Below are positions 1 to 64,000 of a stretch of 64,000 nucleotides of DNA, piece by piece. Numbering within the stretch: position 1 is the stretch's first letter; every line of letters starts with the position of its first letter. Source of the stretch: Ascidia mentula (taxonomy: Eukaryota > Chordata > Ascidiacea > Phlebobranchia > Ascidiidae); assembly GCA_947561715.1 (NCBI GenBank), contig OX387199.1, forward strand, positions 1,121,001 to 1,185,000, written 5' to 3'. The notes below the pieces were generated by a model. That model was given only the letters and a program-made list of their open reading frames with translations, had not been told where the DNA came from and made no database searches. Position numbers and translations under genes: made by a program.

Positions 1-190
1 AATTGGAGTCAGCTGGTTTATTTGACAGAAAAATGAATTCGGACTACCACGGCATCACTTGTTTAATTTATATTTTGACATATTGGTGTCGCTGGTACAA
101 GACAATGCCTAAATGAGGACTAGGTTCTGCTAAAACTAAGCAACCAGTATTTCATTTAACCTTATGATGTTGTTTTATTGTCTTTATCAG

Positions 191-3100
191 ATTAGCAACC
201 AATCTTTCAAAAGAAGCCAGCGACATCTCATTAACATCTGCACCATTGGCATAAACCTGATATTTACTTTATTCTCATCCAGTTTAAATGATGATTTGTC
301 AAAAACCTGTAAATCTTTACAACAGCCAATGTTCGTTAATCCAACGATGCAAATCCTTGCCACCATTGCTCAAGTGCAAGTTCAACACAGCAACGAATGG
401 AGTGCAAAACATTCCTACCAGTTAAAACAACTTGTTTCATTACTCTCAGACACAAAGTAAGGTTTTTTTACAACTGTTAAACTGTTTTAGGGTGGTCACA
501 GCAAATATGTTTTTGTTCAACTCATAATTAAATGTGTTAATAATTTTAACATCCGCTAATTGCTGTCGCGGGTTTCAAGACAGTGCCACATCAGCGGCTA
601 CATTCTGTCCAATTTAGAGATTAGGTTAATATATATATTTTTTTAACAAAGTGAACTATCACTCGCACTTTGCAGGTCAATTTGCGATGCATATAAGAGA
701 TGTCTGCACGACTTGTTGGTTAATGAAGGTCATCAGAACCTTCACATGGAAAGTGAATCAACACTCGATACTCCCAAGGTTTGAAACCAATCTTTTGTGT
801 ACGGAGATAAAAATTCAGCTTTTTTTCAGATGAGTGACAGCAGTTGGGGAGAAAAAAATGTGGAAAGTCATGAGAGAAAATTAAATGACTGCGTTCACTC
901 CATGGAATACATTCTTCAAAATGGTGTTTCAAAAGGTTGGCGACATGTACTTTCGATGCAATACAAGAAGATTGAAGTTGAATTGCTGCAAATTTAGGCA
1001 AAATGGACTTAACCTTCAGTTTTCGATGTTGCGACTGAGAATTGTTTTTATATGGTGATGTAACCACCACTACAGAAACTCTAAAATTTTTTTTACACAG
1101 AGAATTTATTTGTACTGGTCAGTTGCCTAAGAAATCTTGCAACAATTTTACCAAAGGCTTGTGGTAGTGAAGGTGGCATGTTTACAGACGATAGAGGAGG
1201 AAACACAATAAAGCAAATCATAATTTATTTATCACACATTTGTGACGATGACGAGGAGGTTAAGGTTGGGAAAGTTTATTTATGATATTTTATTGTTTTG
1301 GTTTTGTAATTTTACGCATCCTGCTGATTTCATTTGTTTTTTTATTTTGATTTCTATGCTAGGAATTAGTTGCAAAATGTTTTGGAGTCTTGGGCTTGAA
1401 ATCAGTTGGGGACAGAGTGGTTCTCTTTGCTCCTGAAAGTAGTGAGTTTATTTATTTTGCTTCACATATTTTAGCTTCAAGATCTTTATTTTCCTGTTAT
1501 GGTTTGGTTAATTTCGTATAAAAACCAAACATTTACTTTCCCCATACATTACCCCTGGTGATAACGAGTGTTTCATGAAAGGGCGCATTGTTTTTTATTA
1601 AAAGAACAAGAAAAGTCATTCAGCCAAGTCCTCTTGCAAATCTGGCACAATTGTGTCGATCCAAACCCATCCGTACAACTTGCTGCCACCGAGTGTCTGA
1701 TTAATACTTTGCAACACGATTCCTCTGCTCTCATGGAGATGAAAAACACAAATCATCTTTGCAAGGTTGCGGAATATCTTCAAACTTTCAGGTGATTTTG
1801 GAGATTGTACTTTCAAACATGTACTTTCAACAAGTCCGTCTTAACAACAGATCAACAAAAAAATCAAACAAAAAACTTGAAGTCTCGGATCCATTCAATT
1901 TGCTGCGGGAAAAATCAATGTGGTCATGTGACCAGGACAGCTACTATGATTGGCTGTGCGAAAACACGTGGAAACTGGTGAAATGTTGTAAGACGTCACA
2001 CATCAGGGCAATGGAGGGCATTTCAAGGTGAATATTGCGGACTTATGATGAACGGCGCTTTACACTTTCGAGATAACAAAGTCTTGTTGTATTTGTATTT
2101 TGACACTCAATGGATTAGTTGGGTTTGGTGAAAGAGCTTTATTGCTTGTCTCAAGTAGATAGTTTGTCATGTTAAAAACATCGTGTTATAAAGCAAGTTA
2201 TACAAGACAAAACCTGAGTCACTTGTCCTTCTGTTGTTTTAGATATATTTTTATATTTCCCCTATAATTCGGCATCGTCAATATCACTAAAAAACAACGT
2301 TGTTTACGGTAAAACAATACGAAGAAACTGACATGAAGGTCTAAGGTCTGGTATACATTCTGTCAGTTGCTGCAGACTGGTGAAAACGTGAAAGCACAAA
2401 AAACTCTATCAAGATCAGATAATAAGACTGTCGGGAGATTTCTATACATGTTTTAAGACTTATATTTGTCATGAAGAAATCTAGAATAACAAAATGTTAT
2501 ATTTTTTTGCTTTTTAGGGTTTCGCCGAAACTATGTGAAAAACTCTTTCCTTTCGTATTCAGCGAAGTGGGAAAATCAAGTGCGAAATCCGCCGAGCTGA
2601 TGGGAAAATGTTTGAACACAACATTCCAGTCGGCGTTGGACAGAGGTTTAACCAACTCTCCCCATTTTATCTTTTTGTATACGACAGTGTTTAAAATATA
2701 TTTATCGCTTATTGGTCGAAAATCTGCTGACGTAGTACAGAGGCTTGTTGCTTCATTATATACACGAACTAAAGTAATTTGCTGTCGCATAAACAATGCC
2801 AAACCGAGGGCTAGATCCCTCTATAGTTATTAAGGAAGTCCTGGGTGGAAAATGTTTACGTTTCATGTTTAAGATGGACGGGAGATAAATCACGACCATC
2901 TGATCCTGATGTTGGGGGTCGTTCAACATCTTCGGGAGCAGGATAGGAAATCTTGTGAGGAGGATCATAAAGATGGGAGAAGATCACCCAAGGTAAATCT
3001 TCTTTGTCATAGATTCTCGCAGATTAAACGTATTGTTTTCAGTTACATCTTTTTTGTAATTTCATCATTAACTTTACCGAAGGGTTGTTAAAATGACCAA

Positions 3101-6100
3101 GTCTCTTGTCAATTGCTTTAATAAACTGCACTGCATTAAATTGTTTGTTTTTTTCTTAAATCTCCATTTGAAACCAACTTTATCAAACAAGTGCGTAAAA
3201 CTGACCGAATCCTTGTGGTCATACACGAGTAAACTGTACTGTACTGATTTGTTCCAAAGAAATACTGACCATGCTACAGAGCAAGCAAAATAGTCTTTGG
3301 AAGTTGCTTAACTGTAATGTGGCTTCAACCCCGCATTCTCATCGTATTTCAGAAGGACAGTGGAAATGTGAACAAGATTGAAGTTGATTTCTTGTTGGCT
3401 GCAAGAGTCGCCACAATCTGCAAACGACCTTTCATGGCAATTTTGTTCGTTGAGCTGTGGATAGGTTGGAATTAGATGATTTTATTTTGTTTGATTTCTT
3501 GTTGTTTGGTTACTTATTTGTGCGTTTGCAGATAAACTTGAACTAAAGCTGGAAAAAGAAACTGAATCTGTAACAAGAGGTTTGTGATTATTCCACTTAA
3601 ACTGGATTTGCTTTGGAGCTTGAGTCAGTCGAAATACACAACATATTTATACTTGTAATATTCTGGATTATAAACGAAAAAGCGTTGAAAAAAACGTTAT
3701 TTTATCCAATGTTTTGCAACCGCAGGACGGGACCGTAAAAGTACGAACCGGGCTTTATCCTTCTCCGGTGATGCTTTTACCGAACCCAAGGAATCTACTT
3801 CGGACCAGAAAAAGATGAAGCAAATTCTATCGTTGAGATGTCAGGGTCTAAAGTCGCCCATTTCCATCTTACAAACTTGCGAACACGGTAAGAGTGGACA
3901 CTGTAATGGTCGCAGCCGGAGGTTGGTATTGAAAACGGTAACGACCAGTGGTTCTTAACCCTATTTCTCTCATTCTAACTTCCAGTTTCAACGGAATCCT
4001 TATTTCCCATTAGTATTTAAATTTTTAAACTTTTATATATAATTATTTCATTTGCACTATATCTGTTATACTTGTGTCCCACCGGTTAAGAACCACTTGC
4101 ATAGACGAAAACAAACTTATGTAAAGCATTTTTTGTGAGTAGCACCCCTAATAGTGTCAGCTACAAAAGTAATTGTTTTTCGCTCTGAACATTTTTTTCT
4201 ATGCAGTATAAATAGTCATTTCCAATCAGTCTACGGAGCGGGTTTTCAAACCTCTCAAATTTTAACGCCTGCAGGTTCTGAGGCAAAGAACGTTCTCATC
4301 TCCGCTTACGACACGATTGGGGAATCGGACGGTTTGAACGGTTGTTATTCCTCGTATCCAATCAACCCTGTGGGCGACACAGCCCTCATCCATTTAAGTG
4401 AGAAAGAAGGTAAATGGTTGGAAGCTTTGAAGATGTACGACCTTGCTTCGTCCTCTGGTCGCGACGCTTCTAATAGGAAGGTATTTCGTTGTTCGCTTGT
4501 TGTTACAAGATTTTGATAAACGTGAAACTATTGATCCTCATCTTGGGGCAATGTTTTGACATAATCAGCCTGCATTTTCACTTGAATTATAAACTTTATT
4601 CCTGTGTCTTAAAGGTAACTTTGGGACATGTAAAATATTTTGTAATTTCGGGAAACGGTTTTTTGGGAGTGCTGGCGTTTTTTGGTAAACCACATTTAGC
4701 TGCATTGGTAGGATCAATTACGTATTTACATCCAGAGCAAGGTGGTGGAATGCTTACAACAGTCTGGGTTGGATCATTTGTGTGACGTTTACATGAGGGA
4801 GGTGGATGCGAACCCAGCGAGTGAACGGAAATATAATCTTGCGGACGCGGTACGTGGAAGGTGTTATCTTGATTTTCAGTATAGTAGAGATGTTCTGGTT
4901 ATACTCTGGCTCTGCTGTCGACCAATAAAAAAGACTAAACCTTTGGAGCGTTTGTAGAAAGTCGGTCCGTTTTACCATGGCAGTAACTTTTTTGTTTTTT
5001 CCTTTTTAATTGTGTTAAGTTTTGTTTCGAATTGCGTGGAAGCATCTCAGCCATAGTGATCGGTGAGGTTGTAAGTTTTCCTGTTATTTTGAATAAAAAT
5101 TAACTGGCAACCTGGCTACGTAACCAGATAGACCAAACTCACTCGCCATCTGTATTGGTGTAAACTGATGGGAAACAGTGTGCTTAGTATGCAGGTCACG
5201 AATCATTAATGCTTGCTTGCTTCCAAACAATCAACTATTTCATTTGCAAATCAGAATAGTATACAGTGATCTGCGAACAAGGCCACTGTTTACTGGATCG
5301 GTCTCATCAGGGCAGTTTTGGTTTGAAAAAACATTATAAGCTGCATTTCTTACACGTAATAACATTATATCCCACTTCCAGAACCTGGTTGAAGTTCAGT
5401 ACAAAGCAGCTTGGCAATCTTGTCAGTGGGACGAATCTCTCCTTAACATAGAAGAAGTTTCTCAACCACTCGGATTCCACCAACATTTGCACCGATGTAT
5501 GACGTCAGCATTTGATGATAATTGCAACAACTTTCACTCACTCTTGTCGGAAGCCAGAATCTCGTGCCTGAGGTAAATTTGGACATAAAATTAACCAACA
5601 ACCACATGTGATTGCCTCACAAAATTCTATGCCTTTTGTGTATTTTGACAAATTGGATTTGAATTACATTAAAACGTTGATTTGGAGACAAACCAAAATT
5701 GTGTTTTCGCTTATTGTCGTTCGAAGCTGTTAAAACCCAGAAAACAGCTCACTTGAATGCAGAAAAAACGACCAGTAAATAAGTTACTGACGTCACGCTT
5801 TTTTGCAGCGAATTCGACGCCCGGCAACCGAATCACGTGATCACGTCTGATCTTCACACGGTTTCGTGTCGACTCCAGTCCCTCCTCGAAATAGAAAACG
5901 TCAAAAAGTAGGGAAAAACCCACTTACGATACTCTGTATTGCAATCTCTGTATTATTGAAACTATGTCATCTGTGGTCTGGAAGGTTGTCGGTATTTGTT
6001 TGCGATTTCAACCCACAGTTCCACTTTACGTGCTTTTAAAGATAGGAACAGTGGATGATTATAAGACAGCAGTGTCTATGCCCACAATTTTGTCAAGGAG

Positions 6101-9100
6101 GGTTTGTTTGAATATTTTCAGATGCCTTTCGGACGAAACCACCATAAGCGAATTCCTTCAATCCCTGAACGATTTCGATGAAAACAATTCTCGTAGATTT
6201 CGATTCGATGACGTAAATTTGCTACTTACCGTTCGCTCATCCGTTTTGAGTTCGTTGGCAGACAGGTAAGTTCTACGATCAGATTGTGCATGTGTTTAGA
6301 TAAACCTCGCAACAGGTCTTTTCTAAGAATAAAATGACTGGCTCATACTGTTGAAAATATGTTTTATTTATTTAAAACCTTTCGGCAAGAACTCATGCCA
6401 TCGGGTCTTTTCCAATCTCTTGCATCTTTCAGACTGGCTGATTTTATTTAAATTTACAAAAGCTCGTTTCATCAGACGTGACAACTTAACGCAAATGCAC
6501 ACTTAACGTATTTTGATCATGCCAGTGTCCACATTTCTATCCATGCCATATTTTTCACCCAGATATGCAGGCAGTGATTCGCGAGCCGCTGAAACCCAGA
6601 GTCGCCATTTGCTCACCTCAATGCGAATATGTTGCCAACACGACCGACTTCAAAACGCCCAAAAATTACTGCGCCAACTCAGTGACGTCACGTCGCGCTT
6701 GAGCGATGACGGCGACGCAGGTCACGTGACATGGACGCACAAGGTCAAGTTGGAAGGCGCCAAATTGTTGTGGACACAGAAGGTGTTTAAACTGTTTCTG
6801 AATTCACTTTGATTCTAGTTTATTAATGAGAGTTTACAATAAATTCAGTAAGTTCTCAATGTGAAAAGAATCTTGACGAATAGCCAAGGTCCTAACCTAA
6901 GGGCGACATTTTAGCATTAAAAATTGCTTTTTCAGGAGGTTCCTTTCGCACTTGCGTCTCTACAAAATCTTTTGAGTCAACTCGAATCTGCCGTGAACGA
7001 AACGAAGCGCTCATCCGACCTATCTTCCCTCCAATTGATGTTGGCGGAATCGTTACAAACTTACGGGGTTTGGTTGCACGAATCGAGATACGAGGGACCC
7101 TCAGTAATTATGGAAGATTACCTTGAACGGGTGGGAAGTCTATGTGGACTGTAAAAATTCCTGTATTAGGTTTTGCAGTGCTATAACTGTATTGAATCTT
7201 CTAAGGTATATTTTTTCATTTGTGGAGTTTTGCACGATCGTTTAGCCGTATTTTTGATATCATAGTTTATTTCGTCCAATGGTAGATAAAGTTGATCGTA
7301 AACCGTGGAAACGGTTGTAATGATTTGATTTACATGCAGTCTGTTTCGGTGGCGGATAAAGTTTATCAGTCAACAAATAATTCCGGCAGCTCGACAACTC
7401 ACAACGATTCGCTCCAACTTTTAGTGAAGAATTATCACATGTTGGCAAAGTTTGCTGACGAACAATATCAACAGGTATGGAGTTGAACCTGTCATGTATA
7501 ACGTGGCGGGAATTAAATTCCCTTTTCGCAACAACTACTTGCTATAAGTGCAAATACGTTGAGCTTATTAGTTTGAAAAATAACGCCAAACATGCCTTTG
7601 TGGCAATGCATACGCAAACGTTTCTTACACTATTACGTTCTTAATTATAATAATATCTTTTTTGGGGTTTTGTGCATTTTTCTGTCTGGGCAGTCACTAT
7701 GATGTCATAATATGTTTCAGGTGATCAAGTACAAGAAATCAAGCGAATATGCACAGAAACGCGTCCTTGCTTCTGCTCCCAAACAAGAACTTGAAAGCAT
7801 GCAACAAAGTGGACAGGCTCCAGCCAGAAAGTAGGAAATTCACAGATTTTCTGTTTCTTTACGTGAATAAAACACCACAATCTGGCGGCACTGCAGGGGG
7901 TTACGCTTAGTTTGGTACCCAATGGTTAATGGTGGCTTTACAGTCACCACAAAGTGTAAGCCTTGCTTGGCTATTTAACTGACAAGATCGTTGTATATCA
8001 CACCATAGCTGCACTGAAGAGGCATATTAAGTTAAAACAGTGCCTTGTCTGCAGCTCACCATATGAAACAACACAGCTTGTGTTAAGGCAAAATTATGAA
8101 AGCTTCGCAGACGGAAGACATTTGTCATTTTCTGTCTGTAGGACACAAGTGATCGTCGACAAGAATTTGAACATCGACAAACAGGAACTCGCGAGAGTGG
8201 AAGAAAAATCCCGCGACTTCCTCTCGTCCGCCCTGCGCAGTTACATCCAATGCGTCCAGCTTTCAGACAAGCACGATATTTTAATGTACAGGTGAGGGTT
8301 TCCAAAATCGCTTCATTTTTATAAAATTTAGCCCAAAAAATAAATTGGACAACATCGCGCTTGCCTTATTCGAAACACGTCCAAATTGAATAAGTGGGTT
8401 TTGCTTTTGAACTAATTTGGTGAAAGTGGTTAATTAGCGGTTATAATTACAGTTTCGTGTTACTCTTAGTGTCTTGCAGTCATTTTTTATCACACCTAAA
8501 TTAAAAGCGTATGTAATGGAGATTTCAGCAATACCAAGTTTTGTTAAAATTAGCTGCGTATTTGTGGAGATATCGATGTTTAAACTTTTCAAACGGGAAA
8601 CACTGACTTTCGTTGTGGACAAAAAATGCGGCGGTGCACTGAAGTGACGTCACAGAGAAGCTTTGTTTTTGTGTATTGTATAAATTGTAAGGAATTGCAG
8701 CCAGCTTTTCACATACATATCTTCCAACAGAATCTGTGCCTTGTGGTTCGAGAACCCCAACATGACCCCGACCAACAGTTTAATGTCGACCAACCACAAC
8801 AGCATTCCCTCATACAAGTACATACCCCTGTCTTACCAATTGGCGGCAAGACTAAACACAACTACCGGGGTTTTTCAAAATACTTTGAGAGAAGTAAGTC
8901 CTGGGGAAATTAAACTAAAGAATTATTCTGAGTTGATTCCAAGCTAAAATTGTTGTAAAATATCGAGGTTCACATGAAAATCTTTAATTTCTTAAGACTG
9001 TTGTTTGTACTGATTTTGTTTTTTAAGATATTGTTGCGAGTGACGATCGATCATCCTCATCACGTGCTCACCGTCATCCTTGCTCTTGTCAACGCCAAGA

Positions 9101-12100
9101 AAGACGAGGAATTTAATTCCAATCAGATGCCGTCCTCCAGAAGGAAATACAAAAAATCTTCGGTATGATGAATAAATAAATCTTCACGTTGATATTAAAA
9201 TTATGTGACCTTTTTGGGGCATGCCTACAATGACGTCATTATTAGTGACGTTCGTCTGGCGTACACTGTGCCATTTTGGAACTGCGGTTGAAAACGTTCA
9301 TAATCAAATTTGTTTTTGTTTCTGAAAGACTTTTACGTGGTTAAAGATGGTGCTTCATGTAACTAACGTCACTAGTTATGACGTGCCAATGACGAGTGAA
9401 TTTATACACAATCATTTGTGACGTAATAATCACGTATCGAACGATTCAATTGTTTCAGAAGAAAGAAAACTTGTCATCCCGAGTCACAGCCGCCACAACA
9501 TTGCTCTCGAAAATCCGACAACGTCGTCCAACCCTCGTACAGAACACTGAACTTGTGATGAACGCGTACATAGGTTGGTTCATTCTACATAACATATGAG
9601 TGTTGGTGAAGTTCCGTTGCAACGACCGAAACATCGAGTGTAATGATGAGCTTTTTGCCATAGGAGCTTTTTAAGTTCATTCTATACAACACATACGCGG
9701 AAGTTTGCCTGTGGTATAACCTGGAAAATACTTGTTATAGTCAGTTCATACTATAGGTTCGTTTTTTCTTTTTGTTGGTTTAACTGTTTAAAACCTTTAA
9801 GTACTCTAAAATCCTTTTATTGGTTCAGGATTTTGTATCATATTTCGACCTGACATAAAACAGTGCGCAAAAATAACATGGACGGTTACTATAACAACAC
9901 GTCAGCAGCCTGTCGAAAATATATTTTTTCCGGCACTCAATAAAGTGTTGTTCATCATATATCTAAGACCTATTTCCTCATAAAAGCTCCAACATATTTG
10001 CAGAGTTTGCCAATTTTGACGCATCCCCGTGGAAAAGTCAACCCAACGTGAAGATCGAGCTGCCAAAGCACGTGACTTTAGCAAAGTTCGCCGACCCCTC
10101 GAAACCCTGCCCCGGATTCCAAGATGTTGTCATGCCGATATGTAACGCTACAGTGAGCAAGGATGCAGATTACAGCTCCACAAAAGGTGGGGAAGCCCCT
10201 ATGTAGTTTTGGTTGCTCAATCAAAAATAACATTCGTAATATTTCAACAAATAAAGCGCTAGAAAAATGGAATTGAAACTTAAAATAAACCGAGGTGGTA
10301 TGTTGAACATGACAGAAATACATATTGTGATATCATAAAATTATCGTTACTTCTTGGCATACACTCTAACTTGTCGTATGTTTCAAATAAAGCATGAACT
10401 TACTGCTAAACACAAATATATGTAAAGCGTTGTAGTGCTTTATTGCATTGCAAAGTTTAAGAATGACTCCGAGTCCACGCAACAACAGCGAGGAGAAACG
10501 CGGCGAAAAAAGGCAATTAATCCGCTTCGTTATAATGCGGTCAAGTGAGCGCTACAAATGCAACATTTTTGCGGTCGACTTTCTGCAGACATTTGCCCAA
10601 GTGTGATACTGTAAATGAAAAGTACCACAGAGTGGAAATTCTGTGCGTGTTAGTTTGCAGTTCTGTGTACAGGCGTGTCTGCAGCTTAGCGATTATTATT
10701 GATCATTTACTTCTATGCGTTATTGTGGTTAGTAAAATTTCGACCATCATCCGGCCTTTTTACATCACAGGTATTGTCACCTTCCGCTACATCAAACCTT
10801 ACTTTGAAACTGTTGGTGGGGTGAATTTACCTAAAGTCCTCGTTGCTGTTGGATCGGACGGTGTTGCCAGGAAGCATTTGGTGAAGGGGAAAGACGATTT
10901 ACGCCAGGATGCTGTTATGCAACAGGTAATATCCAGGCCATGGGAATTTAACAATAAAGTTATTTATAAGAGTTTTGAACAATAATTTTTGGTATGTAAA
11001 CTGTGGTGCCAAGAATATGTTTCATAAGCTGCACTGATGAGACCTATCAGGTCGAAACAGTGACCCTGTATGCAGCTTATTTGAAGATTTTTATGTCACA
11101 AGATCGAAACAAGACTTTGTGCAACGCCACCGTCATAGTAAACCGCTGGCAATCGTTTACATTTCAGTGAAATGATTAGTCTCAAGTAATGTGTCAAAAT
11201 AATATGGGTTAGATTCTAACAAAATTCCAATGTTTGACACATTTTTTTGTTTTTGGAGGTTATAATTTAGGTTAGAAAATGTTAATACATTTTTGTTCAA
11301 TTTAATCCTAAATGCATAATTTTTCCCGATAATTTTAACAGGTTTTCGAAACGGTCAACAGCCTTTTACGCCAAGTCCATGACACTTCGGGGTTACGCAT
11401 CCGGACCTACAGAGTCACACCACTATCCCAGAGGAGCGGATTAGTGGAGTGGTGTGGGGGAACCACCCCTATCGGTACCTACTTGGTTGGAAATTCGCAG
11501 CAGGTGAACCATGTTTTTTTTTACTAATCAAGAAAAATCAATAAATTTCCGAAATTAACTTTAGAAACTGACAAACTATAAAACAAAAACACGGATTTTT
11601 TACAAAAACTACCATGCCGTGACTTACGTTAAACACGCTTTATGTTATAACATACCGAAGTGGCATAAATTGAAGGCACTCAAAGTTCCTGAGGGGAAAA
11701 TAGTAAGATAAACTCCACTTTATTGAGTGCGATACAGAAAAATACAAGTGAACACAATGAGAACTTAAAAATCTCGTGTTAGAACTTGACGCAACATTGT
11801 TTCCAATATTTCAGGTCGGGGCCCACCACCGTTATCGGCCCTCCGACATTCCTGTGATAAAATGCCGCAAAATGATTGGAAATATCGCGAATCAACCTCA
11901 TGTCGTCAAGTTGAGCAAATACAAAGAAATCTGCTCATCTCTACGTCCCGTGTTCCGATATTTCTTCACTGAGAGATTTCTGGATCCTGCAGAATGGTTC
12001 GCCAAGCGGTGGGGTTTGAAGTTGTATTTAATATTATGGTCACCTATGTACACAAGACCGGTTAAACTGCGGCGCTCAATTAAAAAAGGAATGCTTACAT

Positions 12101-13941
12101 TTCACCTTAATAAGACTTTCGACTTGACCTTGGTTTTTGGTTTCCATGGTAAATCGTGGATCTCCTTTCAACCGAGGGTCCCGATTTGGTCAAAATCGCT
12201 CTTTTTTCTTGTTTCGTAACAAATACGCTTTCATTGCGTTTGATATGCAATTGGTTTGTCCAATATAAAATGGCATTGTTGAAAAAAGGTGAAAAAAATG
12301 GAATAACACCAACAAAAAAACATTGAAACTTTGTAGACGTGCCTACTCCAAAAGTGTGGCTGCTTCGTCCATCGTTGGTTATGTTTTGGGTTTGGGAGAT
12401 CGACATGTTCAGAATATTCTGATAGACTTTGAGACTGCCGAACTTGTCCACATTGATTTGGGTGAGACACAAGCTTGTTGTATGTTTGTCCAGGGTTGCA
12501 TGTGCAATAGTTTTCATAAATATTCATCTGAAAAAGGCACAAAGACACACATAAGAAGGCAGCTGAAAAAATTAATTAATCGGTAAATTAAGTCATTTTT
12601 CAAAGATTGTTGGCTCACCGACTTGAAACACAAACAACGTTGACATTTTTTTCATTGACCAATTTTATTTCTTAAGGTGTTGCATTTGAACAAGGCAAAT
12701 GCCTCCCAACCCCCGAAACTGTCCCATTCCGGTTGACCAGGGATATTGTGGACGGCATGGGTGCTACAGGAGTAGAAGGAATATACAGAAGGTACAAGAA
12801 ACAAAAAGCATTTTGAACTTAAATACGGCCGTACATATTGTGACTATTTTTTTCCAATCCAATTTTTGGTATATGTTTTGTTGTGTAATGTTGTTCTCCG
12901 TGCTTTTTGCACATCCGGTAAATTTCAAAAACTACATTTACGGCCCGGTAATTCATAAAATCTCAGCTGAAATGCATTGAAAATAACAAAATTTAATAAA
13001 GCAATAGTAGGCAGGAACTTCTCGCCAGCAGAAATCTGTAAAAATAACATATTGTGTGAGACCTGCAAACAAATTAAGTAGTAAATAACAACAAATGACG
13101 CTGCCCAAAGGTGTTGTGAGCGAACAATGCAAGCAATGAGATCTTCGTATGACATCATAACCACCATTGTCGAGGTTCTTCTTTACGATCCACTGCATGA
13201 ATGGACTCTAACCCCAAGCAAAGCTCAACATATACAGGTACAAACATGCCGTGCAGCATTAAAACATTAACTGCACATCTTTCGTAAACATACCTTAGTT
13301 ACAACCTTGGGTTACACATACCGATATCTTTAGGCCGTAGTTCTGTAATTGACCGAATTTTTGTGCAATTTTAGCCTCAAGGGATTGATAACACCGAGAT
13401 TTCTGCAACTAACACTTCTCTTTCGACGTTAAGCACAACTGCTCGAGACTTTATGACCAGGGCTGACGAACAGGAGTAAGATTGGTTTGGGTTTTGAAAC
13501 GGATATATTGGTTTTTAGGGTCTTTGAAGAACTAAACAGCTAGCAGACAATAAAAACAATCCAACGTAGGTTGGTTTCGATTTAATGTAGCTGGTTTCAA
13601 CTTGGACTCTTTGCTTTGTATCCAATAGAGTAGTGTGATAAGTGTGACAATTAAGAATCGTTGGAACGTTTTTTCTGTAAGGGTTTGATCAATTTCAACG
13701 TCAAACAATCCTTCGCACAACAATTTTAAACCCAGTTGGGTAAATAATGTTTTCAAGACATGAACAGCTCAACACCAACAAGCTGGCGGAGCGTGTACTT
13801 CTACGTCTCCAGGAGAAGCTCCGTGGACAGGAAGAAGGATCTGTGCTGAGCGTTTGTGGCCAAGTCAACATGCTTATTCAACAAGCGAGTGACCCTGCAA
13901 GGCTATGCCAGCTATTTGCCGGTTGGCAACCTTATCTTTAA
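191..13941 (+). CDS. ATM: ATM serine/threonine kinase, C-terminal 34 exons (5' part lies left of the window)
   Basis: PI3K-like kinase that signals DNA double-strand breaks in the nucleus. Exons, all GT/AG and phase-consistent: 191-456, 676-778, 830-935, 1101-1258, 1363-1438, 1605-1791, 1851-2027, 2518-2686, 2885-2992, 3353-3464, 3532-3579, 3726-3887, 4275-4480, 4736-4849, 5382-5572, 5809-5907, 6122-6265, 6563-6782, 6936-7130, 7340-7474, 7721-7830, 8142-8291, 8731-8893, 9028-9162, 9459-9573, 10004-10186, 10771-10925, 11342-11503, 11815-12008, 12337-12461, 12677-12791, 13111-13237, 13375-13475, 13758-13941. Sum 4,995 nt, 1,664 residues plus stop. Human ATM has 3,056 residues, so about the first 45% is outside. 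The order is helical repeats, FAT domain (about 2518-9573), kinase, FATC. Identity rests on ATM-specific blocks such as [10 protein letters not shown] and [11 protein letters not shown]. The acceptor of exon 2885 is weak. No frameshift or stop is seen; the gene looks functional. Confidence 0.96.
8007..8056 (+). ncRNA. Degenerate type I hammerhead ribozyme in an ATM intron
   Basis: Stem I arms AGCTGCA (8007-8013) and TGCAGCT (8050-8056) are perfect complements, and the cleavage triplet GTC is kept just before 8050. The core has CTGAAGA instead of CTGATGA, stem II no longer pairs well, and the GAAA box is AAAA. It is a recognisable relative of the intact copies at 11024 and 42782 but is probably inactive. 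It lies in the intron 7831-8141 of ATM, in sense orientation. Confidence 0.6.
10617..10690 (+). repeat. Fragment of the hammerhead-bearing repeat
   Basis: The stretch begins TACCACAGAGTGG, closely matching TACCACAAAGTGG that lies about 60 bases upstream of the intact ribozyme at 42782, and ends GTGTCTGCAGCTTAG, which matches the cleavage site and 3' stem I arm of the ribozymes. The CTGATGA core is missing. It lies in the ATM intron 10187-10770. I read it as a truncated member of the same repeat family. Confidence 0.4.
11024..11080 (+). ncRNA. Intact type I hammerhead ribozyme in an ATM intron
   Basis: All parts of a type I hammerhead are present in order. Stem I arm ATAAGCTGCA (11024-11033), core CTGATGA (11034-11040), stem II GACCT/AGGTC with loop ATC (11041-11053), GAAA (11054-11057), stem III CAG/CTG with loop TGACC (11058-11068), then T-A closing the GTA cleavage triplet (11069-11070), and stem I arm TGCAGCTTAT (11071-11080), an exact 10-bp complement of the first arm. 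Predicted cleavage is between 11070 and 11071. It lies on the sense strand in the intron between kinase exons 10771-10925 and 11342-11503. Hammerheads of this type are known from Penelope-like elements and SINE-like repeats of animals; no protein-coding element is seen here. Activity is inferred from sequence only. Confidence 0.9.
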
Positions 13942-14362
13942 AGCCCTCGTTTTTGTACACAAACAATTACCACTGACAACATTTCAGAGAATTTTGTTAC
14001 CTTATTTGTTAGATTTCTTGGTACATGCGTTTGTTAAATTGTTGTCACCAAAAAAACAAATATCCTTTTATTCGGCCGATATATTTTAATTTGACGGTTT
14101 CAAAATATCAAATTTGTTTCAGAATGAATTGTTTTTGCTTCCGAAGGTTTTTATTGTGTTGCGCATGTTTAATTTCATCAAATTATTTTTCCCATGGGTT
14201 ATTAAGATTTTTTCCATCTGTTCCAACTTACGTTCCAGTGTGGCAAATACTCGCAAGGCAAACACACAGGTTCTTGAGTCAAGTTTGTCATGGATGTAAT
14301 TATGGCCTTCGTCTTGTGGTTGCTTGCCTTTATGTTATCTTGCGCATGTTGTTTCCAATGGC

Positions 14363-14368
14363 AATAAA
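14363..14368 (+). terminator. Candidate ATM polyadenylation signal
   Basis: An AATAAA lies about 420 bases after the ATM stop codon and is the first clear canonical signal on the plus strand there. That would make a 3' UTR of roughly 440 bases. Usage is not proven. Confidence 0.4.
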
Positions 14369-14519
14369 ATTAGTTGCCGAAAAAGTGCCAACGCAACCCC
14401 CTAGGGCCTTTTATACCCCCCCTGTTCGTCATGTGATCTTCCAGGAGGCTCAACAAGTACTTGTCTGTACAGTCTCATTCAGAAGCAAAATTTTTTTTTA
14501 AAACTTTGAAGAATACTAG

Positions 14520-14646
14520 ATCCCTATGTGAGTCACAAGACCCATCAACGGCCATTGGGAAACAAGCGAAACAGTCGCCAGATGCATTACAGCATACCTA
14601 TATAGGCACAAGGAGACAAATTACATGGGTACACGGGTCGCCTAAG
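14520..14646 (+). CDS. Possible internal exon of an unidentified gene
   Basis: After an AG acceptor, an open frame of about 42 residues (starting SLCESQDPS, ending TWVHGSPK) runs into a strong GTAACC donor. The composition looks protein-like, not like random AT-rich DNA. I do not recognise the protein, and I found no partner exon that fits in phase. It may be a real small gene downstream of ATM or a chance frame. Confidence 0.25.
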
Positions 14647-16304
14647 GTAACCTGCACATAAATGTTAAAACCAATGTTTGGTTCGCAATCACAAGTATAG
14701 GAAAATCTGTTGTTCCAAATTGTTAGAAAGGCGGACAAACTTGTACAATTAACATTTGCGTAAGAGACAATTAAAGACGAAACTCAATGAACCACAAAGC
14801 AAAAAAACAATATCATTCGTGTTTCATTGAAAAAAAAAAACGCCCCTTGACTGTCCGACACATAAAAACATACAATGCAAATGCAACAATATTTCATGCA
14901 ATCGCATGATTGGCAAGATCGTCCCACAGCGCAGGTCCTTATATGGCAATCACAGCTATCGTATTAAGATCATAGGGTTCACAGCCTTGGCATTGCAGCC
15001 AAGCTGGATCAGCCACTTTTTCCTGACAAGTTGGAGCGAGATTTGAAAAATCAAGCTCCCGGTGAGGTTTGAATTCAAAAGTGCAAATAACATATAGAAG
15101 TTGGATAAAGCACAGAAAAGTTTGAAGAATATTTACAGAGCATTTGGGAATGTATTGTGCTCATGACATGGGGTAGAAATGAATTTTAACGAATCTTCTC
15201 GTGGATTCGGTTCCACTCTTTTGTCCTCATGTTCAGCATAGAAGCGAGATCAGATTTGAAACCTGACGATGAAAAGTTTAGGATTAAAAGTTGAAGTAGG
15301 TCAAAGGTTATGATTGGATTGTGGTGTCACATCTACCCTGACGAGAAGACGATACGTTGGAAATTAATCGTGACGTGACGGTATATCGCCATGACACGAT
15401 ACAAGGCGTGGGTAATCACGTGACTTTAAGGATGAAAAAGGGGAATATTCTCCACCTCCTGTATTTACAAACAAACGAGTTCTCGAATTATTAACAGACT
15501 TTTTTAGAATTAATCGTTTTCATTCTACTTGGTAAGAGATACAAAAACGTGCATTGACCACAGACACTAAAAATTTTAAATCGTTGACAATATTAAAACT
15601 TGGCCAGAATGAAAAAATGCCTATTACGATACCGATGATATAAGTTAACTGAATTTTGAATGAGTTTTGTCGCCTGGTTGTAAATCTCTGGCCTTCATTC
15701 CAGTATTTAAAAATCACCCGATAACAGCAAGGTTTCATAATATTTATGTGGTATTTTGTGAAGTTCGATCATCAAAAGTTTCGTTACAAACTTTACTGAC
15801 ATGAAACGATAATCGTTACTTCTACACTAACATTGATACAGAGTTGCGGGAAATTATCAACGGTTACAGTCAAGTAACTGCGTTGGAAAGTTTTATTTGT
15901 ACTTGAGGTCAAAATAAACGCTGTTACTGATATTGCTGGATTTTTGTGAACTCCAAATGGCGTACATGACTTTTAATAAATGTAAATTTGCAAGCACCCA
16001 TATCTTACGTCGTATTGTTTGTGTAACCAAGTTGTAGTAAAGGAACAACCGACTATAAAAAATGTCGCAAGTGCATCAAACAATTCGGTAAAACTATTAT
16101 TTAAAGTAAAAATGTTAAAATGCTTCTGGTTCTATAAGTCAGTTGAGATTGTTGAAATAAATCGTCGGACGTGGCCCTTAACCAAACAATGGTTTCACAA
16201 ACATACAAACGAGACTGACTCTGATGCACCATCTCGCGGTTAAACATTTGCGGAAAAGACGCCAGTAGGTGGAACAAGAGGTTTCAGGGAAATATTCAAA
16301 CTTC

Positions 16305-16602
16305 ATGTTTAATCGATGAAGTAAGAGGAAACCAACAATAACAGAATTTGTAAACATGTTGCAAAAAACAAGATCTATAGAACTAAACATCGCCAGTGAA
16401 AAATACTGTAGCGAAACGAATTATTACAGAAGAAAGTGGTCCTACGCTGCTTGAAGCATATACCCAAATAACTTGACTCTCTTTTGCTGATTTCTCGCCA
16501 TTGTGTTTAACCATTGTTTTTTGTCTTCTTGCTTAGCATTTTCTTCAATTGTACGCCTTTAGCGTCCTTTTTCAATAAAAAAAAAAATGTTTAATCGATG
16601 AA
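16305..16602. mobile_element. Short retroposon (SINE-like) with poly-A tail and 16-bp target duplication
   Basis: The identical 16-mer ATGTTTAATCGATGAA flanks the unit at 16305-16320 and 16587-16602. The body (16321-16586, 266 bp) ends in a run of A on the plus strand after TTTTTCAATAAAA. A target-site duplication plus A tail is the mark of LINE-driven retroposition. It shares most of its body with the copy at 16882-17183. No protein is encoded. It could be a SINE or a 5'-truncated LINE tail. Confidence 0.75.
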
Positions 16603-16881
16603 CCTCAAGCTACAGTGGAAACTAAATTAATAAGTTTTCAAATTAAGCTAAATCTCAGGGCCATTGTGACCAACAAAAAGTTAAAGGATCTGAAGTTTTA
16701 CATCTATTTGTAAATTACCGTATTGTAACACATTATTGGGAAAATCTATGTGGTTGGCTCAGTGCTAAACTTCGTGTCCCCTTGTATTTTTCTTCTTCGC
16801 ATTAACTGTTCGGTATACACCAAAATAACACTATTTTTGAATGCTTTGTAAACTGCGCCCTTCTGTGTGCCCGATTTGTAA

Positions 16882-17183
16882 TTTATCGATGCAAATACGC
16901 TAAGAGGCAACCAACAACAGCAGAATTTGTTAACATGTTACAATCAACAAGATCCACAGAATTAAACATAGCTAGTGAGAAACACCGTACCGAACCGAAT
17001 TATTATACAAGACAGTGGTCCTACGCTACTTGACATGAAGCCTACCCATGTAACTTGACTCTTGTGCTGATTTCTCGCCATTATGTTTAACCCTTGTTGC
17101 CTTTTTTTGTCTTCTTGCTTCGCCTTTTCTTTAATTGTACGCCTTTAGCGTCCTTTTATCATATAAAAAAATGTTTTATCGAT
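16882..17183. mobile_element. Second copy of the same short retroposon
   Basis: About 270 bp that align along their length with 16321-16586, with many shared blocks such as GGTCCTACGCT and TTGTACGCCTTTAGCGTCC. It ends in a short A run. TTTATCGAT occurs at both ends (16882-16890 and 17175-17183), giving a likely target duplication. Both copies sit at an ATCGAT core, which suggests a site preference. Confidence 0.65.
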
Positions 17184-17562
17184 AAAACGTCATTAGGAAA
17201 ACTTCTTACCAGTTTACGAGGGAGTTGATCTCCACAAAATAATTCCAATCGATCAATCATATTTACTTGCATTTGTTAAACCCAAATATAAGAGATGGAT
17301 TGAAGTGGAGAGTGGGAGTTTGTGATGCATCTTTTAACCAAGAGCAGCAACAGTCAACTTTGGCTTCTACAATGCAACGGATTGGTTATTTCATACATCG
17401 TTTAACTATAATAACAGTAGTGTCGATGAAAGTTTTTTTGTGATTTAAAATTATTTCATGGAGCAAATATTTTGTGACGTGTACTTATTTCCATAAACGC
17501 AACATCCACTCAAACATAATAAAATACTTCTATTCAGTCAAGTTTGTTTGTGTGATTTTATT

Positions 17563-20500
17563 TTAAATCTTAAGCCACATAAACTGAAAATACATGGTAG
17601 GTATTGGGTGATGTTGACTTTTTTATATTAACCCAGTGGTGGGAACCTGAGGCTTGCACATGACACAAGCTTTAATACAAGACAACCCATGAGGTAAACA
17701 TATTATTATCGTGTTAGTATCAAATAGCAATGAGAGTTTGTACGTGTAACAAATAGTTTTCATACTTACAGGGTCTGGCAGGTTATGAAATTTTACTTCG
17801 AAGTCTTCATCTATGGACCACTGACCGACTTTAAGTTCATCTTGTATATTGTGAACACACTTGAGAAAGGTTTCTGCCACATCACCACGTATGTGATTAT
17901 ATTTAAGATACAACTTCCTTATCTGAAAAGAAAAGGTGGAATTAGGAAATTAGTTTAGACAAATGTGTCATTAAAAGATGAAAACAAATATAATTGCTGG
18001 TAAAATAAAAAACATCGACCTATTGGGTTTCATCAGTGCAGCTAGTGGCTAACTAGCCAGACATAGATTATTCCATTTCGTTAGCACTACTGTCTGCAGC
18101 TCACTAATCATTATTGCCTCATTGCTTATGTTAATATTAATTGTTGTTGTACCTTATGTTTTTCTACCCTGCTGGTTTGGATGGGGTTTACCATGTGACC
18201 TTGTGAGTTGATGATTTTGAGGTCTATGTGCTAGTGCTTAGTGCATTGTGTAAATGTATTGCTATAAGTTAGGTGCATGGTTGTAGCAAGTTGTTCTGTT
18301 TAATTGTTAACATTAAATTGTATACTTATTTTATGATTCTATTTCAATAAGGTTATATTTGCATGAGACAAAATAAAAATCCCTGGAATATTAGATAATG
18401 ACTCCAATGCCACAAGATACGGTCGAATCAAATTGCCGAAAAAGTTTAAACAGGGAAACAAAAATTCCCAGCAAAGAACTACAGGTTCTCCAAAAATAAT
18501 TACATTGCTGTTACCTATGGTCGAATTGTACAAAAACATATACTGAAAGTTTGCCACACATTTCTACGAAAAAGGACTTTCTTTGGATATATTAATTAAA
18601 AATTATTTATCTGAATACGCATTTGTGCAGTAAAAAGAATGCAAAGTTTTTCATAATTAATAGATATTGCCTGTGAGTCTTGGCCTCTTGTACCCCCTTC
18701 CTCTGGACACAACTATGTATGTTGGTATCATGAGATGCAATATGGAAGGTGTCATTGAATGGGAAATGCATTCAGCACAGACGCATGTGTGCTTGTTTTG
18801 CACAGGTTTAGTGTAATGTTTAGTGGTCTTTAAATTTAAACAATCAGCCACGTAAAGGCTTAAAAGTTTTGTACAAAATGCAGTAGCATGTCCATATTTG
18901 CAAAAATATTCGGCCGAAACCAAATAATTATAAAAATCTTAGTTTCGGTCGAACAAATTCGGCAAACCGAACTTTCAGTGCATCCCTTATAGCTTCATAT
19001 TTAAATAAATTTAGTGCATCACAAACGATAATCCAGAACATCCAAGTGTGATGACCCTAAAAAGTTTGGAAACCACTGGTCTAACATACAACTTACTGGT
19101 TTCTTAAGTTGTGATATGGAATTTGCAATCTTACAGATTCCACCACTTGTCATCTTACAACGCCCCAGAGACAGATCCTCAATCCACTGAATACATGAAG
19201 CAATAGCAGATGCACTTTCATCATCAACTGTGTTCGAATCAAGATTCAACGACGTCATCTGAAACAAAAGAAAAATTGCTGGAATCAGATTTTATGTCAA
19301 CAATACATCATTGTATCAATTATGGCGTCACAGAACCAGAACAATCACTTGGTGAATTTAATCGTTGAGCTCTGGTAGCTCAGTCAGTTAGAGAAAGAAC
19401 CCGAATTACACATGGCTCCAACTTAGTAACACGTTTGTGACTTGGGTCGCAGTTGTATACTTGCAATGCCATAAGAACCAGTAAAATCAAATGGCTTATT
19501 ACAAAGAATAAACAAACTTATTGAAGATTTCAGATTGCTCTTCTACGTAAGATCAAGCTTTACAAACTAACAATGCTTGTGTCTCCGCTACTTTTGCAAC
19601 AAAAGTTGGTTTGTGCAACTGTGCTTGCATCACCAAAAAAACTGAAATGCATGTTTAATGATGGCCCATGCGTCATAGTTTTGTATGAAATCTATTAAAA
19701 TACAAAAAAAATATTGTTTTCTTTTAAAGTTGCCCCAAAATTAAAGTTGCCACCCTGAGCAGCCCAATTTTTATGTGAGCCAATAACTATTGGTTGTGAG
19801 TCCAGAACTACTGGATCCAACTCCCTGAAACCAAAATACACCCATGTATGCTGGTATCAAAACCAAAATATAAGATGTCATTTAACAGTGCAATTACAGT
19901 GTTTGTGTTAAAAAAACAAAACATACATTCAAACCAGGGGTGTGCAACCAATATTGATGTTTTAATATAACTTCATTTAAGATATTAACATAAATTTAAA
20001 TACAGTTTTCGAAGCCCTTCCAGGTTTTCAAAAAGAGTGCAGGGTGTCGATTTATGCCTTTTTCGCCTTTTTCGCCATTCTAAGTGTTCAACACTCGATG
20101 CCTCTGTTCGAATAAATGTTAAGTTACCGGTATGCAGTACCACGGAGAGACAAATGTTATTGTTATCTACAAATGGTTATAAATTGAATTACTATGATAA
20201 CTTGATTAAGCCTAAAATATCGGTCACGCCAATCTTCCAACATTCACATCGATCTTACCAGTTTTCTTTTTTCGAAGATTGGACGCAAACGATTCACCTA
20301 TTCACATGTAGTTGTCAATTTTTTGCCGTACATTCTGGTGGCAAAAGTGGTTCGTAGACGTTGGTGCCAGTATAAGCCGTTTAATTTCAAAGCGCAAACA
20401 ATTATTTGGGAAGAAATTTTTATTTTGTGTCACTATCAAACAGCAGCGTTTAACTGATCGGTTACGTAGTGTTGAAAACCTAATGGCATCATCGTTTGGG

Positions 20501-23500
20501 ATCCCCACCCAAAATACATTTGTCTGTTTAGATGGCTAAATAAACGTACTCGCAACAAATTTTTGGACAAAATCCATGCAAAAATTGTCACCGAAACATG
20601 TTGCATTATTACGAAACAAGTACCATTTTTTCGTTAAATCGGACCTTAAAAAAGAGACATGGCAGCCTGCAACATGCAAGGTTAACTGTTTTGCCGTTAT
20701 TTAAATGTGCTGTAAGTGCAAGAATCCTGTAATCGAAATAAGCCTGGCCGTTCTTATGCGTTAGTTACCAGATACGACATTTTTACTATTCGACACATAC
20801 AATAATTTTTCTCAAGATGTTTGACACGCAATAAAAAATCGACGCCCTAAAAGAGTGTACAAATACTTTCCTTTTTTTTGCTAATTGCATTACTGTAAAA
20901 AATGTTTTAAGTCTGAATATTTCCGAAAGCAGAAATGCATGTCTTGTGGTGGTGCTTGCGCCATAGTTTCATTAACTTTTACCAGTTGAATCCGGTAAAT
21001 CGCAAACTTGCCAAGCTTTCTTATGAGATTAAAATGCAGTATTATAAACACTGCACATAGTTAACAGAGAAGCAAATTTACACTTCTGCATCAAAAATAA
21101 CATTGCTACCTGCATTGCTGTAATAATATAACTTTATTCACAACCTAAACTGACTCAAAAATTAATGTGTCACAAACAATTCCGGAACATTTGTGTTGTG
21201 GCCCCAAAAAGTTTGGAAACCACTGGTCTAACAAACAACTTACTGGTTTGTGAAGTTTTGATATGGAATTTGCAATCTTACAGATACCAACACTTGTCAT
21301 CTTGCAAGCCCCTAGAGACAGATTCTCAACCCACTGAATACATGAAGCAATAGCAGATGCACTTTCATCATCAACTGTGTTTAAATCAAGATTCAACGAC
21401 GTCATCTGAAACAAAAGAAAAATTACTGAAAATAAGTTCTTATGGCAACAATATCATTGTATCAATTATAACATCACAGAGGCAGAACAATGACTTGGTG
21501 AATTTAATTGTTGAGCTCCGGTAGCTCAGTCAGTTAGAGAAAGAATCCGAATTACACATGGCTCCAACTTAGTAACACGTTTGTGACTTTGGCCGCAGTT
21601 ATATGCTGGCAATGCCGCGAGACGCAATAAAATAAAATGGCTTATTACAAAGAATAAGCAAACTTATTGAAGATTTCAGATTGGCCCTTCTAGGTAATGT
21701 TTTTAATGATGGCACATGCGCCATAGTTTTGTTTGAAATCAATAAAAATACCAAAAAAATATTGTTTTCTTTTAAAGTTGCCTGATGTCACCCTGAGCAG
21801 CCTAATTTTTATGTGAGCCAATAATCATTGACTGGGAGTCCGGACCTACTGGATTCCACTCCCCTAAACCTAGATACACCCATGTATGCTGGTATCAAAA
21901 GCTGAATATATAAGATGTTATTTAACAGCAATTAAAGTGTTTGTGTTGAAAAAACCAATATTAATGTTTTAATATAACTTTATTTAAACATAACATTAAA
22001 TTTGGATTTCTAAGCCCTTCTTGGCTTTTATGAAAGAGAGTGTAAGAATACTTTCCTATTTTTTGCTATTCCATTACTGTAAAAAACGTTGCAAGTATGA
22101 ATGTTTTCGAAAGCAGAAATGTGTGTTTTGTGGTGGTGCATGCGCCATAGTTTTCATAGTTTTTACCAGTTGAATCTGGTGAATTGCAAACTTGCCAAGC
22201 TTTTTTAAGCCAGAAGTATTATATACACTATACGTAGTAAACAGAGGAGCAAATTTACACTTCTGCGTCTAAAATAATGTTGCAACCTGCATTGCTGTAA
22301 TATATAACTTTATTCACAACCTAAACTGACCACTGGTCAAACATACAACTTACTGGTTTCTTAAGTTGTGATATGGAATTTGCAATCTTACAGATTCCAC
22401 CACTTGTCATCTTACAACCCTCCAAAGACAGATTCTCAATCCCCTGGATACATGAAGCAATAGCAGATGCACTTTCATCATCCACTGTGTTCCAATCAAG
22501 TTTCAACGATGTCATCTGAAGAAAGAGGAGTTAAAATTTATTATTGTAGTAGTTACTATGTGCTGAGTGGCCTTTTGCCAATGTCCTTTTGTGGTAACAT
22601 GCATACAAGCATCACATTACTATTAGGTCAAAATATCAAAATATACAAAACACTACTTGCATATCTTAAACTTGCATTTAGTACGACAAACATGCTCACT
22701 TTTTAATACATAGAAAGTACTCTAACATTTTCTTCTTTTATTGCATTTTGTTATAACAATTATCGCTTGAGCTAACATAATATTAAGTTTTTTGATGAAT
22801 CAAGCAGCTAAAACTCACATAAAAAATGTAAATAATAAACAGAACCAATTTATTAACTTCCCCTATTTTTGAAGACTTTACGAATTTAGCTAATATACCT
22901 TCTGTTTTATTGCGCCAGCAACTTCATGTATTATATTCCTACCAACATTGCTCATGGTAAGTTTAAGTGTTGGAGGAAATAAATGCAAAACACATGACAA
23001 AGCAAAAGCTCGTTCATCACCTTGAACTAGAAGCTGGTGTGGAATGGAATCAATCTGGTAAAAAAATATTAGTTTGGAATTGTTTACATAAAGTTTTTCA
23101 TCCACTAAATATGGATATTTCCAAAAAAATTGTTTTTTTTGACACAGATGACTGGATAAAGTTGTACATGTTAATTTAACTTAAACATATCTAAAACCTT
23201 GTGTAAAATCCAGATTCACACACAACATTATTATAACAAGGTTTACAACCTCAAACACTGAATCAACAAATTTGGATGTTATGTTCTCTTTCTTTGCTGA
23301 TGTCTGGAAAACAAATTAATCTTTGTCAAACACTACATATTGACAAACTACATTTTTCACATAGAATGTAAAGTAGAAAAGAAAGATTATCAAGCATTCT
23401 AAAAATATTTATTTGTTTGCAAATGCATCTACAATGGTAATTTCATCATTCAATAAATGTGTTTTTAAATTTTTCCTTGGCAAAATGTTAAGCGCTAATA

Positions 23501-26500
23501 ACCTTTGAAATGCAAGGAATAAGATCACATTTTCCAATGTTACGGATGCCCTTATCTGATATTTTAAACTTGGATGTGTAAAGCTTGTTAACATTTTTGT
23601 GGACAGCTTCATCCATGATGAATGGTAATTGAGATTTTGAAACCAGAGTTCCACTGATATCCAAAGATTCCATCTGCAATAATTGAAACATGTGGTTTTA
23701 CACAAGAAATATTTAAAAGCCAAAAATAGCGAAGTCTGTTAGACAGAAAAAAAAATTAAGAATACTTTTCAAAATTAAATTCCAGCGTATAATCATTCCA
23801 TCGCATAAAAATAATGATATAATTTAGTTCAGAGGTCAGCAATTCACAGCTATGCAGCCACACATGGCTCCTTTACTTTACTTTTCTCGTTCTATATGGC
23901 AACATCATATAGAAAAAAAAACAATAATTTTTAGTTTGTGGAATAACTATACATAAAAAAAATATGCCTAACCACTTTTATGTTTTTGCAGATCCGAAAT
24001 GGAGTTTCGTACAAAACAGTGCTTACTCTATTTAAACATTCCCAAATTGGTTAAATTAGTTGAAGTCTTGCTTTAAAATTAGGAATTTATGGAAGACATA
24101 TCTTTATTGGAGAACCACTGGTCTAACATACAACTTACTGGTTTCTGAAGATGTGATATGGAATTTGCAATCTCACAGATTCCACCACTTGTCATGTCAC
24201 AACTCTCCAGAGACAGATTCTCAATCCACTGAATACATGAAGCAATAGCAGATGCACTTTCATCATTAACTGTGTTCTCATCAAGTTTCAAAGACGTCAT
24301 CTGAAAAAAGTGAAATTAAAAAAAATATTACATTGTAAGATTTACTTATGTAGCTTCACAAAAGACAAATAAATTTAGTTTTAAACACTTTATTTGCAAG
24401 GTGTGCATGGGTAAATTTTGATGATTATTCCTGTTTAAGTTTTAGTAGCATTTTTTCATATTTACTAAAAGCCTGCGATTGTGCATTATGCCTAAAACTG
24501 CTGTTTTAAACTTGTTGACTCAATAATTGTTCCATAATACTTCACCATCATTTCATTAAATTTTGTAAGTATTAATTGCGCAATAGAGGCTTGACAAAAT
24601 ACGGGGATTGAAAGAAAATATTCGTTGACATTGCGAAGAAAAGTTAACAACGTTGTTTGCATCAGCGCTTGATGCGTGTACGAATGAATACAGATAAAGA
24701 AGGATGCGGCGCCTTTTAATCTGCTTCTATGTTGGGTTGCAATAATTCCAAAAACTGGTTGCCAAAACTCCAAAAACGGTTCGCAATTTGCGAACTGCTA
24801 ATTCAAACCTTGTACTTGTTTAGGAAAATATATTTTTATCCAGAATAATTATTGCTACTTTTGTATAACCATATAACTTAGCTGCCAATTAGGGCTAAAA
24901 TTTCAGTCACAAAACTCGAAACAAATTACTGGTTTGTGAAGTTGAGATACGGAATATGCAATCTTACAGATTCCACCACTTGTCATCTTACAACCCCGCA
25001 GAGACAGATTCTCAATCCACTGAATACATGAAGCAATAGCAGATGCACTTTCATCATCAACTGTGTTCTCACCAAGATTTAACGACGTCATCTGAAAAAC
25101 GTGGAATTAAAAAATAATACTGCATTGTAAGATTTCCTTATGTAGCTTCACAGAAGACAAATATTGAGTTTATAAACAATTTATTTCCAAACAACAGGTG
25201 TGTGTGCGTCATGGCCAAATTTTGATGATTATTCCTGTTTAGGCTTCAAGGCCTGTTTACACACGAACACAGTTTGGCACGGCACGGCACGGCACAGCAC
25301 AGCACAGCACAGTCTGGCACACACAGTGTTTACACTACTGGAATAATCGAGCACGACTACGGGGATTTTCCTGTGATGAACACGAAACCGACAAGTGCAA
25401 GTGACAAGTTATGTTGATAATTTTTTAAGGATGTCAGGCTTGTCTTGCATTTCTCGGCCCCGCCAGCGATATTATAGCTACAAATTGAAGTTGTTGCTAT
25501 TGGCTGTACATATTCTTCAACAAAAGGCATGTACTGTTTTACATAGTTAAGGCATGTACTGTTTTACATAATTTTTTACGATGCAAGGTAACACCACAGT
25601 ATGTTAAACCAAACAGCACAGATTATGAAAACAAAGATGGTATAATTGAACCAGGACAATGGTTTTCCACAGCAGCATCCAGCTGAGACGCCGTTACACA
25701 CACCGCTTTGTAATGCAGTTACGTTTCATATGCTCAAAACAATCGCTCACATGTGAAACGCGGTCACATCACACAACTAAAATAATATATGTCCTCTCCT
25801 TTTAAGCAGTCGCCTTGCACTTTCGCATCAATGTGTGCCGAAATGTGCCCAACTGTGCCCGAATTTATGCTCGTCGAGCAAAAGCGAGCACATCCTAGCA
25901 CAGACCGGCACATCCCATCCCAGCACAACTCAGCACACGCGCATAATAAAACAAACATGGAATCGTCTGTAGTGTAAACGGGCCTTTACTCACATTTTTT
26001 CATAATTACTAAAAAAAATTAAGATTAATTGTTTGGGGAAATAAATTTTTATCCAAAACAATTGTTACTACTTTTGTATGACCATATAAGTTAGCTGCCA
26101 ATTGGGGCTAAACTTTCAGTCACAAAACTCAAAACGACTTACTGATTTCTTAAGTTGTGATATGGAATTTGCAATCTTACAGATTCCACCACTTGTCACC
26201 TTGCAACGCTGCAGAGACAGATTCTCAATCCATTGAATACATGAAGCAATAGCAGATGCACTTTCATCATCAACTGTGTTCCAATCAAGATTCAACAACG
26301 GCATCTGAAAAACATGGAATTGAAAAATAATTCTGCATCGTAAAATTTTCTTATGTAGCTTCACAAGTGACAAATGTTGAGTTTTTAAACATTTTATTTC
26401 CAAACAACAGGTGTGCATGTGTCTTGGCCAAATTTTGATGATTATTCCTGTTCAAGTTTTAGTCACATTTTTTCATAATTACTAAAAAAATTTAAGATTA

Positions 26501-29500
26501 ATTGTTTGGGGAAATAAATTTTTATCCAAAACAATTGTTACTACTTTTGTATTACCATATAAGTTAGCTGCCAATTTGGGCTAAAGTTTCAGTCACAAAA
26601 GTGAAAAAAAATTTACTGGTTTCTTATGTTGTGATATGGAATTTGCAATCTTACAGATTCCACCACTTGTCATCTCACAATTCCACAGAGACAGATTCTC
26701 AACCCACTGAATACATGAAGCAATAGCAGATGCACTTTCATCATCAACTCTGTTCCAATCAAGTTTCAACGACGTCATCTGAAGAAAGAGGAGTTAAAAT
26801 TTATTATTGCATTGTAAGATTTCCAAATATTTAGTTTTTCAACACTTTGTTCGTAACAAGGGGTGCATGTGTCATGGCCAAGTTTAGATGATTATTCCTG
26901 TGTATGTTTCAGTCACATTTGTTTTATTTACTTAAAAAAATGAATATTACTTGTGTAGAGAAACATATTTTCGTCCAGAACAATTGTTTCTACTTTTGTA
27001 TGTCCTTAAAATAAATTGGCTGCCATGAGTGGCTAAAATTTCAGTCACAAAGCTCAAAAACAACTTACTGGTTTCTTAAGTTGTGATATGGAATTTGCAA
27101 TCTTACAGATTCCACCACTTGTCATCTTACAACCCCACAGAGACAGATTCTCAATCCACCGAATACATGAAGCAATAGCAGATGCAATTTCATCATCAAC
27201 TGTGCGAAGTTGCAGCTTTCTCAACTGAAACGAATATTCACACTTATTTTAGTGGTGAACATGGTGCTGTAAAGCAAATTTATGTCTCTCTGATAATTTC
27301 AAAAGAAAGTTTTCTATGTTATTAAAAGGAGAATTTTTTTTCAATAATGTCATACCTGTATACGTTGACATAACTGATTCAACAAAACTTTCAAACTTCC
27401 ATGATAAAAACGACAAGTTCCTAAAACTTTTATGTTGTACGATTTTGGGGATTTGTTTAAAACACCAACAATACTATAAACATCAGTTGGAAGTAATTTA
27501 TCTTCTAGACTAAAAGTTACTGGCAACAAATTTAGACTGTCTTTATCAAATGCTTCGATGCCAGCTTCATGTAACCATGAGAAAATTCGCAAAAGCATTT
27601 TTTCCTCAACTTTTTCTTTTTGTAGTTCGTCGCGACAGAACACCTTAAGTAGGTTTTTTTTCTCAGCAACTTCTTTGTACTTTATGTTGCTGAAACAAAC
27701 TTTTGCAACCTCATTAGCCTCATCATTACAAAGTCCGAAAACAAACTTTGCAACAACTTCCCATCTGTTTGTTTTTAGTTGGGGAAGCAGTTCAGAAAAC
27801 TCATCAACACTCAAAAAAAAGACAAGGTAACAAGCAGCGAAATATTCCTGCCATATCAAATGTGAGAAGTAGCTCTTAATATCAGAATCCAAAAACGTCA
27901 TGTTCCAATTCTCCTCAGTCACGAATGTTGTAAGAAGCCCCCTTAATGTCTCTGGCTCAATGCCTGCTTGTCTCAGGTCATCCTGAGTAAAAACAAGTTT
28001 GCTATCTTTAAAACCATTCCACGCTAATCTAGCTATTTTGTTTAAATATTCTTCTTTTTTAATTTCTTTTCTCCTGATAAAGTCCTGCTTAAAATAGTAT
28101 CTGAATCCATTTGCAAAAACATGAGTTAGAGAGTGGTATCGGCTGTCACCACCCTCTTCAAGACTTTTCCAGATGACAAAAGCAATAAAAATGCATTTTG
28201 CTGGGACATAGCAAGAATATGAGAAGTTCGGATTGCTTTTTATGATATTCCACACTTCAGCACCCCTATCTTCACAAATCTGTTTGCAAAGATTTTCTTG
28301 CGATTTTTCATTAAGACCCATAACCTCAGCAACAAACATTGGTCGATGTTCTGCTTCAATTGAGAAAAAGTGCTTCTGCCGTGAAGTGAAAACTTTCTTT
28401 GCATCTTTGAGCAATTCACCCATCATGAGAGCATAGATATAAAGTAATGGATTATTCTCTTTTGTGGGATCGACTGCTTTGTATTTTAAATTCCAATCTG
28501 CTGCAGCTTCATCTAAGCCATCCATAGTAATAAATACATTTGCTGACTGTAGTACGTTGAGAAAAAAAGCTTCATTGTTTTTCTGTATTGGTGATTTTGT
28601 GTAGGAGTCCAACGATAATGAGTTTTTCAACAAAAAATCAACAAATGTTGTGGTAGTATCAAAGTCAATCTTTTTCACTGAAATGTAGAAACAGTATTGG
28701 GTTTTATTAAAATTCTCCATTGCACCATCCATTGCTTTTTCAGTTATAACCTTGGAAAGTGTGGTTTTTCCAATTCCTGGCTGTCCAATTAATGCAACAG
28801 TGTTGGAATATGCTGGCTTTTTCTGAATATTTGCTGCTGTTTCTGCTCTTACAAACAATTCCTCAACTGATACTTTACTGTCCTGTTTCAAGTCTACTCT
28901 TTTATATTCTTTTCTCCTGTTGTAATGTCCATCATCCTCATAGTAGGACTCTGTAGATCCGGCAGGGTTCACCGCTTTTGTTGGTTTATCTGTTATTTCC
29001 AGTGAACAAACTTCAATTTGCTGTTGAGTCAAAACATGAAAGCTTGTGGTTGTGCATTGGTCTTTAGCACTTTTTTGCAGCAAATCTTGAATCAGCTTGA
29101 GGTCATCTAAAATAAAATTATGACATAGAATTTCTATATGTCACATGTCTTACAAATAAAAAACATAGATTAAACACACAAGGATGTTTCATTCATTTGC
29201 AAGCTTATTCAGCTATCAGTTGATTTACAAATAACAAGCAAACAAACAAAACTTTATGTGATAAATCCTAAGTTGCTTGTTTTTTAAGTTTTGAAAAGAT
29301 TCATTAAGCCATACAGCTATCAGAAGATTTTGACAGCATTATTTCTTATCAGCACATTAACAACTATTTATTACAACAAAATCTTGCCATATTTCATACT
29401 ACCTACCCGGGATGATTTCATCAAGTTTGTTGCCAATTGAAGTGTTTCCAAAAATGTCTGTAATATTAAAGGCACCTTTAAAAAAAACCCAAAACAGAAT

Positions 29501-32385
29501 TACTTTATAACTTACTTATATCACGCCCTGCTGTTTGAAATGTGGTGTTTCCTGTAAAACTACTATCGGTTACTTGAGCGATTGTTTGGGGATCAATTCC
29601 TTGTCCCCAGTTATGCAAAGTTGGTTGTGCACTTCGATCAGGAATCATTCCTCTTGGGTGCATAACAGCTTGATGGGAATTCCTCAATCGTGGTGGATAG
29701 TATTGGTTATAGAATGGATACCATCCACCAGAATGTTGGAAAGGTGAATATCCTGTGGAATTGGGGTAAGGTTGTTGTACATTGGTTGCCTGTGGGATTC
29801 CTTGACCTGGTTGAGTTGACTGAGGATTGTTTGTTTGTCCAACATCAAGAGGCAAGGTATCCTATAACGATAGAAAAACAAACATTATTATGTTTTTACT
29901 AGTTATGTGCTGCACCAGATCTGGGTACTTAAACCCCGGTCGGGTGTGTTTTCAGTATTCGCCCCCGGTCAGGTAATAAACTTGGATTTACAGGATGGCT
30001 GCAGAAGCATTTATGTCAAAACAAAGCAAGATTATTCCTTTTAGGACCTTCATGCACAAAATACTACTTGCTGGCTGGCACAATGATGGCTTGTTTGTTG
30101 CTAATTACATTCTTGCTTTATTGTGTGTTGTGCCTCAACAAGTTACTTAGTATGTTATAAATAAGTCTGGTGCCAAACCGAATGTTGGCTCAATTATCAA
30201 ATCTGTGTGTACCTGAATTAAAGCCAATATTTATTAGAAAGTACAATAATACTTGGGTGTCATGGGTGATATAACGTTAAGCTTTTTTGGTGCTTTACCA
30301 CATCATCTTTAATGATACCACACTGCTACAAACACTACCAAAACAGACGTATTTGTTTTTCCCATTGTTTTATCAGCACCTACATGAAAAATGTAATTGA
30401 AAAGACTTTTTGCTTGTAATGAAATACTGATCATTTAAAACCATATCAATTCATAGTACAAGTGTTACTAAAACACAAAAGTGCAAGTCTTATTACAACG
30501 TGGCCACTGAAAAAAGACGTTTCGTCCGTGAACTGACGAAAAATTACACTTGTTTCGTAACAATGCAACATGTTTGGTAACAATACCAAATGTTCGGTAC
30601 CAATGCTCCCTGTTTGCAAACAATGGCGAAAGCAAGCACGATGCGGTTTTTAGGTCAACGTCAAAGAAAATTTCTGGTTTTCACGCGGATTTTGACAAAA
30701 AAATACAGTGGCGTTTGTTTAGTTATCACAAAAGACCAAAATATTTCACAAAAGGGGGGGTCCAGACCCCTCGGACCCCCCCCCCCTGGATACGCCCATG
30801 CAAACATGTAATTACATTATTACATTATCGTAATGTTTTTCCCTATAAATAGGCCATTGTTCCTTTGTATGGGTAATTTAGATTGTTGAAAGTTTACCAA
30901 AATGTGTTTGCAACTCAACTGTATCAAAACAATCGTAGCTTAAGCAACATACTTTCACGCATAATACTTTGCATAATACTTTACACACGAATATATTTGG
31001 AGTTCAAACAAAAGACAATTTTTGATTATTTATGTTAGCATACATTTGCAGAAAGGTTGCTGAATCTCAGCACAAACAAGTTGTTTCTGAAAGGATTTGA
31101 ATGGTCCTCTTTAATTTGTTGGACACATGACAAACTAACATCAACAAAACTTATTATTCTTCACGCAGCAACTATTTGTGCTATGCAAAGTGGAGCCCAT
31201 AATATGAATTGTGTATAAGCTGCAGACAGATGGCCACTGTTTCAATCTAAAAGGTTTCATACCACTATTCTTCCCAAATATTTCAAATACACAAGGTTTA
31301 GAACAAACCATAAAAGTTATTTTACATTCCACACAAATATGAATTCCAAATGTCAAATATTTGTTCCAAAAAATGATTTTCTTTATGTGTAAACACTACA
31401 CATTTTTGCTATGCTGGTAAAACACATGCTTGGTTGGATTTGATCAATAATTATCCACATCTGGCTAGTCCAGGACTTTTTTATACAGTTGCTAGTGTTT
31501 TGAAGTAGTGATATATAGAAACTTTAGTTTGCCAAGTTCTTTAGGCCAAATCAACAATCTTGATGAATCTTTAATTTCAGTCAAACAATTTGTTCAAATT
31601 TGGCCAAAACCAATCTTCCATGCATACATACATTCTTGAACAACAGCAATAGCAAATGACTTATGATTGTGTAGCAATAATAAACTTCTTATTAAAACAG
31701 GACATTTTGGCTTTAAGTCATAGCATTAATCATCACCAAGACCATGCATATCCATTTCAAAAATGCTGACTTAAGAGGTTAGATGATAGACACTGATAAG
31801 CCAGTTATTGGTTTGTTTATACATTACTTGGTTTTTATGCACATTAGTACTATCTGTCTGCCAGTAAAACTGACAAAAAAATTTCAAACGTGAATATAAA
31901 GGTTCACCTGGTGTCATAAATGATTCAAAGCGGGAGTGATGTATGTAGTTTTAACCAGCAACCAAAATAACCCACCGAGCTACCCAAATACAACGAGAAA
32001 TGTCATTTGGCAAAGAATGCCACATCCATTAATATTCAATCAATTTGAATGGTTATAAAAAACTCTTTTAAACATAAAATTTTAAAATTATTTTTTAAAG
32101 AAGTAATCTAGACATACCGGACTTGTTTGGTTCTGTATCATTTTAGAACTGTCACCATCATAATTCTGGTCCATTCTAGTTGTTTTTTGTGGCAACTCAA
32201 AACAGTTTTGATCAAATGCAACTCTTTTTCTCTTTAATGTGTGACAAAAATTAGTTTCCACATAGTTTAAATGGTTATAAAAACTCTTTTAAACATAAAA
32301 TTATTTTTAAGAAGTAATCTGGACATACCGGACTTGTTTGGTTCTGGAACATTTTAGAACTGTCACCATCATAATTCTGGTCCAT
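17563..32385 (-). CDS. NOD-like receptor: disordered N-terminus, NACHT ATPase, LRR repeats
   Basis: Intracellular innate-immune receptor of the NACHT-LRR family. Minus-strand exons in order: 32329-32385 or 32118-32174 (alternative first exons), 29516-29861, 29407-29475, 27356-29106, 27069-27224, 26617-26778, 26143-26304, 24930-25091, 24139-24300, 23503-23673, 23250-23303, 22899-23054, 22354-22515, 21244-21405, 19097-19258, 17770-17922, 17563-17583. All phases close, giving 1,355 residues. The N-terminus is rich in Q, P, Y, N and G and shows no CARD, DEATH or PYD fold. The last exon encodes only FMWLKI plus stop, and AATAAA follows at once. LRR exon order is from position and phase; alternative splicing is likely because almost all LRR exons are phase 0. 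Confidence 0.85.
18012..18043 (-). repeat. Half hammerhead motif (degenerate)
   Basis: On the minus strand AGCTGCA (18043-18037) is followed by CTGATGA (18036-18030) and a partly pairing stem II, but GAAA is replaced by GATG and no 3' stem I arm follows. About 50 bases away on the plus strand lies CTGTCTGCAGCT (18090-18101), the 3' half in the opposite orientation. I read this as a rearranged relic of the ribozyme repeat. Confidence 0.4.
18600..18989 (-). mobile_element. Degenerate hAT-like MITE related to 37521-37950
   Basis: Read on the minus strand from 18989, the first 90 or so bases (AGGGATGCACTGAAAGTTCGG and the TTCGGCCGAAAC blocks that follow) match the left end of the element at 37521. 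The match resumes weakly near 18600-18640. The middle is different, and the second terminus is not recognisable, so the element is truncated or carries an insertion. Confidence 0.5.
19369..19480 (+). repeat. tRNA-derived SINE-like sequence
   Basis: GCTCTGGTAGCTCAGTCAGT followed by TAGAG resembles a tRNA 5' half with A box. The B-box region is degenerate (GGGTCGCAGTT), and there is no acceptor stem closure, so it is not a tRNA gene. The same sequence recurs at 21511-21610 within the duplicated LRR-exon unit. Confidence 0.5.
20040..20849. mobile_element. hAT-like non-autonomous DNA transposon in an LRR intron
   Basis: The 810-bp unit is flanked by the 8-bp direct repeat AAAGAGTG (20032-20039 and 20850-20857). 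Its ends are inverted: CAGGGTGTCG on the left and CGACGCCCTA on the right. An 8-bp duplication with CAGGG-type termini fits the hAT superfamily. The sister unit near 22040 lacks it and has only a single GAGAGTG there, an empty site. No transposase is evident. Confidence 0.8.
21511..21610 (+). repeat. Second copy of the tRNA-derived SINE-like sequence
   Basis: Nearly identical to 19369-19480 and at the same place relative to the LRR exon, so it was copied with the exon unit, not inserted again. The tRNA-like A-box block GGTAGCTCAGTCAG is kept and the B box is poor. Confidence 0.5.
25248..25986. mobile_element. Terminal-inverted-repeat element (MITE-like) with GCAC-rich interior
   Basis: AAGGCCTGTTTACAC (25248-25262) is matched in inverse by GTGTAAACGGGCCTT (25972-25986), 14 of 15 positions. 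The interior holds runs of GGCAC/AGCAC pentamers at 25277-25320 and GCACA-rich DNA at 25840-25935. The sister intron near 26440-26470 runs straight through the same flanks without it. A clear target duplication is not visible. Confidence 0.7.
27356..29106 (-). other. NACHT exon of the NOD-like receptor
   Basis: A single 1,751-nt exon carries the whole NACHT module and its helical C-terminal part. Walker A is GQPGIGKTTLSK; Walker B is VFITMDGLDEA. The acidic GLDEA form is typical of NLR NACHT domains. Downstream LIWQEYFAACYLV matches the conserved helical region of NLRs. The exon begins with two bases completing a codon from 29407-29475 and ends in phase 0 (CAG|GTATG), ready to join any phase-0 LRR exon. 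Confidence 0.95.
30757..30801. repeat. G-run/C-run transposon-end-like sequence
   Basis: A run of G, then TCCAGACCCCTCGGA, then a long run of C and TGGATACGCCCATG. Such G/C-run termini are found on several DNA-transposon ends in marine invertebrates. No second terminus was found, so it is only a fragment. Confidence 0.35.
31212..31263 (-). ncRNA. Partial hammerhead ribozyme relic in NLR intron 1
   Basis: On the minus strand there is ATGA, an AACCT/AGATT stem II with one mismatch, GAAA, a CAG/CTG stem III, the GTC cleavage triplet and TGCAGCTTA. The 5' stem I arm and the first bases of CTGATGA are lost, so self-cleavage is unlikely. It is in sense orientation with the NOD-like receptor transcript. 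Confidence 0.55.
32118..32174 (-). CDS. NOD-like receptor alternative first coding exon (proximal)
   Basis: ATG at 32174 opens a 19-codon exon (MDQNYDGDSSKMIQNQTSP) with a GTATGT donor in phase 0, matching the phase-0 start of exon 29516-29861. It is a tandem copy of 32329-32385; the two proteins differ at one residue (I versus F). Flanking DNA, including AAACTCTTTTAAACATAAAA, is also duplicated. Confidence 0.8.
32329..32385 (-). CDS. NOD-like receptor alternative first coding exon (distal)
   Basis: ATG at 32385 opens a 19-codon exon with the same donor, phase and almost the same protein as 32118-32174 (MDQNYDGDSSKMFQNQTSP). Both can splice to 29861. The exons would be mutually exclusive starts or the upstream one would be used with the second skipped. 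Confidence 0.8.
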
Positions 32386-32576
32386 TATGCTGCTTTTGAT
32401 GGCAACTCGTTGATCAAATGCAACTCTTTTGGTAGAAAAAAGAAATATAACAATTCTACTTCCACCTAAACTATTAATTAAACAACAAATCAAATGAACA
32501 AAATTTTGACATTGCATTTTCACCATCTAATATAGCCGGTCTAACAATAGCTTTAATGAAGGTGGGGGTCAAGTTA

Positions 32577-32612
32577 TGACGTCACACACAAAATTACGTC
32601 ACTGTGACGTCA
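32577..32612. promoter_or_regulatory. Pair of CRE/ATF-type palindromes upstream of the NOD-like receptor
   Basis: TGACGTCA occurs at 32577-32584 and 32605-32612 with a half site (TACGTCA) between. They lie about 190-230 bases upstream of the distal start codon. TGACGTCA is the consensus for CREB/ATF factors. Clustering in a promoter position supports a regulatory role, but binding is inferred. Confidence 0.5.
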
Positions 32613-34964
32613 CTAACCGAAGATATACAACGACGAAATTTCTCACCCAAACGCACACCAGATTGGAAGGTGTAGCGAACACAGGTTTGTTTTTTGCGCG
32701 GAGGATTTCGATTCGGCGATCGCTAACTGCGCGGACGATCGCAACGTTTTTTTGTATGTTAATGCATTAGCTCATGAATATTGCGCGGATTATCGGTAAA
32801 TTTTCCGATCTGGCACGCACATAACGCGGACCTCTTTCTTACAAGCATGCCGACTGCCGAGGCATCGCAATCGCAAGTTCGGCAAAAGGCACAACAGCAA
32901 CGAAGAAGTACATTTCTACGCTTTATTGGGCATTGACTACATAATAAAACAAACCTCTGAGGAACTTGAATTTGGGTACGATCAACCACAAGGGTGCGTA
33001 AAAATTTGCAAAAAGTGCTAAAAATAATATTCATTAGGGAGCCTTTTTCACGCTGGATCCATCATCCATACATAGGAAAGATATGAAACGAAAATGATTT
33101 TTACTGGGGTTCGCAAAAGCCCTTTCTACAGTACAGCAAATAACGCAAACTTAGTTTCACAAAAGGAAGCCGAAAGGCAAGAGAACCTTCAACTCACAAA
33201 AAAACCTACCTAGAGAATCATCAACCAGTTAACGCAAACTTTCCCATTCCCAACAACGAACTGTTTGGTGATGAAGTAAACCAAACTTTTACCTGCGGAA
33301 CGAACGCTTGGTGGTGGCAATAAAAATTCAGATCGCCATGAAAGTTAGTGGATGATAGGCAACATCGCTTAAGCGCCCGACCCATGTACCTAGAAGAAAA
33401 TCTGGCCAACACTGCTGTGTCAAATATCGTTCGTTACAAGGACACTGTATTTGAAAGTTAATTGCGTGTTGTTGCCAAAAGTTGCAGCCTAACAATAACC
33501 AATTACAATACAAGTGCCTGTAATAATACGCTGTGCATTTTATTGTCGTAAAAAGCGCAGTTGGTGTTGCTTTCTGCTTTAATCAATTTAAAACAGTTAA
33601 AAACCAATTACGCTTTACGCCTCGGCAAGTGTCGAAATTTGTTTATCCAACATTATTTGCACAAACGAAACAATATTGCTGAATTTACATGAAAAAGACA
33701 TCAGTATTAAATAAATTGTGCTCTTAAAACGGCAATTGTAAAGAAACACGTCGTTTTCGACTCTAGACGTGTCACCACTGGGTAAGTATTTTCTACATTA
33801 AACAACACATGGTGTGTGAGTTCTGATATTAAAGAACAGAGTTTATCCGCTCTGTCACATTATTTTGCATTGTAAAATTAACAAAAAGTAACTTTGTTCT
33901 ATTATGACATCAAATGTAAGATCGAAATGTGTACGTGTTATTAAATTATCTGTGGAACGCTGAACAAACACTTGGTTGCCAAACCCGTCAATGTAACATT
34001 TACGTCAATCCTCTGTAGCCGTAGGTGAAGGCAGGGTTTTTCAAACTAGGTTTGTGGCGACTAAACGTGTAGGGTCGGTAAAACAGAAAGTGGAACTTAC
34101 AATACGTGCACTGTTACAAATAACTGCCGCAGTGAATTGTTGGCGTCCTGTATGGGTAAGTATTTGCAGCATTAAAACATCACGTATAAGACAGAAAGTT
34201 CAACGACCGAGGCACAAAGTTTCGGAAAACATTCGCCATGTCTGCTTTTCCACGCGAACGCGCGATGTCGGTTTTGGCTGCGTGAATTCCAACAAAAAAT
34301 TGGCTCACAATCGCCACCAAGTGTTTGATAGTACGCAGTTTTATTAGTGGACACTTTCCAACAATCAAGACCTTGCTTGATGAACTTGATCTGATTTGAA
34401 ATGGTTTTAACGTTTGCAAAAATACATGAGCAATGTTCTTCAAATCGGAATCGAATTTTGAAAAAATCTGAACCTGATACTTTTAATTCTCATTCTGTTG
34501 TGCAAATATCGCATAAATCAAATTTGGTGAATGCAATCGTTTAAGATTTGTCAAAAACGTTAAAAAACGCGGAACAATGGCATGTCAAAGTATTGGAGAC
34601 ACAGACTCTGCTGCACCACCTTGTGGCTAAACAATTTATAACACCGTGCTCACTAGTGGAGCTAAAGCTCGTGATTGTTGGTTGGTTTTTGAATTCCTGG
34701 TTTTTAGCCACAAGAATTCCGGGAAATTGGCGGCATCAGTTAAGCGCCTTCCAGTAATATATAATTACGAAGTTAAATTAGTGCAATCAGGTCAAATTTC
34801 TATTGTGTGCGCAAATCAAATCTTACTTTCCCACATAAACTGCAAAATAATAGTCCATGTTATGGCGTTAATTATTTCCTTCGCTTCGGTTGCATTTTGG
34901 TTCTACCAGTTGCCCTTGTGGTGATGACGTAGCAATAATATATCTTGGTACATTTTAAGATGCA
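32613..34964. other. Intergenic DNA upstream of the NOD-like receptor
   Basis: No supported exon on either strand. Short open frames here are isolated and lack splice partners. The stretch separates the NLR promoter from the NLR relic at 34965. Confidence 0.5.
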
Positions 34965-35440
34965 TGCACTTTCATCATCAACTGTGTTACCATCAAGATT
35001 CAATGACGTCATCCGAAGAAAGGGGAGTTAAAAATTATTATTGCAATGTAAGATTTCCAAATTTTTAGTTTTTTAACATTCCATTCGTAACAAGGGGTGT
35101 GTATGTGTATTTTTAGTAGAATTTGTTTGTATTTACTTAAAAAATGAATATTACTTGTGTGGAGAAATCTATTTTCGTCCAGAAAAATTGTTGCTGCTTT
35201 TGTATGCCCTTATAAATTCTGCCATGAGTGGCTAAAATTTCAGTCACAAAGCTAAAAAACAAGTTACTGGTTTCTTAAGTTGTGATATGGAATTTGCAAT
35301 CTTACAGATTCCACCACTTGTCATCTTACAACTCCCCCAGAGACAGATTCTCAATCCACTGAATACATGAGGCAATAGCAGATGCACTTTCATCACCAAC
35401 TACATCAATCAAACTTTTTGTAGTTCGTCGCGACGGAACC
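34965..35440 (-). pseudogene. Broken copy of NOD-like receptor LRR exons
   Basis: 34965-35100 matches 26740-26870 (LRR exon start plus intron), and 35260-35400 matches the LRR exon 27069-27224, in the same order and orientation. After 35400 the sequence jumps to TTTTTGTAGTTCGTCGCGAC, which matches the NACHT exon near 27620. The first LRR exon is cut, the second is fused to the NACHT fragment, and no open frame spans the piece. It lies upstream of the intact gene and next to the broken end of the LDLa receptor. Confidence 0.8.
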
Positions 35441-35834
35441 CCGTAGTTTAAAGTCTATCACTGGATTTAGCTGCATACACAGTTATTGAACAATCTCAAA
35501 CCAGAAGATGTTTCATCTGAAATCCTTTTTAACGTGACAGGGAACTTCGTTGAATCGCGGTCTAGTTTGCCACAAACAGGACCAAGTTATAGTGATTTCG
35601 TTTACAGGAAACGAACCAAAAGATTTTCAATAATTGTGCAACACCCTTTGTATCTTCGTTTAAAACCTTTCCATGGAAACCATGCAGCACTTGTAAGAAA
35701 ATAAAGTATGCAAACGGAGTCAAACTTATGGAGGCGAAATTTAACTAAACAAGAACCAACTCTAACAGGTGAGGAATTCCTCAACAAACTTATAAAGTAT
35801 ACACAAATTTATAAAGTATAGTTGGAACTTGTAC
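35441..35834. other. Short region between the NLR relic and the broken LDLa receptor
   Basis: Here the TM6-TM7 exons of the LDLa receptor would be expected on the minus strand, but no such sequence is present. A 72-codon plus-strand open frame at 35486-35704 has no family features I recognise. Confidence 0.45.
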
Positions 35835-37520
35835 CTCTTTTCAGAATTCACAAGTCTCTCGTTCACTTGCCTGGCACTGGCAGTTGTCTTCTTGTAAATC
35901 CAAAAATACGCAACTGCCACAAACATGAAGGCCAGGAAGTTAAGAGTAATAATAGCGATAGAATATCCCTATGCCTTGTCGTTGGTTGTTACATACAGTT
36001 TGCTGATGCAAACACTGCTGCTGCTATAATATCTACACATAAACCATTTTGTTGCGATAAAACTTCGTGCTAAGAAAAAAAGATTTCGCGCGAAGAAAAA
36101 CAAACCCCAAATATCCGGAAATATCAAATAGCTCAGTGTAATTGTAATCCCCTCAACGACAATTTCTTACTAGAGAAGTCGACTGCGACATTGTCAAAAA
36201 ACGGATTCTCATTCATCCAAGCTTTGGTTTCAAACAAATGTTCAAGTTGAGTTGTGAGTGGAATAAAAGCAATTGTAAACGAGAATGCCCAGGAGAGGAT
36301 AATGGAAAGGATGACTGTTTTCAATTCCGGTTTCAAGGATGCATCGAATGGCTGAAACACAAGAAAAACACATGTTTTCATTTAAATGAATAAGTTAGCA
36401 AGCTCAGTGGTCCTTTTAAAAAGAGGGACGGGGAATGCAGTTTGAATCCCGTCAATTGTTTTCCCTTTCTTTATCCTGCAGTTCCCAAATTGGGCAAAAC
36501 TGCGTCATTTCAACAATGCTGGGGCATCCGGTTTAACGAAGTTGGCAACAGCTGACTTAACCGAATACAATTGTTTCACTTACGTTTTTCACAGCATAAA
36601 GTCGGAATATGGTCAACAGAACCATTGTAAACACCGATGTTTCGCTTGAAAGCAAAACCAATACCCCCATTGTGGTGCAACTTCCTCTTGATCTCCAAAT
36701 AAGGTCATTGGCACAATAATCTCCGGAGTATTTGACACCAGCGGCGCCCAGCATGATCAGATAAACTCCCATGAGTAGATCAGAAACGGATAGATTCAAA
36801 ACCAGCAGATGGTTTGTGCGAAATGCAGCAGATTGTGATTCTGTCGTCGCCAACGTCTTGCTTTCCATCACCATGACAACCTCAAAAACAAATTGTTTTT
36901 TTTACACACATCATCTTAATGTACAACGAGGCCAGAAAAAGCCTGGTTAAATTTACCAAATTTCCGGCAATGGCGAGCATCCCCATTATCCACACAATGG
37001 CTCGTAGAAATGGGTTTGCAATCAACTCTTATCGTGATGAAAATATGTTTTCGCTGATTACTTTTGTGTTTGTTGGGCACTCGTCTGACCAATCAGAGCA
37101 GTCGCCGACTCCATTAAACTTCTATGAATTTAAGAAAACTTCGTAAATTAAAGAAAACTTTTTAATTCGGTTTAAAAATCATGTTGCGAAATTACTGTGT
37201 GATGTTTAGTTAGTGAGCAGACTCACAACAAACTTTCCATAAACTAAACGGGTGGTAAAAAGATAAGAAAAAATCAAAGTAAATAAAATTATGTTAAATT
37301 ATTACAATGTGTTTACCTTCTCCTTCTTAACGAACAATGGATCTTTGTTTTCGCAATAAAACCTTCCGTCATTTGTGCACTTTATTTCGTCACTTCGATC
37401 ATCGCAGTTAATTGTGAGGTCACACACATCCGATTTGTTGACAGAAATCTAATGTTTAAGAAACGTTTTTTTGTTTCTGTCGCAGCGACATAAATGATGT
37501 GGAATTGTAAAAGTTATTAG

Positions 37521-37950
37521 TAGGGATGCACCGAAAGTTCGGTTTGCCGAATTTATTCGGCCGAAACTAAGGTTTTCGCAATTATTCGGTTTCGGCCGAA
37601 TATTTCTGCAAAATTCGGCCGAAACCGAAACTTTTTTACTGCATGTAACGCTGATACGCAAAGTTTAGAAAAGGTTAGAATCCTTGTTTTAACTGTACGA
37701 ATGTGTTGGTTGAAAGGATAAAAATCAAGTTATAGCAGTTAGAACAATACGCGGTTATTCTTCATGAGCCAAAAAAGGCTGTACGATAAGATTAGATCCA
37801 ATCCAGCACATGTTTTGTTTAAATTTATTGCGTTGAAAGAGATGATATACCAAAATTAGTTTCGGTTTATTCGGCCGAATTAATTCGGCAACTTTTGCCG
37901 AATATTCGGTTTCGGCCGAATATAAAAATAGCTGTTTCGGTGCATCACTA
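37521..37950. mobile_element. hAT-type MITE with 8-bp target duplication
   Basis: GTTATTAG flanks the element on both sides (37513-37520 and 37951-37958). The ends are TAGGGATGCACCGAAA and TTTCGGTGCATCACTA, inverted repeats with one mismatch. The interior is built from TTCGGCCGAA palindromes. It encodes nothing. It sits in an intron of the LDLa receptor. Confidence 0.85.
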
Positions 37951-40572
37951 GTTATTAGTAAAGCATGTATTTAACTAACGTTGTTGATATCATTGTGAAT
38001 AAATAATGGGTATTGTGGGCAACAATACATAATAGTAAATAGATAATTAATGTTGGAAAATAAGTATTAAAAAAATCCCTTTACCTCTAATTAACAATGG
38101 AAATTAGTTGTTATTAAAACATTAGAACAGCAGTTGTAAACTGCAATGTAGTCAGCAACGGATATTTTTACTTTGGTTCCGTCCAACGCTGGACAGTAGA
38201 ATCTTCCTTCCTTTGTGCACAATTCTTCTGGATATTCGTCACTTTTATCCTGGCAATCGATGAAACCGTCGCATACTTTGGACATAGCAATATTGAGAAG
38301 TCTGTCTGTTGTGACGCAGTGTTTCCGATGTGTGCAAAGTCTAGGATCTTCATCGTGGTCGAAACGTCGATATGTCCAACGATCGCCGATCCGATCACCG
38401 CAATCAACCATCGCACAGTAGTCTGTTGTCGAACCTCTTCCGCCCCCACCTCGCATCCTGTGAAAAACACATCACGTGGGTTTCTGGTATGTTTTTGTGC
38501 GAATATTTTGTTGCTCATGCTGAATGGAATATTTTGGTTAGGCCTATTATTTTAAACGAACCTTTTTATTAGATATTGTAGGAGCTTGTCAGGATTTCGT
38601 GGTTGTTACAAGAAAGGTTTCGTTAACAACGGCAACTGCTGCTCTAGTTCTGTTATTATTTCGAGCTGGAAATTACAATATCTAATATAGTACATTCTGT
38701 ATTTTGGCAGTAGGCTACATTCTTCTGCCTGTTGGATGTGTGTGCTTGATTTTAATGTTTTCACTTGTTGTATCTTTGTTGTTTTTAGAATACTGATGAT
38801 ATTCTAAGTACGAAATATATGTTTTCTCACAATTACGTGTCTTGGATGATTGCGTAACAATCTAGGTCATTCCTAGTGATCACGTTTCCAACCTTATATA
38901 TTTTCTATACCCCAAACTTCAAGGCTTTAATAATCCTAACTTTAGCATAGATTACCGTTTCAGTTTATTACGTTAAAATGCTGCTACCATCACATAAGCT
39001 CATTAACTGCATTCCACCAATTCATTCCGTTGTGTTTGGTGCTCTGTTCACTCGATAGGAACAAGTGAAATGCATAAACACAACGTTGGTTTCGCTTCGG
39101 GTTACTAAATGTGGTTTGTTCCATAAAGATGTAACAAACTACACTAAACAATACTTTAAGGTAACAAATAACCCGTTCGGACGATGTAGGTCAAAATCAT
39201 TACGCGTTATTGGACACGCTTGTTTTAAATTAAAGTTTATGGAACAAGTTATAGTTAGTACTAAAGCGAGCTGCACTCTATTCTACGAGCGTGTATGTAA
39301 AACTAACGCAAAGCAGGAACACGCAACACAACATATCCGCTGCGTTACACCTCGCCACAATACACTGCATTGATGAAGGTCTAAGGAATTGCGCAAACAA
39401 CTTAGTCCACATTATTTTATATAAACTGACTTCCGAATAAACATTAAGTTATGTATTCTCACTTACCGTACAGTCCCACCTCCCCTGTATGTAGTTGGTT
39501 GTTGTTGTTGAGCATTCGTTCTTCACTTCCTCATTCACACTGAAAATATTTGAATGTTTCGTTAACACGAGACCTATTTTCTGACTTCTGTATATTGTGT
39601 AATTGCCCCACATTCAATTGATGTCGGACCAATTTTCGGTAACCGGAACCAGCCGGATAATACACTTAAACTTACCGGATAACTGCAATAACATTTACGA
39701 GATAAAACCCACAGAAATTTTAAAAAATCTTGTTTTGGGGAAGCATGCAGCGTAAAACGTCACCTGCCGACGTGTTTAGGTTGTTTGTTACTGACTTAGT
39801 CAGTTGTGTGTTATACCGCACTCACTTAACAAGGTTATCTTGATTTGTGACGCAATTATACTATATCAATACAAGCAGAGCCATCATGAAGATGAACTGT
39901 ATTTATAGCTGCTCAATACGCCTAAGGTTAGGAAAGGGTTTTATAGCATCCAAATACCGCAATGATGTAATAGGGAGGTTGAAGTAGCACAAACGGGTTG
40001 ATTTTGCAAATTCCTTATTCTTTTTTGTGCGACTGATGATAAGCTATCCTTAACTCAGCATTCTTTGCAGGTAACAGCTATCTGTGTCGTATCGGCAGTT
40101 ACACAAGCTTAAATAATGGGTAGGAAATTGCGGGATTCAATTTATCCGACAAGCCGTTCAGTCGTTTCCCCGTTATCGTTTGCAACCATCAACTCACTGT
40201 CATGACATGTTGTATCATTCAAGCTGACGAAGCAATATCACGTGTCTCAAGCGATACTGTCAAGAAGAACTCAAATTCCTTATCCAGGAATTGTATTTAC
40301 GTGACTCTCTGCCCAAATTGTGGATGCATTCTTAATCCTGTAACTCGTTAACTTATGTACTTTTGATACCAACGGTGATAAAGTGCCTTATGATTAACAA
40401 GTCCTAACAATTTACGCCGGGAATGCCCCACGTGTCGATAAAACGTAATTTATCGAGGCAGTTGTTGACCCCTTGGCACGGATTGCTTGTGTCGGTTGCG
40501 CAACACGAAGTTCCCACTAATTGAATGTCGATTTTCGCAACGCCAAGATTAAACAAATTTTTCTTCACTTAC

Positions 40573-42136
40573 TAATGAAACTTGCCACACTCGATTTTGC
40601 CAGATTGACAAAAACATTCGTCACTTTTATCCGGGCAATCAATGACGTCATCACAAACGCTTGACCTTGAGATGATCATGGGGTCGTTTGTACATTGGAA
40701 ACATAACCGATGATTAAATGTGTGAGAACTACGAACATCCCTGTAGAAACACAAATTCCATGTCTGATAACAAGAGCGGAATTGTCATATCACTGTAGCT
40801 AAGTGTAAATAAAAATCGTACTATGTATTTGTAAATTCGTAATACTATGACAGAATTAACCGACACATACATTAAAACACAAAGATAACGCATCTATGTA
40901 AAAATGTTTTTACCTGACATCTCCATTTTCCGAGGTGTAACACAAATCAGATTTATCATCACAATCGGTAATGCCGTCCCATAGAAACATTTGCGGAAGA
41001 TTGCATTTCCTGCCATTCCGAACACATTTGAATCCATGTCCATTATTCCAGTGTTGGAAAGCTGGACAGTCATTGCAAGGATCGCCATCACAAACAGTGG
41101 AACGTTTCCAACAAGCTGAATTCGGACACTGGAAGTGGGAGGGGCAGAGGTACTCACATGGGGAATTCCCCTGACAATGAGCAAGATTGTCGCAGATTTC
41201 ATTTTTTGAGTTACAGGAAATGTTGGTTTGATCCATTGTGTTGTAACAGACTCCATTATTGTCGAAACAATTACAACGTGGTTTTGAACTATAATGAAAG
41301 TAATAGTTAATTTGCATCAACGAAATAAAAGGTCTTTTCAAAACTACCCAAAATACCCTGTATTGTTATTGCTGCACTGATGGGGGAATTTCCCATTACG
41401 ACCGCATTCATCACTCATATCAGGGCAATCTATGACGTCATCACCAACACTTGACCTTGAGATGATCATGGGGTCATTTGTACATTTGAAACACAATCGT
41501 TCGTTTAGGGATGAAGCAGTATGAATATCTCTGCAATAACAAGTTTGTTTATGGATGCAATATTTTGCCACAAGCTATAAGTTATTGCCGTTCTTTTTAA
41601 CATTTATGACCATTAAAATTTACAACAAAGCTCCTTTGACTAAATCTATATTCATCTTTGCAAAGGTTTCGTTTTCTGTTTTCACAGCAATAGGAAGAGT
41701 GAAGCCCAATAATAGTAAGAACAGGAGCACAGAGGGAGAGGGGAGACTGTGGCAGTGCTGGCGCATATGCAAAAAACAATCAAAAACGAAATACCTGACA
41801 TCTCCATTCTCCGAGGTGTAACACAAATCAGATTTATCATCACAATCAGCAATGCTGTCCCATAGAAACATTTGCGGAAGATTGCAATTCCTGCCATTCC
41901 GAACACATTTGAATCCATGTCCATTATTCCAGTGTTGGAAAGCTGGACAGTCATTGCAAGGATCGCCATCACAAACAGTCGAACGTTTCATACAAGCTGA
42001 ATACGGACACTGGAAGTAGGTGGGACAGACGTCACAAGGCGTTTTTCCAACACATTTGATTATTCCTTTGCAAAACTCCTTCACTCTTAGGGCGCATACT
42101 TTTTTTGAAGTTCCAAAGTCAAACTTGTTGTCGCAA
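40573..42136 (-). repeat. Tandem duplication of an LDLa exon pair
   Basis: Exon A (41795-42136) and exon B (41357-41530) are repeated as A' (40914-41288) and B' (40573-40740). The 3' ends of A and A' are almost identical at DNA level, while their 5' parts (about the first third) differ strongly. In B the module has SSVGDD where B' has SSVCDD, so one disulfide cysteine is lost in B. Confidence 0.85.
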
Positions 42137-42781
42137 CTGTAACAAAAGTAATGTATTACGTCATATAACAATAGCTTCGCGAGATTTGTGTTTCCAAATG
42201 TTTAAACACGAAGAGTCTCCAAAGCTGATAATCTGTAAATGTTGTGGGTTTGTTTTAAAATAACCAAGATTATTACTTATCTCAACATGTAGATTCTTGA
42301 AACTGCTTGGGTGTTTTTGCTCGTCTATTACTACTTGGACAAATCAGATAACACGAATGTAGGGAACATATTTAAGTGCTTTCACCTTATGTAACGACTG
42401 GTTGGGTTTTTAGGATAAGTGCGAAAGTTGACCGGTTTCTCATCACTTTTGTCCCTGCAATGGGGGTGACGGTAATAATTATCACAAAACCACACAGCCC
42501 TTATCTTCATCCCATCATCGCAAGTGAACTCTGCAGAAAACACATGAACGTAAATCGATTTGAAATCATTCGTCAACATTTATAAACCCAAGTAAATGAT
42601 ATTTGAAACTTAAATTTAGCGAATAACTAAAAAAAACCTCTGTCTTAGAACCCAAAGGCTTTGGGTCTTGCTCTTCACCTAATATTCGTAAAACAATCCA
42701 AGATCGACGTTGACCGAAAGGTACCACAAAGTGGAGACTAGTGTGCCTGCTAGTGTGAAAGCTAGCACAGTGCCACACAAC

Positions 42782-42841
42782 AGCTGCACTGATGAGACCT
42801 TACAGGTCGAAACAGTGCGTGTACACACCCTGTCTGCAGCT
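42782..42841 (+). ncRNA. Intact type I hammerhead ribozyme
   Basis: Stem I arms AGCTGCA (42782-42788) and TGCAGCT (42835-42841) are complementary. Between them are CTGATGA (42789-42795), stem II GACCT/AGGTC with loop TAC (42796-42808), GAAA (42809-42812), stem III CAG/CTG with a 14-base loop (42813-42832) and TC ending the canonical GTC triplet (42833-42834). Cleavage is predicted after 42834. It is antisense to the LDLa receptor gene, in its intron between 43367-43428 and 42386-42530. The upstream TACCACAAAGTGG block is shared with 10617. Confidence 0.9.
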
Positions 42842-43428
42842 TTGCAATCCATGGTTGTTTGTGATTAACGCATGTTTGTCTGTAATAGCCAACCTACCTA
42901 TGGGACATCCCCAATACAAAGTGGAATAACAACAAATATCGCTAGCTGAAGTGCGTCTGCAACCTGTGTTTGTTGTTGCGTGAATGAAACGTGAGAAATC
43001 AATAAATTGTTTTTTGATGTAAATTAATCGAATATTCTGTTCTTCCCACACGAACCGATGCCTCAAGGATCGGTGGAAATTCCTGGTTTAAAGCTGGTGG
43101 ATTTTGCCCTCGTTCGTCAGACTTGGAACGCACGGTTTTTCCCCAGAAATACGAGGCCATTTATGCTTTATGATTATTGTTCGTGTGCGCATAGAAAATC
43201 TCGTGCAATATTTATTTGATTTTACTGGTAGAGATCAGTGCCGCAGTCCAAAGCTGCAGAATTCTAAGTTTTTTTTAACCCGAACTTTTTTTGAATAGAT
43301 TGAGGGAGATTGCTATTGGGTCACCCCTATATGGTAGCTTAATACAAGTAATAGCAAAATGCATACTTGGTTCCTGAGCTGAAGTGAGTGAGATCAGGAT
43401 TCCAGCAACAACTACCTTCAACCAATAC

Positions 43429-45135
43429 CTGATAAAACACAAAGAGTTTGTATCTTACATTGTCATGTTCCTATATTGTCTTTGGTCTCACAAACCTTGC
43501 TCTCATGTTTAGTTTGAAGTCAACAAGACGGATCCCGCCCTGTCTCAAAACCTCCCTCTGACCAACCAACAATTGCAAATCTTAAAGGAACATTTTATCT
43601 CGTTAAAAATTATTAATAAAGAATCTAACATTTCATTTTACTCTCGTACGTGGTCGATGTTTGAAGAATTTTTTAGCAAAAAAACAACAAAATATTCTAA
43701 CCCTACATGAAAAATATTTGTCAATCCCACGAATGTTTTTCGGAAATGATTTAAAACCACTTTCTCTACGTAAGCAATCTTCCAAGTTTTGGATGCGATT
43801 TCCAAAACCTAAATCACGGCAGCAACCAAACATAGACCGACATTTTTATACAAATGATTTATATTTTTTTTACCACCTGACATTTATAACTGGCATTTCC
43901 TAATCCATTTTCCTGCCTACGTTTGGTCAACATCCTGGCAAATTAAGACGTCGTTGTGTCAAATGAGTTTAGATACATTCAAAATTCCTAATAATCACTA
44001 ACGTTGAAAAGGTTTTCCTCATCATTTGTCAATTAAAGCATTTTTATGTTGGAAATACGAATATCTTTATCGCCGGAGTAAAAAACGCACACAGCCAAAT
44101 TGCTGTCAGGCGTGTTAGTTGCCGTTAATTCCAGACGTTTTTCTTCGCCTAAACGTTAATTTTCGTTTTTGGTGCTTGGTAATTTACATTCTTCGGCTGT
44201 TTCTGCTTTGCCTGAACGTAATAGTTTTTCCACAAAAGGATTTACGGCCGCGATACACGCGTTTTAGTAAATTACTCCTATCTGAACTAAAGCATTTTCA
44301 GCCAATCGTTACCCGCAGCATTGTGACGTCAGACCCATTGTTGACGCGAAGTCGGAACCATGAATAAGTTTTTTTAGTAACTTCCGGGCTCTTCATGTAG
44401 GGGAGGGCAAACCATTCTTTCCACTCAGACATGGGCTATAACTCTTGAGTCAATTTATCAAAGAACTCGACATATTCTATTTTACCACTTTGCATGCAAG
44501 TCACTCAATACAATCGAAACAAGTTTAGCTCCACTTTCTTCACACATTGCATGTGGCTCTCTTCAAGATGCGACAATATCTTTTTATCCAAATACTTCCA
44601 GTAATTTAACAACTCATCATTATCGTGTCTGTTGATGAATCCTTAGTGATGTTGAAGGATTTTATCAGCTTGTAAACTCTTATCTTGATTCAATACGCTC
44701 TCAAATGTTTTAAGTTTGGAATTTAAACCACGGCGCAGCAAATATTCTTTAACAATCGAATCGAAATATACAAGCCCATTCGTCCAAGACATTTTAACCC
44801 TTACCACTAAAATAATTTACCCAAGGGACGCTCTTTCCGCTATCATTTCAGCGAAATTAAAAAACGGGAAATCCGTAATTCGTCACGTATCACTACACAC
44901 AATTGCACATTGCAAAACGACAACATCCTAAACTCAATACAGCCCCAAATAGCGATACAAAATCAGAAAAAAATTATGATAATTAGGGATACATTTTACG
45001 ATTTCACATTCAAAACAGTCGTTTATCTGCAAATTACAACATTCCATTTGATTGTTGACGTCACAGGTAACAAAGGTTGTGTTCTGAAATATCCGAATTT
45101 CACAAAAGTTCCGCAAGGCATTTTAAGTAGCTTGT
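43429..45135. other. Region between the LDLa receptor and CDIPT
   Basis: Should hold the start-codon exon and promoter of the LDLa receptor and the 3' UTR of CDIPT (both minus strand). I could not identify the receptor's first exon. No other gene is supported. Confidence 0.5.
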
Positions 45136-47023
45136 TTAATGGGACCACCCTCTTGCTTTTGCGTCAAAAGAGGCGAGGCGCCAGGCAGCTGTGGCTATTT
45201 GAAAAAGGTTTAGAACCATTCTGAATGTAAGGATAGGAGTGCAGATTGCTATACAAACCGGAACAAGACCAACTTGGATGCCTGGAACTGCGTTTCAAGA
45301 AATATTCTAGTAAATGTTTTGATTTCTAGCTGTTGAAATGTATTTCACCTGTAGGACCGTCGATAAAATGCCAGAGATACAGAAACACAAGAAAGAATTC
45401 AACTCCCAGGATTCTGATCGTCAATATCGGCTGCAAAATCAGCTTAAGTTAGTTTGATGTTTAAATGAAATAACCTGAATCTGTTATTGTTTCTATACGA
45501 TACACGGTATGTTTGACAATGTTCTTGTTTGTATAAATCTCCTAATTTTTTTTATTTCTGCAGAACGTTTAATGAGAGATAGAAACACAAAAACCAAACC
45601 AAATTAGGTTAGCACTGCAAAAGGGAAGGTTACGGTTACCAATAACCTAAACATAAACTGCTTTGTGGTCGTGATAATGTGAGCCATTTTGTTGCTTGCA
45701 TAGACGTGATTGAAAAAGGCACAAAAACTGAGGATATTTTCGACGATAAATACAGCGTGTATGAATGAAAATTATATTATTGAAAGCAGATTGTAAATAT
45801 AACCATACTTTCCATTATAACTGCGTGTACAACAGTTACCTCGCTGTATCCGAACTTGAGCAGTGGATGAATCTTCTCTCGATTCGATTGTCCAACCAAA
45901 GCGCACGAGTACAAATGAACCCACGAGCCGACAAACAGTAATGTCGCACTGGTGAAAAATATATAAGCCTTTACAGGTAATCATAAAATAATTCACAGAC
46001 TGTACTTAAGTTGAGCTAACAATCTGGGGCATGAGCGTCCAATGGGGGGTAGGCGGGGGTGGCAAGGGATATTTCCCCCCCATGAATACGAAAACCATAC
46101 TCATACTTATCAGGGTGGAGAATCCGAAACATAAAAATCTACATAGCCCCAATTTTTTTCTGCGGATGCCAATGACCTGTAAACAACACAAAACGTGTAT
46201 ACGTGCATGGTTTGCAGCAAGACGGTATGGTCCGGGTAGAATTGAGACAGTTTTATCAAGAAACCGACGTTTCCGACTCGGTCCAGGACAAGATCTAAAA
46301 GCTGTCCGAACTTGCTGCACTAAAATTTATGTAAAGTGCATTTGTAAATCCATGCGGATTTTTACCAGTACAAACGATCGTCTATTTCCACCAATGAACA
46401 ATTTGTTGTTGGGTTGGTAGCCGCGCGGTATAATTTCGAAATATACATTATGTGATGACGATACGTAATATGATAATGCACAGCGTATAAAAACAAGTTA
46501 GATGTCCGTAAAAAATGTAAACGTACTTGGTTATAACCCCTAGCAGTCGGACCATCAACAAAGTCAAGAGCAACATTCATCAAGTACAAACAACTGGCAG
46601 CCATGTAATGCTCCGACATACACAGAAATGACGAAGCTATGCACAGAATCCGCAAATATCCTACAAAAAAAAAAACACTTTTAAATTGAAAAAAGGAGTC
46701 ATATTACACAAAGGTTGTAAAATTATTAAAAGTGCCGTATCAGTCCTTACATGTCACGAACTGAAAACGAACAACTGGGTACCTCTCGCGAAAGCTAGTG
46801 TACATTTTTAAATACAAAATTCAGTCTTCTTAAAAGAGTGCCAAATCAAGGGAGTTCAGTACATTTGTTGCAGAAATACTTCTGCATGAACATGGGACAA
46901 ACTGAGAATACGCAGTGGCATCAACGTGGACACAGAACGATGTAAAAAAATTCTTTTAACAAACTTACCGATGATGTTTGGCCAGAAGAGAAGAACCCGA
47001 AAAGCTGATTTGTTGTAACCCAT
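45136..47023 (-). CDS. CDIPT: CDP-diacylglycerol-inositol 3-phosphatidyltransferase (phosphatidylinositol synthase)
   Basis: Integral ER membrane enzyme that joins CDP-diacylglycerol and myo-inositol to make phosphatidylinositol. Six minus-strand exons: 46969-47023, 46527-46660, 46177-46319, 45840-45948, 45349-45430, 45136-45287; 675 nt, 224 residues, close to the human length of 213. The CDP-alcohol phosphotransferase motif is complete: DGPTAR, eight residues, then GQLLDLVLD, split across exons 2 and 3. Several hydrophobic segments follow (for example ILGVEFFLVFLYLW). The start ATG (47021-47023) gives MGYNKSAFRVLLFWPNIIG, matching the family N-terminus. The gene appears intact. Confidence 0.93.
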
Positions 47024-48188
47024 ATTTTACGTTTTCTAAATCGACGCTACAAAGGCTGACTTTCATCAAAAAATGTCACAACAAAGGTTAGACGCAAAGA
47101 TTCTGCACTTGTTAGCTTATAGTATGAGGCGTGCTGCAAAATGTTGAAAAACTTGTAGCACTATAACATACAATATGTTATGACAATTGCCGGAAGGCCT
47201 TACACTTATGATAATAGCTTGTTACCCAACTACGCAAACAAAACATTGTCTTTCTGAAAGTTGCAGCTTAGTTTGCTTATTAACCACATGACTGTTTATA
47301 CTATGTTCACTCATTATGTCAAAACAGGAAGTACTTGATCAGTTAAACTCGACGCATTAGAAATTTATGTGAAAACTGCGCCAATGGAAACTATTATAGG
47401 CCGACAAATAATTGTGCTGCGAGTTTTGCTTTTGCGCGCGAATATATGGCACTGCTATATTATAAATGTGCTAACCCTTATGATTATATTGTACTGCATT
47501 TTTGGATGCGATATTTTTCGAGGCAGGATGTGACGTAACAGTTCGCATTTATTCATTACAACTCATTTTACTTATCCATGTTTAAATACGTCATCATTTA
47601 AGATTTCGCGGATCGTCATATTTTGTCCAACAAAGTTTGTGACAACCGACATGCAGTAACACGTGACATTTTTTATGTTATTGCTAATGTCTGTTGCATT
47701 GTTTCAAATATTACTGCGTTGCCGTATTTTTCTTGCAAAACTCCTTTTACCGGAACCGTTTTTCATCACAAGAAACGCCGTTAATCTCTTTGCCACTTTC
47801 GGCTTTCAACTCTCATATATGGAGGCAATAACTCTGTCGTTTTCGGAATTGCTGCCAGTTTTTTTTTCTATTTCACAGTTAGGACAACTTAGTCATAGGT
47901 GTGGTCCTATTGACGTTAATATCGTTGTCGAAATAATTGTGCTTGTTAGCACCCTCGCCTGGTCAAACCTAAGACGCGCGAAAAACAGGGTGTTCCCCAA
48001 TTTATTTATTTGTTTGTCAATGATTTATGAAAAAAAATTTTCGTGTTTTTTTCACTTAAATCTTCGCCCCACAAGTTTGTGGAGGAAGGATAATTTTTAA
48101 TCGATTTACCTCTTCGCTTTACTTACTTGTCAAAAACTGACTGTTTTTTTTGTGCAGAACCGATTACAGTTTGCCAAACAAGTAAAAA
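47024..48188. promoter_or_regulatory. Divergent intergenic region between CDIPT and CENPS
   Basis: CDIPT starts at 47023 on the minus strand and CENPS at 48189 on the plus strand, so both promoters must lie here. No motif stands out. A 145-codon open frame at 47663-48100 has no recognisable domain. Confidence 0.5.
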
Positions 48189-49134
48189 ATGGAAAAACAA
48201 GTTCCAGATGAAAGACTAAAACAGGTTTATGTAAAAACGTAAATGCCGAAAAAACAATCAATTATTTTAAAACACTGTGTTTGCTACCAATCTGTTGATT
48301 AAACAAATTCCTTTACATCTCCTAATTGTTTTCAGGTAATTGAATTGACAACTGCTGAAATATGTGAAGAGGTGAAGTCTGAAACCGGTATTGAGTTCAG
48401 CAAACAAGTTATCCTCACTTTGGCACATCTAGCCTGGCGGTAAGCTAGCTTGTTTAAAGCTGTGGAAAGGCTACACATTTTTGTTGCTTCATATACCTTG
48501 TGTGACTGCTCACTTGCCCTATTTAATTTTTGCAAAAGGATTTATCTTCCGTGCACAATATTGTTTCCAGGCTGGCTTGCCTTGTCCATTTTTGTGGGCA
48601 AATATTTTTTTTTAGTTAACTTACCCCTTTGGATGTTTTCATACCGAATGGTTTCAACAAAAGTGTTGAGTCAATAAACCAATCTAAATTCGTTTCAATT
48701 TTTCCAAAGAAAATTTATTCAAACATCCTCTTAATGAGTAGCTGAGTAAAGCTACAGATACGGTATTGATCGACAGCCTACCAGGGTGGCTTGGTTCACC
48801 GATCCTGGGTTATTTGTTGGTTTTTCAACCTCTTCATGACATACAAGTTTTATTCGAGAAATGTGCAAACACAATACACAGCTAAAAGTTTATGTTAATG
48901 CATCACATGTTTGCCTTGTGTTTTTTTTGCCATGTAATTGTATGGAAGGAAATTTCAACATTAAAATGTAGTCTAACTTCATCCCACAGGCAATCGTCAG
49001 AGTTTGCTAGAGATTTGGAAATGTTTTCCCAACATGCACGGCGGAAAAAAATCAACCATGATGACGTACTCATGTTGGCACGAAAGACGCCGACACTTCA
49101 CAAACATTTGTCGTCTTTCAAAACGTCAAAATAA
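48189..49134 (+). CDS. CENPS: Centromere protein S (MHF1), histone-fold DNA-binding protein
   Basis: Forms the CENP-S/CENP-X hist-fold complex at kinetochores and with FANCM in DNA repair. Three exons: 48189-48224, 48336-48439, 48990-49134; 94 residues. The body VIELTTAEICEEV... and EFARDLEMFSQHARR, INHDDVLMLARKTPTL aligns along the CENPS histone fold. It is shorter than human CENPS (138 residues); the variable C-terminal tail is missing. An AG acceptor at 48156-48157 lies 31 bases before the ATG, which could be an ordinary 5' UTR intron or a trans-splice site. The stop codon is one base from the stop of the opposite gene PFN4. Confidence 0.9.
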
Positions 49135-49135
49135 C

Positions 49136-50620
49136 TCATCTGCCCTTTTCACGAAGGTAATCTCCCAGCTTTTCCATGGCTTCCACGCACACAGAGGCAA
49201 ACATTCGCTCTGTGTATGTTGCAACAATCACAAGGGAATTTGTGCGCACAAGAATAAGTCCACCTTCCCCAGGCTGTAACTAAAATGTTTTGACAGATGT
49301 ATAAAATGTTCGACTAACTCAAAGTTCGCAGCAATTGTAGAATTAATGTACCCATCACCCATGTACTGAAAGGTATTTTTCACGATTTGTAGGATGGGAT
49401 GGTATTGTATCATGGCAACATTTTTTTTTTAAATTTTTGAAAAATCAGGTGGTAAAAGTATTCAGCATCACCAGTTTATTGGAAAAAGAACTTACTGATT
49501 TTGCGTAAATGGAGTTTTTGTCCGCACGAATGCATTTGTAATTTTTGTCTTCAAAGAATATTCCTTCCTTTCTTATCGTTGAACAGCGCTTAAAGTCATC
49601 AAGTAAACTTATAACTTGATCCTTGGCTATCTGAAATGCAGTTTTGTATTTGTAAGTCAAATTATTTTGTACGAGGAAACTTATGAAGAGTTTAATGAAT
49701 AAAAATTTTGGCAAAGGAATATCAACGCAACAAAATTGGAATAATTAAGTACGATCAGTTGTTACATGCTTTTTTCTGGTTTACATTTTCTGTTTATGTC
49801 TACTAATTTACTGTATCATAACATTGAGTACAATGCTTTGCAGATCGACTTGGTGGAGTATTTTTGTTCATGTTTAAAAGAAAAGTGTAAATTTCTGAAA
49901 TTAATTTTCGGCAAACTACAAACAGCAAAGTTTAATTTATGCACATGAAACCCAGGAGACGCCGCCTTCTGTTCACCATCTTTCTTTTCAATAATTGCAC
50001 ATTTTTCAACATGTTCTGTTGAAATTAAGGCGTCGTGAAGAAGATTGTTCAGCTGATTCATCTTCACTCTGTCCTGATACACAGAATAATGACATTTACA
50101 TTCATGTATTCTTATGTACAGATATTTATTTATGTAGATGAAAGTTTAAATTTTTGGACTCTTCTGCTAGCTTTATGGCCAACAAAGACTTGGTAGCTGT
50201 TTTTTTCAACAACTTCTGTGTAAATTCACAAGGTTTTCAGGTGATATACCGCAAAGCCTTAATACTTAATATATACTGCATTGTTCGTTGTTTCCTTAGT
50301 GATTTATAGTTATGATACCTATAAGCTTGGGGGAATATAATATATATATTTATCAATAGGAAACCTTATGAAGGGTTTATGTTGTTAAATATAATATGAA
50401 TTAGTTTTAATTGTCCTGTTCTTTGGAGTTAAAAATTTGTAAAGTTGTTTTTCAAAATAAAAAGAATAAAAACGTTACTGGATCAACAAAAATAAACTCC
50501 ATACCCGCCAAAATTCTTTTTCTGTAAAATCATACATTTTCGCCAACCTTTACTTGCTGCTTCACTTACCGGAACACCTTTGATCTGATATCGATCGCCT
50601 TCCATCCACATTGTTGCCAT
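49136..50620 (-). CDS. PFN4: Profilin-4
   Basis: Small profilin-family protein; in vertebrates it is testis-enriched and linked to acrosome formation more than to actin binding. Four minus-strand exons in phase 0: 50570-50620, 49945-50073, 49496-49630, 49136-49273; 151 codons including stop. Shared features with vertebrate PFN4: [36 protein letters not shown], and the end [15 protein letters not shown]. It has an N-terminal extension of about 17-21 residues compared with human PFN4 (129 residues). The neighbour FAM228 is divergent, as in vertebrates. A minus-strand AATAAA lies near 48714-48719, so the 3' UTR may overlap CENPS. Confidence 0.92.
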
Positions 50621-51412
50621 TTTGCTTCACAAAACTCTTGTATTTACAGTAAACACAGTTAACAAGCAATTACCCGAGATGCACTTCCAAGTCTCAGCCA
50701 AGCGTGTCTTGTTTCGTTGCTTAGTAACCAAGAAAATGGGACATATGTTTGTTTCTATGTTTTGTTGTATTTTTAATTTTTGCAATATGCATTTTATAAA
50801 AGTCAATGCAAAAATGTAGCAAATTAATACTTTTATTCTATAAAACCATAACATGGCAAATATGCACAATTCTTTGCTGATTGGTGTGTTCGATTTGAAG
50901 CATAATATTCGTAACGCAATTAATAGATGCCACAAAATTTGCAAATTAAAAATTTAAATACAATCAATTGTATTATTATTATATTATTTTTTTAAATTTC
51001 ATACGAGCACGAAAAACTTTTTTTACATTATTTTGCCGCTAGTGGCGCCTTTTATAAGTCATAAATTACCATGGTTACTGCGCAAACCACTCGAGAGGGA
51101 AACTTTTTGTGATTATGGGAAAACAAAAAAATTGGAGAGATGTAAGTTGATGCCAAATACTTTCTTGGGCTTGGGAAAGTGTTTTGTTTGGAAGAATTCT
51201 GCGGGATCAGAGTTAATTTCGCGTCGGGTATTGCTTTGTAGTAGGTAAGTTTGCATTGTTTCGAAACCAATGTAAATAAACAAAATGATTAATGAAGAAT
51301 GCATTTGAAATGAAACCTTTACAACTCAATTATCCGTTGTATTGATTATGCCAAGTATTAGTAATATTCTTTTTTCTGATTCAGTCAATTTTTTAGGGCA
51401 TAGGTAGCGGAA
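50621..51412. promoter_or_regulatory. Shared divergent promoter region of PFN4 and FAM228
   Basis: The PFN4 start (50620, minus) and FAM228 start (51413, plus) face away from each other with 792 bases between. A non-coding 5' exon of FAM228 may end near 51245 (GTAAGT). An acceptor AG at 51395-51396, after a pyrimidine stretch, lies 16 bases before the ATG. The spacing suits a bidirectional promoter. Confidence 0.5.
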
Positions 51413-53656
51413 ATGAGCCGCCAATCCAATTTATCCGCAAGAAAAAGTGGTTCCATAAACTGTTTTGCTAGTGAATTGATTGATTTTGGCAATGGAGCCA
51501 CAACATGCTTGGTAAGTGTATCCATGACCACAGCATGTGTTAAACATACAAAATTTGCATGCCATTAAGTGAATATTTGATTCATGTTACATTTACCAGT
51601 AATGCAGCAATTACAGTATGTACAAACAGCATTTTTGAAGGACATTTATTTAGTAAAGTCAATTGCAAGACATGACATAAAATTAATTGTTGCTGCACCT
51701 TGTACTTTTAGGATGGCATGGAATTTACAAAACCAAAAAGACTCGGATCATCACAAAGCCGTCCAAGTCGAGCAACGTCTAATACGTCAAGTGTAGGGAA
51801 TTCACCACACATTAAGGTTTGTTGCTATGGTAATGTGAAGGCCGCATGGGCATGTGCAGCAGTGTATCTTGACCACAACATACACTCAATCTGTTAGGAA
51901 TAAGGCGGATCCAGCTTAGCTGTGATGCCCTAATGTTTATTACCAAACAATAACACATGTTCTGATAAAACAATTTGACATTGTAAATACAAAGTGAACG
52001 TGGTGTCTGGATTTTGCTCTTGCTTCTTCCTATTTTGGTGATTTGCAACTTTATGTGTTGTAGGACTGGATAAACCAAAAGTCGCTGCAGAGAATAAGGG
52101 ATCGACATAGTGCTGAAACATATGACACTCGGAAAATGTATAATGCAGTATTACACAATGAAGAAAACTTTGTGAAGGTATCTGCTTTCTTAGAAACAAA
52201 TTAATATAATATTTTAACTCCCAAGTTTTTGTAGAACTTGGTATTATTAAACAATGAAAGCTTTTATAAATTATTTTTTAGTGAATTATATTTGCTTTGG
52301 CATAACTTATTGTATTTTATGTTCATAGGGAATTGATGAGCTTGTTAAACAGCAAGATTTGTTAAACATACGCAAAAAAGAACTCCTTTACAAAAAATGG
52401 CAAGAAAATGTGTACATTCCTTTGCGAAGACGCATTGAACACAAAATTGATGATGGTTTCGATAAAATTGATGGAAAACGGCGAATGGAATACCTCAAAT
52501 ACTTGCAGTACAAAAATAACAAGGTATGTTTTGAAGTAAATCACCCAATTTGTAGGAAAATATTTCATTTGGTTGTGTTGTGGCATGTCTTAGTAACAAA
52601 CATTTTAGTTTTTTGTATTTTTGCACTGTTTGTCTTTGCAATTTATGCTTGATTTACCTATTTTCCAGTTATAATGTGGATAAATCTGGCTGTATAATAC
52701 CTAAAACCTATAATACCAATAGAGTGTGCTATATTTGAAATTATTCAGTTAAGTTAGAGGTTTGTTGTCAGTTTGTGTTTAGTTGTACTTTGCATGTGTG
52801 ACATCAACACATAATCTGCTTAGGGCAATGTATTCCTTGATACCCTGTCCCCAGAGGAATATGATCCACTGGTGATCTATGGCCCCAGCAGTGATGTGGC
52901 ATTACAAGTAAAAACCGAGAGGCTCAGGGACCCATTGTTAATTTGTGAGCGCCGACAAAATGATGAAGATAAGGTGAGATCGGGTGACCACAGGACATTG
53001 TTGTGCAACAAAGGCATTCTTTGTCTCCTTTGTGTGGTGACAATTTGTTACAGACATGTACAAATATGTATCTTTCTTGTCATTGTGTAGTTTTTACACC
53101 AATGTGACACGGGTGACATTCTGCCCAATGCCGACATACAAAACATGAGATTACCGTCACCACCCATGGTTCCATTGGGCAGACAGGGAACCAACTGCAT
53201 CAGTTGGCTATCTATGCCCTTGCGTGACATTGACAGCCCCATCCGGAGGTGGAGCAGGTACACCTGATTTTATTTTATTCACAGTTAACCACCTAACTTA
53301 ACAAAAGTGTGTTATGTATCTACTACATGCATGGACTTGATCAAATTTAAAGTTGCAACACATTCTTGATTTTTAATATTTTTTGATGTAAATTGAGTCA
53401 AACAAAAATATTACCTTTGGAACTTTTCAGAAATCGGATGAGTGGTCGCGTGTACAGAACAGACATTGATTTTGAGAAATGGAGCAAAACACATTATGGG
53501 CCGGAGACTTCAGATCAAGAGTTAAAGATTCAAAGGAAGCGACGTTTTGAAATACCATCCACCATGCCCTCACCTCATATACTACAAACTTCTTTAACCG
53601 AACCAACAAAGCCCACAGTTCGTTTTGATTTGGAGAAAATTGCAACCTGTGATTAG
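51413..53656 (+). CDS. FAM228: FAM228-family protein
   Basis: Family of unknown biochemical function, mostly expressed in testis and ciliated tissue in vertebrates. Seven coding exons: 51413-51511, 51711-51815, 52064-52177, 52329-52523, 52824-52973, 53091-53257, 53431-53656; 351 residues. The conserved FAM228 core is clear: LLNIRKKELLYKKWQENV, then a basic helix, KGNVFLDTLSPEEYDPL, then DPLLICERRQNDEDK and LHQCDTGDIL. Residues 1-80 are serine-rich and low in order. The vertebrate genome has two copies (FAM228A and FAM228B); this appears to be the single ancestral type, so I give the family symbol only. Likely polyadenylation at 54118. Confidence 0.88.
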
Positions 53657-54117
53657 TAGAATTATGCCAAATAGCTGTAATTCTGTAGGTCGAATCACTG
53701 CTCAAAATGTGCCAAGTTACTTGAATGTGCCAACAGTTTGCATGTTCATGTGCCTCCAAGTAACTTTAAGGGGTAATTACTAGCTGTGGAGTTAATGTTA
53801 CCAAAGGAAAATTACACAGTACATTACAACTACCTGTAGGCCACTGACATTGTGTTTGCATTTCTGTTTAGATAAAATATTAAGGGGTAGAATTTGACAT
53901 GTTTTCCTGTTCAGATTTTTATTTGCCACTGAACATAGGCCTCACTACAAACTAAAAAAATCATAATGTTTACTTGTTTTACCTGTAACCCATGTTACTG
54001 AGGCAAACCTACAACTGTAGTTACTGTTTTGTAACTTTCATGAGATTTTCTTGGGGTGGAAATATTTCAATCCGTTCTTTGTGCTATTCAATCCACTAGT
54101 GCCATGAAAAAACATTT

Positions 54118-54123
54118 AATAAA
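54118..54123 (+). terminator. Candidate FAM228 polyadenylation signal
   Basis: AATAAA about 460 bases after the FAM228 stop and about 190 bases before the facing stop codon of the coiled-coil gene on the minus strand. Confidence 0.45.
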
Positions 54124-54313
54124 GTGCCAAAGTGAAAAAACAATCAAAAACTAAAAGCGAAATTCATAAATACAAAAAGTTGAACAATTTTACTTTGTTC
54201 TTTTCGTGCAGTTCTGAATGCAGCGACTTTCCCTTGGTTTGTCATCCTGAAAAAAATTGTGATGTGTCATACTTTTATTGTGTACACAGTGATACGATAC
54301 CAGTTGTTCGTTG

Positions 54314-55021
54314 TCATGACAAATATAAATACATAAGTAATATGGCTACCAGTAATTGATAGTAGTTTTGTTGCATATTTTTGGCTTCAGCTTCAAATAC
54401 ATCTTTTAGGTTTTCAAATTCGTCTTCGTGTTTTTTGCTCATTGTCCGATTGCTGTAAAAACAAAAAGTTTTGTAATAAAACAATTATGACAAACAGTAA
54501 TCTTTCTTCACCTTTTTGTAAAATGGCTTCCAAGCTTTTGCAACAAGTTTAAAGAAGTATCATCATTAAACTCTGTTGGCTTTAAAGTCATGACCTTTTC
54601 CTGTATATAAAAATACATTTTTCAAGCAAATATAAATGAAATCTAGTTTGACTAACCTCTAATTTTTGACTTTTAGCTTGAATGTCGTCAAGATCATTAT
54701 TCCATGCGTCAATTAACTCTTGTGTTTTTTTATGGAAAGTAATGTTGACATTACTTCTATCTACATACTCACTCTGTGGTAAAACATATGTAAGTTATGG
54801 CAAAAAAGTTTAGGAAAGCAATGGTCTAGCAAAAATACAAATTAGGGATTGGAAGAGCTAATACAAACATATAAAGCTCTTAAAAGCATACTGCAAAGCT
54901 TGGAGGAAAGGTATTGATATATTTTTCCAACAATCGCTTCGTCTCGATATATTTTAATTTGAGGTCCTTTTGATCAAATTCTCTTGCTTGCTTCTCTGCC
55001 AACCGCTTCAACAAATTCTTG
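54314..55021 (-). CDS. Coiled-coil protein of unknown identity, 3' exons
   Basis: Four phase-consistent minus-strand exons: 54892-55021, 54657-54773, 54512-54600, 54314-54452, ending in TGA. The roughly 157 residues are heavily charged and heptad-like (LLKRLAEKQAREFD, KHEDEFENLKDVFEAEAKN). The piece FHKKTQELIDAWNNDLDDI with LEEKV resembles the Cor1 region of SYCP3/SYCP2-type synaptonemal proteins, and the first exon resembles IFT20-like coils; neither is convincing. The 5' exons were not found; the BEL/Pao element lies 0.9 kb upstream. Splicing and phase argue for a real gene; the identity is open. Confidence 0.65.
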
Positions 55022-55933
55022 CTAAAATGCACGAAAGAATGATGATGGTAAAATAATTTTCAAAAATCGGCACACATTACGCACTCAGCTTTCATTTCAA
55101 ACTATCTTCAAATTGTTTTCTCTTTTCGGTTTACAAACAAAAATGTTGTGTCGCCTGCTACCAACAAAAACAGGTCCTACACAGGACGAGACTAGCGGCA
55201 AATACAAAATATTCATCGACCAAAAATTTCAATTCTTATATTCCGGTTTGGATGTTCGAGAGGCTGCTGAAACCGCCCCAAACCGATTTGAAACTGAAAT
55301 ATTCCGGTTAAATCGGCCTGCAACCGGATATTTTTGTATCGGACAAAATCCAGAAAAACGAAAAGGGGTTTTAGACTTGATGTTTTTTCAAAAATCGACC
55401 AAAAATCTGTAGAGACGTGTATTGTTTGTTTGTTTGACTTGCGTGTTCAACTGCGAGATGCGTTTCCCTTAACTCCTGACTCCTCTTCGTAACTAACCAA
55501 ACTTGTGTTAGTTTGTTTTATTCACCAAGACGATAGATATATGTTCAGAAATACAACTCAACCCCAGAGTAGAATAAACAAACGTGATTCTACGCCAAGG
55601 CGTACCAACAATGTAGAATGAATGGTGAATCTACACTAGGCAAAAGCCCAGCGCAGAGTGGCGACTCCACAATGTGGAATGAATTCGGGCTACAGAAACC
55701 AGAGATTTAAAGACAATTCATAATAACCGGTTTTGCGGCTTGCGTGCGAACCACGATACTTAATTACGTGTTACGAGCGATTCTCCTTGGGCAGTTCCGA
55801 GAACTGTGGTATTTATCTGGGCGGTACAAAACTGCAAGTCACTCTCCATTACCTAATGGAAAATTACGTAAATGTAAACACTACGTCATGCATAAACGTT
55901 ACAATCATCTCTTGGATTCCGGTTTAAACCGAT
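55022..55933. other. Region between the coiled-coil exons and the retrotransposon
   Basis: No supported exon. Contains repeat-like text with CCGGTTT motifs (55245-55330) and GTAGAATGAATGG / GTGGAATGAATTC repeats (55610-55690) suggesting an older transposon remnant. Upstream exons or the promoter of the coiled-coil gene may be hidden here. Confidence 0.4.
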
Positions 55934-56353
55934 TGTTACATCGCCACTGTTTTATGTGATGTATTGATAATTAACGTCAGCACAATGTACCGTTGTTACG
56001 TCACAAATACCGTTGTTCCCGTAGAACCCCAGTGCCTGCCTGTACTGTTGTTGACTGAGTTTTGCTCTGGTTAGTTTTCTGCTGTATGAAACTAATATTA
56101 TGTTCTATTTGAATAAGATAAATTAAGGCAATTTAAGTGCAAGTTGAATCTGCTAACGTTGTTTCCTGCTGTGTTATTGTTTGGGAAGAAGCCTATATTT
56201 TTGTGACTGGTTCCAAAATAGTTTTTGAATAAAGTTGAACCGTTCCTTTTGAAGAAGAAGCGTGTGCGTTAAGAACCATTGAGGAAAACCCGTCTGTTGC
56301 ACTGTCCGGGCGCAACCAGTCACGCCCGTCTGACTGCCAAGGGCAGCGCAACA
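55934..56353 (+). repeat. 5' LTR of the BEL/Pao element
   Basis: 420 bp, TG...CA ends. It aligns with the 3' LTR with four substitutions and lacks the 15-bp stretch found in the 3' LTR at 62511-62525. AATAAA at 56228-56233 is a candidate element poly(A) signal. Confidence 0.95.
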
Positions 56354-56490
56354 TCGTTTCGAACTATTGGATTTATTCTCAGCCCGTTTCGAATTATTGG
56401 ATTTATTCTCAGCCCGTTTTGAATTATTGGATTTATTCTCAGTCCGTTCCGAGCCATTTGGATTTATTACCATTGGGATTTATTACCATT
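56354..56490 (+). repeat. Tandem ~30-bp repeats in the element leader
   Basis: Right after the 5' LTR, a 30-bp unit (TTCGAATTATTGG, ATTTATTCTCAGCC) is repeated three times with a fourth partial copy and a fifth fragment. A TGG that could start a primer-binding site lies at 56368-56370, not directly at the LTR edge, so the tRNA primer is unclear. Confidence 0.8.
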
Positions 56491-56494
56491 CGAA

Positions 56495-57960
56495 ATGTGT
56501 GATCCTGCTTCACCGTCTTCGTCTTCCACAGTCGAGAACCCGGCGGTTTTGCTAGTATCCAGCTGCGCGCACGCATGGCAACAATCTTGCCTGCATGTTA
56601 AAGAGTTAATGATGAAAATTGACAACGCTGTTCTTGTTAAGGATATACCTGCCACAGCTGGAGAAGTGTTTTTCCGACCTGATTAATGCCTATGCGCCGC
56701 TTGCTGAAAACAGCGAATTGGCTCTAGCAAGACAGGATTGCCAGCGCGCAAAACGTGAACTCGATTCTCGTGTTGCGGAGTGGTTTGCCAACGCCAAGAA
56801 GTCAACTGGGCGTCGGAAGACTATATCAAGCCGATCGTCGAGTTCACATGTTGACGTACATATCTCTGTTTCTTCCACCTCCTCGATTACCCGTCAAAGA
56901 ATAGCCGCTCGTGTTAAACTTCAATTGGCTCGGGTGTCACAGCGTCAAGTCAATGAAGATTCTGAACTTGCAAGGCGTCAAGCAGAACTTGATGCTGAAC
57001 GAAGAAGAAAACAGGTCGACGATGAGGTAGACATGGCCGAGGCTGAAGTACGTGCGTGGGAGGAAGAATCCATTGCTGGAGATCCCCTGCTGTGTGACCC
57101 AAGACATCCTCCCGTGACAAGTTCCTCTGTCGTGGGGCTTCGACCTGAGTTCAATAGTGCGCCGGTAAATGCTTACCAAACTGCTGTCCCTGTCGTACCA
57201 CGGTCACACCCAACTTGCGTGGATACGAAGCCGTTTTTCCCGCAATCTGTCAGCGCACCCGTTGCTAAGTCATATCAAGGTCCTGATCCCTTTCCGTTGA
57301 ACATACAGGATGTTGTCTCTCCGTCGCGTAGATACGTCCCAGAAGAGGACTTCATACAACAGCGAATCGTTTTGCCCCAGCCCGCGGTCAGAAAGTTTGA
57401 TGGCGATCCGTTGAACTACTGGTCATTTGTTCGTGCTATTGAGTCCCATGTTCATAGCCGAACGAAGTCCCAAGATTCACGGCTAGTTTGTTTGTTGCAA
57501 TTCTGCGAAGACTTCATTGCTGCTAAACTTGAGATCTACAGCAAGGATAAGATCTCAGGATACTCCAAAGCCCGTTCCCGACTTGAATACGATTACGGAC
57601 AACCCCATATTATTGCCAACGCATGTGAACGCCGGCTCAAACAATTTCCGCCAGTCAAGCAAGGTCGACCAAAAGACCTGATGGAATTTTCTGACCTTTT
57701 AGAAAAGTGTCGCAGCTCACTCGAAGATATTGAGGAGTACGCGAGCTTGAACTCCTTGGATACGTTAAGACAGCTAATTCGAAAACTGCCGTTCCGGCTT
57801 CAAGAGAAGTGGATCGAACGTTCCGTTCAAGTGCTCGACGAGACTGGATCCCAAGCCGGATATCTCGCCTTTACCAATTTTGTCGTAGAGCGACCGCGCA
57901 TCGCCAACTCGTTGTTCGGTGTCGAGGCTGTCTACGAAAGCGTGCACGCCTTTGTTCAGG
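56495..57960 (+). pseudogene. gag region of the BEL/Pao element, frame-shifted
   Basis: A start codon at 56495 opens one frame, but the homologous gag protein continues in the next frame from about 56650 (frame of 56619-58004). The middle part matches the DUF1759-type gag core (RKFDGDPLNYWSFVRAIESH to LRQLIRKLP). The end is disturbed: after IANSLFG the expected spacer and first zinc knuckle are missing, and the remaining Cys-rich segment (CRGCL..., GTFHHTKLH) lies in the pol frame. So two frame changes bracket gag. The gag product of this copy is probably non-functional unless made by frameshifting. Confidence 0.8.
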
Positions 57961-60900
57961 TCATCGTTGCGGGAAATGCACGATTCGCAAGCCATGCTCG
58001 GTAGAAGGTTGCACTGGCACTTTTCACCACACAAAGTTGCATGGCGCCTTTCAGAAGAGGCGACCCGGCAAGATTACAGAGAACCCTGCCCCGAAGCCAT
58101 CGCCGATAGAACAATCGGCAACGATAATGGAAGCTACAACGGACAACTGCGGAGTCTACCTCAACGTCGTTCCCGTAAAGGTCAGACACAACAACATCGA
58201 GGTAAATACGTACGCTTTTCTTGATCAAGGTTCTACGTCTACATTTTGCGAACAAGGTCTGATTGATAAACTTGGTCTGCAATCCAAGGATCGAAAGATT
58301 TGTCTGAGCACTCTGACAGATCAATCGCGAGTGTACCAAGGCTCCACTGTGTCCTTCACCGTCATGCCGCTTGATGACGGAGAGCCGTTGTTGTTGCCGG
58401 AAGTGCTGTCCATCGACAAAATTCCCGTGTCGCCAAATAGGATCCCTGATGCGAAGAAGCTTGCGGAGTTCAATCACCTCAAGGAGTTGCCCCTGCGTCG
58501 CCTGGAAGGGGGAACTGTGACGATACTGATCGGAGCCGATAACCCCGCAGCCTTCCACGTACAGTGTACACGTTCTGGACCGCAGGGGACACCTTGTGCT
58601 GTAAAGACATCTCTTGGCTGGTCACTCTTTGGTCCCGCACTTGGTTCGTCTGCAAGGAGCGAAGCACATGTCCGTTTTTTAAAGGTTGCACAAGTCATGT
58701 TCCAACGGGAGATAGAGTGTTTGTGGAAGAGCGACTTTGGCGACGGAACATCAGTATTCGACATACCCTCATCCAGGGAAGATCGAATTGTTTATGACAC
58801 GATGAAGGCATCGGTGAAGCATCAAGATGGACATTTTGAGCTCCCATTACCTTGGAGACCTGGAATCGAAAAGTTGCCACCCAGCCGCCAGATGGCGGAA
58901 AAGCGAATGGTCGGTTTGAAAAGACGATTGTCTAACAACGATGTTCTGCGAAAGGGATATGTAGACACGGTGCAAACGTACATATCCAAAGGATACGCCG
59001 AAGAAATTCCCGACAACAAGGTCGTGACAGACAATCGCATCTCGTACCTGCCTCACCACCCAGTATTTAACCCACACAAGTCTGACAAGCTTCGTGTGGT
59101 CTTTGATTGTGCTGCCCGAAGCAGAAGCGTCTCACTGAACGACGCACTGATGCAAGGTCCTGATTTTGTAAACAGTTTGGTTGGCGTGCTAACCCGTTTT
59201 CGCTGTCAGCCAGTTGCCTTGATTGCCGACATCGAGGCAATGTTCCACCAGGTTCGGGTGGAATCCCGTGATCGCGATGCACTTCGATTTCTCTGGTGGC
59301 CCGGTGGAGATCTGACCTGTACACCGACGCCTCATCGGATGAAAGTGCACTTATTTGGTGCAACGTCCTCTCCGAGTTGCGCCACCTTCTGTCTGAGGCA
59401 GACCGCAGATTTATTCGGTAAAAACTTTGATCCACAGGTTGAATCCGTTTTGCGGCGCAATTTTTATGTGGACGACTGCCTCGCATCCGTCAAGGATATA
59501 GAAACTGCTATCGCTGTTCGTCTTCGTTTGAAAGACCTGCTAGCCAGAGGAGGATTTCGCTTGACAAAGTGGCTCTCTAACGAACAGCGCGTTTTGGAGT
59601 CGGTTCCCGAAAACGATCGAGCAAAGGTTGTGAAATCGCGTTGCCTCGATGATGCTACGCAACAGAGAGTCCTTGGTGTTCATTGGTCTGTTGCGGAGGA
59701 CGCATTTCGGTTCAAAGTCAAACCGCCGAGCAGGCCGCACAAGCGTAGAGGAATCCTTTCAGCTGTCAGTTCACTTTACGACCCTCTGGGTTTCGTATCT
59801 CCCGTGATTCTAAGGGCCAAGTTATTGCTGCAGGACTTGTGCAGAATGGAACTGAATTGGGATGACGGCATTCCGGAATTGATATCCGATAACTGGAAGA
59901 GGTGGCTTGCTGAGTTGCCTCACTTAAGCAATGTTGTCGTTCCACGTTGCTTCAGGTCTTCGAAACTGAAACCTCCATTGAAGTATCAACTGCATCATTT
60001 CGCTGACGCATCTAAGTATGCGTATGGCGCCGTATCATATCTTCGCATCGAAGACGATCACAGGACAGTGATGTGTTCTTTTCTGATTGGAAAATGCCGA
60101 CTTGCCCCGTTGAACACGAAGACGATCCCTCGACTGGAGCTCACCGCTGCTGTGCTCGCTGCGAGGTTGGATCGCCTCATGAGAAAGGAACTAGACTTGC
60201 CCATTGAAAGTTCAGTTTTCTGGAGTGATTCCACTGCTGTTCTGTTAAGCATTCGAAATGCAACCAAACGGTTTCCAGTTTTTGTCGCCAATCGCCTGGC
60301 AGAGATTGAGCGACTGACCGACATTACGAATTGGAAACACGTTCCTATAAAATTAAATCCCGCAGATGATGCCTCAAGAGGTCTACCCGCTGATGCCCTT
60401 GTCAATTCGAGTCGCTGGTTAAAAGGCCCAATGTTTCTCCTGGAGCCAGAAACCAACTGGCCGTCGCAACCGCCAAATGCTGCTGATGTTCCTGAGGAAT
60501 TTAATCCGATGGGGAAGGCTGTAGCCTCCTGTACTGTTAACGTACATAAGCCGAAGCACCCCATGGATCGAATCATTGAACGTTACTCGTGCCTACATCG
60601 ATTAAAGAAAGCCGTGGCCTGGTGGATGAGATTTAAGATGTTTTTGATACATCGAAGGAAATTATCAATTGTCCCGTCAACTAACATTGGCTTGTCTGAG
60701 TTGAAGATCGCCGAGTTGGAACTTGTCAAGTACGAGCAGCGGAAAAGTTTTGCTTTACTTCTCTCTGCATTAAGTGGAAATTCTCGACTGAAAAAGACTG
60801 ACTGCAGTCGTTCCGTGTACAAGTTAAACCCTGTTCTGGTTGATCAAGTGCTCCGTGTTGGTGGACGTTTAGACAAAGCGCCGATAAGTTTCAACGCGAG

Positions 60901-62092
60901 ACATCCTGCAATCATGCCCCATTCTTCGCATTTGACTGACCTATTAATCCTGGCCCATCATGAAAGAGTTGGACACTCCGGGATCGGACACACCTGGACT
61001 TCAGTTCGACAAGACCACTGGATCATCAAGGGCGGTGTTGCCGTACGGCGCGTGCTTGGAAAATGTCTGTCTTGTCGACGCCGCAATGCTCAACCGGGTC
61101 GGCAGATGATGGCCGATCTGCCGTCGGCTCGCTTGGGAATCGCTGAACCTCCGTTCTCCAATGTCGGAATTGACTATTTCGGTCCTTTTCTGGTGAAGCA
61201 GGGTCGCAGCGAAGTGAAACGTTACGGTTGCGTATTCACCTGCCTTACAATCCGTGCCGTTCATCTGGAAGTTGCCCACAGTCTGTCTACTGATTCGTTC
61301 ATAGCTGCCCTTCGTCGTTTCATTGGGAGACGCGGAGCACCAAAGCATATCTTCAGCGACAATGGCACAAATTTTGTTGGTGCCGAGAAAATACTGAGAG
61401 AGTCGTTGCAAGCATGGAACCAGCTTCAAATCTCTGAATTTCTGCTTCAGAAACAGACGTCGTGGTCATTCAACCCTCCTGCTGCAAGCCACATGGGTGG
61501 CGTTTGGGAACGTATGATTCGTTCTGTTCGTCGGATCATGTCCTCGCTTGCTGGTTCCCAGGTGATGTCTGATGAAGTCTTGGAGACCTTGTTTGTGGAA
61601 GCTGAATCCATAATCAACTCAAGACCCCTTGTCCCGGTGACATTTGATCATAGGGACGAAGAACCGCTGACCCCGAATCATCTCCTGCTGATGAGAGGAT
61701 CGCCCAACCTGCCTCCGACGATTGCAGAGAAAAAGGATTGCTATACAAGACGGCGTTGGCGTCAGGTGCAGTTTCTCGCTGACCATTTCTGGAAGAGGTT
61801 CGTGAGAGAATACCTGCCGGTTATCACTGCTCGTCCCAAGTGGCATGATGATTCTCATCGCAACTTTAAGAAAAATGATGTCGTCCTACTTGTGTGCGAA
61901 TCTGAGTGCCGTTCAAAATGGGCGATCGGTCGAATCATTGAGACGTACCCCGATGAAAATGGAAGAGTTCGCATTGTGCTCGTTCGGACGAGCAGCGGTG
62001 TCTTTCGGCGCCCTATCACAAAACTGTGTCGCATCGTTGATTCTGATGAGACCTCCTCAACCTTTCCGAGCGATGTCAGCTCGGTTTGCTAG
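57809..62092 (+). CDS. pol polyprotein of the BEL/Pao element
   Basis: One open frame of 1,427 codons. The first 30 or so codons overlap gag and are not homologous; the Pao-type part starts near 57890. Protease: LDQGST near 58220. Reverse transcriptase: VALIADIEAMFHQV and FYVDDCL (the YVDD active site near 59465). RNase H: HHFADASKYAYGAV and FWSDSTAVL. Integrase: H2C2 zinc region near 60958-61080, then GIDYFGPF, FSDNGTNF and GGVWERM giving the D, D, E residues. C-terminal DUF5641-like chromatin/DNA-binding tail to 62092. All catalytic residues look present. Confidence 0.93.
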   Translation: MDRTFRSSARRDWIPSRISRLYQFCRRATAHRQLVVRCRGCLRKRARLCSGHRCGKCTIRKPCSVEGCTGTFHHTKLHGAFQKRRPGKITENPAPKPSPIEQSATIMEATTDNCGVYLNVVPVKVRHNNIEVNTYAFLDQGSTSTFCEQGLIDKLGLQSKDRKICLSTLTDQSRVYQGSTVSFTVMPLDDGEPLLLPEVLSIDKIPVSPNRIPDAKKLAEFNHLKELPLRRLEGGTVTILIGADNPAAFHVQCTRSGPQGTPCAVKTSLGWSLFGPALGSSARSEAHVRFLKVAQVMFQREIECLWKSDFGDGTSVFDIPSSREDRIVYDTMKASVKHQDGHFELPLPWRPGIEKLPPSRQMAEKRMVGLKRRLSNNDVLRKGYVDTVQTYISKGYAEEIPDNKVVTDNRISYLPHHPVFNPHKSDKLRVVFDCAARSRSVSLNDALMQGPDFVNSLVGVLTRFRCQPVALIADIEAMFHQVRVESRDRDALRFLWWPGGDLTCTPTPHRMKVHLFGATSSPSCATFCLRQTADLFGKNFDPQVESVLRRNFYVDDCLASVKDIETAIAVRLRLKDLLARGGFRLTKWLSNEQRVLESVPENDRAKVVKSRCLDDATQQRVLGVHWSVAEDAFRFKVKPPSRPHKRRGILSAVSSLYDPLGFVSPVILRAKLLLQDLCRMELNWDDGIPELISDNWKRWLAELPHLSNVVVPRCFRSSKLKPPLKYQLHHFADASKYAYGAVSYLRIEDDHRTVMCSFLIGKCRLAPLNTKTIPRLELTAAVLAARLDRLMRKELDLPIESSVFWSDSTAVLLSIRNATKRFPVFVANRLAEIERLTDITNWKHVPIKLNPADDASRGLPADALVNSSRWLKGPMFLLEPETNWPSQPPNAADVPEEFNPMGKAVASCTVNVHKPKHPMDRIIERYSCLHRLKKAVAWWMRFKMFLIHRRKLSIVPSTNIGLSELKIAELELVKYEQRKSFALLLSALSGNSRLKKTDCSRSVYKLNPVLVDQVLRVGGRLDKAPISFNARHPAIMPHSSHLTDLLILAHHERVGHSGIGHTWTSVRQDHWIIKGGVAVRRVLGKCLSCRRRNAQPGRQMMADLPSARLGIAEPPFSNVGIDYFGPFLVKQGRSEVKRYGCVFTCLTIRAVHLEVAHSLSTDSFIAALRRFIGRRGAPKHIFSDNGTNFVGAEKILRESLQAWNQLQISEFLLQKQTSWSFNPPAASHMGGVWERMIRSVRRIMSSLAGSQVMSDEVLETLFVEAESIINSRPLVPVTFDHRDEEPLTPNHLLLMRGSPNLPPTIAEKKDCYTRRRWRQVQFLADHFWKRFVREYLPVITARPKWHDDSHRNFKKNDVVLLVCESECRSKWAIGRIIETYPDENGRVRIVLVRTSSGVFRRPITKLCRIVDSDETSSTFPSDVSSVC

Positions 62093-62207
62093 ATAAACTC
62101 TGGGTAACTGCTCGGTTTTCTGAAGATACCTTTGGACACTCATTTCTCGCCGCGATACGCACGATATTGGCGATGTGTTTGTAAAAATGTTTCATGTCAT
62201 TCCCACA

Positions 62208-62220
62208 TTTTGGGGGGGAG
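62208..62220 (+). other. Polypurine tract of the BEL/Pao element
   Basis: TTTTGGGGGGGAG lies directly before the 3' LTR, the normal place for second-strand priming. Confidence 0.8.
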
Positions 62221-62655
62221 TGTTACATCGCCACTGTTTTATGTGATGTATTGATAATTGACGTCAGCACAATGTACCGTTGTTACGTCACAAATACCGT
62301 TGTTCCCGTAGAACCCCAGTGCCTGCCTGTACTGTTGTTGACTGAGTTTTGCCCTGGTTAGTTTTCTGCTGTATGAAACTAATATTATGTTCTATTTGAA
62401 TAAGATAAATTAAGGCAATTTAAGTGCAAGTTGAATCTGCTAAGGTTGTTTCCTGCTGTGTTATTGTTTGGGAAGAAGCCTATATTTTTGTGACTGGTTC
62501 CAAAATAGTTCGAAACCGCAGCGTCTTTGAATAAAGTTGAACCGTTTCTTTTGAAGAAGAAGCGTGTGCGTTAAGAACCATTGAGGAAAACCCGTCTGTT
62601 GCACTGTCCGGGCGCAACCAGTCACGCCCGTCTGACTGCCAAGGGCAGCGCAACA
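62221..62655 (+). repeat. 3' LTR of the BEL/Pao element
   Basis: 435 bp. It has CGAAACCGCAGCGTC inserted relative to the 5' LTR; otherwise four substitutions. Followed by target duplication CCGAT. Confidence 0.95.
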
Positions 62656-62660
62656 CCGAT

Positions 62661-63397
62661 TGTGATACTCATGCTTTTTCCTGGCAGCACGAAGTTTTGT
62701 AAAGTATTTGTGCGAGTTCATTTTTGAACCCGACGAGTTCATGGTTGAATTTAAAAATTAACTCGTTCAGTCTGGTTGAGTTTATAAACGGAATTTTTGA
62801 AAGTTCGTTTTTGGTCAAAGTGTTTATTGTTCGTTCGTTCCGTTTCAAAAAATAGAATGCTCATTTCTTATTGAACTCGGCTGTGTTTATTTAGGGGTCA
62901 ATGAGTTCATGGTTGATTTGTTCTTTTTGAAAAACGAACTCATTGACTCCGTTTTAGTTTATTTACGTAGTCATTAAGTGCTGACCGTCGCGCTATCTAA
63001 TTTTTTTGCAGTGTGTGATTTTCCAATACTGCAACGTTGGAGACATTGATGGTGTTTTTTGGAGCTGTCTGATGATAAAAACATTTTTCACATAATAGAT
63101 TTATTGAAAACATGAATATTCAATACGCCAGCAACGGGTACAAAATTACAGATGAAAAAATCGTTCTTATTGTTCTTAACATATTTATCATTTACTATAT
63201 ACAATCACAGGAATTCCAAAGGTATCCAAAACGCTGAATATGTTGGGCATTTTCCAAAAATCGTTTTTTATTTATTCATAACAACAATAAAGCCATTTAT
63301 ACATTGGTCATTTATACACTCTTGTCAATGCAATAGAATAGTGAGAATTATAAACAGCTGCTTAATTTGAAACTTATAACGTTTTTGTGAAACTCTG
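62661..63397. other. Intergenic DNA right of the retrotransposon
   Basis: Contains GAGTTCAT-type repeats and a perfect 12-bp inverted repeat GTCAATGAGTTC / GAACTCATTGAC (62897-62908 and 62936-62947). A minus-strand AATAAA near 63265 probably serves the exon at 63398. No gene is supported. Confidence 0.5.
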
Positions 63398-63541
63398 CTA
63401 CCCCAACTCAATTGATTGTATGCACCACCCGCACATCTTAAGACCGACAACAGCAGTAACAGGAGAAGGACGGTCGAATGAGAAAACTTGCTCGTTTTTC
63501 CACACGCAGTAAATGCGTTCGTCGGCCACGTAAAAGTGCAA
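63398..63541 (-). CDS. Terminal exon of an unidentified minus-strand gene
   Basis: After TTTTCAG the frame encodes 47 residues, beginning LHFYVADERIYCVWKNEQ and ending CGWCIQSIELG, then TAG (63398-63400). Phase 0, good acceptor and downstream AATAAA support a real last exon. I do not recognise the protein family. Upstream exons must lie to the right, within 63542-64000 or beyond. Confidence 0.55.
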   Translation of the reverse strand: MHFYVADERIYCVWKNEQVFSFDRPSPVTAVVGLKMCGWCIQSIELG

Positions 63542-63880
63542 CTGAAAAGGAAGTGTTTAAATTTTTATAAGAAACTTGGTAAGGTCAGATTCGTTGGAAT
63601 TTGAATAAAAAAGTCAGTTGAAAATTGTTTTATGCGTTGCTGGTTTGTTTGCAAAATGTTTTGCAATAATTACTAGTTTATTTAGTCTCCACTTCATACT
63701 GACAATGAGTTTCGTATTCCGTTAAACTGAGATAAAAATGTGGAAATTACATAAATATTACACAAGGGCTCAATTAACACCCTTTTGCAATTGTGGCACA
63801 GAAATGCAGTCTTAAGGCAGTCAGTCGACAAGAGATTACAAATACTTTTATTACACTAGTTTTCTTGCACACTCAAATCT

Positions 63881-64000
63881 TCAAACCCACCAATAAAATC
63901 CTTTAGCTCTGGTCACTCGGATATGACCATCAGTTGTTCTCAACATTTTATGCTTTGTGGTCACCAAGTAAATAAACTGACCAAACAAATCCATGAATAT
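63881..64000 (-). CDS. Possible C-terminal coding end of another minus-strand gene, cut by window edge
   Basis: From the right edge an open frame of 39 codons ends in TGA (63881-63883) with text such as RTTDGHIRVTRAKGF. A minus-strand AATAAA (63848-63853) follows within 35 bases. This could be a 3' end, or just 3' UTR. If real, it would be a separate gene from the exon at 63398. Confidence 0.3.
   Translation of the reverse strand: MFMDLFGQFIYLVTTKHKMLRTTDGHIRVTRAKGFYWWV

Follow-up and report, generated by a model that had tools for sequence, protein, structure and literature searches.

The hammerhead motif in an ATM intron of Ascidia mentula is most probably (about 0.92) the ribozyme of a short non-autonomous retroelement, akin to animal retrozymes or Penelope-associated elements, that was inserted by chance, would cut weakly and is tolerated. 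The motif belongs to an element family of high copy number, lies in the sense direction within its intron and has an odd make-up, in which an inverted fragment of the element body leads into the hammerhead. Positions below are those of the window, the whole 64-kb stretch of DNA that was analysed.

As an earlier note had proposed, the sequence has the layout of a putative type I hammerhead on the sense strand, with the listed elements in place and a predicted cut at 11070/11071:

11024..11080, plus strand: type I hammerhead motif, from sequence, folds and a covariance model built without this copy
11024-11033 / 11071-11080, plus strand: stem I, 10 bp
11034-11040, plus strand: core CTGATGA
11041-11045 / 11049-11053, plus strand: stem II, 5 bp with a 3-nt loop
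11054-11057, plus strand: GAAA
11058-11060 / 11066-11068, plus strand: stem III, 3 bp with a 5-nt loop
11068-11070, plus strand: GUA triplet, predicted cut 11070/11071
10771..10925, plus strand: ATM exon upstream of the intron, from splice sites, joined frame and PDB match (1.2e-13)
11342..11503, plus strand: ATM exon downstream of the intron, from PDB match to ATM (7e-11) and reading frame

The CUGANGA..GAAA..NUH core is represented by CTGATGA, GAAA and GUA, and three helices of 10, 5 and 3 bp are possible, stem I being open-ended. Stem I appears as a continuous 10-bp helix, and because it has no internal loop, the sequence gives no sign of a tertiary contact with loop II. To describe the hammerhead as complete is therefore too strong. 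The host intron (10926-11341; 416 nt, GT..AG, phase 0) places the predicted cut 145 nt past the 5' splice site and 271 nt short of the 3' one. Its assignment to the ATM kinase domain is borne out by the flanking exons, whose joined translation is stop-free in frame 2 and which match adjoining stretches of the ATM chain 6k9k_A in the PDB (residues 2679-2732, E 1.2e-13; residues 2731-2784, E 7e-11).

Rfam alone would dismiss the motif, because nothing in the whole 64-kb window reaches a gathering score. The best hammerhead-type results of a local Rfam scan were RAGATH-1 (18.3 bits, E 1.5) and HH9 (16.4 bits, E 0.29), the latter against a gathering score of 52, and snoRNA models scored much as the hammerhead models did. 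Genome-wide counts point the other way: the core pattern CTGATGAGACCTNNNAGGTCGAAA has 1765 exact copies (896 + 869) in the 195.8-Mb assembly, and the reversed pattern has none. Counts within the window are weak by themselves, with five occurrences of CTGATGA..GAAA against 1.56 expected and nine of the looser CTGANGA form against 5.34 expected.

Of the 44 distinct other copies, 39 went into a family covariance model that excludes the ATM copy; the five badly decayed ones were dropped by eye (L033:114-170, L038:58-108, L040:4865-4914, L015:1504-1556 and L031:1386-1436). Against this model the ATM copy scores 77 bits (E 3e-20), the top of nine window matches with E of 1 or less. The significant covariance-model match on which the earlier note had staked its claim is absent from Rfam at the gathering level and clear for the family model. 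Across the 39 copies, standard pairs occupy 93% of cells in each of stems I and III, compared with 20-35% in slid structures. The overall share of paired cells, 94.2%, does not exceed that in shuffles (94.4%); these percentages are flattered by the removal of the five decayed copies. None of the 16 pairs is altered on both sides in these 39 copies, as expected of copies decaying without selection on structure. The hammerhead structure is inherited from a master element, and compensatory change does not show it. As a sequence, the ATM motif is far beyond chance.

The ATM motif belongs, by sequence, to a short retroelement that is very common in the Ascidia mentula genome. The assembly itself is marked as ascidian by its mitochondrial code: COX1 on contig C79, judged by eye, gives sensible protein (GGFGNW and GTGWTVYPPL, for instance) if AGA and AGG are translated as glycine. 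When the whole 416-nt intron was compared with the genome, at least 46 matches were found, 45 of them elsewhere, among the 40 of 413 candidates that were scored; all matches listed fall within intron positions 52-171. The fetched loci form one family with subtypes. The A type consists of tandem units of 285-286 bp with one hammerhead each, mostly with a GUC cut site and the loop III sequence TGGCCAT, and its insertions often stand head to head with both hammerhead ends outward. The unit of the B type, exemplified by 42701-42848, is 148 bp long. A rarer type, with loop III TGACC or TGGCC, is nearest to the ATM copy. Seven places, including the ATM copy, lie within three mismatches of it over 44 nt; UA precedes the cut in five of the seven (four GTA, one ATA), and the others have GCA and GTT.

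The tandem units of the family, spaced at 285-286 bp, fall within the 170-400 bp expected of retrozymes; the ATM copy is a fragment of about 100 bp that is not in tandem. One array, L053:140-1965, is a tandem run of six hammerhead units of 285 bp preceded by a single inverted partial copy, and a 12-bp duplication, ATAACACCTAAT, bounds it. Exact target-site duplications of 12-16 bp flank 12 of the 28 insertions examined, or 10 when the pairs L035/L036 and L017/L018, which share duplications and are probably duplicated stretches, are counted singly. A further six of the 28, the ATM copy among them, have 6-8 bp, and the remaining ten have at most 5 bp. Dispersed copies with target-site duplications are thus a property of the family; the ATM copy has a weak duplication of only 6 bp. 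At three loci (L048, L049 and L050; C1:1.92-1.98 Mb), kinase-like genes recognized by eye are locally duplicated, and the hammerhead copies at L048 are carried along with stretches repeating at about 2.8 kb.

These features make the element, judged on its DNA, one of the kind called non-LTR retrozymes in animals. According to the available portion of the source, metazoan non-LTR retrozymes carry type I hammerheads in units of about 170-400 nt (PMC7229834). The same portion describes short tandem units with one type I hammerhead each (285 bp here), thousands of dispersed copies in some genomes and duplications of more than 4 bp, all of which resemble the present family (PMC7229834). The likeness is one of DNA, not of RNA or circles, and there are differences from the retrozymes described there: stem I here has no internal loop and so no evident loop-loop contact, a second subfamily of 148 bp exists, and insertions occur head to head with ribozyme ends outward (PMC7229834). 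The hammerheads of Penelope-like elements and Terminons, as far as the accessible parts of the reports describe them, are likewise minimal type I forms with possible dimeric action and tandem arrangement; unlike them, the present motif has a short stem III of 3 bp plus loop (PMC7761336, PMC11167929).

Unlike those of Penelope-like elements and Terminons, the present hammerhead was not seen attached to any element that has a reading frame of its own. The genome resembles those bearing such elements in having at least 121 matches to the GIY-YIG domain among the 150 of 382 candidates that were scored; some of the matches lie in frames 700-892 codons long, and in tandem or inverted arrays. One region, G000:C67:6134028-6146916, has GIY-YIG in five frames (559-892 codons), arranged in tandem and inverted in a Penelope-type-like array, three of the gaps being 2.87 kb. 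GIY-YIG is also found in other proteins, and because it is not exclusive to Penelope-like elements it can only suggest a link to them. The search for a hammerhead beside a reverse transcriptase or GIY-YIG domain took in open reading frames of at least 110 aa, listed by position in 20 windows and inspected as sequence at L048-L050. A point against the retroelement reading is that the element was not linked to any reverse-transcriptase gene. The element would have moved by target-primed reverse transcription, with the reverse transcriptase supplied in trans, and its mobilisation was perhaps by Penelope-like elements, which would be the likeliest source of the enzyme. The presumed task of the ribozyme in the mobile element is to divide multimeric transcripts into single units.

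The ATM copy itself is composite:

10980..11079, plus strand: whole mobile-element copy (about 100 bp), made up of an inverted body fragment and the hammerhead, ends estimated from homology
10980..11033, minus strand: element body from about +1 to +54 past the cut, in reverse complement, from body alignment
10974..10979, no strand: candidate target-site duplication TTTGAA, left, weak (6 bp)
11080..11085, no strand: candidate target-site duplication TTTGAA, right, weak (6 bp)

Homology over 10980..11079 reaches 79% over 112 columns with L010 and 77% over 121 with L011. The inverted arm is identical to L010 in 58 of 83 columns and to an L053 unit in 45 of 61. The last 10 bases of this arm are the 5' strand of stem I, so that stem I is a perfect 10-bp helix because an inverted copy of its 3' strand supplies the 5' strand. 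The candidate TTTGAA duplication has zero offset on both sides, with a null P of 0.089 when loose offsets are allowed; this weakness, together with the ten of 28 insertions with 5 bp or less, counts against the retroelement reading.

An inverted join of this kind, TATAAGCTGCACTGATGAGACC, has 8 exact occurrences in the genome versus 792 for the ordinary A-type upstream sequence; the join of the ATM copy reads CATAAGCTGCA and is not among the 8. In L010, L013, L017, L018 and 10980-11079, inverted body fragments start at or near the cut site and are fused to the ribozyme through AGCTGCA. Such a join could arise if two cDNAs, primed from either side of the target, were joined via this 7-nt stem I word, synthesis of one of them having stopped where the ribozyme had cut its template to leave a 5' end. 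The AGCTGCA fusions may be a trace of cDNA synthesis that ran off an RNA end made by the ribozyme. The L010 and L013 pieces begin at +1, the L015 piece crosses the cut site and most other pieces end elsewhere, indicating that not every template was cut at the ribozyme site. A hairpin snap-back of cDNA would give a similar-looking join, alignments of diverged copies also stop at the cut site, and L010-L028 were picked by likeness to the ATM intron. The two-cDNA account is a lead, not a result.

Further copies of the element are present in ATM and in the rest of the window:

7899..8056, plus strand: older decayed sense copy just upstream of or touching an ATM exon, 73% identity over 164, 45.2 bits
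8007-8056, plus strand: hammerhead part of that copy, with core changes, from sequence and family model
5148..5196, plus strand: very decayed sense copy inside ATM, upstream of an ATM-matching stretch from about 5382, 18.6 bits, E 0.0056
5269..5317, minus strand: decayed antisense copy beside 5148..5196, 28.1 bits, E 8.4e-6
42701..42848, plus strand: young 148-bp B-type copy with GUC cut site, 71.2 bits, hammerhead at 42782-42841
31218..31266, minus strand: damaged copy, CTGATGA partly lost, 44.3 bits
17992..18043, minus strand: decayed copy, 21.3 bits, E 8.5e-4

Six window places besides the ATM motif match the family model at E below 0.01, and the three in the ATM gene all have damaged cores. 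With the motif itself, the ATM region thus has four copies by this model, of which three are sense and one is antisense; these and the 1765 exact-core copies in the genome leave the idea that the ribozyme is special to ATM unsupported. Decayed copies in both orientations elsewhere in ATM favour the retroelement reading, and nothing suggests that ATM is special as an insertion site. The three decayed copies are placed inside the gene because PDB matches run in ATM order around them (4139-4513, E 0.078, weak; 5340-5573, E 0.003; 7960-8292, E 0.0025). Intron limits around them are approximate, as the frames at 4712-4954 and 7286-7483 gave no PDB matches.

An ATM-matching frame, 8047-8292, starts within or just after the decayed copy at 8007-8056. 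The 3' arm of this copy, ending in TTGTCTGCAG (8045-8054), resembles a 3' splice site, and an alternative AG lies at 8075-8076. Judged from these letters, the element may supply the acceptor of the ATM exon near 8047.

The B-type copy at 42701..42848 is 95-99% identical to the L041 and L051 copies and 83-93% identical to those of L028 and L033, and it has a candidate target-site duplication, CAATCCA, of 7 bp (null P 0.043). Its hammerhead is intact, and it is more promising than the ATM copy as a possibly active ribozyme. Home-made coding scores, of which the first missed nearly all ATM exons and the second found several, show sparse exons near element copies in the 20 fetched windows. The region 56658-62025 on the plus strand has a very high score of this kind, with three pieces of more than 1.3 kb.

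Structure predictions favour poor cleavage by the ATM copy. Its hammerhead fold (-19.2 kcal/mol) lies 0.6 above the minimum free energy (-19.8), from which it differs in stem III. For the ATM copy and the A type, the minimum is the hairpin CACUG-GACCU/AGGUC-CAGUG; for the B-type copy it is the hammerhead. The predicted mean pairing probability of stem III in the ATM copy is 0.16, because the CACUG/CAGUG helix competes, and an A-type copy folded alone does no better as a monomer (0.04-0.05). Stem I has a mean probability of 0.28-0.44 in transcripts ending about 120 nt past the motif and 0.89 in the whole intron. Folding programs handle hammerhead cores poorly, so the value of 0.16 may be too low. 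The stem III loops of the common copies are palindromic, so that these copies could cleave as dimers, and predicted homodimer energies there are -15.3 (A type) and -18.2 kcal/mol (B type). The ATM copy has largely lost the palindrome and would act mainly as a monomer, because its homodimer reaches just -3.0 kcal/mol.

The CPEB3 ribozyme, which has an HDV-like fold, lends itself to comparison. Like the ATM motif it lies in an intron of a protein-coding gene and raises the question of cleavage versus splicing; unlike it, the ATM motif has its next exon only 271 nt away. For CPEB3, the available part of PMC10919898 gives a ribozyme half-life of 2-3 min and 9931 nt to exon 3; citing Fong et al. 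2009, it also states that splicing is impaired by fast intronic ribozymes but not by slow ones. Natural hammerheads with loops exceed 100 per min and those with one loop missing cleave at about 1 per min, high activity at cellular Mg2+ requiring the loop contact, according to the accessible portion of PMC6155905. At the mammalian Pol II rate of 3.5-4.1 knt/min quoted in the available text of PMC10919898, which may not be that of this animal, transcription from the cut to the 3' splice site (271 nt) would take 4-5 s. Slow cleavage is predicted because the ATM copy lacks a loop in stem I, can form just 3 bp in stem III and has a weakened palindrome for dimers, and splicing should win over cleavage because the cut lies only 271 nt before the 3' splice site. 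On this modelling the ATM copy is predicted to cleave slowly or hardly at all in the cell; the intron would normally be spliced in the seconds that Pol II needs for 271 nt, before cleavage matters, and the ribozyme would be tolerated. The competent-looking, intact B-type copy nearby at 42701 is a point against the weak-cutter view.

A less likely alternative is that the ribozyme is active but neutral, cutting mostly the intron during or after splicing and leaving ATM mRNA unaffected. All core nucleotides fit, the hammerhead fold is within 0.6 kcal/mol of the minimum, and slow intronic ribozymes are described as lacking a splicing effect in the accessible part of PMC10919898 (citing Fong et al. 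2009); its minimal form, with stem III and the dimer palindrome weakened, counts against this alternative, which keeps a modest probability.

Far less probable is that the ribozyme has been domesticated, kept by selection so that co-transcriptional cutting of the pre-mRNA lowers or tunes ATM in this ascidian, a role that has been argued for the ribozyme in the CPEB3 intron. The core, the GUA site and the 10-bp stem I are intact on the sense strand, and intronic precedents exist in CPEB3 (PMC10919898) and in RECK and C10orf118 (PMC3088659), as far as the available portions of these papers go. All core positions of the ATM copy are intact although the adjoining inverted arm is clearly diverged from the A-type body, which is a point against the retroelement reading and could hint at constraint. 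The comparison is biased, because it was the intact core that drew attention to the copy and the parent subfamily of the arm is not fixed. Against domestication stand the 1765 exact-core copies of which the motif is one, the missing stem I loop, the low predicted stem III occupancy and the little time for cutting, with 271 nt to the 3' splice site compared with 9931 nt to exon 3 for CPEB3. The earlier suggestion that the ribozyme shapes ATM expression is accordingly not supported, the motif being a mobile-element copy for which structure predictions favour poor cleavage.

A chance resemblance, or a C/D-box-like or plain hairpin RNA, could draw on the similarly weak Rfam scores of snoRNA models, the competing minimum-energy hairpin of the ATM copy and A type and the pairs without covariation, and is left with almost no probability by the family-model score (77 bits, E 3e-20), the 93% pairing of stems I and III against 20-35% in slid structures and the hammerhead minimum of the B type.

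Hammerheads in animal mobile elements and introns are already known, as the available portions of several papers make plain (PMC7229834, PMC3088659, PMC6155905, PMC10919898). The amniote hammerheads of RECK and C10orf118/CTCL resemble the present motif in being of type I, intronic and thought to derive from mobile elements; they are described in the accessible text as conserved over large clades and cleaving in vitro (PMC3088659, PMC6155905). Unlike them, the ATM copy has no stem I loop for a tertiary contact. Among tunicates, the available part of a report on Didemnum vexillum gives type I hammerhead matches at 9 loci, as a count only (PMC8704543). Self-cleaving intronic RNAs were known, and a literature search on hammerhead ribozymes with ATM kinase introns found work on the HIV Rev response element, to go by its title, and no report of such a ribozyme in a DNA-damage kinase. 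Among the open-licence papers listed on hammerheads and retrozymes with tunicates, Ciona, ascidians or ATM, none describes this family or an ATM ribozyme in its title or abstract opening.

The motif deserves little weight for the control of ATM unless conservation or cleavage is shown; if the domesticated reading were true, a retroelement hammerhead would serve as an intronic brake on the DNA-damage kinase ATM. A motif missed by Rfam has led to a large ascidian family of hammerhead retroelements with at least 1765 exact-core copies. Junctions near the cut site may record RNA cleavage in the living animal. With sense-strand copies lying within genes, the genome may also offer natural tests of how well introns tolerate self-cleaving RNA.
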